42,340 nucleotides of DNA from a virus. Where the stretch lies: IMG/VR virus record IMGVR_UViG_3300038701_002031, positions 1-42,340 of that record; one strand, given 5' to 3'. The notes under the pieces are model-generated. The model saw nothing but the letters and a program-made list of their open reading frames with translations, made no database searches and was not told the origin of the DNA. Positions 1 through 42,340 of the stretch are shown piece after piece (within the stretch, counting starts at the first letter, position 1; each line of letters opens with the position of its first letter). Position numbers and translations under genes: made by a program.

Positions 1-199
1 TGCGCCCGATACCCGTATCAGTATCGAAGTCGAAGGCCAGCGGAATTTGACCCACAACGCCGCGCAAGAAAACTTGGTTTCCATCACCTACGTAAAGGTT
101 GTCACCAAGTGCGGTGGTGCCCGTGGTGGTGAGGGTCGTGAACGCACCTGCCGCCGGGGTCGTGCCGCCAATGACCGTGCCGTCGATGGTGCCGCCTGT
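1..199. repeat. 199-bp near-identical copy of 40584-40782
   Basis: Bases 1-199 match 40584-40782 with one difference that I can see (position 70 a versus 40653 g, giving Phe versus Leu). From base 200 onward the two copies are still related but clearly diverged. Both copies are in the same frame of minus-strand fibre genes and encode the TLTTTGTTALGDNLYVGDGN segment. The sharp edge at 199/200 looks like recent recombination or gene conversion between two fibre genes. Confidence 0.95.
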
Positions 200-883
200 G
201 ATGGCGACGCTGGAAGCCGCCTGAGTAGCGATGGAGCCAAGGCCAAGGGTGGTGCGTGCAGCAGAGGCGTTGGCGTCATCAATGAGTGAACCGCCAAAAG
301 TGGAAATAGCCCCGACATATCCCCATTGCACCGCGCTGATTACAGTCGCATTAATCTTGCCCAGCTGCGTAAGCTCGCCGTTGGTCAGGGGGTTTGCGGC
401 ATAAGTATCAAGATTGGCGTTCCAAGCCTGAACGGTGACGCCGATGTCGCCACTATCAAGGCCGGTGCCAAGGTCGGAGATAACCTGAAAATTGGTTCCG
501 TCGTAAACCACCTCAACAAACTGGCCGACTTCAATGTCACCAGACTGGATGTCTTGGTCGTTATTCTTTTTCAGATTAACCGCCGTCAGCCCATCAACCG
601 CGAGCGTTGCCGCGCCAGTCGAGGCGTGGTTTGCCAAAAACCCGGTACGAAAGCCGCTCGGCAAAGCCGAAATGCTCTGCCCGGTCGTAATAGTGTAGGC
701 GTTTGAGCTGCCGCCAGTCGTTACCTGCCCGCCAAACTGCTCGATGAAATAGGCGTGCTGAGCCATCATGGCCCGCGCTGAGTTGTTCACCGTGGAGGGC
801 GCTTGCCCCTCTGCCCAATTGATGGAGGCGTCAGCCGTGCTGTTGCTGGCGGCGGTTTTCGACCAATCGTAAATCGTACTCAT
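1..883 (-). CDS. tail fibre / tail tip protein, N-terminal part (runs off the window)
   Basis: An open frame begins with ATG at 883, overlapping the stop of the upstream gene as ATGA, and stays open for 294 codons to base 1. The start reads MSTIYDWSKTAASNSTADAS, followed by a region typical of phage fibre heads (NSARAMMAQH). Residues about 210-294 contain the Gly/Thr/Ala-rich stretch with ITGGTIDGTVIGGTTPAAGA, shared almost residue for residue with the large fibre at 39190-42204. I infer a virion-attached fibre or tip protein used for host contact. The missing C-terminus may be the partial frame at 42204-42340: the leftover bases (one here, two there) make a complete codon. The nucleotide repeat in its last 199 bases is nearly identical to the other fibre gene, so an assembly break is possible. 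The family call is from composition and shared segments, not from a recognised domain. Confidence 0.8.
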   Translation of the reverse strand, partial: MSTIYDWSKTAASNSTADASINWAEGQAPSTVNNSARAMMAQHAYFIEQFGGQVTTGGSSNAYTITTGQSISALPSGFRTGFLANHASTGAATLAVDGLTAVNLKKNNDQDIQSGDIEVGQFVEVVYDGTNFQVISDLGTGLDSGDIGVTVQAWNANLDTYAANPLTNGELTQLGKINATVISAVQWGYVGAISTFGGSLIDDANASAARTTLGLGSIATQAASSVAITGGTIDGTVIGGTTPAAGAFTTLTTTGTTALGDNLYVGDGNQVFLRGVVGQIPLAFDFDTDTGIGR

Positions 884-3800
884 TGAGCTGGCTCTCTCTG
901 CTCTGGGCGATCCTGATTGCGATTGAGCAAGTTGTTGGTAATCCTTGCCTCAAAAATCGCCATCTGGCGTTCTCGTGCTGGCCCCGCAGAACGCATCGCT
1001 TCTGCCGCTCTCGCCATCTCTTCTGGGTTGCTCAAAATCCGAGACATCTCGGCTTTAAGAACCGTTTGCAGGTCATCGCCACCCCAGAGAACACCGCGCT
1101 GGATGCGACTAAGGATGCTGGTGATGCCTCGCGCTTGAACAATACCATAAACCGAGGCGAGAATAACATAGCCTTCTCGCGCTCCTTCTTTCATGCGACC
1201 AGCTTGGTCGATATCAAGCCGGGTCTTGGACGCTCTGGACTGCCTACGCAGGGCGCGCAGATAAGTCCGAAGCTGAGACGTAGCCTCTTCGGAGTACCCA
1301 GCAGCCCGATAGAGGCGCGCAAGGCGGTCGCCATAGTTTCCAGAAATCAGCCGGTCAAGCTGGCGCGCATTGATGAGGTTGCTCCCCTCGTCGCCGGAGC
1401 GCGCTGCTCCGCTAAAGATGGTGTCTGACAGATGGTCAGCAATGGCGGCCCGGAAACCCGCAAGCGCCTCCGGCCCCTCTTCAGCCATGGCCTTGCCGAT
1501 GCGCTCGATGTCAGAGGACGAAGATCGAAGAACGCCTTCAATGCCGCCCTCATTGGCAAGGATGCGCTGGGTTGCATCAAATTGGGCTTCCCGGCCAACG
1601 CGCAGGTTTTCAGCAAACCCCTCAAGACGGCGGGCCTCGCGCTGAGCTTGGGTAAGCATCTGGCTTGCGCGCTGCATGCTGCGACTAGCTTCGCCGCCCC
1701 GCCTTGCAGCGTTGCTCAGCTCATCATAAACCCCAAGACTTTCAAGCACTTGGCGGTTGTTTCTGACAAACCGATTGGCGGCGCGGGAGTTGAACGCCGC
1801 TTCCTCGCCGGAGCCAACGGCTGCTCGGTACATGGCCGAGCGAGCATAGTCCTGCGCTGCCTGACGAGCCACGGCTGCGTTTCCACCAAACTCACCGATA
1901 AGAAGCTGCATGTCATTCAGATTATCGGCAAACTGCGCGCCCTTGAGGCCAGAGCCAGAAGGCCCCATAGAGCCCAAAAACTCATTTAGCACGCTATCGG
2001 AATTGATCTGCTGGCCTGCGCGCAACCTTTCAAGAAGCCGGGCTTGCGGTGTGCCGCTCTCACCAATTCGAGAAACCGTCTCCTCGGTAAAGCGCACTGC
2101 GCCCTGCATTTGCTCTGCAAGCCGAGGGGCGCCCGGCTTTGCTGTCTCAATTGCGCTCTCAAAGATTTTTTTAAAGCCATTGGTCAGCTGCTCGGCTTGC
2201 GAGCTTGGCAACGTGGCAGAAACCGACGACACCAAGGGGCGAAGGCGCGCAATCTCACCCACTGTTGCGGCATCGGCTTGGCCCGGCGGTCGGTCGGCAA
2301 TGCTACGCAAGCGCCTGACTAAGCGCTCCCCCTCGCCCCGTGGCCCGGCGCTGCGCACAGCGTCCTCAAACTCGCGCAAGCGGCGCTGCTCTGCGGTTAG
2401 AGGTGCGCCCTTCTTCACATTGGGAAACATGGAGCGGATAGTGCTTCTGATCTGCACAAACTCAGGCCGCAAAATTTCAAATTCAGAAACGTCTGCCGCG
2501 CCATAGAGGTCACGCTGGCGCTGACGCACTGCGCCCATGGCCCCCTGCTCGGAAAGGTCTCGCACACCGGAGCCAGAGCCGACCAGTTGCTCGGAAAAGG
2601 CCTGAGAGGCCTCCTGCTGAGAGCGAGAAGCTGCCGGGGCCATGATGCCCTCGCCTACGTCTGCAACGCGACCTGCGGCGCTCTGAACGCCCTGCTCGGC
2701 TGCGCCCACAACACGGCCCGCCTCGGCCTGCGCATCTGCTGCTGCGCGCGCTGCCCGGTCACGGGCTGCCTGATTAGCGGCGTCGGGCGATGCGTCTGCC
2801 AATTCATCTGGCCGAAGCGCGCGCCCCGCGCCCTCAGCCATCGCATCATCAAGCGCGGTTCGAGCTGACAGCATTAAATCCGTAGCCGAGACATCGTTGC
2901 CTGCTGCGCGAAGTCGGTCCACAAAGACGCGGGCGCGCTGGCTCATGCCCTCGGTCGTGTCAACGATTGCGCCGACCGGAACTTGGTCAAGCTCTGACGG
3001 GTTGCTGACCGAGGTGCGAAGGTTTTCTAGATTGGCCCGCATGACCGCCATAACCTCATCCATTGCGGCTATGTCTTCGGCGGTCATTTTGGCGTTTCTG
3101 CTCCGGTCAAGGGTGAAGATACCGGCAAGCCCCCTGCGACCAAGCGCGCCGCGACTAAGCGTGGCATCTTTAAAGCTGCCGGTAACGGCGCTAACGCCTC
3201 GACCAAGGCCGCTAAGAGCTGCGGTCGCACCGCCACCAATGGCCGCACCCTCGCCGCCAACACGCAAGCGGGTTTCCAGATTACTTTCGCCATCCCGGCT
3301 GGTTAGGGCCAAGTCTTCCTGCCCTGCGGGGTTTGCCACTACCGCGTCAGACAGAGTTGCGCCGCCGAGGCCCGCAATGATATTGCTGGCGCGCTGGCTG
3401 ATGCGGGGGAGCTTACCGGCAACAGAAGTCGCCACGCGCGCACCCGCTGCACCGGGAACACCAAACTGAAGAACAGCCGAGCTGATGCGCTCGCCCATGC
3501 CGTGGGTTTCTGGAACGGGGATTTCACGCGCAAGAAACTCTTGCGGGCTGACAAATTCGACCTGCTGGCCTTCTGGGCGAAAGACATTAATGCCGCGCTC
3601 AATGCCCTCGACCGCGCTGCCGATTGGGTCCAGCGGGTTAAAGCCAATGTCTTCAGCAAGCGTTGCGGAGCCGCGCGCTGCGTTGCCCGCCGCATTTCCG
3701 ACAACCCTGCCAAGCTGGTTCAAGCGGGCGCGATAGTCGCCAATCTCGTCGGTGATGCGCTCTGGCAAAAACCCCAAAGCTTGGCCCGTACCCTCTCGAA

Positions 3801-4056
3801 ACCGCGCCTGCTCCTCTTCAAAGGTGCTGGTGCGCATCATGCGCTGGCCGCCCTCGTTTCTATAAAACCGGCCCTCCGGCTCTTGTTGGGGCTGGGGTGT
3901 CGGGGAGGCCTGCTGGGCTTGAAAGTTTGGCGGAGGATTTTGCTGGGCGCGGTTTTCGTAATTCAGCAAAGCGCGGCGTGCGTCCTCTCTCGACATGCCG
4001 GTGATGTCGATATACGCGCCGTCGCTGGTCTGAACGTAAGTGGGTTGATTGGTCAT
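880..4056 (-). CDS. large internal virion / DNA-ejection-type protein
   Basis: 1058 residues, very rich in Ala, Arg, Glu and Gln, with long predicted helices. Residues about 1-75 are a Gln/Pro-rich low-complexity head that includes PPPNFQAQQASPTPQPQQEP. Residues about 180-250 are a Gly/Ala-rich, membrane-active-looking stretch (VLQFGVPGAAGARVATSVAG, then NIIAGLGGATLSDAVVANP). The rest is mostly coiled-coil-like. Position and composition match the large internal proteins that podoviruses eject ahead of their DNA to span the cell envelope. No lytic transglycosylase or peptidase motif could be seen. The gene starts by TAATG overlap with the upstream gene and overlaps the next start by ATGA, so it is part of the coupled late operon. 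Function is inferred; an alternative is a minor head protein. Confidence 0.75.
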   Translation of the reverse strand: MTNQPTYVQTSDGAYIDITGMSREDARRALLNYENRAQQNPPPNFQAQQASPTPQPQQEPEGRFYRNEGGQRMMRTSTFEEEQARFREGTGQALGFLPERITDEIGDYRARLNQLGRVVGNAAGNAARGSATLAEDIGFNPLDPIGSAVEGIERGINVFRPEGQQVEFVSPQEFLAREIPVPETHGMGERISSAVLQFGVPGAAGARVATSVAGKLPRISQRASNIIAGLGGATLSDAVVANPAGQEDLALTSRDGESNLETRLRVGGEGAAIGGGATAALSGLGRGVSAVTGSFKDATLSRGALGRRGLAGIFTLDRSRNAKMTAEDIAAMDEVMAVMRANLENLRTSVSNPSELDQVPVGAIVDTTEGMSQRARVFVDRLRAAGNDVSATDLMLSARTALDDAMAEGAGRALRPDELADASPDAANQAARDRAARAAADAQAEAGRVVGAAEQGVQSAAGRVADVGEGIMAPAASRSQQEASQAFSEQLVGSGSGVRDLSEQGAMGAVRQRQRDLYGAADVSEFEILRPEFVQIRSTIRSMFPNVKKGAPLTAEQRRLREFEDAVRSAGPRGEGERLVRRLRSIADRPPGQADAATVGEIARLRPLVSSVSATLPSSQAEQLTNGFKKIFESAIETAKPGAPRLAEQMQGAVRFTEETVSRIGESGTPQARLLERLRAGQQINSDSVLNEFLGSMGPSGSGLKGAQFADNLNDMQLLIGEFGGNAAVARQAAQDYARSAMYRAAVGSGEEAAFNSRAANRFVRNNRQVLESLGVYDELSNAARRGGEASRSMQRASQMLTQAQREARRLEGFAENLRVGREAQFDATQRILANEGGIEGVLRSSSSDIERIGKAMAEEGPEALAGFRAAIADHLSDTIFSGAARSGDEGSNLINARQLDRLISGNYGDRLARLYRAAGYSEEATSQLRTYLRALRRQSRASKTRLDIDQAGRMKEGAREGYVILASVYGIVQARGITSILSRIQRGVLWGGDDLQTVLKAEMSRILSNPEEMARAAEAMRSAGPARERQMAIFEARITNNLLNRNQDRPEQREPAQ

Positions 4057-5417
4057 TAGCCACCCCCAAGAAGGTCGGCACCACTAATGATGGTTGCCCC
4101 CGGCGGAGGCGTGCTTTGCTGACGCCGCTGCCGCTGCGGAAACAGGAAACTTGCATCGAAGTTAGTTCCCTCCGTAACAGCGCCGATGTAATCCTCAAAG
4201 CTAGGAATATCGCCTTGTCGGGTTGCTGGTGCTGACTGCCGCAAAACATTGTAGCGAACGCGCATTGCCTGACCGATCTGGTCGCCAAGACCTTGGAGCC
4301 TTTCAAGCATCTGATCCGGGTCCATGGAAAGGACTTGGTTTCTGGCAAACCGGAAGTCGCTCTCCGTGATGCGACCATCAGGGTTGTTGGCCAAAGCGAC
4401 CGCATAGGCGGCAGACACCGACAATGCAGCAAAGCGCGCGGCCTCCTCGGCGGTCACGTTTCCGTTGCGCTCGAAGTTTCGCTGTTGCTCTTGTGCGAAC
4501 TCGTTGGCGCTGCGCACAGCTTCTTCCTGAAGACCAAGAGGCACAAGGCTTCCAAGCTGAGAAGCCAAAGCAGAGACGCTACGAATTGCGGTGCCGCCCG
4601 GCCCCATGAGCTGCGCCGCGTTAGGCCCAGCCTCATCAATCAGGCGGCCAAGCTCGGTCGCGGTAGCGCCAAACGAAATGCCGGAGTTAACCGAAGCGCT
4701 GAATTCGCTAAAGCCCTCGATGTCCGCAATCGAAAATCCGCCAGTTTCAGAGCTTTCAAACTGACGCAAACGCCCGCGAACCTCGGCATCGCGCAATGGC
4801 TGGTTAGTGCTCTGACTAATGTATTCGATGGCGTTGGTGCGGTTGTTTTGGCGCTGGATATAGCGCTCGCCGGTTTCGGTATCCACGAAAAGATCGTTGC
4901 CCGTATAGGTGCCTTGGCCACCCTGCCCCTGAGACAGCGCGGAGTAAATCTGGGCCTGCTGATACTGGCGCTGAAGCTCGCGGTCTTCCAGAGCGCGCCG
5001 ACCGGAAGGAGACATATCCTCATAATAATGCTGAAGCACCATATCAATCGGAGCCTCAGCAACCACCGCTGCGGTTTGCTCGTCTCCATTTTCCCGATAG
5101 CCTTCAATAAGTATACGCCTGATATTTTCGACGCTGGCGCGTTGCTGATCCTCGCGCTGGAACTCTTGCTGCTGACGTTCCCACAGCTGGTCCTCGCGGC
5201 CCTGAAGCTCCCGCTGCCTGCGGTCATGCTGAATGCCCATGGACGCCAAAAGCGCCGCATCCCCAAAACTGTATTCAGGATTGAGAAAGGCCGATGAGAC
5301 CTGAAACCATTCTTGCGGGCTGAGCGCATTGACAAGGCCGCCCTGTCGCTGAGGGCGCTGGCGAGGCGCAAGGCCCGCCTTGTTTGCATCTGCTGGATCG
5401 AGGACCGTTTTACGCAT
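4056..5417 (-). CDS. virion protein, probable internal / ejection protein
   Basis: 453 residues. A Gln/Arg/Glu-rich coiled-coil segment lies at about residues 60-105 (RQRELQGREDQLWERQQQEF). A mixed region follows, then an Ala-rich helical part, and a C-terminal glycine-rich tail ending SGADLLGGG. No catalytic motif was recognised. It sits between two other large helical proteins, joined to both by TAATG overlaps, which is the usual arrangement of the two or three ejection proteins in short-tailed phages. I infer that it is packaged in the head or tail. A structural role is likely; the exact one is unknown. Confidence 0.7.
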   Translation of the reverse strand: MRKTVLDPADANKAGLAPRQRPQRQGGLVNALSPQEWFQVSSAFLNPEYSFGDAALLASMGIQHDRRQRELQGREDQLWERQQQEFQREDQQRASVENIRRILIEGYRENGDEQTAAVVAEAPIDMVLQHYYEDMSPSGRRALEDRELQRQYQQAQIYSALSQGQGGQGTYTGNDLFVDTETGERYIQRQNNRTNAIEYISQSTNQPLRDAEVRGRLRQFESSETGGFSIADIEGFSEFSASVNSGISFGATATELGRLIDEAGPNAAQLMGPGGTAIRSVSALASQLGSLVPLGLQEEAVRSANEFAQEQQRNFERNGNVTAEEAARFAALSVSAAYAVALANNPDGRITESDFRFARNQVLSMDPDQMLERLQGLGDQIGQAMRVRYNVLRQSAPATRQGDIPSFEDYIGAVTEGTNFDASFLFPQRQRRQQSTPPPGATIISGADLLGGG

Positions 5418-7090
5418 TAGCTGAACAAGCCTCCAAGTGCGCCCGCGCCAAGAACGAACGGAGCCAGCGGGCCAGACGCTAGAGCCGCGCCTGCGCCGCC
5501 AAGGGAACCCAGAGCGCTAAGGCCGCCAGCTGCGCCAGAGAAGCCACCGATAGCGCCCATGAGCGGATTGGTCGATTGAGACGGGCCAGTCTGGGTGGAC
5601 GTGCCGCCAAGGTTACCAAGGCCCGAAACGATACCGGAATACCGGCCAAGCGCATCCCATGGGGCTTGCTGACCAAAGCGGAAGCGCGCGAGGCGGTCGT
5701 TGATCTGCTGCGCCGCCTTGTTCTCAAACGCCGTGCCGACCTGACCAAGCCGGGCTGCGTCTGCAAACATGCTGTCTCGCACAGCCGGTGCCATAGCGAG
5801 GCCCTGAAGGGTCTGACCCTGACGGCCAAGGTCATACTGTTGCAGCTGCCCTGACGCCTGAAGCTGGCGCTGAAGGTTTTGGTTCAACACGTCAGACAGG
5901 GAATTGGCCTGCTGAAGATTGAGCGAGCGGTCCTGAAGCCCAGAAGACGAGAGAGCCTGACCAGCCTGAAGCCGTTGAGCCACATTGCCCTGATCGACGC
6001 CCGTGGCCGCCTGTGCGGCGCTGAGCTGTCGGGCCAAGTCCTGCCCTTGGAACCCGCCCATAAGCTGAGACGCCTGAAGCTGGCGATTAAAGTTTTGGCC
6101 AAACTGGTTGGACAGTGCGCCTGCGCCCAACAGCTGGCGACCGATATCAGCCTCGCGCAAACCTGCCTGCTGGCCGGTTGCTGATAGCGCACGGCCTTGG
6201 CTGGCATCAAAAGCGCTTTGGATTTGCCCGGAGGCTTGAAGTTGACGCGCTCGGTCGGCCTCGAAGGCTTCCATGCGGCGTCGGCTTGCCATTTCGCCAA
6301 TGCTATCGACTAGCGCATTCTGGTGGGCCGCTGAGCCGTACCGACCACCGGAGGAGAACACCGAGCCGATTTGATTTCGGATATCGTCAGCGCTGTTCTG
6401 AATAACTTGGTCGATATACGGGTTCTGGCCCGCCTGACCGCCTGCAATGCCCGCAAGATATTGTTCTGCTGGCGTGCTGCCCGGCTGAGTAAAGGGCTGG
6501 AAAGAGGTCTGGTTGCGAAGCCCGCCTTGCTGGACGTTTTGATAAAACGATTGGGTCGGGTCACCCTGACGCGAGCGATCCATAAGGCCCTGACCGGCGG
6601 TGATGCCACGGCTGGTGAAGGGGTCAATGCGGGACGCCGAGGCTTGGTCGAAGCCCGACGCCACGCGGCCCATAGCCGTTTGCCCGACGCCCTGCGCAGC
6701 GGTTGGCCCCTGATTGTATCGCGGGTCCACCGGGACGCTTGATTGACCCGTAGCCTGACTTGCTGCGGGGTCGATGAGCGGATTGCCGCCTGAGTTGTTG
6801 GCAAACCTGTTGCCGAAAGAGGTTCCGCCCTGAAGAATGTTGCGCGTAGCGGCGACCGACGGCTGCACAAACGGGTTGCCCTGTTGAGCCAAGTCGCGCG
6901 TCTGGTTCAAGCCCTCAAGGGTTGAGCCGTGATATGGGACAACCGTTGAGAAAGGCGCATACTGCTGGCCGAAACCTTGGTCATAAAGGTTCCGCGCCTC
7001 GCCCATTACGTCCGTAAGGTAGGGCTGCTGCCCCGGCCACGGCTCGCTTTCGGTTTTTACGGTTTCAGTGCCGCCGCCACCTTTAGCCAT
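5417..7090 (-). CDS. Gly/Gln/Ser-rich virion protein
   Basis: 557 residues. The N-terminus has the pattern SEPWPGQQPYLTDVMGEARN, followed by QQYAPFSTVVPYHGSTLEGL. I recognise this from structural proteins of many alphaproteobacterial and marine podoviruses, usually annotated only as a phage structural or tail protein. The middle (about 240-450) is built of irregular Gln/Leu/Ala/Ser repeats of helical character, and the end is a Gly/Ala-rich hydrophobic stretch (about 500-557) that could insert in a membrane. Taken with the two genes downstream, I infer a third member of the ejection or internal-protein set. Start ATG overlaps the upstream stop by 8 bases. No enzymatic motif is visible. Confidence 0.7.
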   Translation of the reverse strand: MAKGGGGTETVKTESEPWPGQQPYLTDVMGEARNLYDQGFGQQYAPFSTVVPYHGSTLEGLNQTRDLAQQGNPFVQPSVAATRNILQGGTSFGNRFANNSGGNPLIDPAASQATGQSSVPVDPRYNQGPTAAQGVGQTAMGRVASGFDQASASRIDPFTSRGITAGQGLMDRSRQGDPTQSFYQNVQQGGLRNQTSFQPFTQPGSTPAEQYLAGIAGGQAGQNPYIDQVIQNSADDIRNQIGSVFSSGGRYGSAAHQNALVDSIGEMASRRRMEAFEADRARQLQASGQIQSAFDASQGRALSATGQQAGLREADIGRQLLGAGALSNQFGQNFNRQLQASQLMGGFQGQDLARQLSAAQAATGVDQGNVAQRLQAGQALSSSGLQDRSLNLQQANSLSDVLNQNLQRQLQASGQLQQYDLGRQGQTLQGLAMAPAVRDSMFADAARLGQVGTAFENKAAQQINDRLARFRFGQQAPWDALGRYSGIVSGLGNLGGTSTQTGPSQSTNPLMGAIGGFSGAAGGLSALGSLGGAGAALASGPLAPFVLGAGALGGLFS

Positions 7091-7505
7091 CTTCGTTCCT
7101 CACCGGACGCTCAAAAGTCGTACCTGTGACCTTCCAGTCTGAAAGGTCCTTGGCCCAGCCCTTCCTTCCGTGAACAACCATGCGGTCGCAGCCTTCAAGC
7201 GCAGCCCAGCGGCGCACATTGTCTTGGAAGTGAAGCCAGCTTTTGCGCTCCTCGCCGCCTAAAAGCAGGATTTCGCAAACCTTCAAGCCGGTGCCGAACA
7301 ACGTAATGCACGTCACGGCAGCGGCTTTGATTGTATCATCATCTTTGAAAGCAACAAAGACCTGAAGTGAGCCTCCGCCAACGGCCTGCAAAACGGTTTC
7401 GGGCGTGAAGCGGTCGCCAGAATACTTGCATGCCTTTTCAAGAAGCGGCGCAATCTGGTCCCATCGCTCTAAAACAATGTTAGGCGGAAGTTTGGTGACT
7501 TTCAT
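7083..7505 (-). CDS. small phage protein with GNAT-like pattern
   Basis: 140 residues. The arrangement of an N-terminal helical part, a strand ending in VFVAFKDDD, a central strand with KVCEILLLGGEERKSW, then WAALEGCDRMVVHGRKGWAK resembles the small GNAT-fold-like proteins found in the structural blocks of many podoviruses. Acetyl-CoA binding was not shown by a clear Q/RxxGxG/A motif, so enzymatic activity is doubtful. It starts by TAATG overlap with the upstream gene and ends inside the start of the next. The family resemblance is from memory of the pattern and would need a profile search. Confidence 0.65.
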   Translation of the reverse strand: MKVTKLPPNIVLERWDQIAPLLEKACKYSGDRFTPETVLQAVGGGSLQVFVAFKDDDTIKAAAVTCITLFGTGLKVCEILLLGGEERKSWLHFQDNVRRWAALEGCDRMVVHGRKGWAKDLSDWKVTGTTFERPVRNEDG

Positions 7506-9151
7506 TAAAAGCCTCCGAAGCTATTGACTGTCGGAGATGACAGTGCAGCAAGTTGCTGCTGAATTCCAGACAGGTCTACTTGCGGAATTCCAGAAACCCT
7601 CTGGTCAATCATTGAGCCAATTCGATTATAGTCTATCGCAGGCGCGGGCCGAGACTGGAAGCTCTGAAACTGGTTCTGAAGCTGACCCAGCTGACCCTGA
7701 ATGCCCGACAAGTCTACCTGCGGCGCTGCGGGCTGAGGCAGGGCCGAAAAACGCTGATCCAGCATTTGATTGATTTTTCCGTAATCAATCTGCTGAGGGG
7801 GCGGGGCCTGCGGGATGCTGCCAAGCTGCTGGCGGATATCGTTCTGGTTGGCAATCAGCATATCGAGCCGGTCGTTGTTCTGGAACGAGTTAAGCCGGTC
7901 GGTCAGGCTGCCAATCTGATTTTGTATGCCAGACAGGTCCACCTGCGTGGTCGGCTGCGGCTTCGGCAGATTAGCAAAACGCTCATCAATCCCCGCCATA
8001 ATGTCGCTCTGCATCTGCTGAAGCACAGACGGGTCAAACTGCGGTGCGGGTTCAGGCTGGCCTAAACGCTCATCAAAGCGACCAAGAGTTTGCTCAACGC
8101 GGTTGAGGCGGTCCAGTACGGGGTCGAAACTGATGGGTTGCGGCGACGCTGGCTGCGTCGGCAAGCGGCTCTCCAGCGCGCCAATGCGATCCATGATAGG
8201 GCTGATGTCCACCGGCTGCGGCACTGCGGGAGAGGGTGTTGCGCTGACCTGCTGACTTAGCGCGTCGAGCTGAGACTGAATTCCAGAAAGGTCAATTTGC
8301 GGCTGCTGCGGCATAATCTGCCCAAGAACGTCTCGCGCCTGACCGATCTGCTCTGGCGTCAGCTGGGAAAAGTCTGGGATAAACGGGTTTTGATTGAACG
8401 ACCCACCACCGCCACCGACAGGCTGGCCGCCCACGACTGGCGCTTGGGGCAGTTGCCGGTTTGGGTTTGGTCGATACGAAGGTGGTTGATACGCTGGGGG
8501 CTGCTGGCCGCCTTGCTGCGGGTTATCAAAATACGGAATGCGCAGCGTGTCGCCTTCCCAGAAGTTTGCCTCTGGGTTCATGTAGCCAGTATCAAAGTTT
8601 TGCATTGGAGGAGGTGTGCCGCCACCTGTGCCAAGGCCGAAGCCGCCGCCCCCTCTAGAGCCAACACCACCACCCCCAAGAGCTGGGGCGTTTGTGATGC
8701 CGGGATTGCCACCCTTACTGCCATTTACGGGCTTTACGCCCTTGCCCGGCTTGTCAAAGGGGCCGGGCTTACCGATAGGTACAGGCTTACCCTTTATCGG
8801 GTTGCCGCCCTGCCCCGGCTTGTTAATACCGGGATTGGCCCAGCCACCGGGCTTGCCGCCGCCGATCTTGTCCTGAACGGAGGGGCCGCCAGAAATGGGC
8901 TTGGGCTTGCCGGGCATGGGCTTGCCGGGCATGGGCTTGCCGGGCATAGGCTTACCCTTTTTCAGCCACTCTTGATAGCTAGGCTGGTCAGATGGAGAGC
9001 CGTGATATGTTCCGCCGCCGCCAAACAAAGTGTTGCCCGGCTTGCCGTCAAAGAAGCTACCAATACCATCAAAAAGCCCTCCAGACGGTCCACCGCCGCC
9101 TTTTACTGGCTTCTTAGGGGCCGGGCTTGCGGGTTTTTTGCCTTTGCTCAT
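7505..9151 (-). CDS. repeat-rich fibrous virion protein
   Basis: 548 residues in two parts. Residues 1 to about 230 are Gly/Pro/Lys-rich, low complexity, and include a tandem GKPMP repeat. Residues about 255-548 consist of several heptad-type repeats with a recurring head VDLSGIQ or IDYxxI, followed by a Leu/Gln-rich helix (for example SQLDALSQQV, NQIGSLTDRL, GQLGQLQNQF), spaced by Pro/Gln-rich linkers. This is how trimeric coiled-coil fibres or whiskers look. I infer a neck or tail appendage or a flexible internal protein. The reading frame on the other strand over this gene is long but has no sensible protein composition. ATG overlaps nothing upstream; a gap of three bases separates it from the next gene. 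Confidence 0.7.
   Translation of the reverse strand: MSKGKKPASPAPKKPVKGGGGPSGGLFDGIGSFFDGKPGNTLFGGGGTYHGSPSDQPSYQEWLKKGKPMPGKPMPGKPMPGKPKPISGGPSVQDKIGGGKPGGWANPGINKPGQGGNPIKGKPVPIGKPGPFDKPGKGVKPVNGSKGGNPGITNAPALGGGGVGSRGGGGFGLGTGGGTPPPMQNFDTGYMNPEANFWEGDTLRIPYFDNPQQGGQQPPAYQPPSYRPNPNRQLPQAPVVGGQPVGGGGGSFNQNPFIPDFSQLTPEQIGQARDVLGQIMPQQPQIDLSGIQSQLDALSQQVSATPSPAVPQPVDISPIMDRIGALESRLPTQPASPQPISFDPVLDRLNRVEQTLGRFDERLGQPEPAPQFDPSVLQQMQSDIMAGIDERFANLPKPQPTTQVDLSGIQNQIGSLTDRLNSFQNNDRLDMLIANQNDIRQQLGSIPQAPPPQQIDYGKINQMLDQRFSALPQPAAPQVDLSGIQGQLGQLQNQFQSFQSRPAPAIDYNRIGSMIDQRVSGIPQVDLSGIQQQLAALSSPTVNSFGGF
8895..8960. repeat. 15-bp tandem repeat encoding GKPMP
   Basis: Three perfect and one or two degenerate copies of a unit that reads gggcatgggcttgcc on the plus strand, encoding GKPMP in the minus-strand protein. 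Such repeats expand and contract by slippage and would change the length of the Pro/Lys linker. Confidence 0.85.
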
Positions 9152-9154
9152 GGC

Positions 9155-9496
9155 TTATCCAATCCAAGAAACGCTGAAGGTTCGCGTACTGGTGTTCGAG
9201 GGATGAGTAACATCAAACTCGCCATTGCGAACATCGGAAATGTAAATCGAGGCGATTTCAGAGGCGGCATTGGCGTTGGTGGCCTGAATGTGGACCGAGC
9301 TGTTTTCGGCAATCCGATTGGGCCGCACAACGGTCGTTACAACGGTGCTGGCCGTTAGCTCGAACTCGCACGTATTGCTGGTGCGTCCATCAATGATTTG
9401 ATTGACCGCCTGAGCAATATCTCTGAGCGCCTTGACGATATTCGGTTTTGCGCCGAACGGCGGAAGCTTTTGGGAGCCACCCCGGCAAGCAGGCAT
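9155..9496 (-). CDS. small beta-rich phage structural protein
   Basis: 113 residues, starting at an ATG that overlaps the upstream stop as TGATG. The C-terminal two-thirds is strand-rich (FELTASTVVTTVVRPNRIAE, VHIQATNANAASEIASIYIS). The sequence ends TRTFSVSWIG. The family is not recognised. Its place directly after the nozzle-like gene suggests a small tail or head-to-tail component. It is a good size for a decoration or tail-tip protein, but that is a guess. Confidence 0.6.
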   Translation of the reverse strand: MPACRGGSQKLPPFGAKPNIVKALRDIAQAVNQIIDGRTSNTCEFELTASTVVTTVVRPNRIAENSSVHIQATNANAASEIASIYISDVRNGEFDVTHPSNTSTRTFSVSWIG

Positions 9497-10986
9497 CAGC
9501 GCCTCCCCTGCGGCGAAAAGTGGACCTCAACGCCTTGGGCGCGCGTAAACGCGGTTGTCTCGTCGCCCGACGGCGCTGGGATGGTAAGGCGAACCCTGAA
9601 GAAGCGGCCATTGGCTCGCGTTGGAATTACGCCAGAGGCGGCTTGAGACGACGCATCGGTCCAGACAACACTATCGCCAACTCGCTCGCGCGTCCCAATC
9701 TGCACTGTCGCCAAAGTGCTGTCGGCAATGGGGATGACCTCTTTGAGATTGCTGCGCACGCCGCCCGCCGGAGATGAGAACTCCTTGGTCTCAATGGTTG
9801 CCTCAAGCGAGTTTCCGGTAAACAGGCCCAGACGGTTGTTTGCGTCAAAGGCTGCCAGCGCCAAGCCGGTTGACTGAAGGGCCGGGTCATCGAGCGAGAC
9901 GCCTAGCGCATCAAGGCTCGCGCTGAGAGCATCAAGGCCCTCAAGGGTGTATCCGAGGTTTTGAAAGGTAAAGGCTCCGGTAATGGTGTAGTCGACCAAA
10001 GACCAGCGGTCAGAAGCCCAATTGTAAACAATAATCTTGTCGGGATTGCCGGTACTGGCCTTTGAGGGGTAGGCCCAAATGACGATCTTTTTTACCGGAT
10101 CGGCTGCCGCCGTGATGCGCTCGCGGTAAGCGTTTTCAAAATCCTCAAAAAAGGTGTCATCGACTTTTTCGTGACCAATCGGGACAAGCTGGTCATTTTC
10201 CAGCATGAAAAACCCATCTTCAGCCAAGAAGAAAATCTTGCTGCCGACCTGAACCAAGCTCTGCCCGGCCACGCACCCACGGTTTCTGGAAATCTCGTCG
10301 AACTCAAAGATGAGGGGAGCGCCAACATATGACATCCTGCGAATGGCGCGCTCTTGGAAAACGTAAAGAACCTCGCCACCGGCAAGCCCCTGCACCCAGC
10401 CGCCGTCAGGAAAGACTTGCGTATCTGCTTGGTTCGTTCCGATAGTCCAGCTTTCGGCATCATTGATCTGGGACCAGCGAATAGCTTTTGGGTCAGTCGA
10501 GAGGTGGCCCATAACCACAAAATCACGCACGGTCGAAACATATTTCGCGCGAGGCGGGGAGCCGCCCAGATTGGCCGCCGTTACGCTTGCTGTGGCAATG
10601 TTGATCTTCTGAGGCTCGTCCGAGAAGTTGGTTGCAATGACCAGTGAGCCAAATTGCGCAAACGACCAAATGTCTCGCGTCGCCGTCGAGTACCCGGCTG
10701 TACGGGAGATGTCGTCCAGAGTGCCGTCAGCCTCTAGCTCGTACAGCTTGCCGGTGTCGCCCACATAAATCGCAACGGGGCCGTCGTCCTTGTGGGCAGA
10801 AATAGCCCCCACGGGCGTGGTGTCGGTGCCGTTGGCGCTGATGGGCGTTAATTCCCGAAACGGCTCATAGGCCAGAATTCCCGGCGTGACGTTGGTCGCA
10901 ACCTCGACCGCCTGCACGTCAGTAAACGGCAGGTCAGGACGCCATGCGTCAAAGGGAAGTCGAACGGACTGCGAAACGCGCTGCAT
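9496..10986 (-). CDS. tail nozzle / stabilisation protein (T7 gp12 and P22 gp10 type)
   Basis: 496 residues, strand-rich throughout, with the blade-like repeats of a beta-propeller: GDTGKLYELEADGTLDDISR, FGSLVIATNFSDEPQKI, VSTVRDFVVMGHLSTDPKAI, LYVFQERAIRRMSYVGAP, KIFFLAEDGFFMLENDQL, KIIVYNWASDRWSLVDY. The N-terminal RLPFDAWRPDLPF is typical of this group. Proteins of this type form the hexameric nozzle below the adaptor ring and keep DNA in the capsid until infection. The gene lies immediately downstream of the adaptor gene, coupled by TAATG, as expected for the two components that meet in the virion. The family assignment rests on pattern and context; the propeller fold itself is inferred. 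Confidence 0.8.
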   Translation of the reverse strand: MQRVSQSVRLPFDAWRPDLPFTDVQAVEVATNVTPGILAYEPFRELTPISANGTDTTPVGAISAHKDDGPVAIYVGDTGKLYELEADGTLDDISRTAGYSTATRDIWSFAQFGSLVIATNFSDEPQKINIATASVTAANLGGSPPRAKYVSTVRDFVVMGHLSTDPKAIRWSQINDAESWTIGTNQADTQVFPDGGWVQGLAGGEVLYVFQERAIRRMSYVGAPLIFEFDEISRNRGCVAGQSLVQVGSKIFFLAEDGFFMLENDQLVPIGHEKVDDTFFEDFENAYRERITAAADPVKKIVIWAYPSKASTGNPDKIIVYNWASDRWSLVDYTITGAFTFQNLGYTLEGLDALSASLDALGVSLDDPALQSTGLALAAFDANNRLGLFTGNSLEATIETKEFSSPAGGVRSNLKEVIPIADSTLATVQIGTRERVGDSVVWTDASSQAASGVIPTRANGRFFRVRLTIPAPSGDETTAFTRAQGVEVHFSPQGRR

Positions 10987-11630
10987 TAGAATACCACCTT
11001 GGGCCTCATCCTAAGAACAGAGCCGCTACGGCTTTCGCGGTCTGAAGACGCCTGAAGGCCAAGCATGCCCTGCACAAATTGGCCCTCCCAATGCTGAGAC
11101 ATCATTGGCTCCTCGATGTACGCATAGGCCTCAGCCAGCGCGCCAGACAGGTAGATGTGGCTGTAATTGGTAAGCAGCCAATTAGTGTCATCGTCAGCAG
11201 AAAGGGCGTCAAAGTCCTTATAATACAAGAGTTTAAGGGTGTACCCATTGCCGCTTGGGCCAAAGACAAAGTTGCTGCCCTCAATAGTGAAGAAATCTGG
11301 ATATCCGCTGTCGTTAACAATATCCCGGCCCCAAAAGTCTTCGGGGGGCAGATACTCGACAATATCCTTTGGCGTTGAATTCACATAAATGCGCCGCGCT
11401 TCAAGGAAGCCGGTTGGCTTGGCTGCGGTGCCGTCGGAGGGCGTCAGGTCTGCGCTCTGGATCATGGCGTCAATGCGCAGCGGCTCGACCTGAAACTTGT
11501 CAGTGCCAAACCCACGCACAATCTTTTGCTGGGCAAGCGCAATAAAGTCGGGAATGGCGCCAGTCAGGTCTGACCGATCAATCCAGTCGGCAATTGCCGT
11601 CTTGAGCGTGCCGTTTGTATTGATGGCCAT
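10986..11630 (-). CDS. head-to-tail adaptor protein (SU10 / T7 gp11-like)
   Basis: 214 residues. It begins MAINTNGTLKTAIADWIDRS and contains helices with LAQQKIVRGF, then LEARRIYVN, a central strand FTIEGSNFVFGPS, YTLKLLYYKD, and a conserved end NWLLTNYSHIYLSGALAEAY. This order (helical ring-forming start, beta middle, NYPDLYLYGALAEA-like helix) is the signature of podovirus adaptor proteins that ring the portal base. It sits between a structural gene of unknown role and the nozzle gene, and the three are contiguous. High confidence in the class, no claim about stoichiometry. Confidence 0.85.
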   Translation of the reverse strand: MAINTNGTLKTAIADWIDRSDLTGAIPDFIALAQQKIVRGFGTDKFQVEPLRIDAMIQSADLTPSDGTAAKPTGFLEARRIYVNSTPKDIVEYLPPEDFWGRDIVNDSGYPDFFTIEGSNFVFGPSGNGYTLKLLYYKDFDALSADDDTNWLLTNYSHIYLSGALAEAYAYIEEPMMSQHWEGQFVQGMLGLQASSDRESRSGSVLRMRPKVVF

Positions 11631-12674
11631 TTAGCCCACCCCGGCCACTTGAGCGGCAGCTTGAGTTAACGGGACGCCTTGAGCCACGAGCTGGCGAACA
11701 AGAGCAATGTCTTGCATTGTAAGCCTTGAGCTGCCGCCTACATTGATTAGAGCTTGAGCGGCGTCTTGCTCCGAAACGTCGCGGCGCTGGATATTGCTTG
11801 GCTGCAACTGTTGTGCGGCTTGGCGGTCTGCGGGACCGGCCACAAATGGCACTTGATTTGCGGTAGGCGGCCCCATGGGCAGCTGGAAATCGCTGCCAAG
11901 CGGAGGCTGGTTAGCCACCGTGTTCAGGTCGATAGGGTTTTGCATTGGCGCATTCTGCGCTTCCGGCGGGTAGGGCGGCGCTGGACGCATGCCGATTTGC
12001 TGTACTGCCGAGCGCGCAGCATTCATCATCGGGTTGTTGAACGGGTCACGCTGCGCCCCGCCGCCAGTGGCCCGGTTGACAGCAGACGCCGCTCGCTGGG
12101 CCATGTTGCCCTTAGCCGACTGCGTAATTGGGTTTTGGCTTTGGGCGGCATTTTCGCTGAGCATGCCCATAAGGTCGCTGTCGTTGGCCGAGGCCATGCG
12201 CTGCATTTGGCTTTGAGGTGCGCGCAAATAGTCTGGCGTGCCTTGCGATGCTGCGGGCGCTTGCGGAGGCATCGGGGCGATCTGGCTCATAGACGCTTGC
12301 GCGGCTGCCTCGCTGCCCCATTGGGCTTGCGGAGGCCGAACTCGCGGCATCGGGGAGCTTGCTTCTGCCGCCTCCACCTCTTCGGGATCAAGGCCTGTGC
12401 GTGCCGCTGGAGCTGCTGGGCCCTCTACCTCTTCATCCAAAGGCGTTTTGACAGAAACATCGTCTCGTTCTGTGGACGGCTTGTCCATCAGCCCGCGAGG
12501 CTTTTTGGCGGCGATGTTCTTCTTGCTGGCGATGCGCTGGTCTGGGTTTTGCGCCCCACCCGGAAGGTAGCCGTCCATGGCCCAATCATCGAAACGACCG
12601 TAAAGGCCGCCGAGGCCGCCGAGGAGGTTTTGCAAAAACCCGCGCTGAGGCGCAGACTTCGGAGGAAGATACAT
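11631..12674 (-). CDS. Gln/Pro/Ala-rich virion-operon protein, unknown
   Basis: 347 residues from the ATG at 12674, chosen because it has a GGAG ribosome site 8 bases upstream, whereas the ATG nine codons earlier has none. The protein begins MYLPPKSAPQRGFLQNLLGG, has a charged segment around residues 60-110 and is disordered-looking beyond that, with many Gln, Pro, Ala and Asn (PMNAARSAVQQIG-like). The last 45 residues are more ordered (DAAQALINVGGSSRLTMQDI, then LVRQLVAQGVPLTQAAAQV). No enzyme motif is visible. It lies directly upstream of the adaptor gene. I infer a head-associated or assembly protein. Confidence 0.6.
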   Translation of the reverse strand: MYLPPKSAPQRGFLQNLLGGLGGLYGRFDDWAMDGYLPGGAQNPDQRIASKKNIAAKKPRGLMDKPSTERDDVSVKTPLDEEVEGPAAPAARTGLDPEEVEAAEASSPMPRVRPPQAQWGSEAAAQASMSQIAPMPPQAPAASQGTPDYLRAPQSQMQRMASANDSDLMGMLSENAAQSQNPITQSAKGNMAQRAASAVNRATGGGAQRDPFNNPMMNAARSAVQQIGMRPAPPYPPEAQNAPMQNPIDLNTVANQPPLGSDFQLPMGPPTANQVPFVAGPADRQAAQQLQPSNIQRRDVSEQDAAQALINVGGSSRLTMQDIALVRQLVAQGVPLTQAAAQVAGVG

Positions 12675-12741
12675 TTTAGGCTCCAAGTTTCCGGCTTGCA
12701 TCGTCGGCGGAACCCAACGCTCTCATGCGAAGCACACCATA

Positions 12742-13296
12742 TCACACAGGTTGGCAAACGACCATATAGGCTTTGTCGCCCTTTGGAATGAACTCGTCGG
12801 TCGGTTTAAGGCCGTGCTTGATAAGCTGGTCGCGCCACCACTTCGGCTCCTGAATGGTGATGTGAGCGTTGCGACCGTCGGCCAGCTTCTTCACCGCTGG
12901 CTGGCAGCTGATTACGAAAAACGCTGCGCACTTGGTCAGGCTTGCAATGTGAGACAGGACCGCGCTGACGCTGCCCTCCTCAACATGCTCCATCACGTCA
13001 ATGCAGAGAACCAAGTCGTGCGGGTTGGGCAGCTCTGGGTACGTGGCCGGGTCGTAGTTGGTCACGTCGATAACCTGAGACAGCACACCCTTTCCGCACC
13101 CATAATCAAGAACGGTGTCGGCCCCGTATTTGGCAATGAGCGAACACACGTCTTCAATGTGGGCCTCGGCGCTGGTCCCCCAATTTGGCTCTGCGTGAGC
13201 CTCAATAAGAAGCTTGAGGTAGCTGTCGCTAATCAGGTTCTCAGGGCGCAAAGCGCCTTCAGCTTCTCTATCGCGCTCTGGATTTCCGGCTGCCAT
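12742..13296 (-). CDS. class I SAM-dependent methyltransferase
   Basis: 184 residues. The SAM-binding motif I is DTVLDYGCGKGVLSQVIDVT (about residues 60-80), and motif III/IV is HDLVLCIDVMEHVEEGS (about 93-109), the usual acidic and hydrophobic strand of small Rossmann methyltransferases. The substrate is not evident; no target-recognition domain or NPPY/DPPY DNA-methylase motif is present, so a DNA target is less likely than a glycan, small molecule or protein. The start ATG at 13296 has a strong AAGGAAG site 8 bases upstream and lies 64 bases inside the end of the glycosyltransferase-like gene, so the two are expressed together. This pairing suggests methylation of a sugar added by that neighbour (inference). 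Confidence 0.85.
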   Translation of the reverse strand: MAAGNPERDREAEGALRPENLISDSYLKLLIEAHAEPNWGTSAEAHIEDVCSLIAKYGADTVLDYGCGKGVLSQVIDVTNYDPATYPELPNPHDLVLCIDVMEHVEEGSVSAVLSHIASLTKCAAFFVISCQPAVKKLADGRNAHITIQEPKWWRDQLIKHGLKPTDEFIPKGDKAYMVVCQPV

Positions 13297-14669
13297 GTAT
13301 TTTCTTCCTTTTGACGAATGACCGTGTGGGTCTTGTAGAAGTGCATCGAGCTTTCGCCCGCGCTCTCCGAGTAGCGCCAGTCTGGGCGCTTGGGTACGAG
13401 AACCGTTGTCGGCACGCCGAGCGCGCCAGCCAAGTCCACTGCGGTGGTGGTAACTGAAAGCACGCGATCCAATGCGCCAACCACGCCAGCCACAAGCGAA
13501 AGGTCATTATTGAATTTGTCCAAACCCAGATTGTGAAGGTTCGGCAAGTCTGGCACTTTGGTCTGCCCGTACTCAAGAGAAAAGAAATCGATGTCGGGCA
13601 GCTCTCGGCAGATATGCTCAATTTCATCAGCTGTGAGTGACCGGCGATACCAGCCGGTGGCGACTGAGCCGCCATTCCAAGCAAGGCCAACCAGCATCTT
13701 TGCATTTGGTCGCGCCGCTGCGGTAACAAGCTCCTCGCCCGCGCACCGATAGGGTTTGGGACAAATCAAATATGGATTGATCTGGTGCGGGCCGGTGCCG
13801 CTGGTTTTCTGGAAATGCAGGGGAAGACTGCCAAAGGGTAGCTTGTGCGTGACGGGGCGAGAAAGCTCCTGATGCCACGTCACCATGCTTTGGAGCCGGG
13901 TGCCATAGACCGCCTCTACCGCCGGGTGCTTACCAAAGGTTTCTGCAAAAAGGCTCTGGGTTTGCGGATTGACCTCAAGAACCACCTTGGCCCCACGGTT
14001 TTCAGCGTGGTCAAGGGCCGCCTCAAGGAAACCAGCAAACATGAATTCGTCGCCGGGGCCTTGCTCGCCGTGAATGACCACCATGTCCTTGTTGGAGGCC
14101 ACGTTGGGAACCCACAGGTCGGTCGGACCCTGAGTGTAGTCACGCCGAGAGCGCCACTTGTTGCCATAGGATTTGGCGTAGTGCTTCCACGCCTTGTCCC
14201 ACTGCCCAAGGTGAAGGAGGGCAAGGCCCAGCGCATTGTGCGCGTCCTGACTGGCGGCGTTGAGCTTCAAAGCCCGCCTCGCTAAGTCAACAGCCTCGGC
14301 GTATCGACCAAGGTGGCAGGAGGCATTTGCCATATTGGCAATCGGCTCCCATGCGTCCGGCTCGATGTCGCTGGCTTTTTTGTAAAACGCCTTAGCCTGC
14401 TTGGGGTGCTGCTCTTGAAAGCAGTTTCCCAGATTGTTCCAAGCCTGCCAAAACTCTGGCTTAGCAGCGACGCATTGCTGGAAGGCTCCGGCAGCGGCGG
14501 CTGTGAGGCCAAGGTGGGTCAAGGCCACGCCAAGCATATAAAGCGCATCGGCGTCCTTGGGGTTAACCTCAAGAACCTTGTTGGCAGCCACGGCGGCGGC
14601 CTGATACTGCTCGGTTTGAAGACAATAGTCGGCGTCGATAAACGCCTTTTCGATAGACGGGTGCTGCAT
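13233..14669 (-). CDS. TPR protein with glycosyltransferase-like C-terminal domain
   Basis: 478 residues from the ATG at 14669 (GAGGG site just upstream; an ATG at 14684 is also possible). Residues 1 to about 175 hold about five tetratricopeptide repeats with the usual small/large residue spacing, for example DADALYMLGVALTHLGLTAA, FWQAWNNLGNCF, and SQDAHNALGLALLHLGQWDK. The remainder resembles the GT-B half of TPR-containing O-linked glycosyltransferases: VVIHGEQGPGDEFMFAGFLE early, MLVGLAWNGG in the middle, and TTAVDLAGALGVPTTVLVPK near the end, the last being the nucleotide-sugar side of that fold. Such proteins transfer a sugar to protein or glycan. Its place inside the head operon, next to a methyltransferase, suggests modification of virion proteins or host surface. 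Substrate unknown. Confidence 0.8.
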   Translation of the reverse strand: MQHPSIEKAFIDADYCLQTEQYQAAAVAANKVLEVNPKDADALYMLGVALTHLGLTAAAAGAFQQCVAAKPEFWQAWNNLGNCFQEQHPKQAKAFYKKASDIEPDAWEPIANMANASCHLGRYAEAVDLARRALKLNAASQDAHNALGLALLHLGQWDKAWKHYAKSYGNKWRSRRDYTQGPTDLWVPNVASNKDMVVIHGEQGPGDEFMFAGFLEAALDHAENRGAKVVLEVNPQTQSLFAETFGKHPAVEAVYGTRLQSMVTWHQELSRPVTHKLPFGSLPLHFQKTSGTGPHQINPYLICPKPYRCAGEELVTAAARPNAKMLVGLAWNGGSVATGWYRRSLTADEIEHICRELPDIDFFSLEYGQTKVPDLPNLHNLGLDKFNNDLSLVAGVVGALDRVLSVTTTAVDLAGALGVPTTVLVPKRPDWRYSESAGESSMHFYKTHTVIRQKEENTWQPEIQSAIEKLKALCALRT

Positions 14670-14695
14670 CCTACCCTCTTTCATAGGGCCTCGGC

Positions 14696-15079
14696 TCAGA
14701 CGGTGAAGTGACCTCTGCGCAGATAGGCGTATTCGTTGGAATTCAGCTTTCGACGAACGGCGGGCCAATGGTCCTCGTTGAACAAGTCAATGCCGTCTTC
14801 GACAAGCCACTTGTGGATAATGGAATTTGGGATGGTCGCAGCCACCCACATATCCGGGTCTTTCTTGTAGCCCTTCTCGTCGTGAGCGATGAAGCGCTTG
14901 TTGTCTTCCAGAATGTCAAATTGAGACGGCTGAACGGTATAGGTCCGCGTCTCGTCGGTGTCTGGGTCGTAATCAAAATACGTGAAGGTGTCGCCCACAT
15001 AGTCAGCGTCAAGCAGCGACCAGTTGCCGGGCGGCAAGAGGCTTTCGTGACCGGGTAAAACGTTGCGGGCGCTCTGCAT
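14696..15079 (-). CDS. hypothetical protein of the head operon
   Basis: 127 residues from the ATG at 15079, one base after the upstream stop, with an AGG site. The N-terminus has RNVLPGHESLLPPGNWSLLD; the middle is rich in Asp and Tyr (DTFTYFDYDPDTDETRTYTV). A region IAHDEKGYKKDPDMWVAATI and a charged end follow. No family was recognised. It lies between a basic small protein and the TPR gene, 12 bases from the latter. A structural or accessory role is plausible from position only. Confidence 0.6.
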   Translation of the reverse strand: MQSARNVLPGHESLLPPGNWSLLDADYVGDTFTYFDYDPDTDETRTYTVQPSQFDILEDNKRFIAHDEKGYKKDPDMWVAATIPNSIIHKWLVEDGIDLFNEDHWPAVRRKLNSNEYAYLRRGHFTV

Positions 15080-15080
15080 G

Positions 15081-15488
15081 TTAAGCCTGCGGTGCGTGCT
15101 GAAGCTTCCAGTCAATCTGGCGGTCTTCGTCAATTTTGGCGTTGGTTGGGCCGGGGTTGACCTTGGCCCCCATCTTCAAAAGCGTGTCGATGGTGCGCTT
15201 TTCGTAAAAGACGCCAATGTTGTGGGGAAACACCTTTGCGCCCCACGTCGAGCCGTCAGGACGGCTGTCGCAAACGTGGACGCCGCGCTTTCCGCACTTG
15301 ATGCCAGACAGGTTCAGCTTCACCCCGCCGTCACTGGTTTTGTTCGGCCCATCTGCCTTGGGAGCCGCAACATCCGCAACATCCGCAACGCCCTCAACAG
15401 GCTTTGGCTTGGGCTTTGCCGGGCGACCGCGCTTCTTGGCGTTGACCTGTGACTTGCTGGGCATGTCCCGTTTGATTTCTTCTGACAT
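15081..15488 (-). CDS. small protein with basic AT-hook-like N-terminus
   Basis: 135 residues from the ATG at 15488, which has a GGGAAG site; ATGs further upstream have none. Residues 15-40 read like a DNA-binding AT-hook tail (KKRGRPAKPKPKP). A short repeat of the trinucleotide pattern giving DVADVADVAA follows at about 45-55. The second half (KLNLSGIKCGKRGVHVCDSR, then WGAKVFPHNIGVFYEKRTID) looks ordered. No family was recognised. The basic tail could bind DNA or the acidic scaffold protein (inference). Confidence 0.6.
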   Translation of the reverse strand: MSEEIKRDMPSKSQVNAKKRGRPAKPKPKPVEGVADVADVAAPKADGPNKTSDGGVKLNLSGIKCGKRGVHVCDSRPDGSTWGAKVFPHNIGVFYEKRTIDTLLKMGAKVNPGPTNAKIDEDRQIDWKLQHAPQA

Positions 15489-15501
15489 CTTTCTTCCCGT
15501 T

Positions 15502-15954
15502 TTACTGCTTGCTGTATGGAGCGCCATATCCGCGACGCCCTTTTTTATCCATATCTCTTACGTTTTCAAACTGCGTTCCAAGTCTCAGGTGCCTTGGGTT
15601 GCAACACAGTCGATTGTCGCACTTGTGCATAACCACCCACCCGTGAGAGCCGGGGCCATTTTCGGGTATCGGCCCGTTTTCAGCCTCATAGACGGCCCTG
15701 TGTGCTAAAATCCGCCCCTCGGAGCGCCCTCCCTTTTGAATTGAGCCATAGCCGGAGGTTCTGCTTTTTGCTGTCCATGGCCAGCACTCATCAGGCTTGC
15801 CCGTTTTTATCTTCGACCAAAGCCTTTCCAAAAATGGTCGCCTTGCCCTTGGGCCGTCGTCAGTGGTTCCGGTTGTTCGGAGGCGGTTATAATGCTTTGA
15901 GCAAAGCCCCGTAGCAAAAACCGCCCCCTCACAATTTTCGAGCTTACAACTCAT
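15502..15954 (-). CDS. HNH endonuclease, free-standing homing type
   Basis: 150 residues. An N-terminal zinc-finger-like part (CKLENCEGAVFATGLCSKHY, four Cys and a His) is followed by a central region KPDECWPWTAKSRTSGYGSI and the HNH core at about residues 100-130: VVMHKCDNRLCCNPRHLRLG, then QFENVRDMDKKGR. This combination is typical of HNH_3-type phage nucleases that cut intronless alleles of neighbouring genes and spread by homing. It lies directly downstream of the major capsid gene in the late operon, breaking the capsid-to-accessory order, and its ribosome site is inside a hairpin (15960-15976). Catalytic residues are present as far as can be seen, so it should be active. Confidence 0.92.
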   Translation of the reverse strand: MSCKLENCEGAVFATGLCSKHYNRLRTTGTTDDGPRARRPFLERLWSKIKTGKPDECWPWTAKSRTSGYGSIQKGGRSEGRILAHRAVYEAENGPIPENGPGSHGWVVMHKCDNRLCCNPRHLRLGTQFENVRDMDKKGRRGYGAPYSKQ

Positions 15955-15959
15955 GCAAC

Positions 15960-15976
15960 ACCTCCAAAAAGGAGGT
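15960..15976 (-). promoter_or_regulatory. hairpin that buries the HNH ribosome-binding site
   Basis: On the minus strand, ACCTCC, a five-T loop and GGAGGT form a perfect 6-bp stem between the capsid stop (15987) and the HNH start (15954). The right arm GGAGGT is the Shine-Dalgarno sequence of the HNH gene, 5 to 6 bases before its ATG. Translation of the nuclease would be lowered when the stem is closed. Confidence 0.7.
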
Positions 15977-15986
15977 TAGCACGTCA

Positions 15987-16967
15987 TCAACTCGTGAGCA
16001 AATCCGCGACCGCGCCGGAGGCGGCCTCGTTCTTGCTGCACAGGGCAAAGTCCACGCGCAACAGGCGGCGTTCGGAGTGGCCGGTCTTGGACAGAGGGGT
16101 CACGTTGAACGGCATGAGGTAATGGATAGACCAGTAGTTCATATCCAGCACCAGAGCCGTGCGGTCCCGCTGGAAGCGGTTCGGCACGATCTTGTGTTCA
16201 CCGAAGTCCGACACATAGACATCAGCGGCACCCATGATGGTGGCCGGAGACATCTTGCCTGCGGTGTCACGATACAGCGTTGCGATACCGGAGAACCCAG
16301 ACGCGACCTGCTTGTTATAGCCGCCGGTCAGGATGATTTTCGGATTACCGCCCTCGTTCCAGCACTGGCGGATAACCGTCTTGAGACGGGCCTCAGTGAA
16401 GGTGATGAGGTTGGACGCAGACGCATCCGTAGCTGCTGCGGTGATCTGGTTGGTCGAAGACCAGCCGCCATCAGCGCCGCCCGTGCCACGGGTCACGTTG
16501 GTTTCCAGCCATGCTTCCACGCCAGCGGTCTGAGAGGCGGTGGATGCAGAGCCGACAACCGAGGCATAGTTGCCCGTCAGGCGGGTTTCCATGTCACGCT
16601 TGATTTCCTTGCCGCGCTTGGCGACCTGATAGGCCAGCTCGCGCTTGCGGCCAGCGGTCGTCATCAGGTTTGCACGGTCGGAAACGCGCACCACCTTGTC
16701 CATCAGCTGGGTGTAGTTCGCCAGACGGACGGTCGGGGATGCGGTGTTGGTTGCCGGATCGTCACCGTCGATGGTCGCGTTGGTGCCGTCGGCAGCGGCG
16801 AGGCTGTCGGTCTGCCATTCGACCTTGTACGACTTGGGCTTGGAGCCCTTGCGCAGCGAGGTCATAAACGGCGTTTCAACCGGGTCGATGTTGTAGATGA
16901 AGTCCGAAAGGTCTTCACGAATACCTACCTGCTGGTAGGTTTGCTGAGTGCCACTAGGTACGGCCAT
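15987..16967 (-). CDS. major capsid protein (DUF5309 / SU10 type)
   Basis: 326 residues, the usual length for this HK97-fold family. The N-terminus (TYQQVGIREDLSDFIYNIDP, then VETPFMTSLRKGSKPKSYKV EWQ) and the end (HYLMPFNVTPLSKTGHSERR, LLRVDFALCSKNEAAS) are the conserved ends of SU10-type capsid proteins. The central block has IILTGGYNKQVASGF and VYVSDFGEHKIVPNRFQRDR, which form the peripheral domain and hairpin of the fold. It follows the scaffold gene with a 17-base gap, the standard order for head genes. Expected to be the most abundant virion protein; high expression is consistent with its strong start context. Confidence 0.92.
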   Translation of the reverse strand: MAVPSGTQQTYQQVGIREDLSDFIYNIDPVETPFMTSLRKGSKPKSYKVEWQTDSLAAADGTNATIDGDDPATNTASPTVRLANYTQLMDKVVRVSDRANLMTTAGRKRELAYQVAKRGKEIKRDMETRLTGNYASVVGSASTASQTAGVEAWLETNVTRGTGGADGGWSSTNQITAAATDASASNLITFTEARLKTVIRQCWNEGGNPKIILTGGYNKQVASGFSGIATLYRDTAGKMSPATIMGAADVYVSDFGEHKIVPNRFQRDRTALVLDMNYWSIHYLMPFNVTPLSKTGHSERRLLRVDFALCSKNEAASGAVADLLTS

Positions 16968-16984
16968 TTTTCAGCGTCCTTCTA

Positions 16985-18121
16985 TCAGAGAATGTCGTCA
17001 GGAAGGTGATCTTCAAACGAGGCTGCGATGTCCTCCAACCGGCCCGAACGACGCACTCGCTTGAGCGCATCCTGCCTGCTCTTGGCTTTCGGGTTGTTGC
17101 CCTTGGCCTGATTGGGCCGACCCTTCACGTCTGGCTGTCTCGTCACGCGCTTTACCGGCTTGCTGGCTGCCTTGGTGGCTTTACGCGACGCAATGGCGTC
17201 GCGGGCCAAAAGGTAAAAGCGGTGGTCGTAGATGCTCGCCACCTCCTCGTCGCTAAAGCCGTATTCGGCCTGAACGTCGGAAAGGAATTGCTGGCGAACC
17301 CCGGCGTCGGCCCACTCCGGCCACTTCTGCTGAAGCGCCGTTCGCTGAGTGGTTCGCATAGCCTCCAGCGTCGCAGATTGCTCCTGCTGCATTTGAGCCT
17401 GCTGCTGGGCAATGTGCTGCTGAATAGCTTGGTTCTGCTGCTGAGCCTGTTGATACGTCGCCTGCTGGTGGACGTATTTGTCGGGGTCATAGTTGGGGTC
17501 GTTTGGGTTTGCCAGACGGGGGTCAGGCGGGCTTGGCATGTTGGATTGCTGGTATTGCTGAAGCTGTTGAAGCTGCTGCACCAGCTGGTTCCGAACGCCA
17601 GTAACCTGCTGAATATGCTGGCTTACCACGTTTTGGGCTTGGTTGGTGAGGTCAGATACGCGAGCCTCGAAGTCAAGCTCACCCTTTTGCTTCGAGGTGT
17701 AGGCGTCAGCCAGCTCGTTCAAAGGAACTTGCCGCTTTTCGCCGTCAATGGTGAGTTCAACCAAATCATCAGAACCAGAGCCTTCATCGCCCTCTTCGTT
17801 CTCTGAATTCGGTTCGTCACCGTCGTTTGCCGCCTCTTCTTCCTGCTCGCCATCCTCATCATCGACCTTGGGCGCTTCGCCCTTGTCCTCTTCAATGAGA
17901 CTGTCTGAGACTTCTTGCGGCTCGTAGTCACCGTCGGCCTCTTCATTCCAAGGCCGGTCGGATATGGGTTTGCCGCCACGAGTGGTTTGCACCTCCTCGG
18001 AGCCACCAGCGTCAACGAGGCCTGCGTCTCCGTCAAAGAGACCCATACCAGCCCCGCCCTCAACGGCGTCTGCTGCGGCTTCGGGCGAAAAGCCCGGTGA
18101 ATTCATTAGGTCGTTCGGCAT
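16985..18121 (-). CDS. capsid scaffolding protein
   Basis: 378 residues, acidic first half (residues about 60-120, with long Glu/Asp runs such as DDEDGEQEEEAANDGDEPNS), a Gln-rich coiled-coil middle (about 190-260), and a basic C-terminus (KPVKRVTRQPDVKGRPNQAK and KSRQDALKRVRRSGR) ending FEDHLPDDIL. This acidic, helical and basic-tail layout, and the location between the portal-side genes and the major capsid gene, is that of scaffold proteins. The basic tail probably contacts the acidic capsid N-arm. No protease motif is visible, so processing would be separate or absent. Confidence 0.8.
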   Translation of the reverse strand: MPNDLMNSPGFSPEAAADAVEGGAGMGLFDGDAGLVDAGGSEEVQTTRGGKPISDRPWNEEADGDYEPQEVSDSLIEEDKGEAPKVDDEDGEQEEEAANDGDEPNSENEEGDEGSGSDDLVELTIDGEKRQVPLNELADAYTSKQKGELDFEARVSDLTNQAQNVVSQHIQQVTGVRNQLVQQLQQLQQYQQSNMPSPPDPRLANPNDPNYDPDKYVHQQATYQQAQQQNQAIQQHIAQQQAQMQQEQSATLEAMRTTQRTALQQKWPEWADAGVRQQFLSDVQAEYGFSDEEVASIYDHRFYLLARDAIASRKATKAASKPVKRVTRQPDVKGRPNQAKGNNPKAKSRQDALKRVRRSGRLEDIAASFEDHLPDDIL

Positions 18122-18138
18122 AGCCCTAAGCTACCTTT

Positions 18139-18483
18139 CTAGAAAAACCGTTTGCGCTTTTTGCCGGTAAGCTCAGAAAGCTGTTTTTCCGAAAACTCAC
18201 CATCTTGTGCCACCTTTGACACGAACCCCCGCATCTTGTCCAGAACTTGCAGCGCCACTGTGAGGCGATAACGCGCTTCGTCGTCCTTGGGGTCGCTATT
18301 CGTGATAGCCTCCACAATCTGCGCCTTGGCAGAATTGAAGTATTCGTCAAACAGCGGCGATTGGTCGAGCATGCGCGCAAAATCTCCGCGCCGGGCAGCT
18401 TCCTTCAATTCCTGAATTCGCTCCTGATGCTGAGCTACCTCTTCGCGCTCCTCGCCTTCATCTGGGTTTAGAATATCAGCCAT
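18139..18483 (-). CDS. small helical protein of the head operon
   Basis: 114 residues, helical and charged (EEVAQHQERIQELKEAARRG, then DEARYRLTVALQVLDKMRGF), ending in a basic GKKRKRFF. Its start overlaps the portal stop as TAATG. The first residues, MADILNPDE, resemble those of the portal (MVDILNSDQ), probably by chance or by shared start context. No family recognised. Its position between portal and scaffold fits a head-completion or assembly factor. Confidence 0.65.
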   Translation of the reverse strand: MADILNPDEGEEREEVAQHQERIQELKEAARRGDFARMLDQSPLFDEYFNSAKAQIVEAITNSDPKDDEARYRLTVALQVLDKMRGFVSKVAQDGEFSEKQLSELTGKKRKRFF

Positions 18484-20648
18484 TAGCCGGGTGCGCCTCC
18501 TGCCCGCACGTTCGTATCAATGCCAGCCTCTTGGTTGGCGGTGTCCCGCTTCAAGGCCAACTCGGCCTCAGCGATTTGGGTTTTCAGCTGAAGCTCGGCG
18601 GCGGCCTGTTCGCGCTTGAACTCCATTTCCATCTGAAGCTCCTCGCGCTTGAGCTGCATTTCCATCTGCATCTCAGCCTGCTTGATCTGAAGCTCGTTAT
18701 CTTGCTTTGCCTGATTGGCCTGAAGCTTCATCTGCTCAAGCTGCATCTTGCCCTGAAGCTCGGCCTGCTTGGCCTCAGCCTCCATCTTGGCGACCTGAAG
18801 CTCTGGCGGATCAGGCGGCTCCGGCGGCTGGAAGTTGGCCACGTCGCCAATAAAGCGGGCCGGGGAGCGATAACCCATGACCCTAACCAGCTCCTCAGCC
18901 GTGTTGTGCATGTGCTGCGGCGTCACGACCGGGGTGTTCAGACCAAATACGCTGGCCCACTTCTCCTGCATGCCCATGATGGTTTGCAGGTTTTGCATGT
19001 GAACATCGCGCGAGCCAGTGCCAATGCCGACATCGACGACAACCTTCATAGAGGCCGACCATTCGACCGGATTGACCGGCACCCACTTGTTGTCGAAATA
19101 GATCAGTTCTTCAGCGTCCATGCGGCTGACGAGAAGGTCGTAGGCCTTCTGAAGAAGCTTCTGCACGCCTGAACCAAAGTTTCTGGCAATCATGCGCTTA
19201 CGGGCAGCAGCAGCGTCCTGCATCATCTGCATGCCGGTGGCCGTCTTGTTCAGCGTGTCTGGATCAAGGCCTTGGGCGTTTCTGGTAATCCCGGTGCGGG
19301 CCTCGCCCATCTGGTCGAGATATTCCAGAATTGGCAAAACATCGCCTGCGCCGCTAGGCGACTTGAGCGGCATCACGCTTTCCTGCGGAACGCCCTGCGA
19401 CCGAATGATTGCGCCCGCTGAGACATCAAGCAAATCGTTAAGGTTTACTTTACCCTCGTTGACCACGACGCGCGGAGCCACGGACTGATAGGTCGTGTCC
19501 ATCGTCGCCCGCAAAAGCACGGTGTTTGCGCGCTGGAGGTCATTGGTGATGTCATAGGCCGACAAGCCGTAGAGGCGATGAGGGATGCGGATTGGACACC
19601 AGTCTGCAAACGGGTGGTCGTCCACTTCCTTGTATTCCAAAATCAGATCGTGAGTGCGGAATACCTGATAGAATTTCGTGTTGTCGCCCTCGCCGTCACC
19701 CTCAAGGTCACAGTAGGTGTACTCCTCATAAATGTGAAGCTCCTGCGCGCCCTTCATGGTGCGGGACTTGAGGTCGTCGTAATCTTCCTCATCAGCAAAA
19801 CGGACTTGGCGACGCTCATCCCAATCAGAAACATCATCGGTTTCCGGGTACTTCATCAGCGCCTCGGCCTTTTCAGGAAACATCTTCATGGCCTCGTGAC
19901 GGCTCATGCGATGGACGCGGGCTTTGTAAGGGGCGCTATCAAGATTGGTCGAGCGAGAAGAAACACGAAAATCTTCAGGGGCCACGTTGTCAAAACGCAG
20001 CTTCATTTCCGGCTTCAGGCGAACCTTTACATCGTGCATCATCCCGTCAGGATAGGCCTCGGTTGGCTCATCCTCGATGGTTTCGACCTCAACCACCTCC
20101 TCGACCTTGGCGCTTTGCTGGATTTGCATAAGCTGCGGCGAGCTGAGCGCCGTGTACTCCTCAAGCTTCCCATCGCTTTCGCGCTCGACGTAAACCGCCG
20201 CGATGCCAAGCTTTTGGAGTAGGCCGTCAAAGGCAAACTGGTCGATGATGGAGATGCCGTCGTGTTTTTGGAAAAACACATGGTTCAGATAGGCCTGCGC
20301 CACCTCAACATGGGCCTCGGCTTCAGGGCCTTGCGGCTCCAGCGTCACGATGCGGTCAGACGCGGTAAACATATCGACGATATCGGGCCTGATCCACTCA
20401 ATGGTCTCAAAGACCTCTCGCGTGATGATCTGGGAGCGACCCTCTTCCTCGTCGCCATAAAGCTGGCCGTAATAGGCTTCCATGGCTTGGCGCTGGTTTG
20501 TCTGGATTTCAGACTGCCAGAAGGCGACCGCGTTTTCCTCCTCAGCCTTAAGGTTCATGAGAAGCTTTTTCTCGTTCTCATCCATTGCGGCGTCAGCGTC
20601 AGCGCTGATTTCGCGCGGGCTTTGGTCGGAGTTGAGGATATCAACCAT
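18483..20648 (-). CDS. portal protein (P22-type)
   Basis: 721 residues, a normal size for P22-like portals. It contains NEKKLLMNLKAEEENAVAFW, the wing-domain block GRSQIITREVFETIEWIRPD then IVDMFTASDRIVTLEPQGPE, a crown and clip region with DWCPIRIPHRLYGLSAYDIT, and the stem-type helix with MGEARTGITRNAQGLDPDTL followed by NKTATGMQMMQDAAAARKRM. The last 130 residues are a very long Gln/Glu/Lys/Met-rich coiled coil, as in the portal barrel. It forms the dodecameric ring through which DNA enters. Directly downstream of the large terminase (stop and start touch), its motor partner. Confidence 0.93.
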   Translation of the reverse strand: MVDILNSDQSPREISADADAAMDENEKKLLMNLKAEEENAVAFWQSEIQTNQRQAMEAYYGQLYGDEEEGRSQIITREVFETIEWIRPDIVDMFTASDRIVTLEPQGPEAEAHVEVAQAYLNHVFFQKHDGISIIDQFAFDGLLQKLGIAAVYVERESDGKLEEYTALSSPQLMQIQQSAKVEEVVEVETIEDEPTEAYPDGMMHDVKVRLKPEMKLRFDNVAPEDFRVSSRSTNLDSAPYKARVHRMSRHEAMKMFPEKAEALMKYPETDDVSDWDERRQVRFADEEDYDDLKSRTMKGAQELHIYEEYTYCDLEGDGEGDNTKFYQVFRTHDLILEYKEVDDHPFADWCPIRIPHRLYGLSAYDITNDLQRANTVLLRATMDTTYQSVAPRVVVNEGKVNLNDLLDVSAGAIIRSQGVPQESVMPLKSPSGAGDVLPILEYLDQMGEARTGITRNAQGLDPDTLNKTATGMQMMQDAAAARKRMIARNFGSGVQKLLQKAYDLLVSRMDAEELIYFDNKWVPVNPVEWSASMKVVVDVGIGTGSRDVHMQNLQTIMGMQEKWASVFGLNTPVVTPQHMHNTAEELVRVMGYRSPARFIGDVANFQPPEPPDPPELQVAKMEAEAKQAELQGKMQLEQMKLQANQAKQDNELQIKQAEMQMEMQLKREELQMEMEFKREQAAAELQLKTQIAEAELALKRDTANQEAGIDTNVRAGGAPG

Positions 20649-22093
20649 TAGGCAATCGTCCCAAGTCTGGCCCTAAGAACCGGGCTGTCCCAAGATTTCG
20701 GCCTAACTTTAGGCCCGAAGGTGAGCGAAAGCGCGTCCGCCGCGTCAGGCGAGGCACGCATCTTCTTAACTGTCTCTTTCTTGCTGGCAATCACCAGCTG
20801 GTCTTTGGCGTTGTGGTCATATGTGACGGAAATCAGCTCACGCTTCAAACCCTCATCGGGCGGGAGCATACCATAAACCAAAAACTCTTTCATCCGATAC
20901 CATAGCTCGGACTTGCGGTTGGCGAACTTTTCCTTGTCGTCCGCCATCCGGCCACCCTGCTCCTCAATGACCTTGAAGTTTCGCTCATGGCGAAGCCGGT
21001 CAATCACAGGGCCGCCAACACCTGCACCATCGACCACAACGGCGTCTGGCCGCCACTCAGCCTCCAAGCGGGCAATCATTTCGACTGTCTGGGTCGTATC
21101 GGGGGCAGACCAGCGCCGAATTTCCTTTACCTGCCTGCCTTTTCGCAAAACAGCGCAATTCATATTCTGCCCGGCTCTGGCGATATCGACGCCCATAATC
21201 GCGGGGCCTTCGTCGCTGCACTCTTCGCGGGTCCGGGCCATGGCATCATCGACCATCTGCACGCCAATGAAGTTTTGGGCAGACTGTCTGGGGAACTCAC
21301 CCCTTACGCGCACACGGAAAAAGTCGCTGTCCTCCCCGTGCAGTTTTTCCCACTGCTCAAGAAGCTTCTTGTTCGGAAGGCGACACGTGCGGCTGTCGAT
21401 TTTCCGAGAAAGCCAAGGGCTGTCTTTTTTGAAAGTGTCGACAAACGGCCCTGTCGGGGATGTGGGGTTTCCGAAAATCACCCACAGCGCGCCGGGGTCG
21501 GTCATTGCGCCCTCTGAAGTCTCAAAAATGGAGGGCGGGATTTCGGAAGCCTCGTCAAATAGATAGAGAACGCCAGCGCCAGAACGGTCGTGCGTACCAG
21601 CGAATGCCGCCGGGCGGTCCTCGTTCCAGACGGTTGCGTTTGCCCGCCAGCGCTTTTTGTCCTCTTTGGCGTAAAAAGCCGTGGCAGTGTGTTCAAACCA
21701 GTGAGCATTGATGGCTCGCTCGTGCCACACGGCCAGCTCGCGCCACGTCTTTTGCTCTAACTGGTCGCCGGTATTGGCGGTTACGACAATTGGGGATTTG
21801 GGTCGGGTGGACATCCACCACAAAATAATCCAGCACATTTCGGCAGACTTGCCGATGCCGTGACCTGAAGACACCGAGATTTTGACCGGCATCTGGTCGT
21901 TGGCGTCTTCGTGCTTAAGCTGCTGGCCAATCAGGTTCAGGACATCAATTTGCCATTCGTCCGGGCCGCCGGTTTCGCTCAATGGCGGGCTATCCCAATC
22001 GAAAGCGAAATACACAAACCCCAACGGGTCGTAAAAGTAATCGGCAATTCGCCGCTCAAGCTCTCGCTCTGGGTTTACGGCTCTTCCTGCCAC
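20648..22093 (-). CDS. terL: terminase large subunit
   Basis: 481 residues from the GTG at 22093; the ATG at 22168 would overlap RusA by 94 bases and is less likely. The ATPase domain has Walker A SGHGIGKS (about 76-83) and Walker B VLYLFDEASEI (about 175-185). The nuclease domain has three acidic clusters: IMGVDIARAG (Asp 303), AVVVDGAGVGG (Asp 355) and SPDAADALSLTF (Asp 453). It drives DNA into the prohead and cuts the concatemer; the resemblance is closest to Sf6/P22-type enzymes that package by the headful. Overlap with RusA couples the two. Consistent with a circularly permuted genome. Confidence 0.93.
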   Translation of the reverse strand: MAGRAVNPERELERRIADYFYDPLGFVYFAFDWDSPPLSETGGPDEWQIDVLNLIGQQLKHEDANDQMPVKISVSSGHGIGKSAEMCWIILWWMSTRPKSPIVVTANTGDQLEQKTWRELAVWHERAINAHWFEHTATAFYAKEDKKRWRANATVWNEDRPAAFAGTHDRSGAGVLYLFDEASEIPPSIFETSEGAMTDPGALWVIFGNPTSPTGPFVDTFKKDSPWLSRKIDSRTCRLPNKKLLEQWEKLHGEDSDFFRVRVRGEFPRQSAQNFIGVQMVDDAMARTREECSDEGPAIMGVDIARAGQNMNCAVLRKGRQVKEIRRWSAPDTTQTVEMIARLEAEWRPDAVVVDGAGVGGPVIDRLRHERNFKVIEEQGGRMADDKEKFANRKSELWYRMKEFLVYGMLPPDEGLKRELISVTYDHNAKDQLVIASKKETVKKMRASPDAADALSLTFGPKVRPKSWDSPVLRARLGTIA

Positions 22094-22434
22094 GGCTCGA
22101 CCTTCACCTTCAGCTGCCCATCTGGCAATCCAGCCACCCATGTAGCCTGACAGTGCTGCATTTGGCAATCATCCGGCACGACGCCGCTTTCTACCAGCGC
22201 GTCCACAATCGGTTTGATGAAGTTGTCGATGTCGCGGCGGCGCTTGCCCTGACGAGTGGCCTCAATTTTTACCGAGTACCGGCCCATCTTAGGGGCTTTT
22301 GCCATAGAGATTTTGATTAGCCAGCCAGCTTGGTATCGCCAATCTTTATAGGCTTTGGTTTTTACTCGGCCCTTGCCCGGCACGTTGGCAAAGCACTGAT
22401 TTACGCTGGGCGGCCACGGCAGCATCATTTCCAT
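22075..22434 (-). CDS. rusA: RusA-like Holliday junction resolvase
   Basis: 119 residues from the ATG at 22434 (GGAAGA site). It carries the family hallmarks LPWPPSVNQCF near the start and the acidic catalytic block RRRDIDNFIKPIVDALVESG (Asp about 68, 70 and 77), followed by VVPDD. RusA enzymes cleave branched DNA. Here it precedes the large terminase, so a role in removing branches before packaging fits. It overlaps the upstream small gene (stop TGA at 22425-22427) and the terminase start. Length and motifs are complete. Confidence 0.92.
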   Translation of the reverse strand: MEMMLPWPPSVNQCFANVPGKGRVKTKAYKDWRYQAGWLIKISMAKAPKMGRYSVKIEATRQGKRRRDIDNFIKPIVDALVESGVVPDDCQMQHCQATWVAGLPDGQLKVKVEPWQEEP

Positions 22435-22619
22435 ATAAGGTCTTCCGCTCTTTTGGCTGGCCCGTAAACGGGCATCCATCGCTCTCGATACTGCCCTTCC
22501 CGGTCGCCCGTTGGAAGCTTAACGGTCATAACAGCCCAGTACCTGCCGCGCTCGTCGCGCACGACATGGTGGCCTTTTTCCACATACCCGATGTATTCAT
22601 AAAAAAGGGCCGGACACAT
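22425..22619 (-). CDS. small hypothetical protein before rusA
   Basis: 64 residues from ATG 22619 (ATG 22637 is an alternative). Begins MCPALFYEYIGYVEKG and contains VRDERGRYWAVMTVKLPTGD. No family recognised. It couples to rusA by overlap at 22425-22434, so it belongs to the packaging operon. The start codon lies in the loop of a terminator-like hairpin (22601-22634), and the ribosome site lies in its stem, which makes regulated translation or transcription through the hairpin likely. Confidence 0.55.
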   Translation of the reverse strand: MCPALFYEYIGYVEKGHHVVRDERGRYWAVMTVKLPTGDREGQYRERWMPVYGPAKRAEDLIWK

Positions 22620-22634
22620 TTCCCGGCCCCTTTT
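22601..22634 (-). terminator. terminator-like hairpin over a start codon
   Basis: Minus strand: GGGCCGG (from 22629 down), a 9-base loop that contains ATG, CCGGCCC and then six T (22606 to 22601). It has the form of an intrinsic terminator for the HTH gene that ends at 22651, and also covers the start of the small gene before rusA. An attenuator role is possible. On the plus strand the same hairpin is followed by TTTT. Confidence 0.75.
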
Positions 22635-22650
22635 CATCAGGAGTGGCGTT

Positions 22651-22884
22651 TTAGGCGGGTACTTGAGCCAAGCGCTGTTCATAGTAGGAAACCATGGAGC
22701 GAAGATTGCGAAGCTCGTACTCGCGGTCAAGGATGGCGTGAATATAGGGCGGAGCGTCGCCGTCACGCTTCCAGTTGCTCGGTGTGTTGACGTGCTTGCC
22801 GGTCAGCTTGGCCAGATAGGTCAGCGACCATCCAAGCTGCGCCAGCTTCTCCTCAAAATTCAGATTGTAGAACGGGTCAATCAT
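22651..22884 (-). CDS. small HTH-like DNA-binding protein
   Basis: 77 residues. EKLAQLGWSLTYLAKLTGKH followed by VNTPSNWKRDGDAPPYIHAI has the spacing of a helix-turn-helix of the Cro/CI type (helix, turn, recognition helix, WKR end), then a coiled-coil-like tail (REYELRNLRSMVSYYEQRLA). It lies on the packaging strand, upstream of a terminator-like hairpin, so it may control the late operon (inference). The short length favours a regulator rather than an enzyme. Start ATG 22884 has an AAGG site. Confidence 0.65.
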   Translation of the reverse strand: MIDPFYNLNFEEKLAQLGWSLTYLAKLTGKHVNTPSNWKRDGDAPPYIHAILDREYELRNLRSMVSYYEQRLAQVPA

Positions 22885-22940
22885 TGCCTTGGCTCATTGG
22901 TGTTTTTTCTTATATGGCGCGTGAGCGATTAACATTCAAG

Positions 22941-23636
22941 TTAAATAATGTCGCCCACCGCGTCCATAGCCTCCGACAAAGCTCGGTGCATGGCGCTGTC
23001 CCGGCGCTCGTTTTCAACATCATCCCGGCCCTGCACAGCAATGCGCCCCGCGCGCTTGGCGATGCACTTTTCCGCAAACTCCACATAAGCCGGTGTGTAG
23101 GCGACCCTGTTATACCCTGCGCGCTCGGAATAGCCCGAAGCGGCGCGATACCAAAGCTGCAAACCGAAGTTGGACTTACACACCACAGTCGTTGGAATGC
23201 CCCGGTCGCGGTTGATGTCGGTCAGTTCGATGCCCCCGGCATAAAGCTTGTCCAGAACATCATCAGGGCAGCCTTGAGCGCTCATGGCGTCAAAAAAAAC
23301 TCTCAGCCTGCCGCTCGCATTAGTCCAAGGCTTATCAGCGTTCCGGGCCGGTTCAATCTTGCCAGCATTCCCGCTGACCACATTCTCAGCTTCCCAACAG
23401 CGGCCTTCAAGCCACTTGTCTGGCCCCTTCTGGTGTTGAGGCTCTGTGCGGTCACAGTAAATCTTGGCGCACCGCAAAATATGGATCGGGCTGACCTTAT
23501 CAGCCACCGCAGCATCAAAGGCTACCTTGGCCCTCTCCTTGGCGGTCAGCTTCTTGCCGCCCATCTTCACCGGGTTAGCCCGGCTGCGCCCCAAGGAGCT
23601 AAAGCTCAACCACACTGCTTCAAACGCATCACTCAT
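22941..23636 (-). CDS. YdaU/DnaD-like replication-associated protein
   Basis: 231 residues from the ATG at 23636, which has an AAAGGAG site 8 bases upstream. Residues 1-90 follow the pattern of the C-terminal module of phage replication initiators: FEAVWLSFSSLGRSRANPVK, then AKVAFDAAVADKVSPIHILR, and KGPDKWLEGRCWE (compare the xxTWLNGERWxD ending of that family). The second half is a separate, unrecognised region with TNASGRLRVFFDAMSAQGCP and KSNFGLQLWYRAASGYSERA. Its N-terminal winged-helix domain, usual in the family, is absent, so it may be a shortened or split initiator. Gene lies alone, without close coupling, before the HTH gene. Confidence 0.65.
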   Translation of the reverse strand: MSDAFEAVWLSFSSLGRSRANPVKMGGKKLTAKERAKVAFDAAVADKVSPIHILRCAKIYCDRTEPQHQKGPDKWLEGRCWEAENVVSGNAGKIEPARNADKPWTNASGRLRVFFDAMSAQGCPDDVLDKLYAGGIELTDINRDRGIPTTVVCKSNFGLQLWYRAASGYSERAGYNRVAYTPAYVEFAEKCIAKRAGRIAVQGRDDVENERRDSAMHRALSEAMDAVGDII

Positions 23637-23909
23637 GCCTTCTCTCCTTTTATCAAGCTTCCCTCTTGCCCCCTCATAACCAGAGGGAGGGATTGAGGGA
23701 GACACAGTTTGCCCTTCACGGACAAAGCTGCGTCAATCACCTATAACCGTCGGTCGGTCTTTTCGGTCACTCACACCCTATCAGCTCGCCACAAGGGCGG
23801 GGCAGGTTATGCTGTCTCCCACTTTATGAGCTGGTTTGCGCGCCACAACGGGACCACCCACAGCCGATAGGGCAACTGTTAGGTGGCTGGGCCTTTTAGT
23901 CCCATCACT
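23637..23909. other. intergenic stretch with only very short frames
   Basis: No gene of normal size was found here. On the minus strand a GTG frame of about 35 codons ends as ATGA on the start of the YdaU-like gene (last residues SLIKGEKA), and a frame of about 23 codons (LPYRLWVVPLWRANQLIKW) precedes it. They could be tiny leader peptides or remnants of a decayed gene. I see no tRNA and no clear promoter. Confidence 0.5.
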
Positions 23910-24065
23910 TCAAATCGTCTCGCCACAGCGGCCCTTGGTGTCGGGACATAGCTGGTGCGCAATCCAGCGCACATTGGGGCTTGCGCGAACGAAAGCAAAC
24001 AGGTATTTTCTGATTACTTTGTTTTTCGCACCTTCAAAGTACGCCCACCAAGTTGGGTTAGTCAA
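23910..24065 (-). CDS. possible 51-residue protein, TTG start
   Basis: A minus-strand frame of 51 codons: MTNPTWWAYFEGAKNKVIRK, then YLFAFVRASPNVRWIAHQLC, ending TKGRCGETI. Composition and codon use look protein-like. There is no ATG; TTG at 24065 with a GGGGG site is the only start, and it sits in a hairpin arm (24064-24105). The frame is also in phase with the gene that stops at 24111, with no other stop between, so stop readthrough or a lost stop is possible. No family recognised. Confidence 0.4.
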   Translation of the reverse strand: MTNPTWWAYFEGAKNKVIRKYLFAFVRASPNVRWIAHQLCPDTKGRCGETI

Positions 24066-24105
24066 GCCCCCGGTGTTTACGAGACCGCCGGGGGCTTTTC
24101 TATTT
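24064..24105 (+). terminator. strong intrinsic terminator, plus strand
   Basis: AAGCCCCCGG (24064-24073), a 14-base loop and CCGGGGGCTT (24088-24097) followed by TTCTATTTG. The T-rich side faces plus-strand transcription, though no plus-strand gene lies upstream. It may end an unannotated plus-strand RNA or antisense transcript, or act in both directions at the end of the minus gene at 24111. Confidence 0.75.
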
Positions 24106-24110
24106 GTTGC

Positions 24111-24479
24111 TCAATGCACCGGCCCTTCTGGCACCGCGTAGCGCTCCTCGCTTTCTTCAATGCGCATGGTCAGATAGCCTGCGCAGCCCATAAGCTCGGT
24201 GGCGACCGCCTGCTTTACAGAGTTGCCGATAGCAGAGCCAGAGCAGGCCATGCGCACGTTGAAGCCCTGAACCTTGGCCATGTCTTCAAAGGTTTTGCCT
24301 TCGTCAGATACGGACGCAGAAAACTGGAAACCGGCGACAATAAATTTTTCAGGGTTTGCGGCTTGCTGTTCAAGCAGGTCGATAAACTCGCGCAGCTGTT
24401 CGGCCATTTCAGCGCAGCCCTCAGCGTGGTCGGCTAGAAGCTTCTCGTCCATAAACTCGGCTTCGTAAATCTTAGTCAT
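24111..24479 (-). CDS. hypothetical early protein
   Basis: 122 residues from ATG 24479, which has GAGGAAAG just upstream. It begins MTKIYEAEFMDEKLLADHAE. A helical region EQLREFIDLLEQQAANPEKF and a second half with FSASVSDEGKTFEDMAKVQG and MACSGSAIGNSVKQAVATEL follow. No family recognised. It is divergent from the plus-strand accessory operon, with 62 bases between the two starts, and its stop is followed by a strong hairpin. A regulator or small anti-host factor is possible only by position. Confidence 0.6.
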   Translation of the reverse strand: MTKIYEAEFMDEKLLADHAEGCAEMAEQLREFIDLLEQQAANPEKFIVAGFQFSASVSDEGKTFEDMAKVQGFNVRMACSGSAIGNSVKQAVATELMGCAGYLTMRIEESEERYAVPEGPVH

Positions 24480-24541
24480 GTTGACTTTCCTCACAAGGTA
24501 TGTTAGTTTAAGCACAACAGGACAACACAGGGAGTTTGTCA
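24480..24541. promoter_or_regulatory. divergent promoter region
   Basis: 62 bases between two divergent start codons. On the plus strand TTGACT (24481-24486) is followed after 16 bases by TTAGTT, a fair sigma70-type pair. On the minus strand TTGTCC with a poor -10 partner can be seen. The ribosome site of the plus gene is GGGAG, 7 bases before ATG 24542. Confidence 0.45.
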
Positions 24542-24748
24542 ATGTCAGAGACCTCAATCACCACTGAGGTGCTGGTCCACAAGGCCACAGTCGATCCCAA
24601 AACCCAGAAGGCGGTCATTAAGGCTGAGGCTGAGGGCCTTAAAATCACAATCGAGGGGCCGGGCTGGATGCTCTACAGCTTTGAGAACAGCCGCCGCATG
24701 CGCTTCTCACTGGCCAGCGTTGTCGCCAAGCCCGGAACGAGGAAGTGA
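24542..24748 (+). CDS. small hypothetical protein, first of accessory operon
   Basis: 68 residues, from ATG 24542 with GGGAG upstream; the TTG at 24536 is less likely. Strand-rich: MSETSITTEVLVHKATVDPK, then AEGLKITIEGPGWMLYSFEN. It ends ASVVAKPGTRK. No family recognised. Opens the run of 13 or so tiny plus-strand genes; probable early, dispensable protein. Confidence 0.6.
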   Translation: MSETSITTEVLVHKATVDPKTQKAVIKAEAEGLKITIEGPGWMLYSFENSRRMRFSLASVVAKPGTRK

Positions 24749-24749
24749 C

Positions 24750-25073
24750 ATGAAAATTGAACGAGACAAGTGGTATCTGGACCGCAGAGGTGATCGGGTG
24801 CGTGTCATATCTACGACCAGCTTTGGAGAACAGCCAATCGTGGTGGAGGACGAGAGCGGTGCAATAGCCAAACACAATGCAGACGGGACGTACTGGCCGC
24901 ACAAGGGGTGGTCCTGTGCAGACATCGTAGCCCCCGCCCCTGAGCCTGTACGCGGGTATGTGGCTTTTACAAGAGACGGTCTCTTCGTCGGCCACGCTAT
25001 CAAGACTGAAGCCTTTGGCCCAAGTCTACGCATCCTCGACCTCTCTACTGCGAAGGAGGTGGGTGATGAGTAG
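24750..25073 (+). CDS. hypothetical protein
   Basis: 107 residues. It opens MKIERDKWYLDRRGDRVRVI. A repeat of beta strands and loops (EQPIVVEDESGAIAKHNADG, then YWPHKGWS) makes it look like a small beta-barrel protein of the kind often found in phage early operons. The last part, RGYVAFTRDGLFVGHAIKTE, is also strand-rich. It follows the previous stop by one base and overlaps the next start by 8 bases. Function unknown. Confidence 0.65.
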   Translation: MKIERDKWYLDRRGDRVRVISTTSFGEQPIVVEDESGAIAKHNADGTYWPHKGWSCADIVAPAPEPVRGYVAFTRDGLFVGHAIKTEAFGPSLRILDLSTAKEVGDE

Positions 25074-25194
25074 CGATGAAAAGCTCATTCGCGGGTTGAT
25101 TGCGTTTGGCTCATTTGTGACTGGCTTGCTGCTTGGAGCGCTTGTTTGCCTCAACGCGTTGCTAAGTGCGTTGCCGGAGGCGTTGATCCAATGA
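25066..25194 (+). CDS. 42-residue membrane protein
   Basis: From ATG 25066 with a GGAGG site. The residues MSSDEKLIRGLIAFGSFVTG followed by LLLGALVCLNALLSALPEAL form one hydrophobic helix with a short charged start. A small inner-membrane peptide; role unknown. It overlaps both neighbours, so it is translated with them. Confidence 0.6.
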   Translation: MSSDEKLIRGLIAFGSFVTGLLLGALVCLNALLSALPEALIQ

Positions 25195-25640
25195 CCAGTA
25201 AGCAAACCCTTTTGAAAGCGCTGAAGGAAGCGAAGGGGCCGAGCCGTGAGCTTGATGCGATGGCGGAGGCTGTTTTGCGGTCAAAGCCTAACGCCAATTC
25301 TGACCATTACATTTTTCGCAAATTCCCTAAATGGGGGTGGCGCGGGGATGGTAGGGTTGAGGCTGGCGATATCTGGTGGCAAGCGCAACGCTACACCGCA
25401 TCCCTAGACGCCTGCATTGCACTGCAAAAGCGGGTGCTGCCGGGGTGTGATTACGAGGTCGGAAGTTGCGGCCCTCACATGGTCGGTGCGCGCGCTCGCG
25501 TTTGGGATGATCTGCCAGAAACCGGCGACCCATGGGCGGTGTCTTGTGAACACGCAGACGATCCAGCCCTCGCACTCTGCATCGCCATCGTTGAAGCCCT
25601 TATCGCACAGGAACAGGAGACAGAGCATGACTATGGATGA
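25191..25640 (+). CDS. hypothetical protein (about 149 residues)
   Basis: Starts by ATGA overlap with the small membrane gene. It reads MTSKQTLLKALKEAKGPSRE, then FRKFPKWGWRGDGRVEAGDI, and a longer ordered part with TASLDACIALQKRVLPGCDY and WAVSCEHADDPALALCIAIV, ending EQETEHDYG. The pattern with SLDACIALQK and ALCIAIVEAL is seen in uncharacterised proteins of Rhizobium and other phages as a short 'DUF2591-like' block, but I cannot name it with certainty. No catalytic residues evident. Confidence 0.65.
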   Translation: MTSKQTLLKALKEAKGPSRELDAMAEAVLRSKPNANSDHYIFRKFPKWGWRGDGRVEAGDIWWQAQRYTASLDACIALQKRVLPGCDYEVGSCGPHMVGARARVWDDLPETGDPWAVSCEHADDPALALCIAIVEALIAQEQETEHDYG

Positions 25641-26397
25641 ATTGGCGGAAAAAGTTAACAATGAGGTTGTTCGGGCAATTCACCGGCTATGTGACCCGAC
25701 AGAGTTTGACGAGCGCATGAGCGAGTATAAACCAGCCGTTGCCGAAGCCAAAGACGCCATCCTCGCGCTGATTGGCCAAGCCTTATTGGTGGAGCCGAGT
25801 GAGGAGGCCGCACTTGCATCGCTTAGAGAGGCTGCGCGCGTTTTCGCCGAAGAAACCGGCGATCCGTATGTTGATCCGGTGGAAGAATACTCAAAGCCTG
25901 AATACGGCGAAGATGGAGAGGGTCTGCGCGCGGAAATTCAATGGGAGTTGCGCTGCCTTCGTGCCGCCTACGCCATTGACGCCCGTCCTGTGTCTGTCAC
26001 GGGCAAGGCTTTTCAAGAGCAGGTTCAGCCGTGGGTGGTGTCTTGCTTTGGAGAGGGCGTGGCCGCTGACAAGCTGGAACGCAATGACCGTTTTATAGAG
26101 GAAGCCTTAGAGCTAACGCAGGCGTGTGGATACACCAAAGACCGCGCTCATGATTTGGTGGATTATGTGTTTGACCGCAAACCCGGCGATCCCTTCCAAG
26201 AAGTCGGGGGCGTGATGGTAACTCTTGCAGCCCATTGCATCGCCCATGGCTTAAACATGCACGAAGCTGGGGACGCTGAACTGGCGCGCATCAGCACACC
26301 TGAAATGCAGGAAAAGATACGAGCCAAGCAGGCGGCAAAACCCAAAGGTTCGGCCCTTCCGGTCGCAGCTTCCATCGCAGAGGTGTCCCATGACTAG
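25627..26397 (+). CDS. protein with MazG-like nucleoside triphosphate pyrophosphohydrolase domain
   Basis: 256 residues from ATG 25627. The first 130 residues are unrecognised (MTMDELAEKVNNEVVRAIHR, then EAAREA-type helices and LREAARVFAEETGDP). Residues about 135-245 match the phage MazG-like group: WVVSCFGEGVAADKLERNDR, FIEEALELTQACGYTKDRAH, DLVDYVFDRKPGDPFQEVGG, VMVTLAAHCIAHGLNMHEAG. The acidic EExxE-type residues (FIEEALEL) and the later Asp (DLVDYV) coordinate metal in the family, which hydrolyses (d)NTPs to NMP and PPi. It could prevent misincorporation or counter (p)ppGpp-type signalling. Ends in SHD within a conserved junction motif (see findings). Confidence 0.8.
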   Translation: MTMDELAEKVNNEVVRAIHRLCDPTEFDERMSEYKPAVAEAKDAILALIGQALLVEPSEEAALASLREAARVFAEETGDPYVDPVEEYSKPEYGEDGEGLRAEIQWELRCLRAAYAIDARPVSVTGKAFQEQVQPWVVSCFGEGVAADKLERNDRFIEEALELTQACGYTKDRAHDLVDYVFDRKPGDPFQEVGGVMVTLAAHCIAHGLNMHEAGDAELARISTPEMQEKIRAKQAAKPKGSALPVAASIAEVSHD

Positions 26398-26533
26398 CCA
26401 GCTTATCCTGCCTTATGGGTTCGGCCACATCGCCATGCGCAACCGATTGATACGACCATGGGTTCAGACCCCGAACTGGCCATATCATAAGCCTGCAACG
26501 TGGCCGCAGCGCCCAGAGGTGTCCCATGACTAA
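26390..26533 (+). CDS. 47-residue hypothetical protein
   Basis: From ATG 26390 within the junction motif GAGGTGTCCCATGACTA, overlapping the stop of the previous gene. MTSQLILPYGFGHIAMRNRL, then IRPWVQTPNWPYHKPATW, and the end RPEVSHD. It ends in the same EVSHD as its neighbours. Tryptophan and proline rich. No family recognised. Coupled, so probably made. Confidence 0.5.
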   Translation: MTSQLILPYGFGHIAMRNRLIRPWVQTPNWPYHKPATWPQRPEVSHD

Positions 26534-26735
26534 AGAGCAAGCCGCCGCATTTGTTCAAGCTCAAACCGTGTGTGCATTGGCTGAGATTGAAGCGATGAAA
26601 GCCGAGAACCGCCATCGCGCAACGCAAGGATACTCCGACGCCTACGGTGAAGAAGAATTCCTTGCGGTGCCTGCGCGTCATCAGATTACGCGCAATCAAG
26701 TCGCACTCTTGTTTCAGGAGGTATCCCATGACTGA
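26526..26735 (+). CDS. hypothetical protein
   Basis: 69 residues starting in the second copy of the junction motif. It is helical: MTKEQAAAFVQAQTVCALAE, then IEAMKAENRHRATQGYSDAY and ITRNQVALLFQEVSHD. It begins and ends with the same junction motif that flanks the genes on either side. No family recognised. Possibly a small regulatory or coiled-coil partner. Confidence 0.55.
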   Translation: MTKEQAAAFVQAQTVCALAEIEAMKAENRHRATQGYSDAYGEEEFLAVPARHQITRNQVALLFQEVSHD

Positions 26736-27051
26736 GAACACAGCACGACTGAGAAAGCTTGAGGCGAAGGCGCGGGACACATCAAGATCGCCGGAAGAGC
26801 GCGGAATAACCCTTGCGGTCTTGGAGCGCGAAACCCGCAACGCCCTCCCCGACCTACTCACAGCAGCAGAGGAACGTGACACCCTAAAGGCTGAGAACGA
26901 GCGTATGCGGACTGTGGTGGAGGCGGCGCGAGCATGGGACAAAAGGCGCGGTCAATTTCTGCAAGACAAGTTGGCCATAGAGCTTAACGAAGCCCTCTCA
27001 GCAATGGAGCAGAATGACACCGCCCCCTCTGCACTACAGGAGGGTGAGTGA
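26728..27051 (+). CDS. helical hypothetical protein
   Basis: 107 residues from ATG 26728 in the third junction motif (GAGGTATCCCATGACTGA). A long helical protein: MTENTARLRKLEAKARDTSR, then LAVLERETRNALPDLLTAAE, and ERDTLKAENERMRTVVEAAR. The part DLLTAAEERDTLKAENERMR is a common end module of phage early proteins of unknown function. It stops as TGATG on the next gene. Confidence 0.6.
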   Translation: MTENTARLRKLEAKARDTSRSPEERGITLAVLERETRNALPDLLTAAEERDTLKAENERMRTVVEAARAWDKRRGQFLQDKLAIELNEALSAMEQNDTAPSALQEGE

Positions 27052-27227
27052 TGGATTGGGATGCGTTCTTTATTCGCGTCGGTGACGCCCATGGGCCGCG
27101 TGCAATTGCAGATGCCTTGCCAAGCGCGCTAGCTAAATGGCCGGGCGAGGCGTTTTTCATCATGGCCGGGGCGCGCGTTGCCGCCGTTGTTGCGGCGTTC
27201 TCCACCATCAAGGAGCCTCAGGAATGA
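27051..27227 (+). CDS. small hypothetical protein (58 residues)
   Basis: Translated from ATG 27051 (TGATG overlap). MDWDAFFIRVGDAHGPRAIA, then DALPSALAKWPGEAFFIMAG and AVVAAFSTIKEPQE. It has a hydrophobic stretch near the end, so may be membrane-associated. It overlaps the next start as ATGA. No family recognised. Confidence 0.55.
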   Translation: MDWDAFFIRVGDAHGPRAIADALPSALAKWPGEAFFIMAGARVAAVVAAFSTIKEPQE

Positions 27228-27418
27228 CAGCCCTCAAGCCCGGTGACAAGGTGGCTGATGGGTGTGTGGTGGTGCCGGTGGAGCCGACTGGTGAAATGAA
27301 AAAAGCCGCTGTTGATAAAATGATGGCATCCCGCCTTGGCGGTGAGTATTTTTGGCCCAACTATGCGCGCGATGTTTACGCCGCCATGCTCGCAGCCCTA
27401 GACACAGGAGAGACGTGA
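27224..27418 (+). CDS. small hypothetical protein (64 residues)
   Basis: ATG 27224, overlapping ATGA with the previous gene. MTALKPGDKVADGCVVVPVE, PTGEMKKAAVDKMMASRLGG, then YFWPNYARDVYAAMLAALDT. The VPVEPTxEMxxAA pattern, followed by a YxxML helix, is common in tiny proteins of many tailed phages (early, unknown role). It ends as TGATG on the next frame. Confidence 0.65.
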   Translation: MTALKPGDKVADGCVVVPVEPTGEMKKAAVDKMMASRLGGEYFWPNYARDVYAAMLAALDTGET

Positions 27419-27421
27419 TGA

Positions 27422-27541
27422 GTGTATCAAGGAGAGCGTTGCTGTTTGGCGGTGTGGCTGCCGCTGATTGGCAATGGGTATCCGGTAAACTGCATCCAGT
27501 ACATCGCAGAGCGGATTGACATGGTGGAGAGCCTGCAATGA
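27422..27541 (+). CDS. possible 39-residue protein, GTG start
   Basis: Frame from GTG 27422: MYQGERCCLAVWLPLIGNGY, then PVNCIQYIAERIDMVESLQ, ending as ATGA on the next gene. The frame at 27418 (33 codons) overlaps it in a different phase and looks less likely. The fit of stop to the next start supports this one. Function unknown. Confidence 0.45.
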   Translation: MYQGERCCLAVWLPLIGNGYPVNCIQYIAERIDMVESLQ

Positions 27542-27765
27542 GAGACATTCAGTTTTTGAAATCCAGCCAAGGCGACAAAATGACTATCGACCGCAACGAG
27601 CGCGGCGAGGTCGTGGGGCTGATTGTGGCTATAAGTGGCCGAAAGCCGTCTGTCGTGTTTGACGGGTGGGAGGCCGGGGTTTTGGGTCACTGGATTGATG
27701 GGGGCTGCCGTCGCAGCTTGTGGTTCATGGGGTCTTATATCGAGGATATGGCGGAGGCAAAGTAA
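27538..27765 (+). CDS. small hypothetical protein (75 residues)
   Basis: ATG 27538 overlaps the previous stop. MRDIQFLKSSQGDKMTIDRN, then ERGEVVGLIVAISGRKPSVV and FDGWEAGVLGHWIDGGCRRS, a beta-rich small protein. Stop and next start overlap as TAATG. No family recognised. Confidence 0.6.
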   Translation: MRDIQFLKSSQGDKMTIDRNERGEVVGLIVAISGRKPSVVFDGWEAGVLGHWIDGGCRRSLWFMGSYIEDMAEAK

Positions 27766-27974
27766 TGGCTTATTGCAGGCTGAAGGCCCTTAAATCTATG
27801 AGCAAGGCGGCGCGGGAGCATTATGGCAAGCGCGAAGGGTCGCAAAATATATATGTAGACCCGATTGAGGGCGAGCGGCCCATGAGGTCTCAGGATGTTG
27901 AGGAGGCTATCAGGGCCACCAACGAGATTATGGGGGCCGATTTGGGGCTTGGCGGAGCCTTTAGAATGAGGTAG
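27765..27974 (+). CDS. last gene of accessory operon, hypothetical
   Basis: 69 residues: MAYCRLKALKSMSKAAREHY, then EGSQNIYVDPIEGERPMRSQ, and DVEEAIRATNEIMGADLGLG. Start by TAATG overlap. The region is basic at the start and helical at the end. It ends 54 bases before a strong terminator. No family recognised. Confidence 0.6.
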   Translation: MAYCRLKALKSMSKAAREHYGKREGSQNIYVDPIEGERPMRSQDVEEAIRATNEIMGADLGLGGAFRMR

Positions 27975-28027
27975 GGTGAGCTTATTCCATCCCCGTGGAA
28001 TGTTTCATGTCGAAACTCCCTGACTAG

Positions 28028-28061
28028 TACCCCGGTGGTTCCCCTGCCGGGGTATTTTTTT
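28028..28061 (+). terminator. intrinsic terminator of the accessory operon
   Basis: TACCCCGG (28028-28035), an 11-base loop and CCGGGGTA (28047-28054), then seven T (28055-28061). It lies between the end of the plus-strand operon (27974) and the tail-to-tail minus gene (stop 28060), so it ends the plus transcripts. Confidence 0.9.
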
Positions 28062-28569
28062 ATCTCTTTTTCTCTTGCAGCCGGTCGCGGTTCTTTGAGG
28101 CGTTAAGGCGCTCGGAGAGCTTGTTTTCTGTTTCCAGCGGGTCGACATCCGGGTTTTTGGGATTGAAGACGGCCCGGTTTTCCCGCTCGGCAAGCCACTG
28201 GTGTGAGCGAATGGCGGTTTCCAGCCTGCGGGTGGCCACCATATCCATCTTCTCCACCCCGACAGGCTCGCCCGTATCCGGGTCATAGACCGGCGCATAC
28301 CCCTTCACCAGCATGGCGGTCATCTCCTCGACCTCTTCAATCCGGCCAATGGCGCGGAAGGTCAGCGCACGCCGGTATCGCTTGGCAAACTCAGGGTCAT
28401 TGCGGGCTTTTTTGTAAAAGGTCTTGAAGTGGGGCTTGCCGGGCTGCTGCCAGTAGGCCATCGAGGCATTGCCCTCAGCCACCCACATCTCAAACTCATC
28501 CATAAGCTCATCCCAGCGCTCATCGCTGATTTTCTGCCCACCGGATGCCTTTTCCACAGCCTTTGTCAT
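28060..28569 (-). CDS. terminase small subunit candidate (Sf6-like)
   Basis: 169 residues from ATG 28569 (AGGCGGA upstream; GTG 28572 and TTG 28575 also possible). The order resembles Sf6 gp1: a helix-turn-helix start (ERWDELMDEFEMWVAEGNAS, MAYWQQPGKPHFKTFYKKAR), then NDPEFAKRYRRALTFRAIGR, a long helix with IEEVEEMTAMLVKG, and VATRRLETAIRSHQWLAERE with a short NRAVFNPKNP loop. In Sf6 the latter part reads RVDTRKWALARMNPRKYGDK. TerS recognises pac and forms a ring; here it sits on the packaging strand but 5.9 kb upstream of terL, separated by a plus-strand operon. The call is by pattern; profile evidence is needed. Confidence 0.6.
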   Translation of the reverse strand: MTKAVEKASGGQKISDERWDELMDEFEMWVAEGNASMAYWQQPGKPHFKTFYKKARNDPEFAKRYRRALTFRAIGRIEEVEEMTAMLVKGYAPVYDPDTGEPVGVEKMDMVATRRLETAIRSHQWLAERENRAVFNPKNPDVDPLETENKLSERLNASKNRDRLQEKKR

Positions 28570-28611
28570 CACCAAATCCGCCTATCTCTCAACACCATAA
28601 GCCGAAAACCC

Positions 28612-28641
28612 TTTATAGGGGACAATTTTACTAATTGACAG
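28612..28641 (-). promoter_or_regulatory. candidate sigma70 promoter for the terS-like gene
   Basis: Minus strand: CTGTCA (28641 to 28636), 18 bases and TATAAA (28617 to 28612), about 43 bases before ATG 28569. It is the best pair in this interval. The stretch between ATG and -10 has no other gene. Confidence 0.5.
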
Positions 28642-28644
28642 CCC

Positions 28645-29055
28645 CCAAACAACTGCCCCCTATTTAATTAGCTGATTGGGTAAAACACTGCGCTCATATT
28701 TAGAAAAGACGCCTTAGTGAATTTCAGCTCTCATATATTTGAAACGGCTTTTTTGGAGAGGGGCGCTTCTTCTCAAATATATCGGTTTGGAGAGGTGGGG
28801 GTAGGTGTGGGGTTAGGTGGTGGGTCTAAATATGTCGATCGGGGTGGGGGTGGTCAAGGCCTGTTTATCGGTGTATATGGGTCTGGTAGTTAGTGAAAGC
28901 GGTTGTGTGATTGGGGAGTTTGTTAACCGGGAATAAGCCCCATCCCAAACCAGATATCTTTCACCTCTCGCAAGCGTCTAGGTTTTCCCTAAACAACTCA
29001 GCAAGTTGGCGGGTTTATGGCCTTGGGGCCTTGCTACCAGTGTTTCAGTATTGGA
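28645..29055. other. non-coding G-rich region, possible origin or pac-related
   Basis: About 400 bases without a gene on either strand. Dyads and near-repeats of CTCATATTTAGAAAAG, CTCATATATTTGAAAC, CTCAAATATATCGG and CTAAATATGTCGATCGG lie at roughly 28692, 28731, 28775 and 28826. The block 28789-28854 has several G-runs on the plus strand, enough for a G-quadruplex. The downstream half holds nothing I recognise. Confidence 0.55.
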
Positions 29056-29089
29056 CAAAAGAAAAGCCCCGCCGGTGAGGGCAGGGCTT
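29056..29089 (-). terminator. intrinsic terminator of the ATPase/VWA operon
   Basis: Minus strand: AAGCCCTGCC (29089 to 29080), a short loop and GGCGGGGCTT (29073 to 29064), then TTCTTTT. One internal mismatch. It follows the stop at 29115, where the minus operon ends. Confidence 0.8.
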
Positions 29090-29114
29090 CAAGGTAGTGT
29101 CTGGGGTTTGTGGC

Positions 29115-29396
29115 TTAGGCCATTGAGAGCCCATCTTGTAGGCCTGTTAGGTAGGCGTGCATGGCGTCATAGAGGGCGCGCTTAGAGGCGTAGCCAATGC
29201 TTAGAACGTCGACGCATCCCCCGGCTTCGTTGGTTATCTTTTCCAGCTTCCACCCGCCGTAAGCGCCGCTAAGGGTGAATGTGCCGACATTGGCGCGCCC
29301 GGTTTGAGGGTCTAGCGCCTCGTTCGGGACTTGGTGTAGCCAGTTGATGCGTTCACACAAGCGCTCAAGCTGGGCTTTCGTAATTCGATCGGTCAT
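29115..29396 (-). CDS. hypothetical protein, last gene of ATPase/VWA operon
   Basis: 93 residues. MTDRITKAQLERLCERINWL, then NVGTFTLSGAYGGWKLEKIT and CVDVLSIGYASKRALYDAMH. The motif TFTLSGAYGGWKLEKI...GYASKRALYDAMHAYLTGLQ is one I associate with small uncharacterised phage proteins. It begins ATGA inside the upstream stop, so it is coupled to that gene. Function unknown. Terminator follows directly. Confidence 0.65.
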   Translation of the reverse strand: MTDRITKAQLERLCERINWLHQVPNEALDPQTGRANVGTFTLSGAYGGWKLEKITNEAGGCVDVLSIGYASKRALYDAMHAYLTGLQDGLSMA

Positions 29397-29704
29397 TGGC
29401 TGCGCTCCTCGCTTGCAAGGTCCATCTGGTGAGCGTCAAAGGCCTGATGCGGGTCTTCTACGGCCTTGGCCAGTCCTGCGCTCATATTGTGCCAAACGTC
29501 CTCCCTCGCCTCGGCTTCGGGGATGGCCGCAAGGGCGGCGTTGGAAAGGGCGCTGGCGGTGGCTATCACGTGGCGCAATGCATAGCGCTCTTGGCTTGCG
29601 GTGTGTCCTTGGCGCTCTGCCTCTTTCATCGTGGTTTCTAGCACGGCTTCGGTGGCAACGCTGAGCAAGCGGGCAAGGTCGCGGGTGTCGATTGTCGTTT
29701 TCAT
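29393..29704 (-). CDS. helical hypothetical protein
   Basis: 103 residues from ATG 29704, which follows AAAACGAC and a GAGA site. MKTTIDTRDLARLLSVATEA, then VLETTMKEAERQGHTASQER and ATASALSNAALAAIPEAEAR. Helical throughout. It shares the AAAACGACATG start context with the next gene upstream. No family recognised. Confidence 0.6.
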   Translation of the reverse strand: MKTTIDTRDLARLLSVATEAVLETTMKEAERQGHTASQERYALRHVIATASALSNAALAAIPEAEAREDVWHNMSAGLAKAVEDPHQAFDAHQMDLASEERSQ

Positions 29705-29735
29705 GTCGTTTTTCTCTTTTGGGTCTGATTGTGGA

Positions 29736-29993
29736 TTAGCGGGTTTGTCTGGAAACCTCATCCATGGCTGCGGCAAGGTCTGCGGTGTAATCGCGCGCCT
29801 CGGCCTCGCTGTCGTCGTCCAGTAGCTCGCCAAGCGGTCGAGCCAGTGCGCCTCGGTTGACTAGCTCTTGCATGAGCGCTCGCGTTGACAGGCTGGCGAG
29901 CCAGTGCGCGGCATACTCAAGTCCACGGGTGCGCACAAGCTCCTCGGCCTGAGCGGCAACGGGGGCGGGGAAGTGCAGGGTTATCGGTTGCAT
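29736..29993 (-). CDS. hypothetical protein of ATPase/VWA operon
   Basis: 85 residues: MQPITLHFPAPVAAQAEELV, then RTRGLEYAAHWLASLSTRAL, and an acidic tail with LLDDDSEAEARDYTADLAAA. Preceded by AAAACGAC like the next gene, so likely with a similar ribosome context. A small helical adaptor is possible. No family recognised. Confidence 0.6.
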   Translation of the reverse strand: MQPITLHFPAPVAAQAEELVRTRGLEYAAHWLASLSTRALMQELVNRGALARPLGELLDDDSEAEARDYTADLAAAMDEVSRQTR

Positions 29994-29999
29994 GTCGTT

Positions 30000-30140
30000 T
30001 TATCCTTCTGCGGCGATTAAAGCGGCGGCGGCTGCTGCTAGGGCAATCAGCAACCCGCCAAGTGTGGGTAGGGTTTGTAGGGCTGTGAGGGTGAGCGCGG
30101 CGCTAATAGCCCATAAGCCGCGCCGCTCGTGCTTCCTCAT
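30000..30140 (-). CDS. 46-residue membrane protein
   Basis: ATG 30140 overlaps the VWA-like stop as ATGA. MRKHERRGLWAISAALTLTA, then LQTLPTLGGLLIALAAAAAA, LIAAEG. One or two hydrophobic helices, with a basic start. Translated together with the VWA-like protein, so may anchor it or a partner at the inner membrane (inference). Confidence 0.6.
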   Translation of the reverse strand: MRKHERRGLWAISAALTLTALQTLPTLGGLLIALAAAAAALIAAEG

Positions 30141-31069
30141 ATCTCCAGCCCCTGTTGGCGCGCTTGGTCGATGACAAAGCGGACAACCTCGCCAAGGTCC
30201 ATTGAGCTTATTTGACGCCAAGGCGGGCTCTCGTCCTCCTTGATCTGGCTTGGCAGGGTCAAAAGGTTTTGCGCTTTCAGCTGGTCGCGCAATACCTCGC
30301 CTAGGCGCTCGCATTTCTCGCCGCGCATCGCTGTCCCGTAGCCGCCTGAATGCTTGGAAAGCGGCTCTCCTGCGCGCTCAAGGGCTGCAAAGCCTATCCG
30401 GCGCATCGAGGCGGGGTGCATGCCCTGAAACGCGCAGCGCGCGGCGCTGAACGGCTGCTCGGGTGAGAACAGCGGCGCAACGGCTGCAAAGAATGGCCTT
30501 CGCCCCACATTGAAAAAAGCTGTGTAGGCGCGGACACGGTAGCCCTTCCGCGATAGCACGGCCGACAAGGCCAGCGCCGCCGCTGTGATCTTCATAAGGT
30601 CCTTGGCTTCCACGTAATGCGGGCAAGTCAGGTCGAGCACGATTGCCACGGTCGGGCGAGAGCGCGCCGCGCCTTTCTTCTGGCGCATCATGTGGCGCGG
30701 GTCGCCTGCTGCAAAGCGTGGGGCATGTACGCCAAAGCCTGCCTCGGCAAACACGGTGCGCACTGCCGGGGCCTTGTCGCGTGCAATGGCTGAGGCGGAG
30801 CGGGTCGCGCTTGCAAGGTCCTTGGCGCCCTCGGTCCACAACTCGCGGCCTAGGCCATAGTCTCGCGCGCCCTCCCATTGCACGCCGAGCGTCCATTCGT
30901 AATCATCGTCAGTCTTGCGGCTGCTACGGGCTCCGAAGTCCTTGCGCTGCTGCTCGGCCTCGGCGCTGTCGTCGTCGCCAAATCTGACGAGCTGGTCAAA
31001 GCTGTCGGCAATCAGGGTATGGGTTTCTGGTCCGCGCCCCTGTGCCTTTTCCCATTTAAGCGTTCGCAT
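30137..31069 (-). CDS. VWA-like / DUF7192 protein (CobT-associated type)
   Basis: 310 residues from ATG 31069 with AGAGGAG upstream. Residues 1-60 resemble the DUF7192 opening: ADSFDQLVRFGDDDSAEAEQ, WTLGVQWEGARDYGLGRELW. Residues 138-190 hold the VWA-type core: PTVAIVLDLTCPHYVEAKDL then AAALALSAVLSRKGYRVRAY. The end of the core has MHPASMRRIGFAALERAGEP. A full MIDAS (DxSxS) is not seen; only Asp-Leu-Thr is in place, so metal binding may be weak or absent. In bacteria, VWA proteins of this kind act with MoxR/CobS-type AAA+ ATPases to remodel partners, as in cobaltochelatase. Here the ATPase is 5' of it with a 53-residue protein between. CobN is absent. Confidence 0.72.
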   Translation of the reverse strand: MRTLKWEKAQGRGPETHTLIADSFDQLVRFGDDDSAEAEQQRKDFGARSSRKTDDDYEWTLGVQWEGARDYGLGRELWTEGAKDLASATRSASAIARDKAPAVRTVFAEAGFGVHAPRFAAGDPRHMMRQKKGAARSRPTVAIVLDLTCPHYVEAKDLMKITAAALALSAVLSRKGYRVRAYTAFFNVGRRPFFAAVAPLFSPEQPFSAARCAFQGMHPASMRRIGFAALERAGEPLSKHSGGYGTAMRGEKCERLGEVLRDQLKAQNLLTLPSQIKEDESPPWRQISSMDLGEVVRFVIDQARQQGLEI

Positions 31070-31217
31070 GGTCTGCGCGCTCCTCTGCTGCGGTTTCCTG
31101 AAAACCAAAGAAGGCCGGGTGTAACTCGGTTTCTTCAATGGCCAAGCGCTCCTCGCGCTCTTGAATTTCGCGGTCCAGCTGGTCCAGCTGTTGGCGGGTG
31201 AAGCTCTGGTAAAGCAT
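31056..31217 (-). CDS. 53-residue protein between ATPase and VWA genes
   Basis: ATG 31217 with GAGGA. MLYQSFTRQQLDQLDREIQE, then REERLAIEETELHPAFFGFQ, ETAAEERADHANA. A helical hairpin-like peptide with many Glu residues. It begins after the ATPase stop and its end overlaps the VWA-like start by 14 bases. Could be a small adaptor between the two (inference). Confidence 0.65.
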   Translation of the reverse strand: MLYQSFTRQQLDQLDREIQEREERLAIEETELHPAFFGFQETAAEERADHANA

Positions 31218-31221
31218 GGCT

Positions 31222-32139
31222 CTAATCCTCTTCGCCGCGCGCTGCTTCGCGCTTGATGGTGTCAACGGTGGAGGCGTCCAGCCCCTTAAATATTAGCATG
31301 TCCTCGACGTCGGCTTGCTTAATGCCGTCATGCAAAAGCTGTGCGCCTTTGATGCTGGCGCGCGGCGTGGCGCTGCATTGTGCGCCCACTTTCTCAATGG
31401 CCGAGCGAAGGGCCAAAACGCGGTCCACCCAATAACCAAAACGAGCCGGGATGAGCGAGCGCTCAAAGTCGCTGTCATAGTCGATTTTAATACAGGCGAG
31501 GCGGTCCAGTACCGCGCTGTCATGCTCCACGGCTGCGGAGTAACCGACTTCCTCGCCGCGCCCTGCGGTGTTGCCAGTGCCGCCAAAATAAAAGGCTTCG
31601 TGTTGGCGGATGGTCTCCCCATCAGGAAACAACGCGCGACCACTGGAGAGCGCGTCGTTCAATGCGGTTACGGCTGTCGGGTCGCAACGGTCCATTTCGT
31701 CGAGGCAATACACACCGCCATGTTCGAACGCATCGCGGAAGGCTGTCCGGCGATACTCGCCGCGACCGTCACGAAAGCCAAAAATTTCAAAGGCGCTTTC
31801 AACGCGACCTTGAACATAGCACCGAACACCCAAGGCCTCGGCGGCTTGCTGCATGATGGTCGACTTGCCCGAGCCCTTCGGCCCAAACAAGTAAACACCA
31901 ATACGCATAAGAACCGAGACAATAGTTTTCAGCTCCGGGTGTGGGTTTTCCACTTTCCCGATTTCCAGCCCGTCCTTGTCGAGCGTGACAATCTCGGCGG
32001 CGCGGTCTCCGCCTCCGCCTTTGAAGCCTGCGGCGTCTGCGATTTTCTGAAATGTCTCCGGGTCACTTAAGTAGGCTTCAATAATAGCAGTGAAGCCGTT
32101 TTCCATCATAGTACGCGGGTCTGATACTGGTCGTGGCAT
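31222..32139 (-). CDS. CobS / MoxR-like AAA+ ATPase
   Basis: 305 residues from ATG 32139 (CAGGAG site). Walker A is GPKGSGKS (86-93), Walker B is VYCLDEMDR (143-151), sensor 1 is GGTGNTAG (186-193), and the block VLDRLACIKIDYDSDFER (210-227) corresponds to the sensor 2 side. The stretch between sensor 1 and that block resembles the cobaltochelatase CobS protein more than other MoxR members. CobS works with CobT and CobN to insert cobalt; only the CobS-like and VWA-like partners exist here, so I infer a remodelling machine reused by the phage. First gene of a coupled minus-strand operon. Confidence 0.85.
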   Translation of the reverse strand: MPRPVSDPRTMMENGFTAIIEAYLSDPETFQKIADAAGFKGGGGDRAAEIVTLDKDGLEIGKVENPHPELKTIVSVLMRIGVYLFGPKGSGKSTIMQQAAEALGVRCYVQGRVESAFEIFGFRDGRGEYRRTAFRDAFEHGGVYCLDEMDRCDPTAVTALNDALSSGRALFPDGETIRQHEAFYFGGTGNTAGRGEEVGYSAAVEHDSAVLDRLACIKIDYDSDFERSLIPARFGYWVDRVLALRSAIEKVGAQCSATPRASIKGAQLLHDGIKQADVEDMLIFKGLDASTVDTIKREAARGEED

Positions 32140-32782
32140 TGCTCAACAACTCCTGAACATTAGAACCGGGGCGGGATTGCCTCGGCCCGATAATGTCTAA
32201 ACCGGCATCAGGTGAAAAACAAGCCCCATTGTGAAAAAAATAACGCCTATTATAAAGAGAAGAACAAAGGTTGTAGTAGCTTGGAACCTTCCCCGAACAT
32301 ATGCGAACGAAGCAGAACAAAGGTTTTGAGGTATCAACCCGGCCAAATCCCGAAAACCCTCTGAGCGGCCAAATTTTGGGGGTTTGTGGCGATATGTGCC
32401 GAGCCTATAGATAAGCCGGTTTCACATTGGCTGTGTCTATACAACGCTTAGGGTTTTAGGAAAACACAAGCAACGTTAAGACGCCTGGAAATTGCATGAA
32501 TTATTGAAATAAGAACAACTCTCATTGTGGCGCTTCAGGAAAAATTGAAATGAGGTTTTCGTATTTCATATTTCATTGAAACCTGAAACGTCGTCGCGCG
32601 CGGGCGAGCGTCTGGGCGGTATAAAATCCGCCAAGCCTCACCGATATTTTTATATGGGTTATTCTGGCGGGAGTTTTGCTAGGTATATAGGTTATTCTGG
32701 CGGGAGTTTTGCCCGTTTGACAGATTGCTCCAATATCATTACTATTGTGAACTTCCACAGCTATTCTAACGGGAGCTTCACT
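32140..32782. promoter_or_regulatory. divergent control region between ATPase and replication operons
   Basis: About 640 bases with no sensible gene. On the minus strand a perfect TATAAT (32254 to 32249) lies about 110 bases upstream of the ATPase start. AGAACAAAGGTT occurs twice (32261-32272 and 32314-32325) and CGGCCAAAT twice (about 32342 and 32368). A GGCGG-TATAAAAT-CCGCC dyad with a -10-like core sits at 32615-32632. A large imperfect dyad of CAGGxxxxAATTGAAAT type is near 32537 and 32570. Three copies of a leader element end the region. This looks like a regulated divergent promoter set with several operators. Confidence 0.6.
32657..32781 (+). repeat. three copies of a leader element before the replication operon
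   Basis: GGTTATTCTGGCGGGAGTTT is present at 32657 and again at 32690, followed each time by TGC, and a diverged copy (GCTATTCTAACGGGAGCTTC) is at 32760-32781. The third copy contains the ribosome site of the first gene (GGGAG, ATG 32783). Copies 1 and 2 are 33 bases apart. In the frame that joins ATG 32654 to the gene they encode GYSGGSFA, GYSGGSFA and SYSNGSFT. Confidence 0.85.
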
Positions 32783-33205
32783 ATGACTATGGAAATCAAA
32801 GAGGGGCAAGGCGGTTTTACTGCACGCAGCGAGAGCGAGCTGAAGCTTGGCGTGGCCATGGGTATCATACCCGAAGACATTGAGGCCAAGTCTCAAGAGA
32901 TAAACGAGGCTGCAAAATCTATCCTAGACAGCCCCGATATTTCGTATGAGGAAAAGCTTCGCACGCCTGTTGGCTACTGCCAGTGCAACATCACCGGCCC
33001 CGGCCCTGATGGCAAGGAGCGCACCCTCGTGTGCATCGTCAAGCCTGCCATTAACCCTCATTATTCACGCATGAGCCTGCTGCACACAGATGGCTCGCCG
33101 GTTGAGGTCTTTACCGCCTCTGAGTTTCTGGCTGCTAAGCGCATGCTTGAGAATGTGGCTGAGGAAATGAAGTCTCAGATTGCTGGCATCATGGGTGACG
33201 ACTGA
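32783..33205 (+). CDS. hypothetical early protein
   Basis: 140 residues, from ATG 32783 placed 8 bases after GGGAG. The frame is open upstream to ATG 32654, but that part repeats the leader element, so the start at 32783 is favoured. MTMEIKEGQGGFTARSESEL, then VAMGIIPEDIEAKSQEINEA, RTPVGYCQCNITGPGPDGKE and a C-terminal SEFLAAKRMLENVAEEMKSQ. No family recognised. First gene of the replication/recombination operon and coupled to the next by TGATG. Confidence 0.65.
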   Translation: MTMEIKEGQGGFTARSESELKLGVAMGIIPEDIEAKSQEINEAAKSILDSPDISYEEKLRTPVGYCQCNITGPGPDGKERTLVCIVKPAINPHYSRMSLLHTDGSPVEVFTASEFLAAKRMLENVAEEMKSQIAGIMGDD

Positions 33206-33531
33206 TGCGCAAGTATCTGGAAAAGTATCGTCTGGCGGGGGAGGCTTTCGTGGGCCTCTCTCCCTACACCCCGCATTCGCGCGAGGCCTACCGCCGGGCG
33301 GCGTGGTCGTCGCTGAACACAGCCCGGCAGATTGCCGAGCGTCACCCCGAAGATGCCGACTGCCTGCGCATCTGGCTTAATCGCGTTCACATATTCCGCG
33401 CCATGTCTCACAGGGCCAAGCCGCAAGCCGAAATGCAACGCCATGACCCGGTTATTCTGGGTGGAGTTTCTGGCGACCGCCTGACCGCTCAAGAGCTTGG
33501 TGTCGGCAAGTACAACAAAGGGGGGCTGTGA
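33205..33531 (+). CDS. hypothetical protein
   Basis: 108 residues. MRKYLEKYRLAGEAFVGLSP, then AYRRAAWSSLNTARQIAERH and RIWLNRVHIFRAMSHRAKPQ. Helical with Trp and Arg. The fifth copy of the leader element (33450-33473, GGTTATTCTGGGTGGAGTTT) lies in the coding region for DPVILGGVSG, about 60 bases before the stop. It overlaps both neighbours as TGATG. No family recognised. Confidence 0.6.
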   Translation: MRKYLEKYRLAGEAFVGLSPYTPHSREAYRRAAWSSLNTARQIAERHPEDADCLRIWLNRVHIFRAMSHRAKPQAEMQRHDPVILGGVSGDRLTAQELGVGKYNKGGL

Positions 33532-33950
33532 TGGAAGGCTTTTTTGTGTTCATCTTTATTCTGGCCTCGGCCTTTAGTCTTGGTCGCTGGACAAAGCGCG
33601 ACCGATACAGCGAAGGCTTTGGGGATGGCCAATTCAAGGGCCTTAATAAAGGGCTTCAAGAGGGCCTAAAAAGGGCGGCTCAGCGCCAGCAAGCCCACGG
33701 CGCTTACGGCCAAGTCTTCAATCAAGACCAGTTTCAGCGGCTCATGCTGGAAAACCGCAGACTTAAAGAACAGGTCGATCAGGCGCGTCGCATTGGCTAT
33801 CAGCAAGGATATTTGCACGGCACGCAAAGCGCTGCCCCGGCCCAAACATCGCTGACCGGTGCCGAAAAGCGGTTTCTGGCAAAGGCAACGCACCCTGACA
33901 CCGCCCCCAATGCGCCCGATGGGCTTTTCCAGAAAGTGAGGTCGCTGTGA
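33531..33950 (+). CDS. membrane-anchored protein with J-domain-like end
   Basis: 139 residues. A hydrophobic start (MEGFFVFIFILASAFSLGRW) forms a membrane helix, followed by a Gly/Gln-rich linker and a helical part (QFQRLMLENRRLKEQVDQAR). The last 30 residues, TSLTGAEKRFLAKATHPDTA then APDGLFQKVRSL, hold an HPD motif (121-123) between a basic helix and a helix with FQKV, as in the central part of a J-domain; the first and last helices of a full J-domain are missing. If real, it could recruit DnaK-type chaperones at the membrane. Weak evidence; might be a chance HPD. Confidence 0.6.
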   Translation: MEGFFVFIFILASAFSLGRWTKRDRYSEGFGDGQFKGLNKGLQEGLKRAAQRQQAHGAYGQVFNQDQFQRLMLENRRLKEQVDQARRIGYQQGYLHGTQSAAPAQTSLTGAEKRFLAKATHPDTAPNAPDGLFQKVRSL

Positions 33951-34150
33951 GAAAGGTTTACGCAAAACCCGACCGCAAGGCGCGCGAGGCTCAGTTTCAT
34001 CGCTGGTTCGCAGATGCCGTTGATTTGGAGCTGGCCATATCTGACCCGGTTATTTCTCGCAAATTGGGTGAGCTTCGGGTTCGGGCAAAAGCCATGTTCG
34101 ACGAAGACACAAAGAGCCTTTACCCCTACACGTGGGACAAAAGCTCTTGA
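33947..34150 (+). CDS. small hypothetical protein, GTG start
   Basis: 67 residues from GTG 33947, four bases before the stop of the upstream gene (GTGA overlap). MRKVYAKPDRKAREAQFHRW, then FADAVDLELAISDPVISRKL and AKAMFDEDTKSLYPYTW. Charged and helical. Followed by a candidate promoter. No family recognised. Confidence 0.6.
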   Translation: MRKVYAKPDRKAREAQFHRWFADAVDLELAISDPVISRKLGELRVRAKAMFDEDTKSLYPYTWDKSS

Positions 34151-34208
34151 ATGTTGGAGGCATATATATTATATGTCTCATTGTGGGTTATTCTACAGGG
34201 AGTTTGAT
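34147..34208 (+). promoter_or_regulatory. candidate promoter and fourth leader element
   Basis: TTGAAT (34147-34152), 17 bases and TATATG (34170-34175), with a CATATA-TAT-TATATG inverted repeat over the -10. The leader element GGTTATTCTACAGGGAGTTT (34186-34205) follows, its GGGAG being the ribosome site for ATG 34209. It could start a second transcript within the operon. Confidence 0.5.
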
Positions 34209-34403
34209 ATGAGGCCAACAGCTTCTCAACTTGCAGAGCGGCTTGAAGCTGCGCGGGAAACCCTGCGCCAGTACATGCTGCTCGACCCTTCGTCTCAGGT
34301 CGCGCTTGCCGAGGAAGTGAGCAAGGTCCGAGACAATGCCGTGGAGGCCGAGAGCTGCCTGCACCACGCACAGTCCATCATGGAGATTACGAAAGATGCT
34401 TGA
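34209..34403 (+). CDS. small helical hypothetical protein
   Basis: 64 residues. MRPTASQLAERLEAARETLR, then QYMLLDPSSQVALAEEVSKV, AEVEAESCLHH-type helices and SIMEITKDA. Coiled-coil-like. It overlaps the Rad52-like start by 8 bases. No family recognised; an adaptor for the annealing protein is possible. Confidence 0.6.
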   Translation: MRPTASQLAERLEAARETLRQYMLLDPSSQVALAEEVSKVRDNAVEAESCLHHAQSIMEITKDA

Positions 34404-35052
34404 TTGGGAGCGGATAAACCGAGACTTGGCTCAGCCGCTTGATGGCGACCTGATTGCTCAGCGCAAGGGCGCTGGCGGCGTGAGCCTTGATTACATCGAG
34501 AGCCATGCGGCCATTCAGACCGCCAACGATATCTTTGGCCGGGGCAATTGGTCGTTTGCTGTGCGCGACTTGCAGCGCGTATGGGAAGGCACGCGCCAGA
34601 CCCGCAATGGCGAGAAACCTGCTGTTGCCTACACCGCTGTCGTTTGCGTGAAAGTGGGCGACGTGGTGAAGGAGGACGTGGGCTATGGCGATGGCATGGG
34701 GTCCGATCTTGGCGACGCGACCGAGCTGGCATGCAAGGAGGCCGTGTCTGACGCCATGAAGCGCTGCCTGCGCATGTTTGGCGACCCGTTTGGCCTTGTC
34801 CTCTACGAGAAGAACAAGCACGAGCGCGCCAGCCGCATCAAGACCCGCAAATCCTCGGCTCAAGCCAAGGAAGATGGCGACCATATGAGGCTGCGCGACA
34901 TGCTCAACGCGGCTCAGACCGTGGGCGAGATTGAGCTGGCATGGGACGAGGTGGAGGCCGAGCTGCGCTGGTTGCCGCGCTCTTGGTATGTGCCTATGCG
35001 CGACCACCGCGATGCCTGCATTGAAGACATTGAAGCACGAGGAGAGAGCTAA
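34396..35052 (+). CDS. Rad52/Rad22-like single-strand annealing protein
   Basis: 218 residues from ATG 34396. The core follows the Rad52/22 fold: DYIESHAAIQTANDIFGRGN, WSFAVRDLQRVWEG, AVAYTAVVCVKVGDVVKEDV, GYGDGMGSDLGDATELACKE, AVSDAMKRCLRMFGDPFG. The GYG and AxKxAxTDAxKR-type block (KEAVSDAMKR) is the DNA-binding signature. Such phage proteins anneal complementary strands and promote recombination and concatemer formation. The last 70 residues are a separate charged, helical tail. The SSB gene follows, coupled by TAATG. Confidence 0.92.
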   Translation: MLDWERINRDLAQPLDGDLIAQRKGAGGVSLDYIESHAAIQTANDIFGRGNWSFAVRDLQRVWEGTRQTRNGEKPAVAYTAVVCVKVGDVVKEDVGYGDGMGSDLGDATELACKEAVSDAMKRCLRMFGDPFGLVLYEKNKHERASRIKTRKSSAQAKEDGDHMRLRDMLNAAQTVGEIELAWDEVEAELRWLPRSWYVPMRDHRDACIEDIEARGES

Positions 35053-35492
35053 TGGCTCAGAGCTATCAGAAAGTAATTTTGGTCGGAAACCTTGGGGCCG
35101 ACCCTGAAATCCGCACAATGCAGGACGGGCGACGCCTGTGCAGCCTGCGCGTCGCCACGTCAGAGCGCTGGAAGCGTGACGGTGAGTGGCAGGAAAAGAC
35201 CGAATGGCACACTGTGACTGTGTGGGTTGAGGCCCTTGTTGATGCCCTTGAGAAGTACTCTGGCAAGGGGTCCAAGGTTCTGATTGAGGGAAAGCTGGAA
35301 ACCCGCAAGTGGACCGACAAGGACGGGAAGGACCGCTACACCACAGAGGTTGTCGTGCGCCCCTATGGCGGCGCTGTGCAGGTTCTTGACGGGCGCGAGA
35401 GCGGCGGCGAGCGCCGGAGCGAGGAACCAAAGCGCGAGAGCGGCGGCGACCGCGACCTGCGCGATGATCTGGACGACGACGTTCCTTGGTGA
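35052..35492 (+). CDS. ssb: single-stranded DNA-binding protein
   Basis: 146 residues with the OB fold: YQKVILVGNLGADPEIRTMQ, RRLCSLRVATSERWKRDGEW, EKTEWHTVTVWVEALVDALE, YSGKGSKVLIEGKLETRKWT, and TTEVVVRPYGGAVQVLDGRE. A disordered Arg/Glu/Gly tail follows, and the end DDLDDDVPW is the acidic hook (DDDIPF in E. coli) that binds partner proteins. It protects single-stranded DNA in replication and recombination. Coupled to the annealing protein, its natural partner. Confidence 0.95.
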   Translation: MAQSYQKVILVGNLGADPEIRTMQDGRRLCSLRVATSERWKRDGEWQEKTEWHTVTVWVEALVDALEKYSGKGSKVLIEGKLETRKWTDKDGKDRYTTEVVVRPYGGAVQVLDGRESGGERRSEEPKRESGGDRDLRDDLDDDVPW

Positions 35493-35503
35493 CGGAGAGA
35501 ACA

Positions 35504-35830
35504 ATGACCGAGTATCCTAAAAACATTTATGGGGGCCACGCCCCCTACTCAGCGCCCGATACATCGAAAACGGCGGCTGAAATGATTATGGCGCACAGTG
35601 AGAACTTGCGCGAGGCGGTGATGCTGTGCGTGGCTCAGTCGGCTGACCGGGGCATGACATGCGAAGAGATAGAGGTTCTGCTAGGGCGTCCACACTCGTC
35701 TATATCTGCGCGCCTGTGCGAGCTGCACCAGTTAAAGCGCATCGACCACAAAGGAACGCGCCAGACCCGCTACAAGCGCCCTGCGCGCGTGTGGAAGCTG
35801 CCTAAGCACATTGAGAAAGACGATGGGTAA
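35504..35830 (+). CDS. winged-helix regulator-like protein
   Basis: 108 residues from ATG 35504 (GGAGAG site). After a 25-residue start, AEMIMAHSENLREAVMLCVA, GMTCEEIEVLLGRPHSSISA and RLCELHQLKRIDHKGTRQTR form helix, recognition helix and wing, the pattern of a winged-helix domain. A basic end (RYKRPARVWKLPKH) follows. In phages such short proteins often regulate or assist replication. Overlaps the next gene by 8 bases. Confidence 0.75.
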   Translation: MTEYPKNIYGGHAPYSAPDTSKTAAEMIMAHSENLREAVMLCVAQSADRGMTCEEIEVLLGRPHSSISARLCELHQLKRIDHKGTRQTRYKRPARVWKLPKHIEKDDG

Positions 35831-36164
35831 GGTGAAGGACGCTGCGCCATGGTGCGAGGGCTGCTCTAAGCCAATAAAGCACCATGGCCTGTGCGATGAA
35901 TGCGAGCCGGGAGAAGTCTATATGGGACAATACAAACAAGCGATGATCGAATTAGGAAAAGAGTGCTGCAACACATGCGGCGACTTCTTTGACCCTGACG
36001 AGCTGCGCGTGCGCGCTACAGACCCATTTAGCGGCAAGCAAGAGCTAACGTGCGAGGGCTGCTTTGCTCCTGTGCAGGTGGGCGGTGACGACAGCGATGG
36101 CTTTCCGCCAGCGTGCGGCGTCATGGATGGACCCGGCTGGGATGATCTAGAGGAGATTGCCTGA
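35823..36164 (+). CDS. zinc-binding hypothetical protein
   Basis: 113 residues. Two Cys clusters: CEGCSKPIKHHGLCDEC (residues about 11-27), and CCNTCGDFFDPDE with a later CEGCF (about 48-80). Together they form two zinc ribbons. An acidic end (DSDGFPPACGVMDGPGWDDL) follows. It could bind nucleic acid or a host protein. Family not recognised. Start overlaps the previous stop; ends on the next ATG. Confidence 0.65.
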   Translation: MGKVKDAAPWCEGCSKPIKHHGLCDECEPGEVYMGQYKQAMIELGKECCNTCGDFFDPDELRVRATDPFSGKQELTCEGCFAPVQVGGDDSDGFPPACGVMDGPGWDDLEEIA

Positions 36165-36514
36165 TGGACAAGCCTGCTGCATTTGGAACCGAGGCGCGCG
36201 CACAGAACGCCTTTGATTGGCTGGTCGGGAACGCAACCGCCATTGCCGACGCCAGAGCGCGCGAGAAGGCCGAGGAGCTAAAGCTATCGACCGTTAGAGC
36301 GTTTCTGGAAAACAACGCGCCAGAGGAACACTCAACACAGGCCGCGCGAGAGCGATGGGCCAAGACCCAACCCTCCTACCTCGATCAGATTGCCATTTAT
36401 GAGGAGGCCGTGAAGAACAGTCACCGGCTCTTTATCATGATGAAGGCTGCTGAAATGGCGGTCAGCGCGTGGCAGACGAAATCCAAAAATGAAAGGGTTC
36501 GTGATGGCGCGTAA
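36164..36514 (+). CDS. helical hypothetical protein
   Basis: 116 residues. MDKPAAFGTEARAQNAFDWL, then ADARAREKAEELKLSTVRAF, ARERWAKTQPSYLDQIAIYE and FIMMKAAEMAVSAWQTKSKN. This helical pattern with YxxxxxxYE and KAAEMAVSAWQT is frequent in phage early genes of unknown role. Coupled to the neighbours by overlaps. Confidence 0.6.
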   Translation: MDKPAAFGTEARAQNAFDWLVGNATAIADARAREKAEELKLSTVRAFLENNAPEEHSTQAARERWAKTQPSYLDQIAIYEEAVKNSHRLFIMMKAAEMAVSAWQTKSKNERVRDGA

Positions 36515-36752
36515 TCTTGGCACTGATGTCCCATTTCCCAAAAAGCTTCAGCGCGTCTTGGATAGCGCCCTGCCGGCAAAAATACCCTACGGGGCTGAGA
36601 ACCGGGCAAAGCACTGGCTAATCAGGGTGCGAGGCAATGCCGTTGGCATATTTCCAAAGGGCGCACCTAAAAAGGCCGAGGGGAACCGTCGAGCGATGAA
36701 GAACCTTGTGGCAAACATGATGCGGGAGTGGCGTAATGCCGGGAAGCGCTAA
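36504..36752 (+). CDS. small basic protein
   Basis: 82 residues from ATG 36504 (AAAGGG site); ATG 36489 is an alternative. MARNLGTDVPFPKKLQRVLD, then NRAKHWLIRVRGNAVGIFPK and RRAMKNLVANMMREWRNAGK. Very basic. The HWLIRVRGN...FPKG core loosely resembles small dsRNA-binding toxins of the HicA type, but the fit is weak and I do not make that call. Overlaps both neighbours. Confidence 0.6.
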   Translation: MARNLGTDVPFPKKLQRVLDSALPAKIPYGAENRAKHWLIRVRGNAVGIFPKGAPKKAEGNRRAMKNLVANMMREWRNAGKR

Positions 36753-37143
36753 GTTTCAAAGGATGCGTGAGCGCGTGACCGCTATCCGTCGCAAGCTTGA
36801 CACCATCGCCATAGCCATAAGTCCTGACGAGCGCTGGCGCGTCAAAGAAGCCCTTGAGGATTTGGAAAAACTCAATCGGCTTATTGTGACGGGCTCGTTT
36901 CGTGATGCGCTAAGCGAGCGGGACTGCCGCTGGTGGCTTGAATGGCAAAAGGGAAAACCCGTCAGCGCGGTCAAAAAGAAATTCGACCGGGAAAGCGGCT
37001 GGGAATACACCCACGAACACTACCGGACAACGCTGCACAGGACAGACGCGCGCTTGAGGGCTGGCGACCGCCCCCTTGATGAAAGGTTGTCGGCCAAGCT
37101 CGACAAGGTGCTGGCTCAGCTACAGCCGCCAATGGACGCTTGA
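36736..37143 (+). CDS. hypothetical protein, last of replication operon
   Basis: 135 residues: MPGSAKFQRMRERVTAIRRK, a helix with RVKEALEDLEKLNRLIVTGS, and a possible HTH-type middle (SERDCRWWLEWQKGKPVSAV, KKKFDRESGWEYTHEHYRTT). The ordering is similar to late-gene regulators found at the end of early operons, but this is only suggestive. It ends 28 bases inside the tail-to-tail minus gene at 37116. Confidence 0.6.
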   Translation: MPGSAKFQRMRERVTAIRRKLDTIAIAISPDERWRVKEALEDLEKLNRLIVTGSFRDALSERDCRWWLEWQKGKPVSAVKKKFDRESGWEYTHEHYRTTLHRTDARLRAGDRPLDERLSAKLDKVLAQLQPPMDA

Positions 37144-37352
37144 AGCTGGGCAAGCTTGGTATCCTCTACCTCGTCGCCGGTTGGCTCAAGGTCGCATACG
37201 CTCTGACGGGTTTTTTCCATTTCCCGCTGGTCGATTACGTAGTTGATGCGCCAGTCCAGCGCCCACACAGCCACAACGCCAATGGTGCCGCATGCCGTAA
37301 GCGCACCCGCTATGGCCTCGGCGCGCATGACATCAACCTTTAACTCAGCCAT
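37116..37352 (-). CDS. small membrane protein of lysis block
   Basis: 78 residues from ATG 37352. A central helix (ALTACGTIGVVAVWALDWRI) follows a short charged start MAELKVDVMRAEA. The C-terminal part is acidic, with two Cys (about 53 and 77). Position directly after the holin suggests a second lysis protein such as a spanin component or holin partner; there is no lipobox. Overlaps the holin stop by 8 bases. Confidence 0.6.
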   Translation of the reverse strand: MAELKVDVMRAEAIAGALTACGTIGVVAVWALDWRINYVIDQREMEKTRQSVCDLEPTGDEVEDTKLAQLQASIGGCS

Positions 37353-37758
37353 TTTTGCGCCCCTGTGCCAAAACCGGAGCGACTTCGCGTGCAATCTTCT
37401 CGCCCGACCGACCGACGACATAACCGCCGAGGCCAAACTGGATTACATCAAATACCCGATTGATAACCACTTCGTTGTTTTGCAAATACTCAGGCGCGTA
37501 GCCGAACCAATACTGGCCAATCACGAAAGCGAAAAACAGCATCAGGATAGGACGCCAGTTGCGTTGCAGCCAGCTTTCGCCCTGCGCCTCGGCCACAATG
37601 ATGTCCCGAGCGGCGCGGTTCAGCTCGCCCTGCTGTGAAATCAGTTGGGTTTGAAGTTGCGCCTTGATCTGATTGGCCTGATCCTTGTCCTCAACCGCTT
37701 GGTCGATAACGCTGAAAAGAGGCTCAATAAGCCTGCCAAGTAAACCTGAAAACGCCAT
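37345..37758 (-). CDS. holin of the GTA three-helix type
   Basis: 137 residues. An amphipathic start (MAFSGLLGRLIEPLFSVIDQ), a helical part KAQLQTQLISQQGELNRAAR, and the motif AEAQGESWLQRNWRPILMLF with membrane helices FAFVIGQYWFGYA and FDVIQFGLGGYVVGRSGEKI. The SWLQRNWRP..M block is the hallmark of the holin family first named from the gene transfer agent of alphaproteobacteria. Its role is to permeabilise the inner membrane at the end of infection. Coupled to the neighbours by TAATG and overlaps. Confidence 0.85.
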   Translation of the reverse strand: MAFSGLLGRLIEPLFSVIDQAVEDKDQANQIKAQLQTQLISQQGELNRAARDIIVAEAQGESWLQRNWRPILMLFFAFVIGQYWFGYAPEYLQNNEVVINRVFDVIQFGLGGYVVGRSGEKIAREVAPVLAQGRKNG

Positions 37759-38021
37759 TACTGGTGCCTATCCTCTTCTCGCTCCAAGCGCCGGTCGATA
37801 CGCTCAACGATGACCTCGATGCGCGTCAACCGGGTGTTAAGCTCTCGATATTCTGAAAGCTGCACCTCGATAGAGGCGCTCTTTTCCTCCAGCGCTTCAA
37901 GGCGCGCGTCGTATTTTGAAACCGTCCACGACCCGACAATCAGAAACGCTACGCTCTGAATGATGATGGTCACGATAGACCACACAGGAATTTCTTTGGT
38001 CACGTGCCACTTTTCACTCAT
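37758..38021 (-). CDS. membrane coiled-coil protein of lysis block
   Basis: 87 residues. A single membrane helix (VWSIVTIIIQSVAFLIVGSW) followed by a coiled coil (EALEEKSASIEVQLSEYREL, RLTRIEVIVERIDRRLEREE). This N-in single-helix plus coiled-coil layout is seen in i-spanin-like or holin-associated proteins. It overlaps the upstream gene by 8 bases. Function inferred from location only. Confidence 0.65.
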   Translation of the reverse strand: MSEKWHVTKEIPVWSIVTIIIQSVAFLIVGSWTVSKYDARLEALEEKSASIEVQLSEYRELNTRLTRIEVIVERIDRRLEREEDRHQ

Positions 38022-38475
38022 CTTTCGCCCCCGGTGCAGAAATAATGTGAAGTTTTCCGCCTTCGTTGGCGCACTTCATGAGGTGGCGATATATGGCGCG
38101 GTACGCATCGCCGGACGACCAGACTGCGTGATGCCCCGCGCTGTCCTTGCCAAGCCTGATGCCGGGCAAGATGCAGCCGCGCGTATCTTCATGGGTGTTG
38201 CCCGCATGAAAGAGAATGAATTCCCGATTGGGGGTCTGAACCTCAATCATGCCTTGGTGCCACGCATACCTCTTACGGTATTTTTCGTGCCAGCCGCCTT
38301 CAGTCCGCACAGTAAGCGGCCACGCCCCGGCGGGAATGCAGGAAACCGAGCGCTCGTTATCGCGCCACGTGTTTTCTAGCGTGTAACAAAGCTGGAAAGG
38401 GGGCGGGAGAAGGTGAAGCTCTCCCCATGTCGCCTTGCCATCATCGTGGCGTCGAATTAGCAAAAGGTCTGACAT
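38014..38475 (-). CDS. DUF5675 protein, probable lysis enzyme
   Basis: 153 residues. LRRHDDGKATWGELHLL-type start, the block CYTLENTWRDNERSVSCIPA, then MIEVQTPNREFILFHAGNTH and EDTRGCILPGIRLGKD. His 90 and Cys 101 in FHAGN...RGCI resemble the His/Cys pair of L,D-transpeptidase-type folds. DUF5675 members are found in phage lysis blocks, so a peptidoglycan role is inferred. No other endolysin could be seen in the window, which makes this the best candidate. It stops 8 bases inside the next gene. Confidence 0.75.
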   Translation of the reverse strand: MSDLLLIRRHDDGKATWGELHLLPPPFQLCYTLENTWRDNERSVSCIPAGAWPLTVRTEGGWHEKYRKRYAWHQGMIEVQTPNREFILFHAGNTHEDTRGCILPGIRLGKDSAGHHAVWSSGDAYRAIYRHLMKCANEGGKLHIISAPGAKDE

Positions 38476-38489
38476 CCCCCGCTTTCCAT

Positions 38490-38813
38490 TTATTTCTGCT
38501 TGCGCGGCGGCTTGGCTTTTGCGTCCGCAGCGTTGGCGATGTCGTCGCAGAAGTCCACAATAACGCGGTCAACCACGATCCATTTCATCTCGCGCACCTT
38601 GCGGGCTAGAAGCTCATAATCGGCATCCTCAAGCTCAAGAACCGGGCCGTCGCACGCCTCAAGCGCATCGACAACGCGCAGGCGCTTTCGCATCTCATCA
38701 ACGCTCAGCCCTTCGCGGGGGTCCACCCCATTGATGACATTCTTGATTACCTCGCGGTAGTCCCACGGCTCGCCAGCTGCTCGCTCAACAATCTTCAGCT
38801 CAATGGTTTTCAC
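38490..38813 (-). CDS. hypothetical protein, GTG start
   Basis: 107 residues from GTG 38813, six bases after GGAG. MKTIELKIVERAAGEPWDYR, then EVIKNVINGVDPREGLSVDE, MRKRLRVVDALEACDGPVLE and KWIVVDRVIVDFCDDIANAA. A beta then helical, acidic protein; such sequences are common next to phage fibre genes. The family is not named with certainty. Separated from its neighbours by short gaps. Confidence 0.65.
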   Translation of the reverse strand: MKTIELKIVERAAGEPWDYREVIKNVINGVDPREGLSVDEMRKRLRVVDALEACDGPVLELEDADYELLARKVREMKWIVVDRVIVDFCDDIANAADAKAKPPRKQK

Positions 38814-38845
38814 TTTTGGCTCCTGTGCCCGTTATAGTTTTTGCC

Positions 38846-39175
38846 TTACGGCAGTGCCTTTATTACAGGCGCGCTCTTCTGGGCGTCAATCTGTTCGGCC
38901 AAAAGCGCTTGAATTTCAGCCTCAGTCATTTCGACCGACGCCAGCGCCCATGCTTTGAGGTTTTCCTCAAACGCCGGGGTGTCTGCCGGATCGACCGGGA
39001 AGGCGACAAAGCTTGCCGGGTCAGGGTCATCAAGGCTCACGCCTGCGTACCAGTTTGCGGAAAACTCGCCGTCCACTGCCGTCAGGCGCGGCTCAAAGAA
39101 CACGACCACATCAGTCAGGCCGTTCTTGTCTTCCACCTTGATGGAGCCGAAGCTCCAAGTGTATTCGATTGCCAT
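38846..39175 (-). CDS. DUF7936-like small virion protein
   Basis: 109 residues from ATG 39175 (AAGGAA). MAIEYTWSFGSIKVEDKNGL, then TDVVVFFEPRLTAVDGEFSA, GVSLDDPDPASFVAFPVDPA and EENLKAWALASVEMTEAEIQ. The MAIEYTW...GLTDVVxxxxxxxTAxDG pattern is one I know from small proteins adjacent to fibre genes in many podoviruses and cyanophages (DUF7936). Likely a virion component. Lies directly downstream of the fibre gene. Confidence 0.75.
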   Translation of the reverse strand: MAIEYTWSFGSIKVEDKNGLTDVVVFFEPRLTAVDGEFSANWYAGVSLDDPDPASFVAFPVDPADTPAFEENLKAWALASVEMTEAEIQALLAEQIDAQKSAPVIKALP

Positions 39176-39189
39176 TTCAGGGTTCCTTT

Positions 39190-42100
39190 TTAGGTGCGTG
39201 AGAGAATGATCCAAGCCGAGCGGGTGCCATCATACATGAGCGTGACGGCATCATCGCCGCTGATTGTACCGACCGGGCCGATGATGTTGCCGGAGTTGGT
39301 GAGGGTGATGGCTTCCTCAACACCGCTCTCAGCGCGCAGCACAAGGATTGCCCCATCATGACCGCCGTTGATGGTATCAAGGTTGTCAGCGCCAACCGTC
39401 TCGCTCTGGATTTCGTGAAACGAGTGCGTGACCGTGATAACACCGGATGAGATGGTAAGCTTGGCCCCTGCGCGCGTGGCAAACTGACCGTTTACGTCCA
39501 GCTCGACGTTGGGGCTGGTGGTGGCAATGCCGACGTTGCCACTGGCGTCGATCCGCATGGCCTCCAAGGGCGCAGTTGACGGCGCATTTGTGTAGAAAAG
39601 CAGGTCATGTGCTTGTGTTGCGCCAGAGGCATTCTTAGCGGCAATCCAAGCCCCACGAATATCCGCGTTTGACGGATTGGTCGAAAGCTGGATTTGCACC
39701 TCATCGTTGATGCCGCCTGACGATCCGCCAGAAAAGATGCCCGCAACGCTTGTCCCAGACGCAGAGCCAGTGTTTGCGTGCAGTATTGTGTCTGGACTGG
39801 TCGTGCCAATGCCAACATTGCCGGAACTGTCGATGCGGACGCGCTCTGAACCCGCCGTGTGAAACGCCCACTCATCAGAAAGATGCTCGGCTATTGTGTG
39901 TGTGTTGCCCAACACGTCGCTTGGCTCGGTGATGCGGAAAAAGCCCGCGCCAGTACCGCTTGTTCCAACGGCAATGTCCCAGCGAAGCTGACCGCCAGTT
40001 GTTTGGAGGGAGATGCCGCCAAGTTGATTGGTAGTGTAGGCGATTGGGCGCAGGTCAAGCAGTGTATCCGGACTGGTCGTCCCGATGCCAACGTTGCCAG
40101 TCTGCGTAACCACGAGCTTGTCGTCGGTTCCAAGGGCCGTAGAGTTCGAAAGCACAAAGGCTTGGCTGTTTGAGTTGTCGATGCCGAACGACCAGCTCGT
40201 TGACGGAATAGTAAGCGTGATGGGAACGTCGGTGTTAGCCGTTGAGGCAATGTCAAATTCGACAAGGCCGGTGTCTGTGTAGAAGAAGCCTTGAGTTACT
40301 GCTATTGCCCCGACAACATCGAGCGCTTGTACTGGACTGGTAGTGCCAATGCCTACGTAGCCAGAGCTGTTGATCCGCATGGCTTCGGAGCCGCCTGTGG
40401 CAAAGCCAAGCTCGTTTGTTAAAGGGCGGAACAAACCTGTATCGCTGTCGGGATCAAATGAAATCCCCGGAGCGGCAGCGCTACCAGTCTGAGCTTGTAT
40501 CTGCGGGGAAAATCGCACGTAGCTGGTATCGAAGTTTACAGTTGCAACACCGCCGCAGTAGATAGCAAGTCTGTCTATACTCGTGCGCCCGATACCCGTA
40601 TCAGTATCGAAGTCGAAGGCCAGCGGAATTTGACCCACAACGCCGCGCAAGAGAACTTGGTTTCCATCACCTACGTAAAGGTTGTCACCAAGTGCGGTGG
40701 TGCCCGTGGTGGTGAGGGTCGTGAACGCACCTGCCGCCGGGGTCGTGCCGCCAATGACCGTGCCGTCGATGGTGCCGCCTGTAATAGCCACATTCGATGC
40801 GGCCTGTGTGGCGATGGATCCAAGGCCAAGGGTAGAGCGTGCAGTCGCCGCATCCGCATCATCGAGAAGCGACCGGCCAAAGCTGGTGAGCGTCGTGACC
40901 GCGTATGTGTCGCTGGCGGTCGTGTAAATCATGCGGTCGGCGGCAGTGGTTAGGCCCGCGATAGAAGCAAGGCCTGCATCATAGGCCTGCACATCGCTGC
41001 CGATAGCAAGGCCAAGGTTAGTGCGCGCGCCCGATGCCGTGCTGGCCCCCGTTCCACCATCTGCCACTGCAAGGTCAGTGATGCCGGTGATGGAGCCGCC
41101 TGTGATGGCGACATCGTCGGCATTTTGTGCGGCCATAGTGCCGCTGGGCAGGCTGACCCAGGTTGAACCATTCCACACCTTGAAGATGGCGCTGCCGGTG
41201 TTCCAGTAAATTGCGCCGGTAATCAGCGCATCACCGTCATTATCCACGCTGGGATCAGACGCCTTGGCCCCCAGGTAGCGGTCATCAAAGCTGTCATAGC
41301 TGGCCGCTGCTGCCGCTGCCGACGCTGCTGCATTTGTTTCGCTGGTGCTGGCCGCGCTTGCAGAGCTGGCCGCGTTTGTCTCGCTTGTCGATGCATTAGA
41401 AGCAGAGGTGGACGCAGCGCTGGCGCTGGCCGCTGCATTCGTCTCAGACGTGGATGCATTGCTTGCAGACGTACTAGCCGCGCTCGCAGAGCCGGCTGCA
41501 TTCGTTTCACTGGTCGCAGCCGCGCTCTCAGACGCCGCTGCCGCCGCCTCAGAAGCCGCTGCTGCAGTTTCGCTTGCTGCCGCCGCCGTTTCGCTGGCTG
41601 CTGCATTCGTCTCGCTAGTCGCCGCGTTGGTTTCTGAGGTGGACGCCGCCGCCGCGGAGGCTGCTGCTGCCGCCTCACTGGCACTGATGGCTGCGCTCTG
41701 CGCAGTGTTCTCGTCGTCCACATACTTCTTGGTGGCCGCGTGTGCATCTGCCGTGGGAGCGGCCAGGTTCTCGATGCGGAAGCCGCCGGCATTCAAGATC
41801 TGGCCCAGCCGGGAGATTTCCTGACGCGAGACATCCGTACCGTCACACAGGACCGCAATGGTTTCCCCAGTGTAGACCACAGCCCCCACGCCGCCTGCAG
41901 TAATGGTGGCATTGGCGTCAGTGGCATTCTTGACCCAATACCACTTAGTCTGAGCTGGGATGGTCACGTTGAAAGCTGAGCCCGGCGTGCCGCCTAGATC
42001 CAGCATCGCCATGCGCGCCTGATCAGTCGCATAGTTGGTGCTGGTCAGCGTCACATCGCCCGTGATGGTCAGCTCTTCATATCCAGCAATGGCGTCCTCG

Positions 42101-42204
42101 ATCAGCTCAAAGACCGTGGAGTTCAGTTCTGCGCCCCAGGTGTTCAGCTTCTCGCCGGTTGCCATCTTCTGAAGACGGAGGGAATTACTTGCTGAGCTAG
42201 GCAT
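39190..42204 (-). CDS. long tail fibre protein
   Basis: 1004 residues. The first 135 residues form a head domain that binds the virion (MPSSASNSLRLQKMATGEKL, then VTLTSTNYATDQARMAMLDL). Residues about 165-295 are Ala/Ser/Thr/Glu-rich repeats (ASASAASTSASNASTSETNA), probably a coiled shaft. The second half is beta-rich with four motifs of the form GNVGIGTTSPDTxLD (about 665, 735, 825 and 905), each an ordinary shaft or knob repeat. A segment at about 480-550 is shared with the fibre at 1-883. There is no C-terminal peptidase S74 chaperone. Host recognition is inferred. Overlaps the upstream stop as TAATG. Confidence 0.85.
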   Translation of the reverse strand: MPSSASNSLRLQKMATGEKLNTWGAELNSTVFELIEDAIAGYEELTITGDVTLTSTNYATDQARMAMLDLGGTPGSAFNVTIPAQTKWYWVKNATDANATITAGGVGAVVYTGETIAVLCDGTDVSRQEISRLGQILNAGGFRIENLAAPTADAHAATKKYVDDENTAQSAAISASEAAAAASAAAASTSETNAATSETNAAASETAAAASETAAAASEAAAAASESAAATSETNAAGSASAASTSASNASTSETNAAASASAASTSASNASTSETNAASSASAASTSETNAAASAAAAAASYDSFDDRYLGAKASDPSVDNDGDALITGAIYWNTGSAIFKVWNGSTWVSLPSGTMAAQNADDVAITGGSITGITDLAVADGGTGASTASGARTNLGLAIGSDVQAYDAGLASIAGLTTAADRMIYTTASDTYAVTTLTSFGRSLLDDADAATARSTLGLGSIATQAASNVAITGGTIDGTVIGGTTPAAGAFTTLTTTGTTALGDNLYVGDGNQVLLRGVVGQIPLAFDFDTDTGIGRTSIDRLAIYCGGVATVNFDTSYVRFSPQIQAQTGSAAAPGISFDPDSDTGLFRPLTNELGFATGGSEAMRINSSGYVGIGTTSPVQALDVVGAIAVTQGFFYTDTGLVEFDIASTANTDVPITLTIPSTSWSFGIDNSNSQAFVLSNSTALGTDDKLVVTQTGNVGIGTTSPDTLLDLRPIAYTTNQLGGISLQTTGGQLRWDIAVGTSGTGAGFFRITEPSDVLGNTHTIAEHLSDEWAFHTAGSERVRIDSSGNVGIGTTSPDTILHANTGSASGTSVAGIFSGGSSGGINDEVQIQLSTNPSNADIRGAWIAAKNASGATQAHDLLFYTNAPSTAPLEAMRIDASGNVGIATTSPNVELDVNGQFATRAGAKLTISSGVITVTHSFHEIQSETVGADNLDTINGGHDGAILVLRAESGVEEAITLTNSGNIIGPVGTISGDDAVTLMYDGTRSAWIILSRT
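40584..40782. repeat. second copy of the 199-bp fibre-gene repeat
   Basis: This is the partner of bases 1-199 and lies inside the 1004-residue fibre gene. To its left (before 40584) the sequence has no counterpart at the other window end (before 42340), so the identity tract ends exactly at the window edge if the sequence is closed into a circle. Confidence 0.95.
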
Positions 42205-42340
42205 TACACAAGCGCCTCATCGCTTTGATAGCGCCAGTTCGTACCGTCCGAGTACGCAACCCGGTTGGTGTCGCTGACGTAGATCTGGTGACCTTCATAG
42301 GTGGAGGCATTCGGCAAAGCCGTTGATGCGTATTGAGGTT
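42204..42340 (-). CDS. tail-fibre-like C-terminus (runs off the window)
   Basis: A 44-codon end of a gene that enters from the right window edge. It ends PQYASTALPNASTYEGHQIY then VSDTNRVAYSDGTNWRYQSD, EALV. The ALPNAS...GxxIYVSD...AYSDGTNWR pattern is the usual C-terminal block of phage fibre and tail-tip proteins of alphaproteobacterial phages. Its two leftover bases complete the one base left by the fibre frame at position 1, so both may be parts of a 339-residue protein. Upstream of the long fibre gene, TAATG overlap. Confidence 0.75.
   Translation of the reverse strand, partial: PQYASTALPNASTYEGHQIYVSDTNRVAYSDGTNWRYQSDEALV

Follow-up and report, generated by a model that had tools for sequence, protein, structure and literature searches.

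A widespread phage gene pair of a MoxR-type ATPase and a DUF7192 protein is probably a protein-remodelling machine and not a cobalt chelatase

An AAA+ ATPase that resembles CobS and is encoded next to a VWA-like protein raises a question about its role in a phage; namely, whether the two belong to a cobalt chelatase, in which CobS and CobT act with CobN, or to a machine that remodels other proteins, as MoxR/VWA pairs do. We analysed such a pair in the window, the whole 42,340-base stretch of an IMG/VR viral record, which carries the structural genes of a tailed phage (portal, phrog_1216; capsid, phrog_1328; scaffold; and terminase). A preliminary description had reported four genes, all overlapping and in a fixed order, with two tiny proteins accompanying the pair. 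All four were confirmed on the minus strand and the order (ATPase, 53-residue ORF, DUF7192 gene and 46-residue ORF) was right; overlap at every junction was not. The genes are tightly packed, with a gap of 4 nt between the ATPase gene and the 53-residue ORF, an overlap of 14 nt between that ORF and the DUF7192 gene, and a 4-nt ATGA overlap between the DUF7192 gene and the 46-residue ORF. The run extends beyond position 30000 through ORFs of 85, 146 and 93 codons to an intrinsic terminator, before the small terminase gene. Codon use was scored per codon against the long genes of the phage (in-frame mean 0.39, s.d. 0.14; off-frame mean -0.38, s.d. 0.24). The features are as follows:

31222..32139, minus strand: MoxR/CbbQ/NorQ-like AAA+ ATPase, 305 amino acids (phrog_249, E = 1.8e-38; AAA_5, E = 1.1e-13; codon score 0.29)
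31861..31884, minus strand: Walker A motif of the ATPase, GPKGSGKS, residues 86–93 (G86 and K92 invariant in 89 homologues)
31696..31710, minus strand: Walker B motif of the ATPase, YCLDE, residues 144–148 (D147 and E148 invariant in 89 homologues)
31056..31217, minus strand: Glu-rich orphan protein, 53 amino acids (10 Glu; codon score 0.53; AGAGGA site upstream)
30137..31069, minus strand: VWA-like partner, DUF7192 (PF23822, phrog_1909), 310 amino acids (Pfam E = 3.2e-18; phrog_1909 E = 6.7e-21; codon score 0.21)
30620..30634, minus strand: degenerate MIDAS motif 1 of the DUF7192 protein, D146-L-T148-C-P150 in place of the full DxSxS (from the homologue alignment)
30000..30140, minus strand: hydrophobic orphan ORF, 46 amino acids (start in the ATGA overlap with the DUF7192 stop; one hydrophobic segment, Kyte–Doolittle 2.25; codon score -0.07)
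29736..29993, minus strand: ORF of 85 amino acids in the same run (codon score 0.28; no convincing family match)
29393..29833, minus strand: ORF of 146 amino acids in the same run, true start uncertain (codon score 0.18)
29115..29396, minus strand: ORF of 93 amino acids, last in the run (phrog_15513, function unknown, E = 9.8e-5)
29063..29090, minus strand: intrinsic terminator that closes the run (11-pair stem and T tail; -20.2 kcal/mol, z = -2.85)

A promoter scan gave no more matches than expected by chance, and PADLOC returned weak matches only, which lends no support to any known role in defence. Homologues of the 93-residue protein lie downstream of the ATPase/DUF7192 pair at two other loci (L040 and L043; E = 6.2e-9). 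Elsewhere in the window, methyltransferase-like and weakly glycosyltransferase-like ORFs are found within the structural gene region (12742–14768).

The ATPase carries the Walker A and B motifs that had been described for it, and both are conserved across the 89 aligned homologues. With sensor-1 N190, Arg finger R213 and sensor-2 R260, they make up the complete residue set of an active AAA+ enzyme, nearly all of it invariant in the same alignment; together with the AAA_5 match, these elements constitute the signature of the MoxR group. The secondary-structure string of the AF2 model (pLDDT 89.3) has two short strands (residues 122–123 and 129–130) that break helix 2, giving a helix-2 insert at about residues 121–131. 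Compared with known structures, the model is closest to CbbQ2 (Z = 20.8) and NorQ (Z = 16.9–20.3), followed by other AAA+ proteins at up to 16.6; CobS is absent among the structural matches listed, which is not evidence either way. A profile of the family ranks the PDB sequences differently, with midasin first (E = 1e-39), followed by CobS (2e-19), CbbQ (4e-10) and NorQ (3e-7). The C-terminal Pfam domain of CbbQ/NirQ/NorQ was not matched by the ATPase at E values of up to 1.

The annotation of phrog_249 is ‘porphyrin biosynthesis’, and the match to CobS in the PDB and a weak alignment of DUF7192 with CobT at the MIDAS region are in keeping with this label. Taken at its word, the pair would be an auxiliary metabolic CobST that works with the CobN of the host and boosts cobalamin synthesis, as in the hijack of host CobN proposed earlier for viral cobST (PMC8651126). 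We consider this very unlikely for the following reasons. The ATPase scores 18.6 bits against the CobS equivalog model TIGR01650, more than 500 bits short of the cut-off of 558.55, and midasin outranks CobS as its sequence match. The expected chelatase subunit, CobN (PF02514), is missing from the window record, as had been noted at the outset, and a search of the records of 50 relatives, some of which may be fragments, did not find it either; CobT (PF06213) is absent from the same 50. The MIDAS of the partner is degenerate, and hundreds of phages that infect Staphylococcus, Mycobacterium and Gordonia carry the pair. Staphylococcus aureus is not known to synthesize cobalamin de novo, which also counts against a CobST function. 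Because CobN and CobT are absent from these records and the CobS model is missed, the hijack hypothesis transfers poorly to this group, although host CobN could still serve. The ‘porphyrin biosynthesis’ label of phrog_249 in phage genomics, with its reading of CobS as an auxiliary metabolic gene, is probably wrong for this large group.

The partner was assigned to DUF7192, and its start is most likely ATG 31069 rather than TTG 31138, because the extension scores as non-coding, GAGGAG precedes the ATG and Met occupies that column in 71 of 78 homologues; the TTG was rejected on the codon use of the extension. No other Pfam family, VWA included, matched the protein, and a search of PDB sequences with the DUF7192 profile did not find a VWA protein, so that the likeness to VWA domains comes from structure only. 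With the AF2 model (pLDDT 88.7), the top five Foldseek matches are NorD VWA domains (E = 5.6e-6 to 1.4e-3), and the next, unrelated match follows at 2.7e-2; VIA-align places NorD and the MIDAS domain of Rea1 in a tie for the best match at Z = 8.5, near the level that unrelated folds can reach, and global superposition is poor (Foldseek TM about 0.3). At this middling score, the model suggests a VWA fold nearest to the VWA domains that ride on AAA+ rings. The predicted structures thus place the ATPase nearest to CbbQ2 and NorQ, and its partner, described beforehand as VWA-like, nearest to the VWA domain of NorD and to Rea1-MIDAS.

The incomplete MIDAS of the preliminary description is also present. 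Judged at motif 1, the protein lacks an intact MIDAS (DxSxS-T-D); a profile comparison sets its D-L-T-C-P on the DNSGS of bacterial CobT with E = 0.0012 and a probability of only 19.5. Across the 78 homologues, the first MIDAS position is N in 32, D in 11 and E in 9, and on this alignment the MIDAS is degenerate throughout the DUF7192 family, not just in the window phage. Immediately before beta-1 lies a conserved segment (residues 104–135) with an invariant G111. One Rhizobium phage DUF7192 protein (L004:5111-6289) has an N-terminal stretch resembling DUF5710, at an E value of 0.0012 that is below the Pfam cut-off.

The extent to which the two genes travel together was determined from 80 IMG/VR loci obtained with an ATPase alignment, eight further loci and the window, which reduce to 76 non-redundant loci; selection was by the ATPase only. 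The sequence of 74 of them extends far enough downstream to show the following gene; DUF7192 immediately follows the ATPase in 72 of these (median gap 2.5 bp), and the remaining 2 have a DUF7192-like gene on the upstream side of the ATPase. The distance between the two genes does not exceed 120 bp in 69 of the 72. In the window, DUF7192 likewise lies downstream of a phrog_249-type ATPase, with the 53-residue gene between them. The pair is carried by named phages that include Gordonia phage Octobien14, Rhizobium phages P106B and X2_24, Tunturi_4, Sinorhizobium phage phiM5, Staphylococcus phage Stab22 and Mycobacterium phages Faith1 and Archie. The ATPase matches 431 of 50,697 phage records (236 from Staphylococcus, 80 from Mycobacterium and 70 from Listeria), and DUF7192 queries from a Staphylococcus phage and a Gordonia phage match 236 Staphylococcus and 88 Mycobacterium phage records. 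Many Mycobacterium phage records have two DUF7192 places apiece.

DUF7192 is rare in bacteria: it occurs in 3 of the 289 alphaproteobacterial genomes searched and in none of 14 controls. The ATPase adjoins it in all three, and these copies fit prophages or their remnants. The window lies far from the relatives that were found, with about 41% identity to the nearest ATPase. Single-protein scans of IMG/VR returned one relative of the ATPase and none of the window DUF7192, the other relatives being reached through the ATPase alignment, and tblastn with the window DUF7192 matched no phage. Since these searches missed known relatives, the window copy of DUF7192 is divergent. The literature searched does not name DUF7192, and that on podoviruses of related hosts does not mention the pair.

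The surroundings of the pair vary. Terminase-like genes occur in the flanks of 19 loci, and three of four cluster representatives match terminase families; these neighbours hint at packaging or assembly. In several named phages, the pair is placed among small, early-type genes. In phage phiM5, a 65-residue ORF nested out of frame within the ATPase gene (L007:1349-1546) is annotated as detected in the proteome of the phage particle.

The two small genes had been singled out as apparent dedicated adaptors, with the 46-residue protein as a possible membrane tether, and as perhaps the undescribed part of the locus. As described, the 53-residue product is rich in Glu, and its codon use, which resembles that of the long genes of the phage, marks it convincingly as a coding gene. 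The hydrophobic segment reported for the 46-residue product is present, whereas its status as a gene is ambiguous because of its codon score. Searches of the 50,697 phage records and of the ORFs at about 95 loci found no homologue of either protein, and the 53-residue protein, the one of the two searched for in IMG/VR, has none there. The short distance between the ATPase and DUF7192 genes leaves no room for a middle gene in nearly all relatives. Small hydrophobic ORFs follow the pair at 11 of 50 loci, some of them redundant, and none is recognizably related to the 46-residue protein.

One could still suppose that all four products form a dedicated membrane-tethered complex, with the 46-residue protein as the anchor and the 53-residue protein as the adaptor. 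The tight packing of the genes speaks for such an arrangement, as do the Twort-like phages, in which a membrane protein of 93 amino acids follows the pair, and the Rhizobium phages, in which two small genes separate the ATPase from DUF7192; these parallels are loose and do not amount to conservation. Given that both small proteins are orphans, that the middle gene is missing in nearly all relatives and that the codon score of the 46-residue ORF is ambiguous, we regard a four-part complex as very unlikely. Across the loci, all of which are distant relatives of the window, the position of the small genes beside the ATPase is not conserved, an outcome that the preliminary description had itself named as refuting its view, and neither the adaptor role, nor the tether, nor the importance attached to these genes was borne out. 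Both products are more plausibly passengers or accessory factors specific to this lineage than core parts.

A neighbour that does recur is a putative metallopeptidase. Clustering of neighbouring genes across the 76 loci identified a family of HExxH proteins at 19, of which 16 are directly upstream of the ATPase (for example, L012:2927-3538) and 2 are downstream of the pair. A Pfam scan of eight members matched six to SprT-like at E values of 0.005 or better and one weakly, and the eighth had no match. The window has no such gene; the only HExxH strings in it fall in two frames, of 71 and 84 codons, neither of which is assigned as a gene. In a Staphylococcus jumbo phage, a MoxR-like ATPase that was found in the virion adjoins a metallopeptidase gene (PMC10638138). 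This adjacency and that of the SprT-like genes would suit ATP-dependent proteolysis or processing, in which the ATPase and its VWA partner would feed or license a peptidase that, in the window phage, was lost, derives from the host or is encoded elsewhere. Most loci, however, lack such a gene, as does the window, and we judge this function unlikely.

Comparison with characterized systems instead favours remodelling by the ATPase and DUF7192. For both window proteins, NorQ–NorD ranks first or close to first among the structural matches, and it likewise pairs a small ATPase of a single module with a partner of VWA type, the helix-2 insert and the catalytic motifs being present in the window ATPase; DUF7192, at 310 amino acids, lacks an intact MIDAS and is shorter than NorD, which is about 70 kDa (PMC9976466). 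In NorQD, the VWA domain inserts a finger into the AAA+ pore and is turned in ATP-driven steps (PMC9976466, PMC13036017). The rubisco activase CbbQ–CbbO provides the closest structure for the ATPase, in CbbQ2, but the window ATPase lacks the C-terminal domain match and there is no rubisco context. Midasin (Rea1) resembles both window proteins, as the best sequence match of the one and a joint best structural match of the other; it is a single giant eukaryotic chain with its own MIDAS domain.

Pairs of an AAA+ ATPase and a VWA-type protein are also known from viruses. Those of cyanophages and haloviruses, which like the window phage are tailed viruses, are usually read as cobST (PMC8651126); the window differs in having DUF7192 instead of CobT, in falling below the CobS cut-off and in lacking both an intact MIDAS and CobN. 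In jumbo-phage group 2.2, a MoxR ATPase and a vWA cochaperone are linked to a metallopeptidase (PMC7824862); there the vWA protein and the peptidase form a single fusion protein, whereas some relatives of the window encode the peptidase in a gene of its own nearby and the window itself has none. The archaeal virus ATV has a MoxR ATPase, p618, that is present in the virion and binds the VWA protein p892; the two, which are larger than the window proteins, have been proposed as a chaperone of tail development (PMC4124505).

Our observations cover the order and homology of the genes, the folds predicted for their products, the degenerate MIDAS and the absence of CobN from the records. Going beyond them, we consider it likely, by analogy with these systems, that the pair forms an ATP-driven machine that remodels proteins and has two parts, in which a ring of the MoxR-type ATPase bears a cap with a VWA fold, DUF7192, and that it is not a cobalt chelatase. 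The earlier suggestion of a phage remodelling machine that lacks a chelatase thus holds by analogy (the structural matches to NorQ/NorD, CbbQ and midasin, and the missing CobN), without its membrane tethering. The ATPase would assemble as a MoxR-type ring, presumably a hexamer, and DUF7192 would most likely cap it as NorD does NorQ and CbbO does CbbQ. Hydrolysis of ATP might then be converted by the cap into pulling or twisting on a bound target protein, and the conserved segment at residues 104–135 could act as a finger in the AAA+ pore. Because the MIDAS is degenerate, the target would probably be gripped by protein–protein contacts and not by the usual metal bridge. Such a target may be an intermediate of virion assembly or a host complex that is dismantled or reprogrammed during infection, and we consider these about equally likely.

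Viral MoxR/VWA pairs have already been described; possible novelties are the DUF7192 class of VWA proteins without a MIDAS and the SprT-like neighbour that it frequently has. A bolder proposal, which we put forward tentatively and consider possible but doubtful, is that DUF7192 represents a class of VWA cochaperones without a MIDAS that is widespread among phages and specific to them, that together with the MoxR ATPase, and in many phages with a SprT-like metallopeptidase, it forms an undescribed remodel-or-cleave machine hidden by the ‘porphyrin biosynthesis’ label, and that small lineage-specific proteins adapt this machine to its target. Labels of this kind feed claims that viruses boost the synthesis of vitamin B12. 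As the pair is common and conserved, and is present in phages of common laboratory hosts such as Mycobacterium smegmatis, its role is directly testable.
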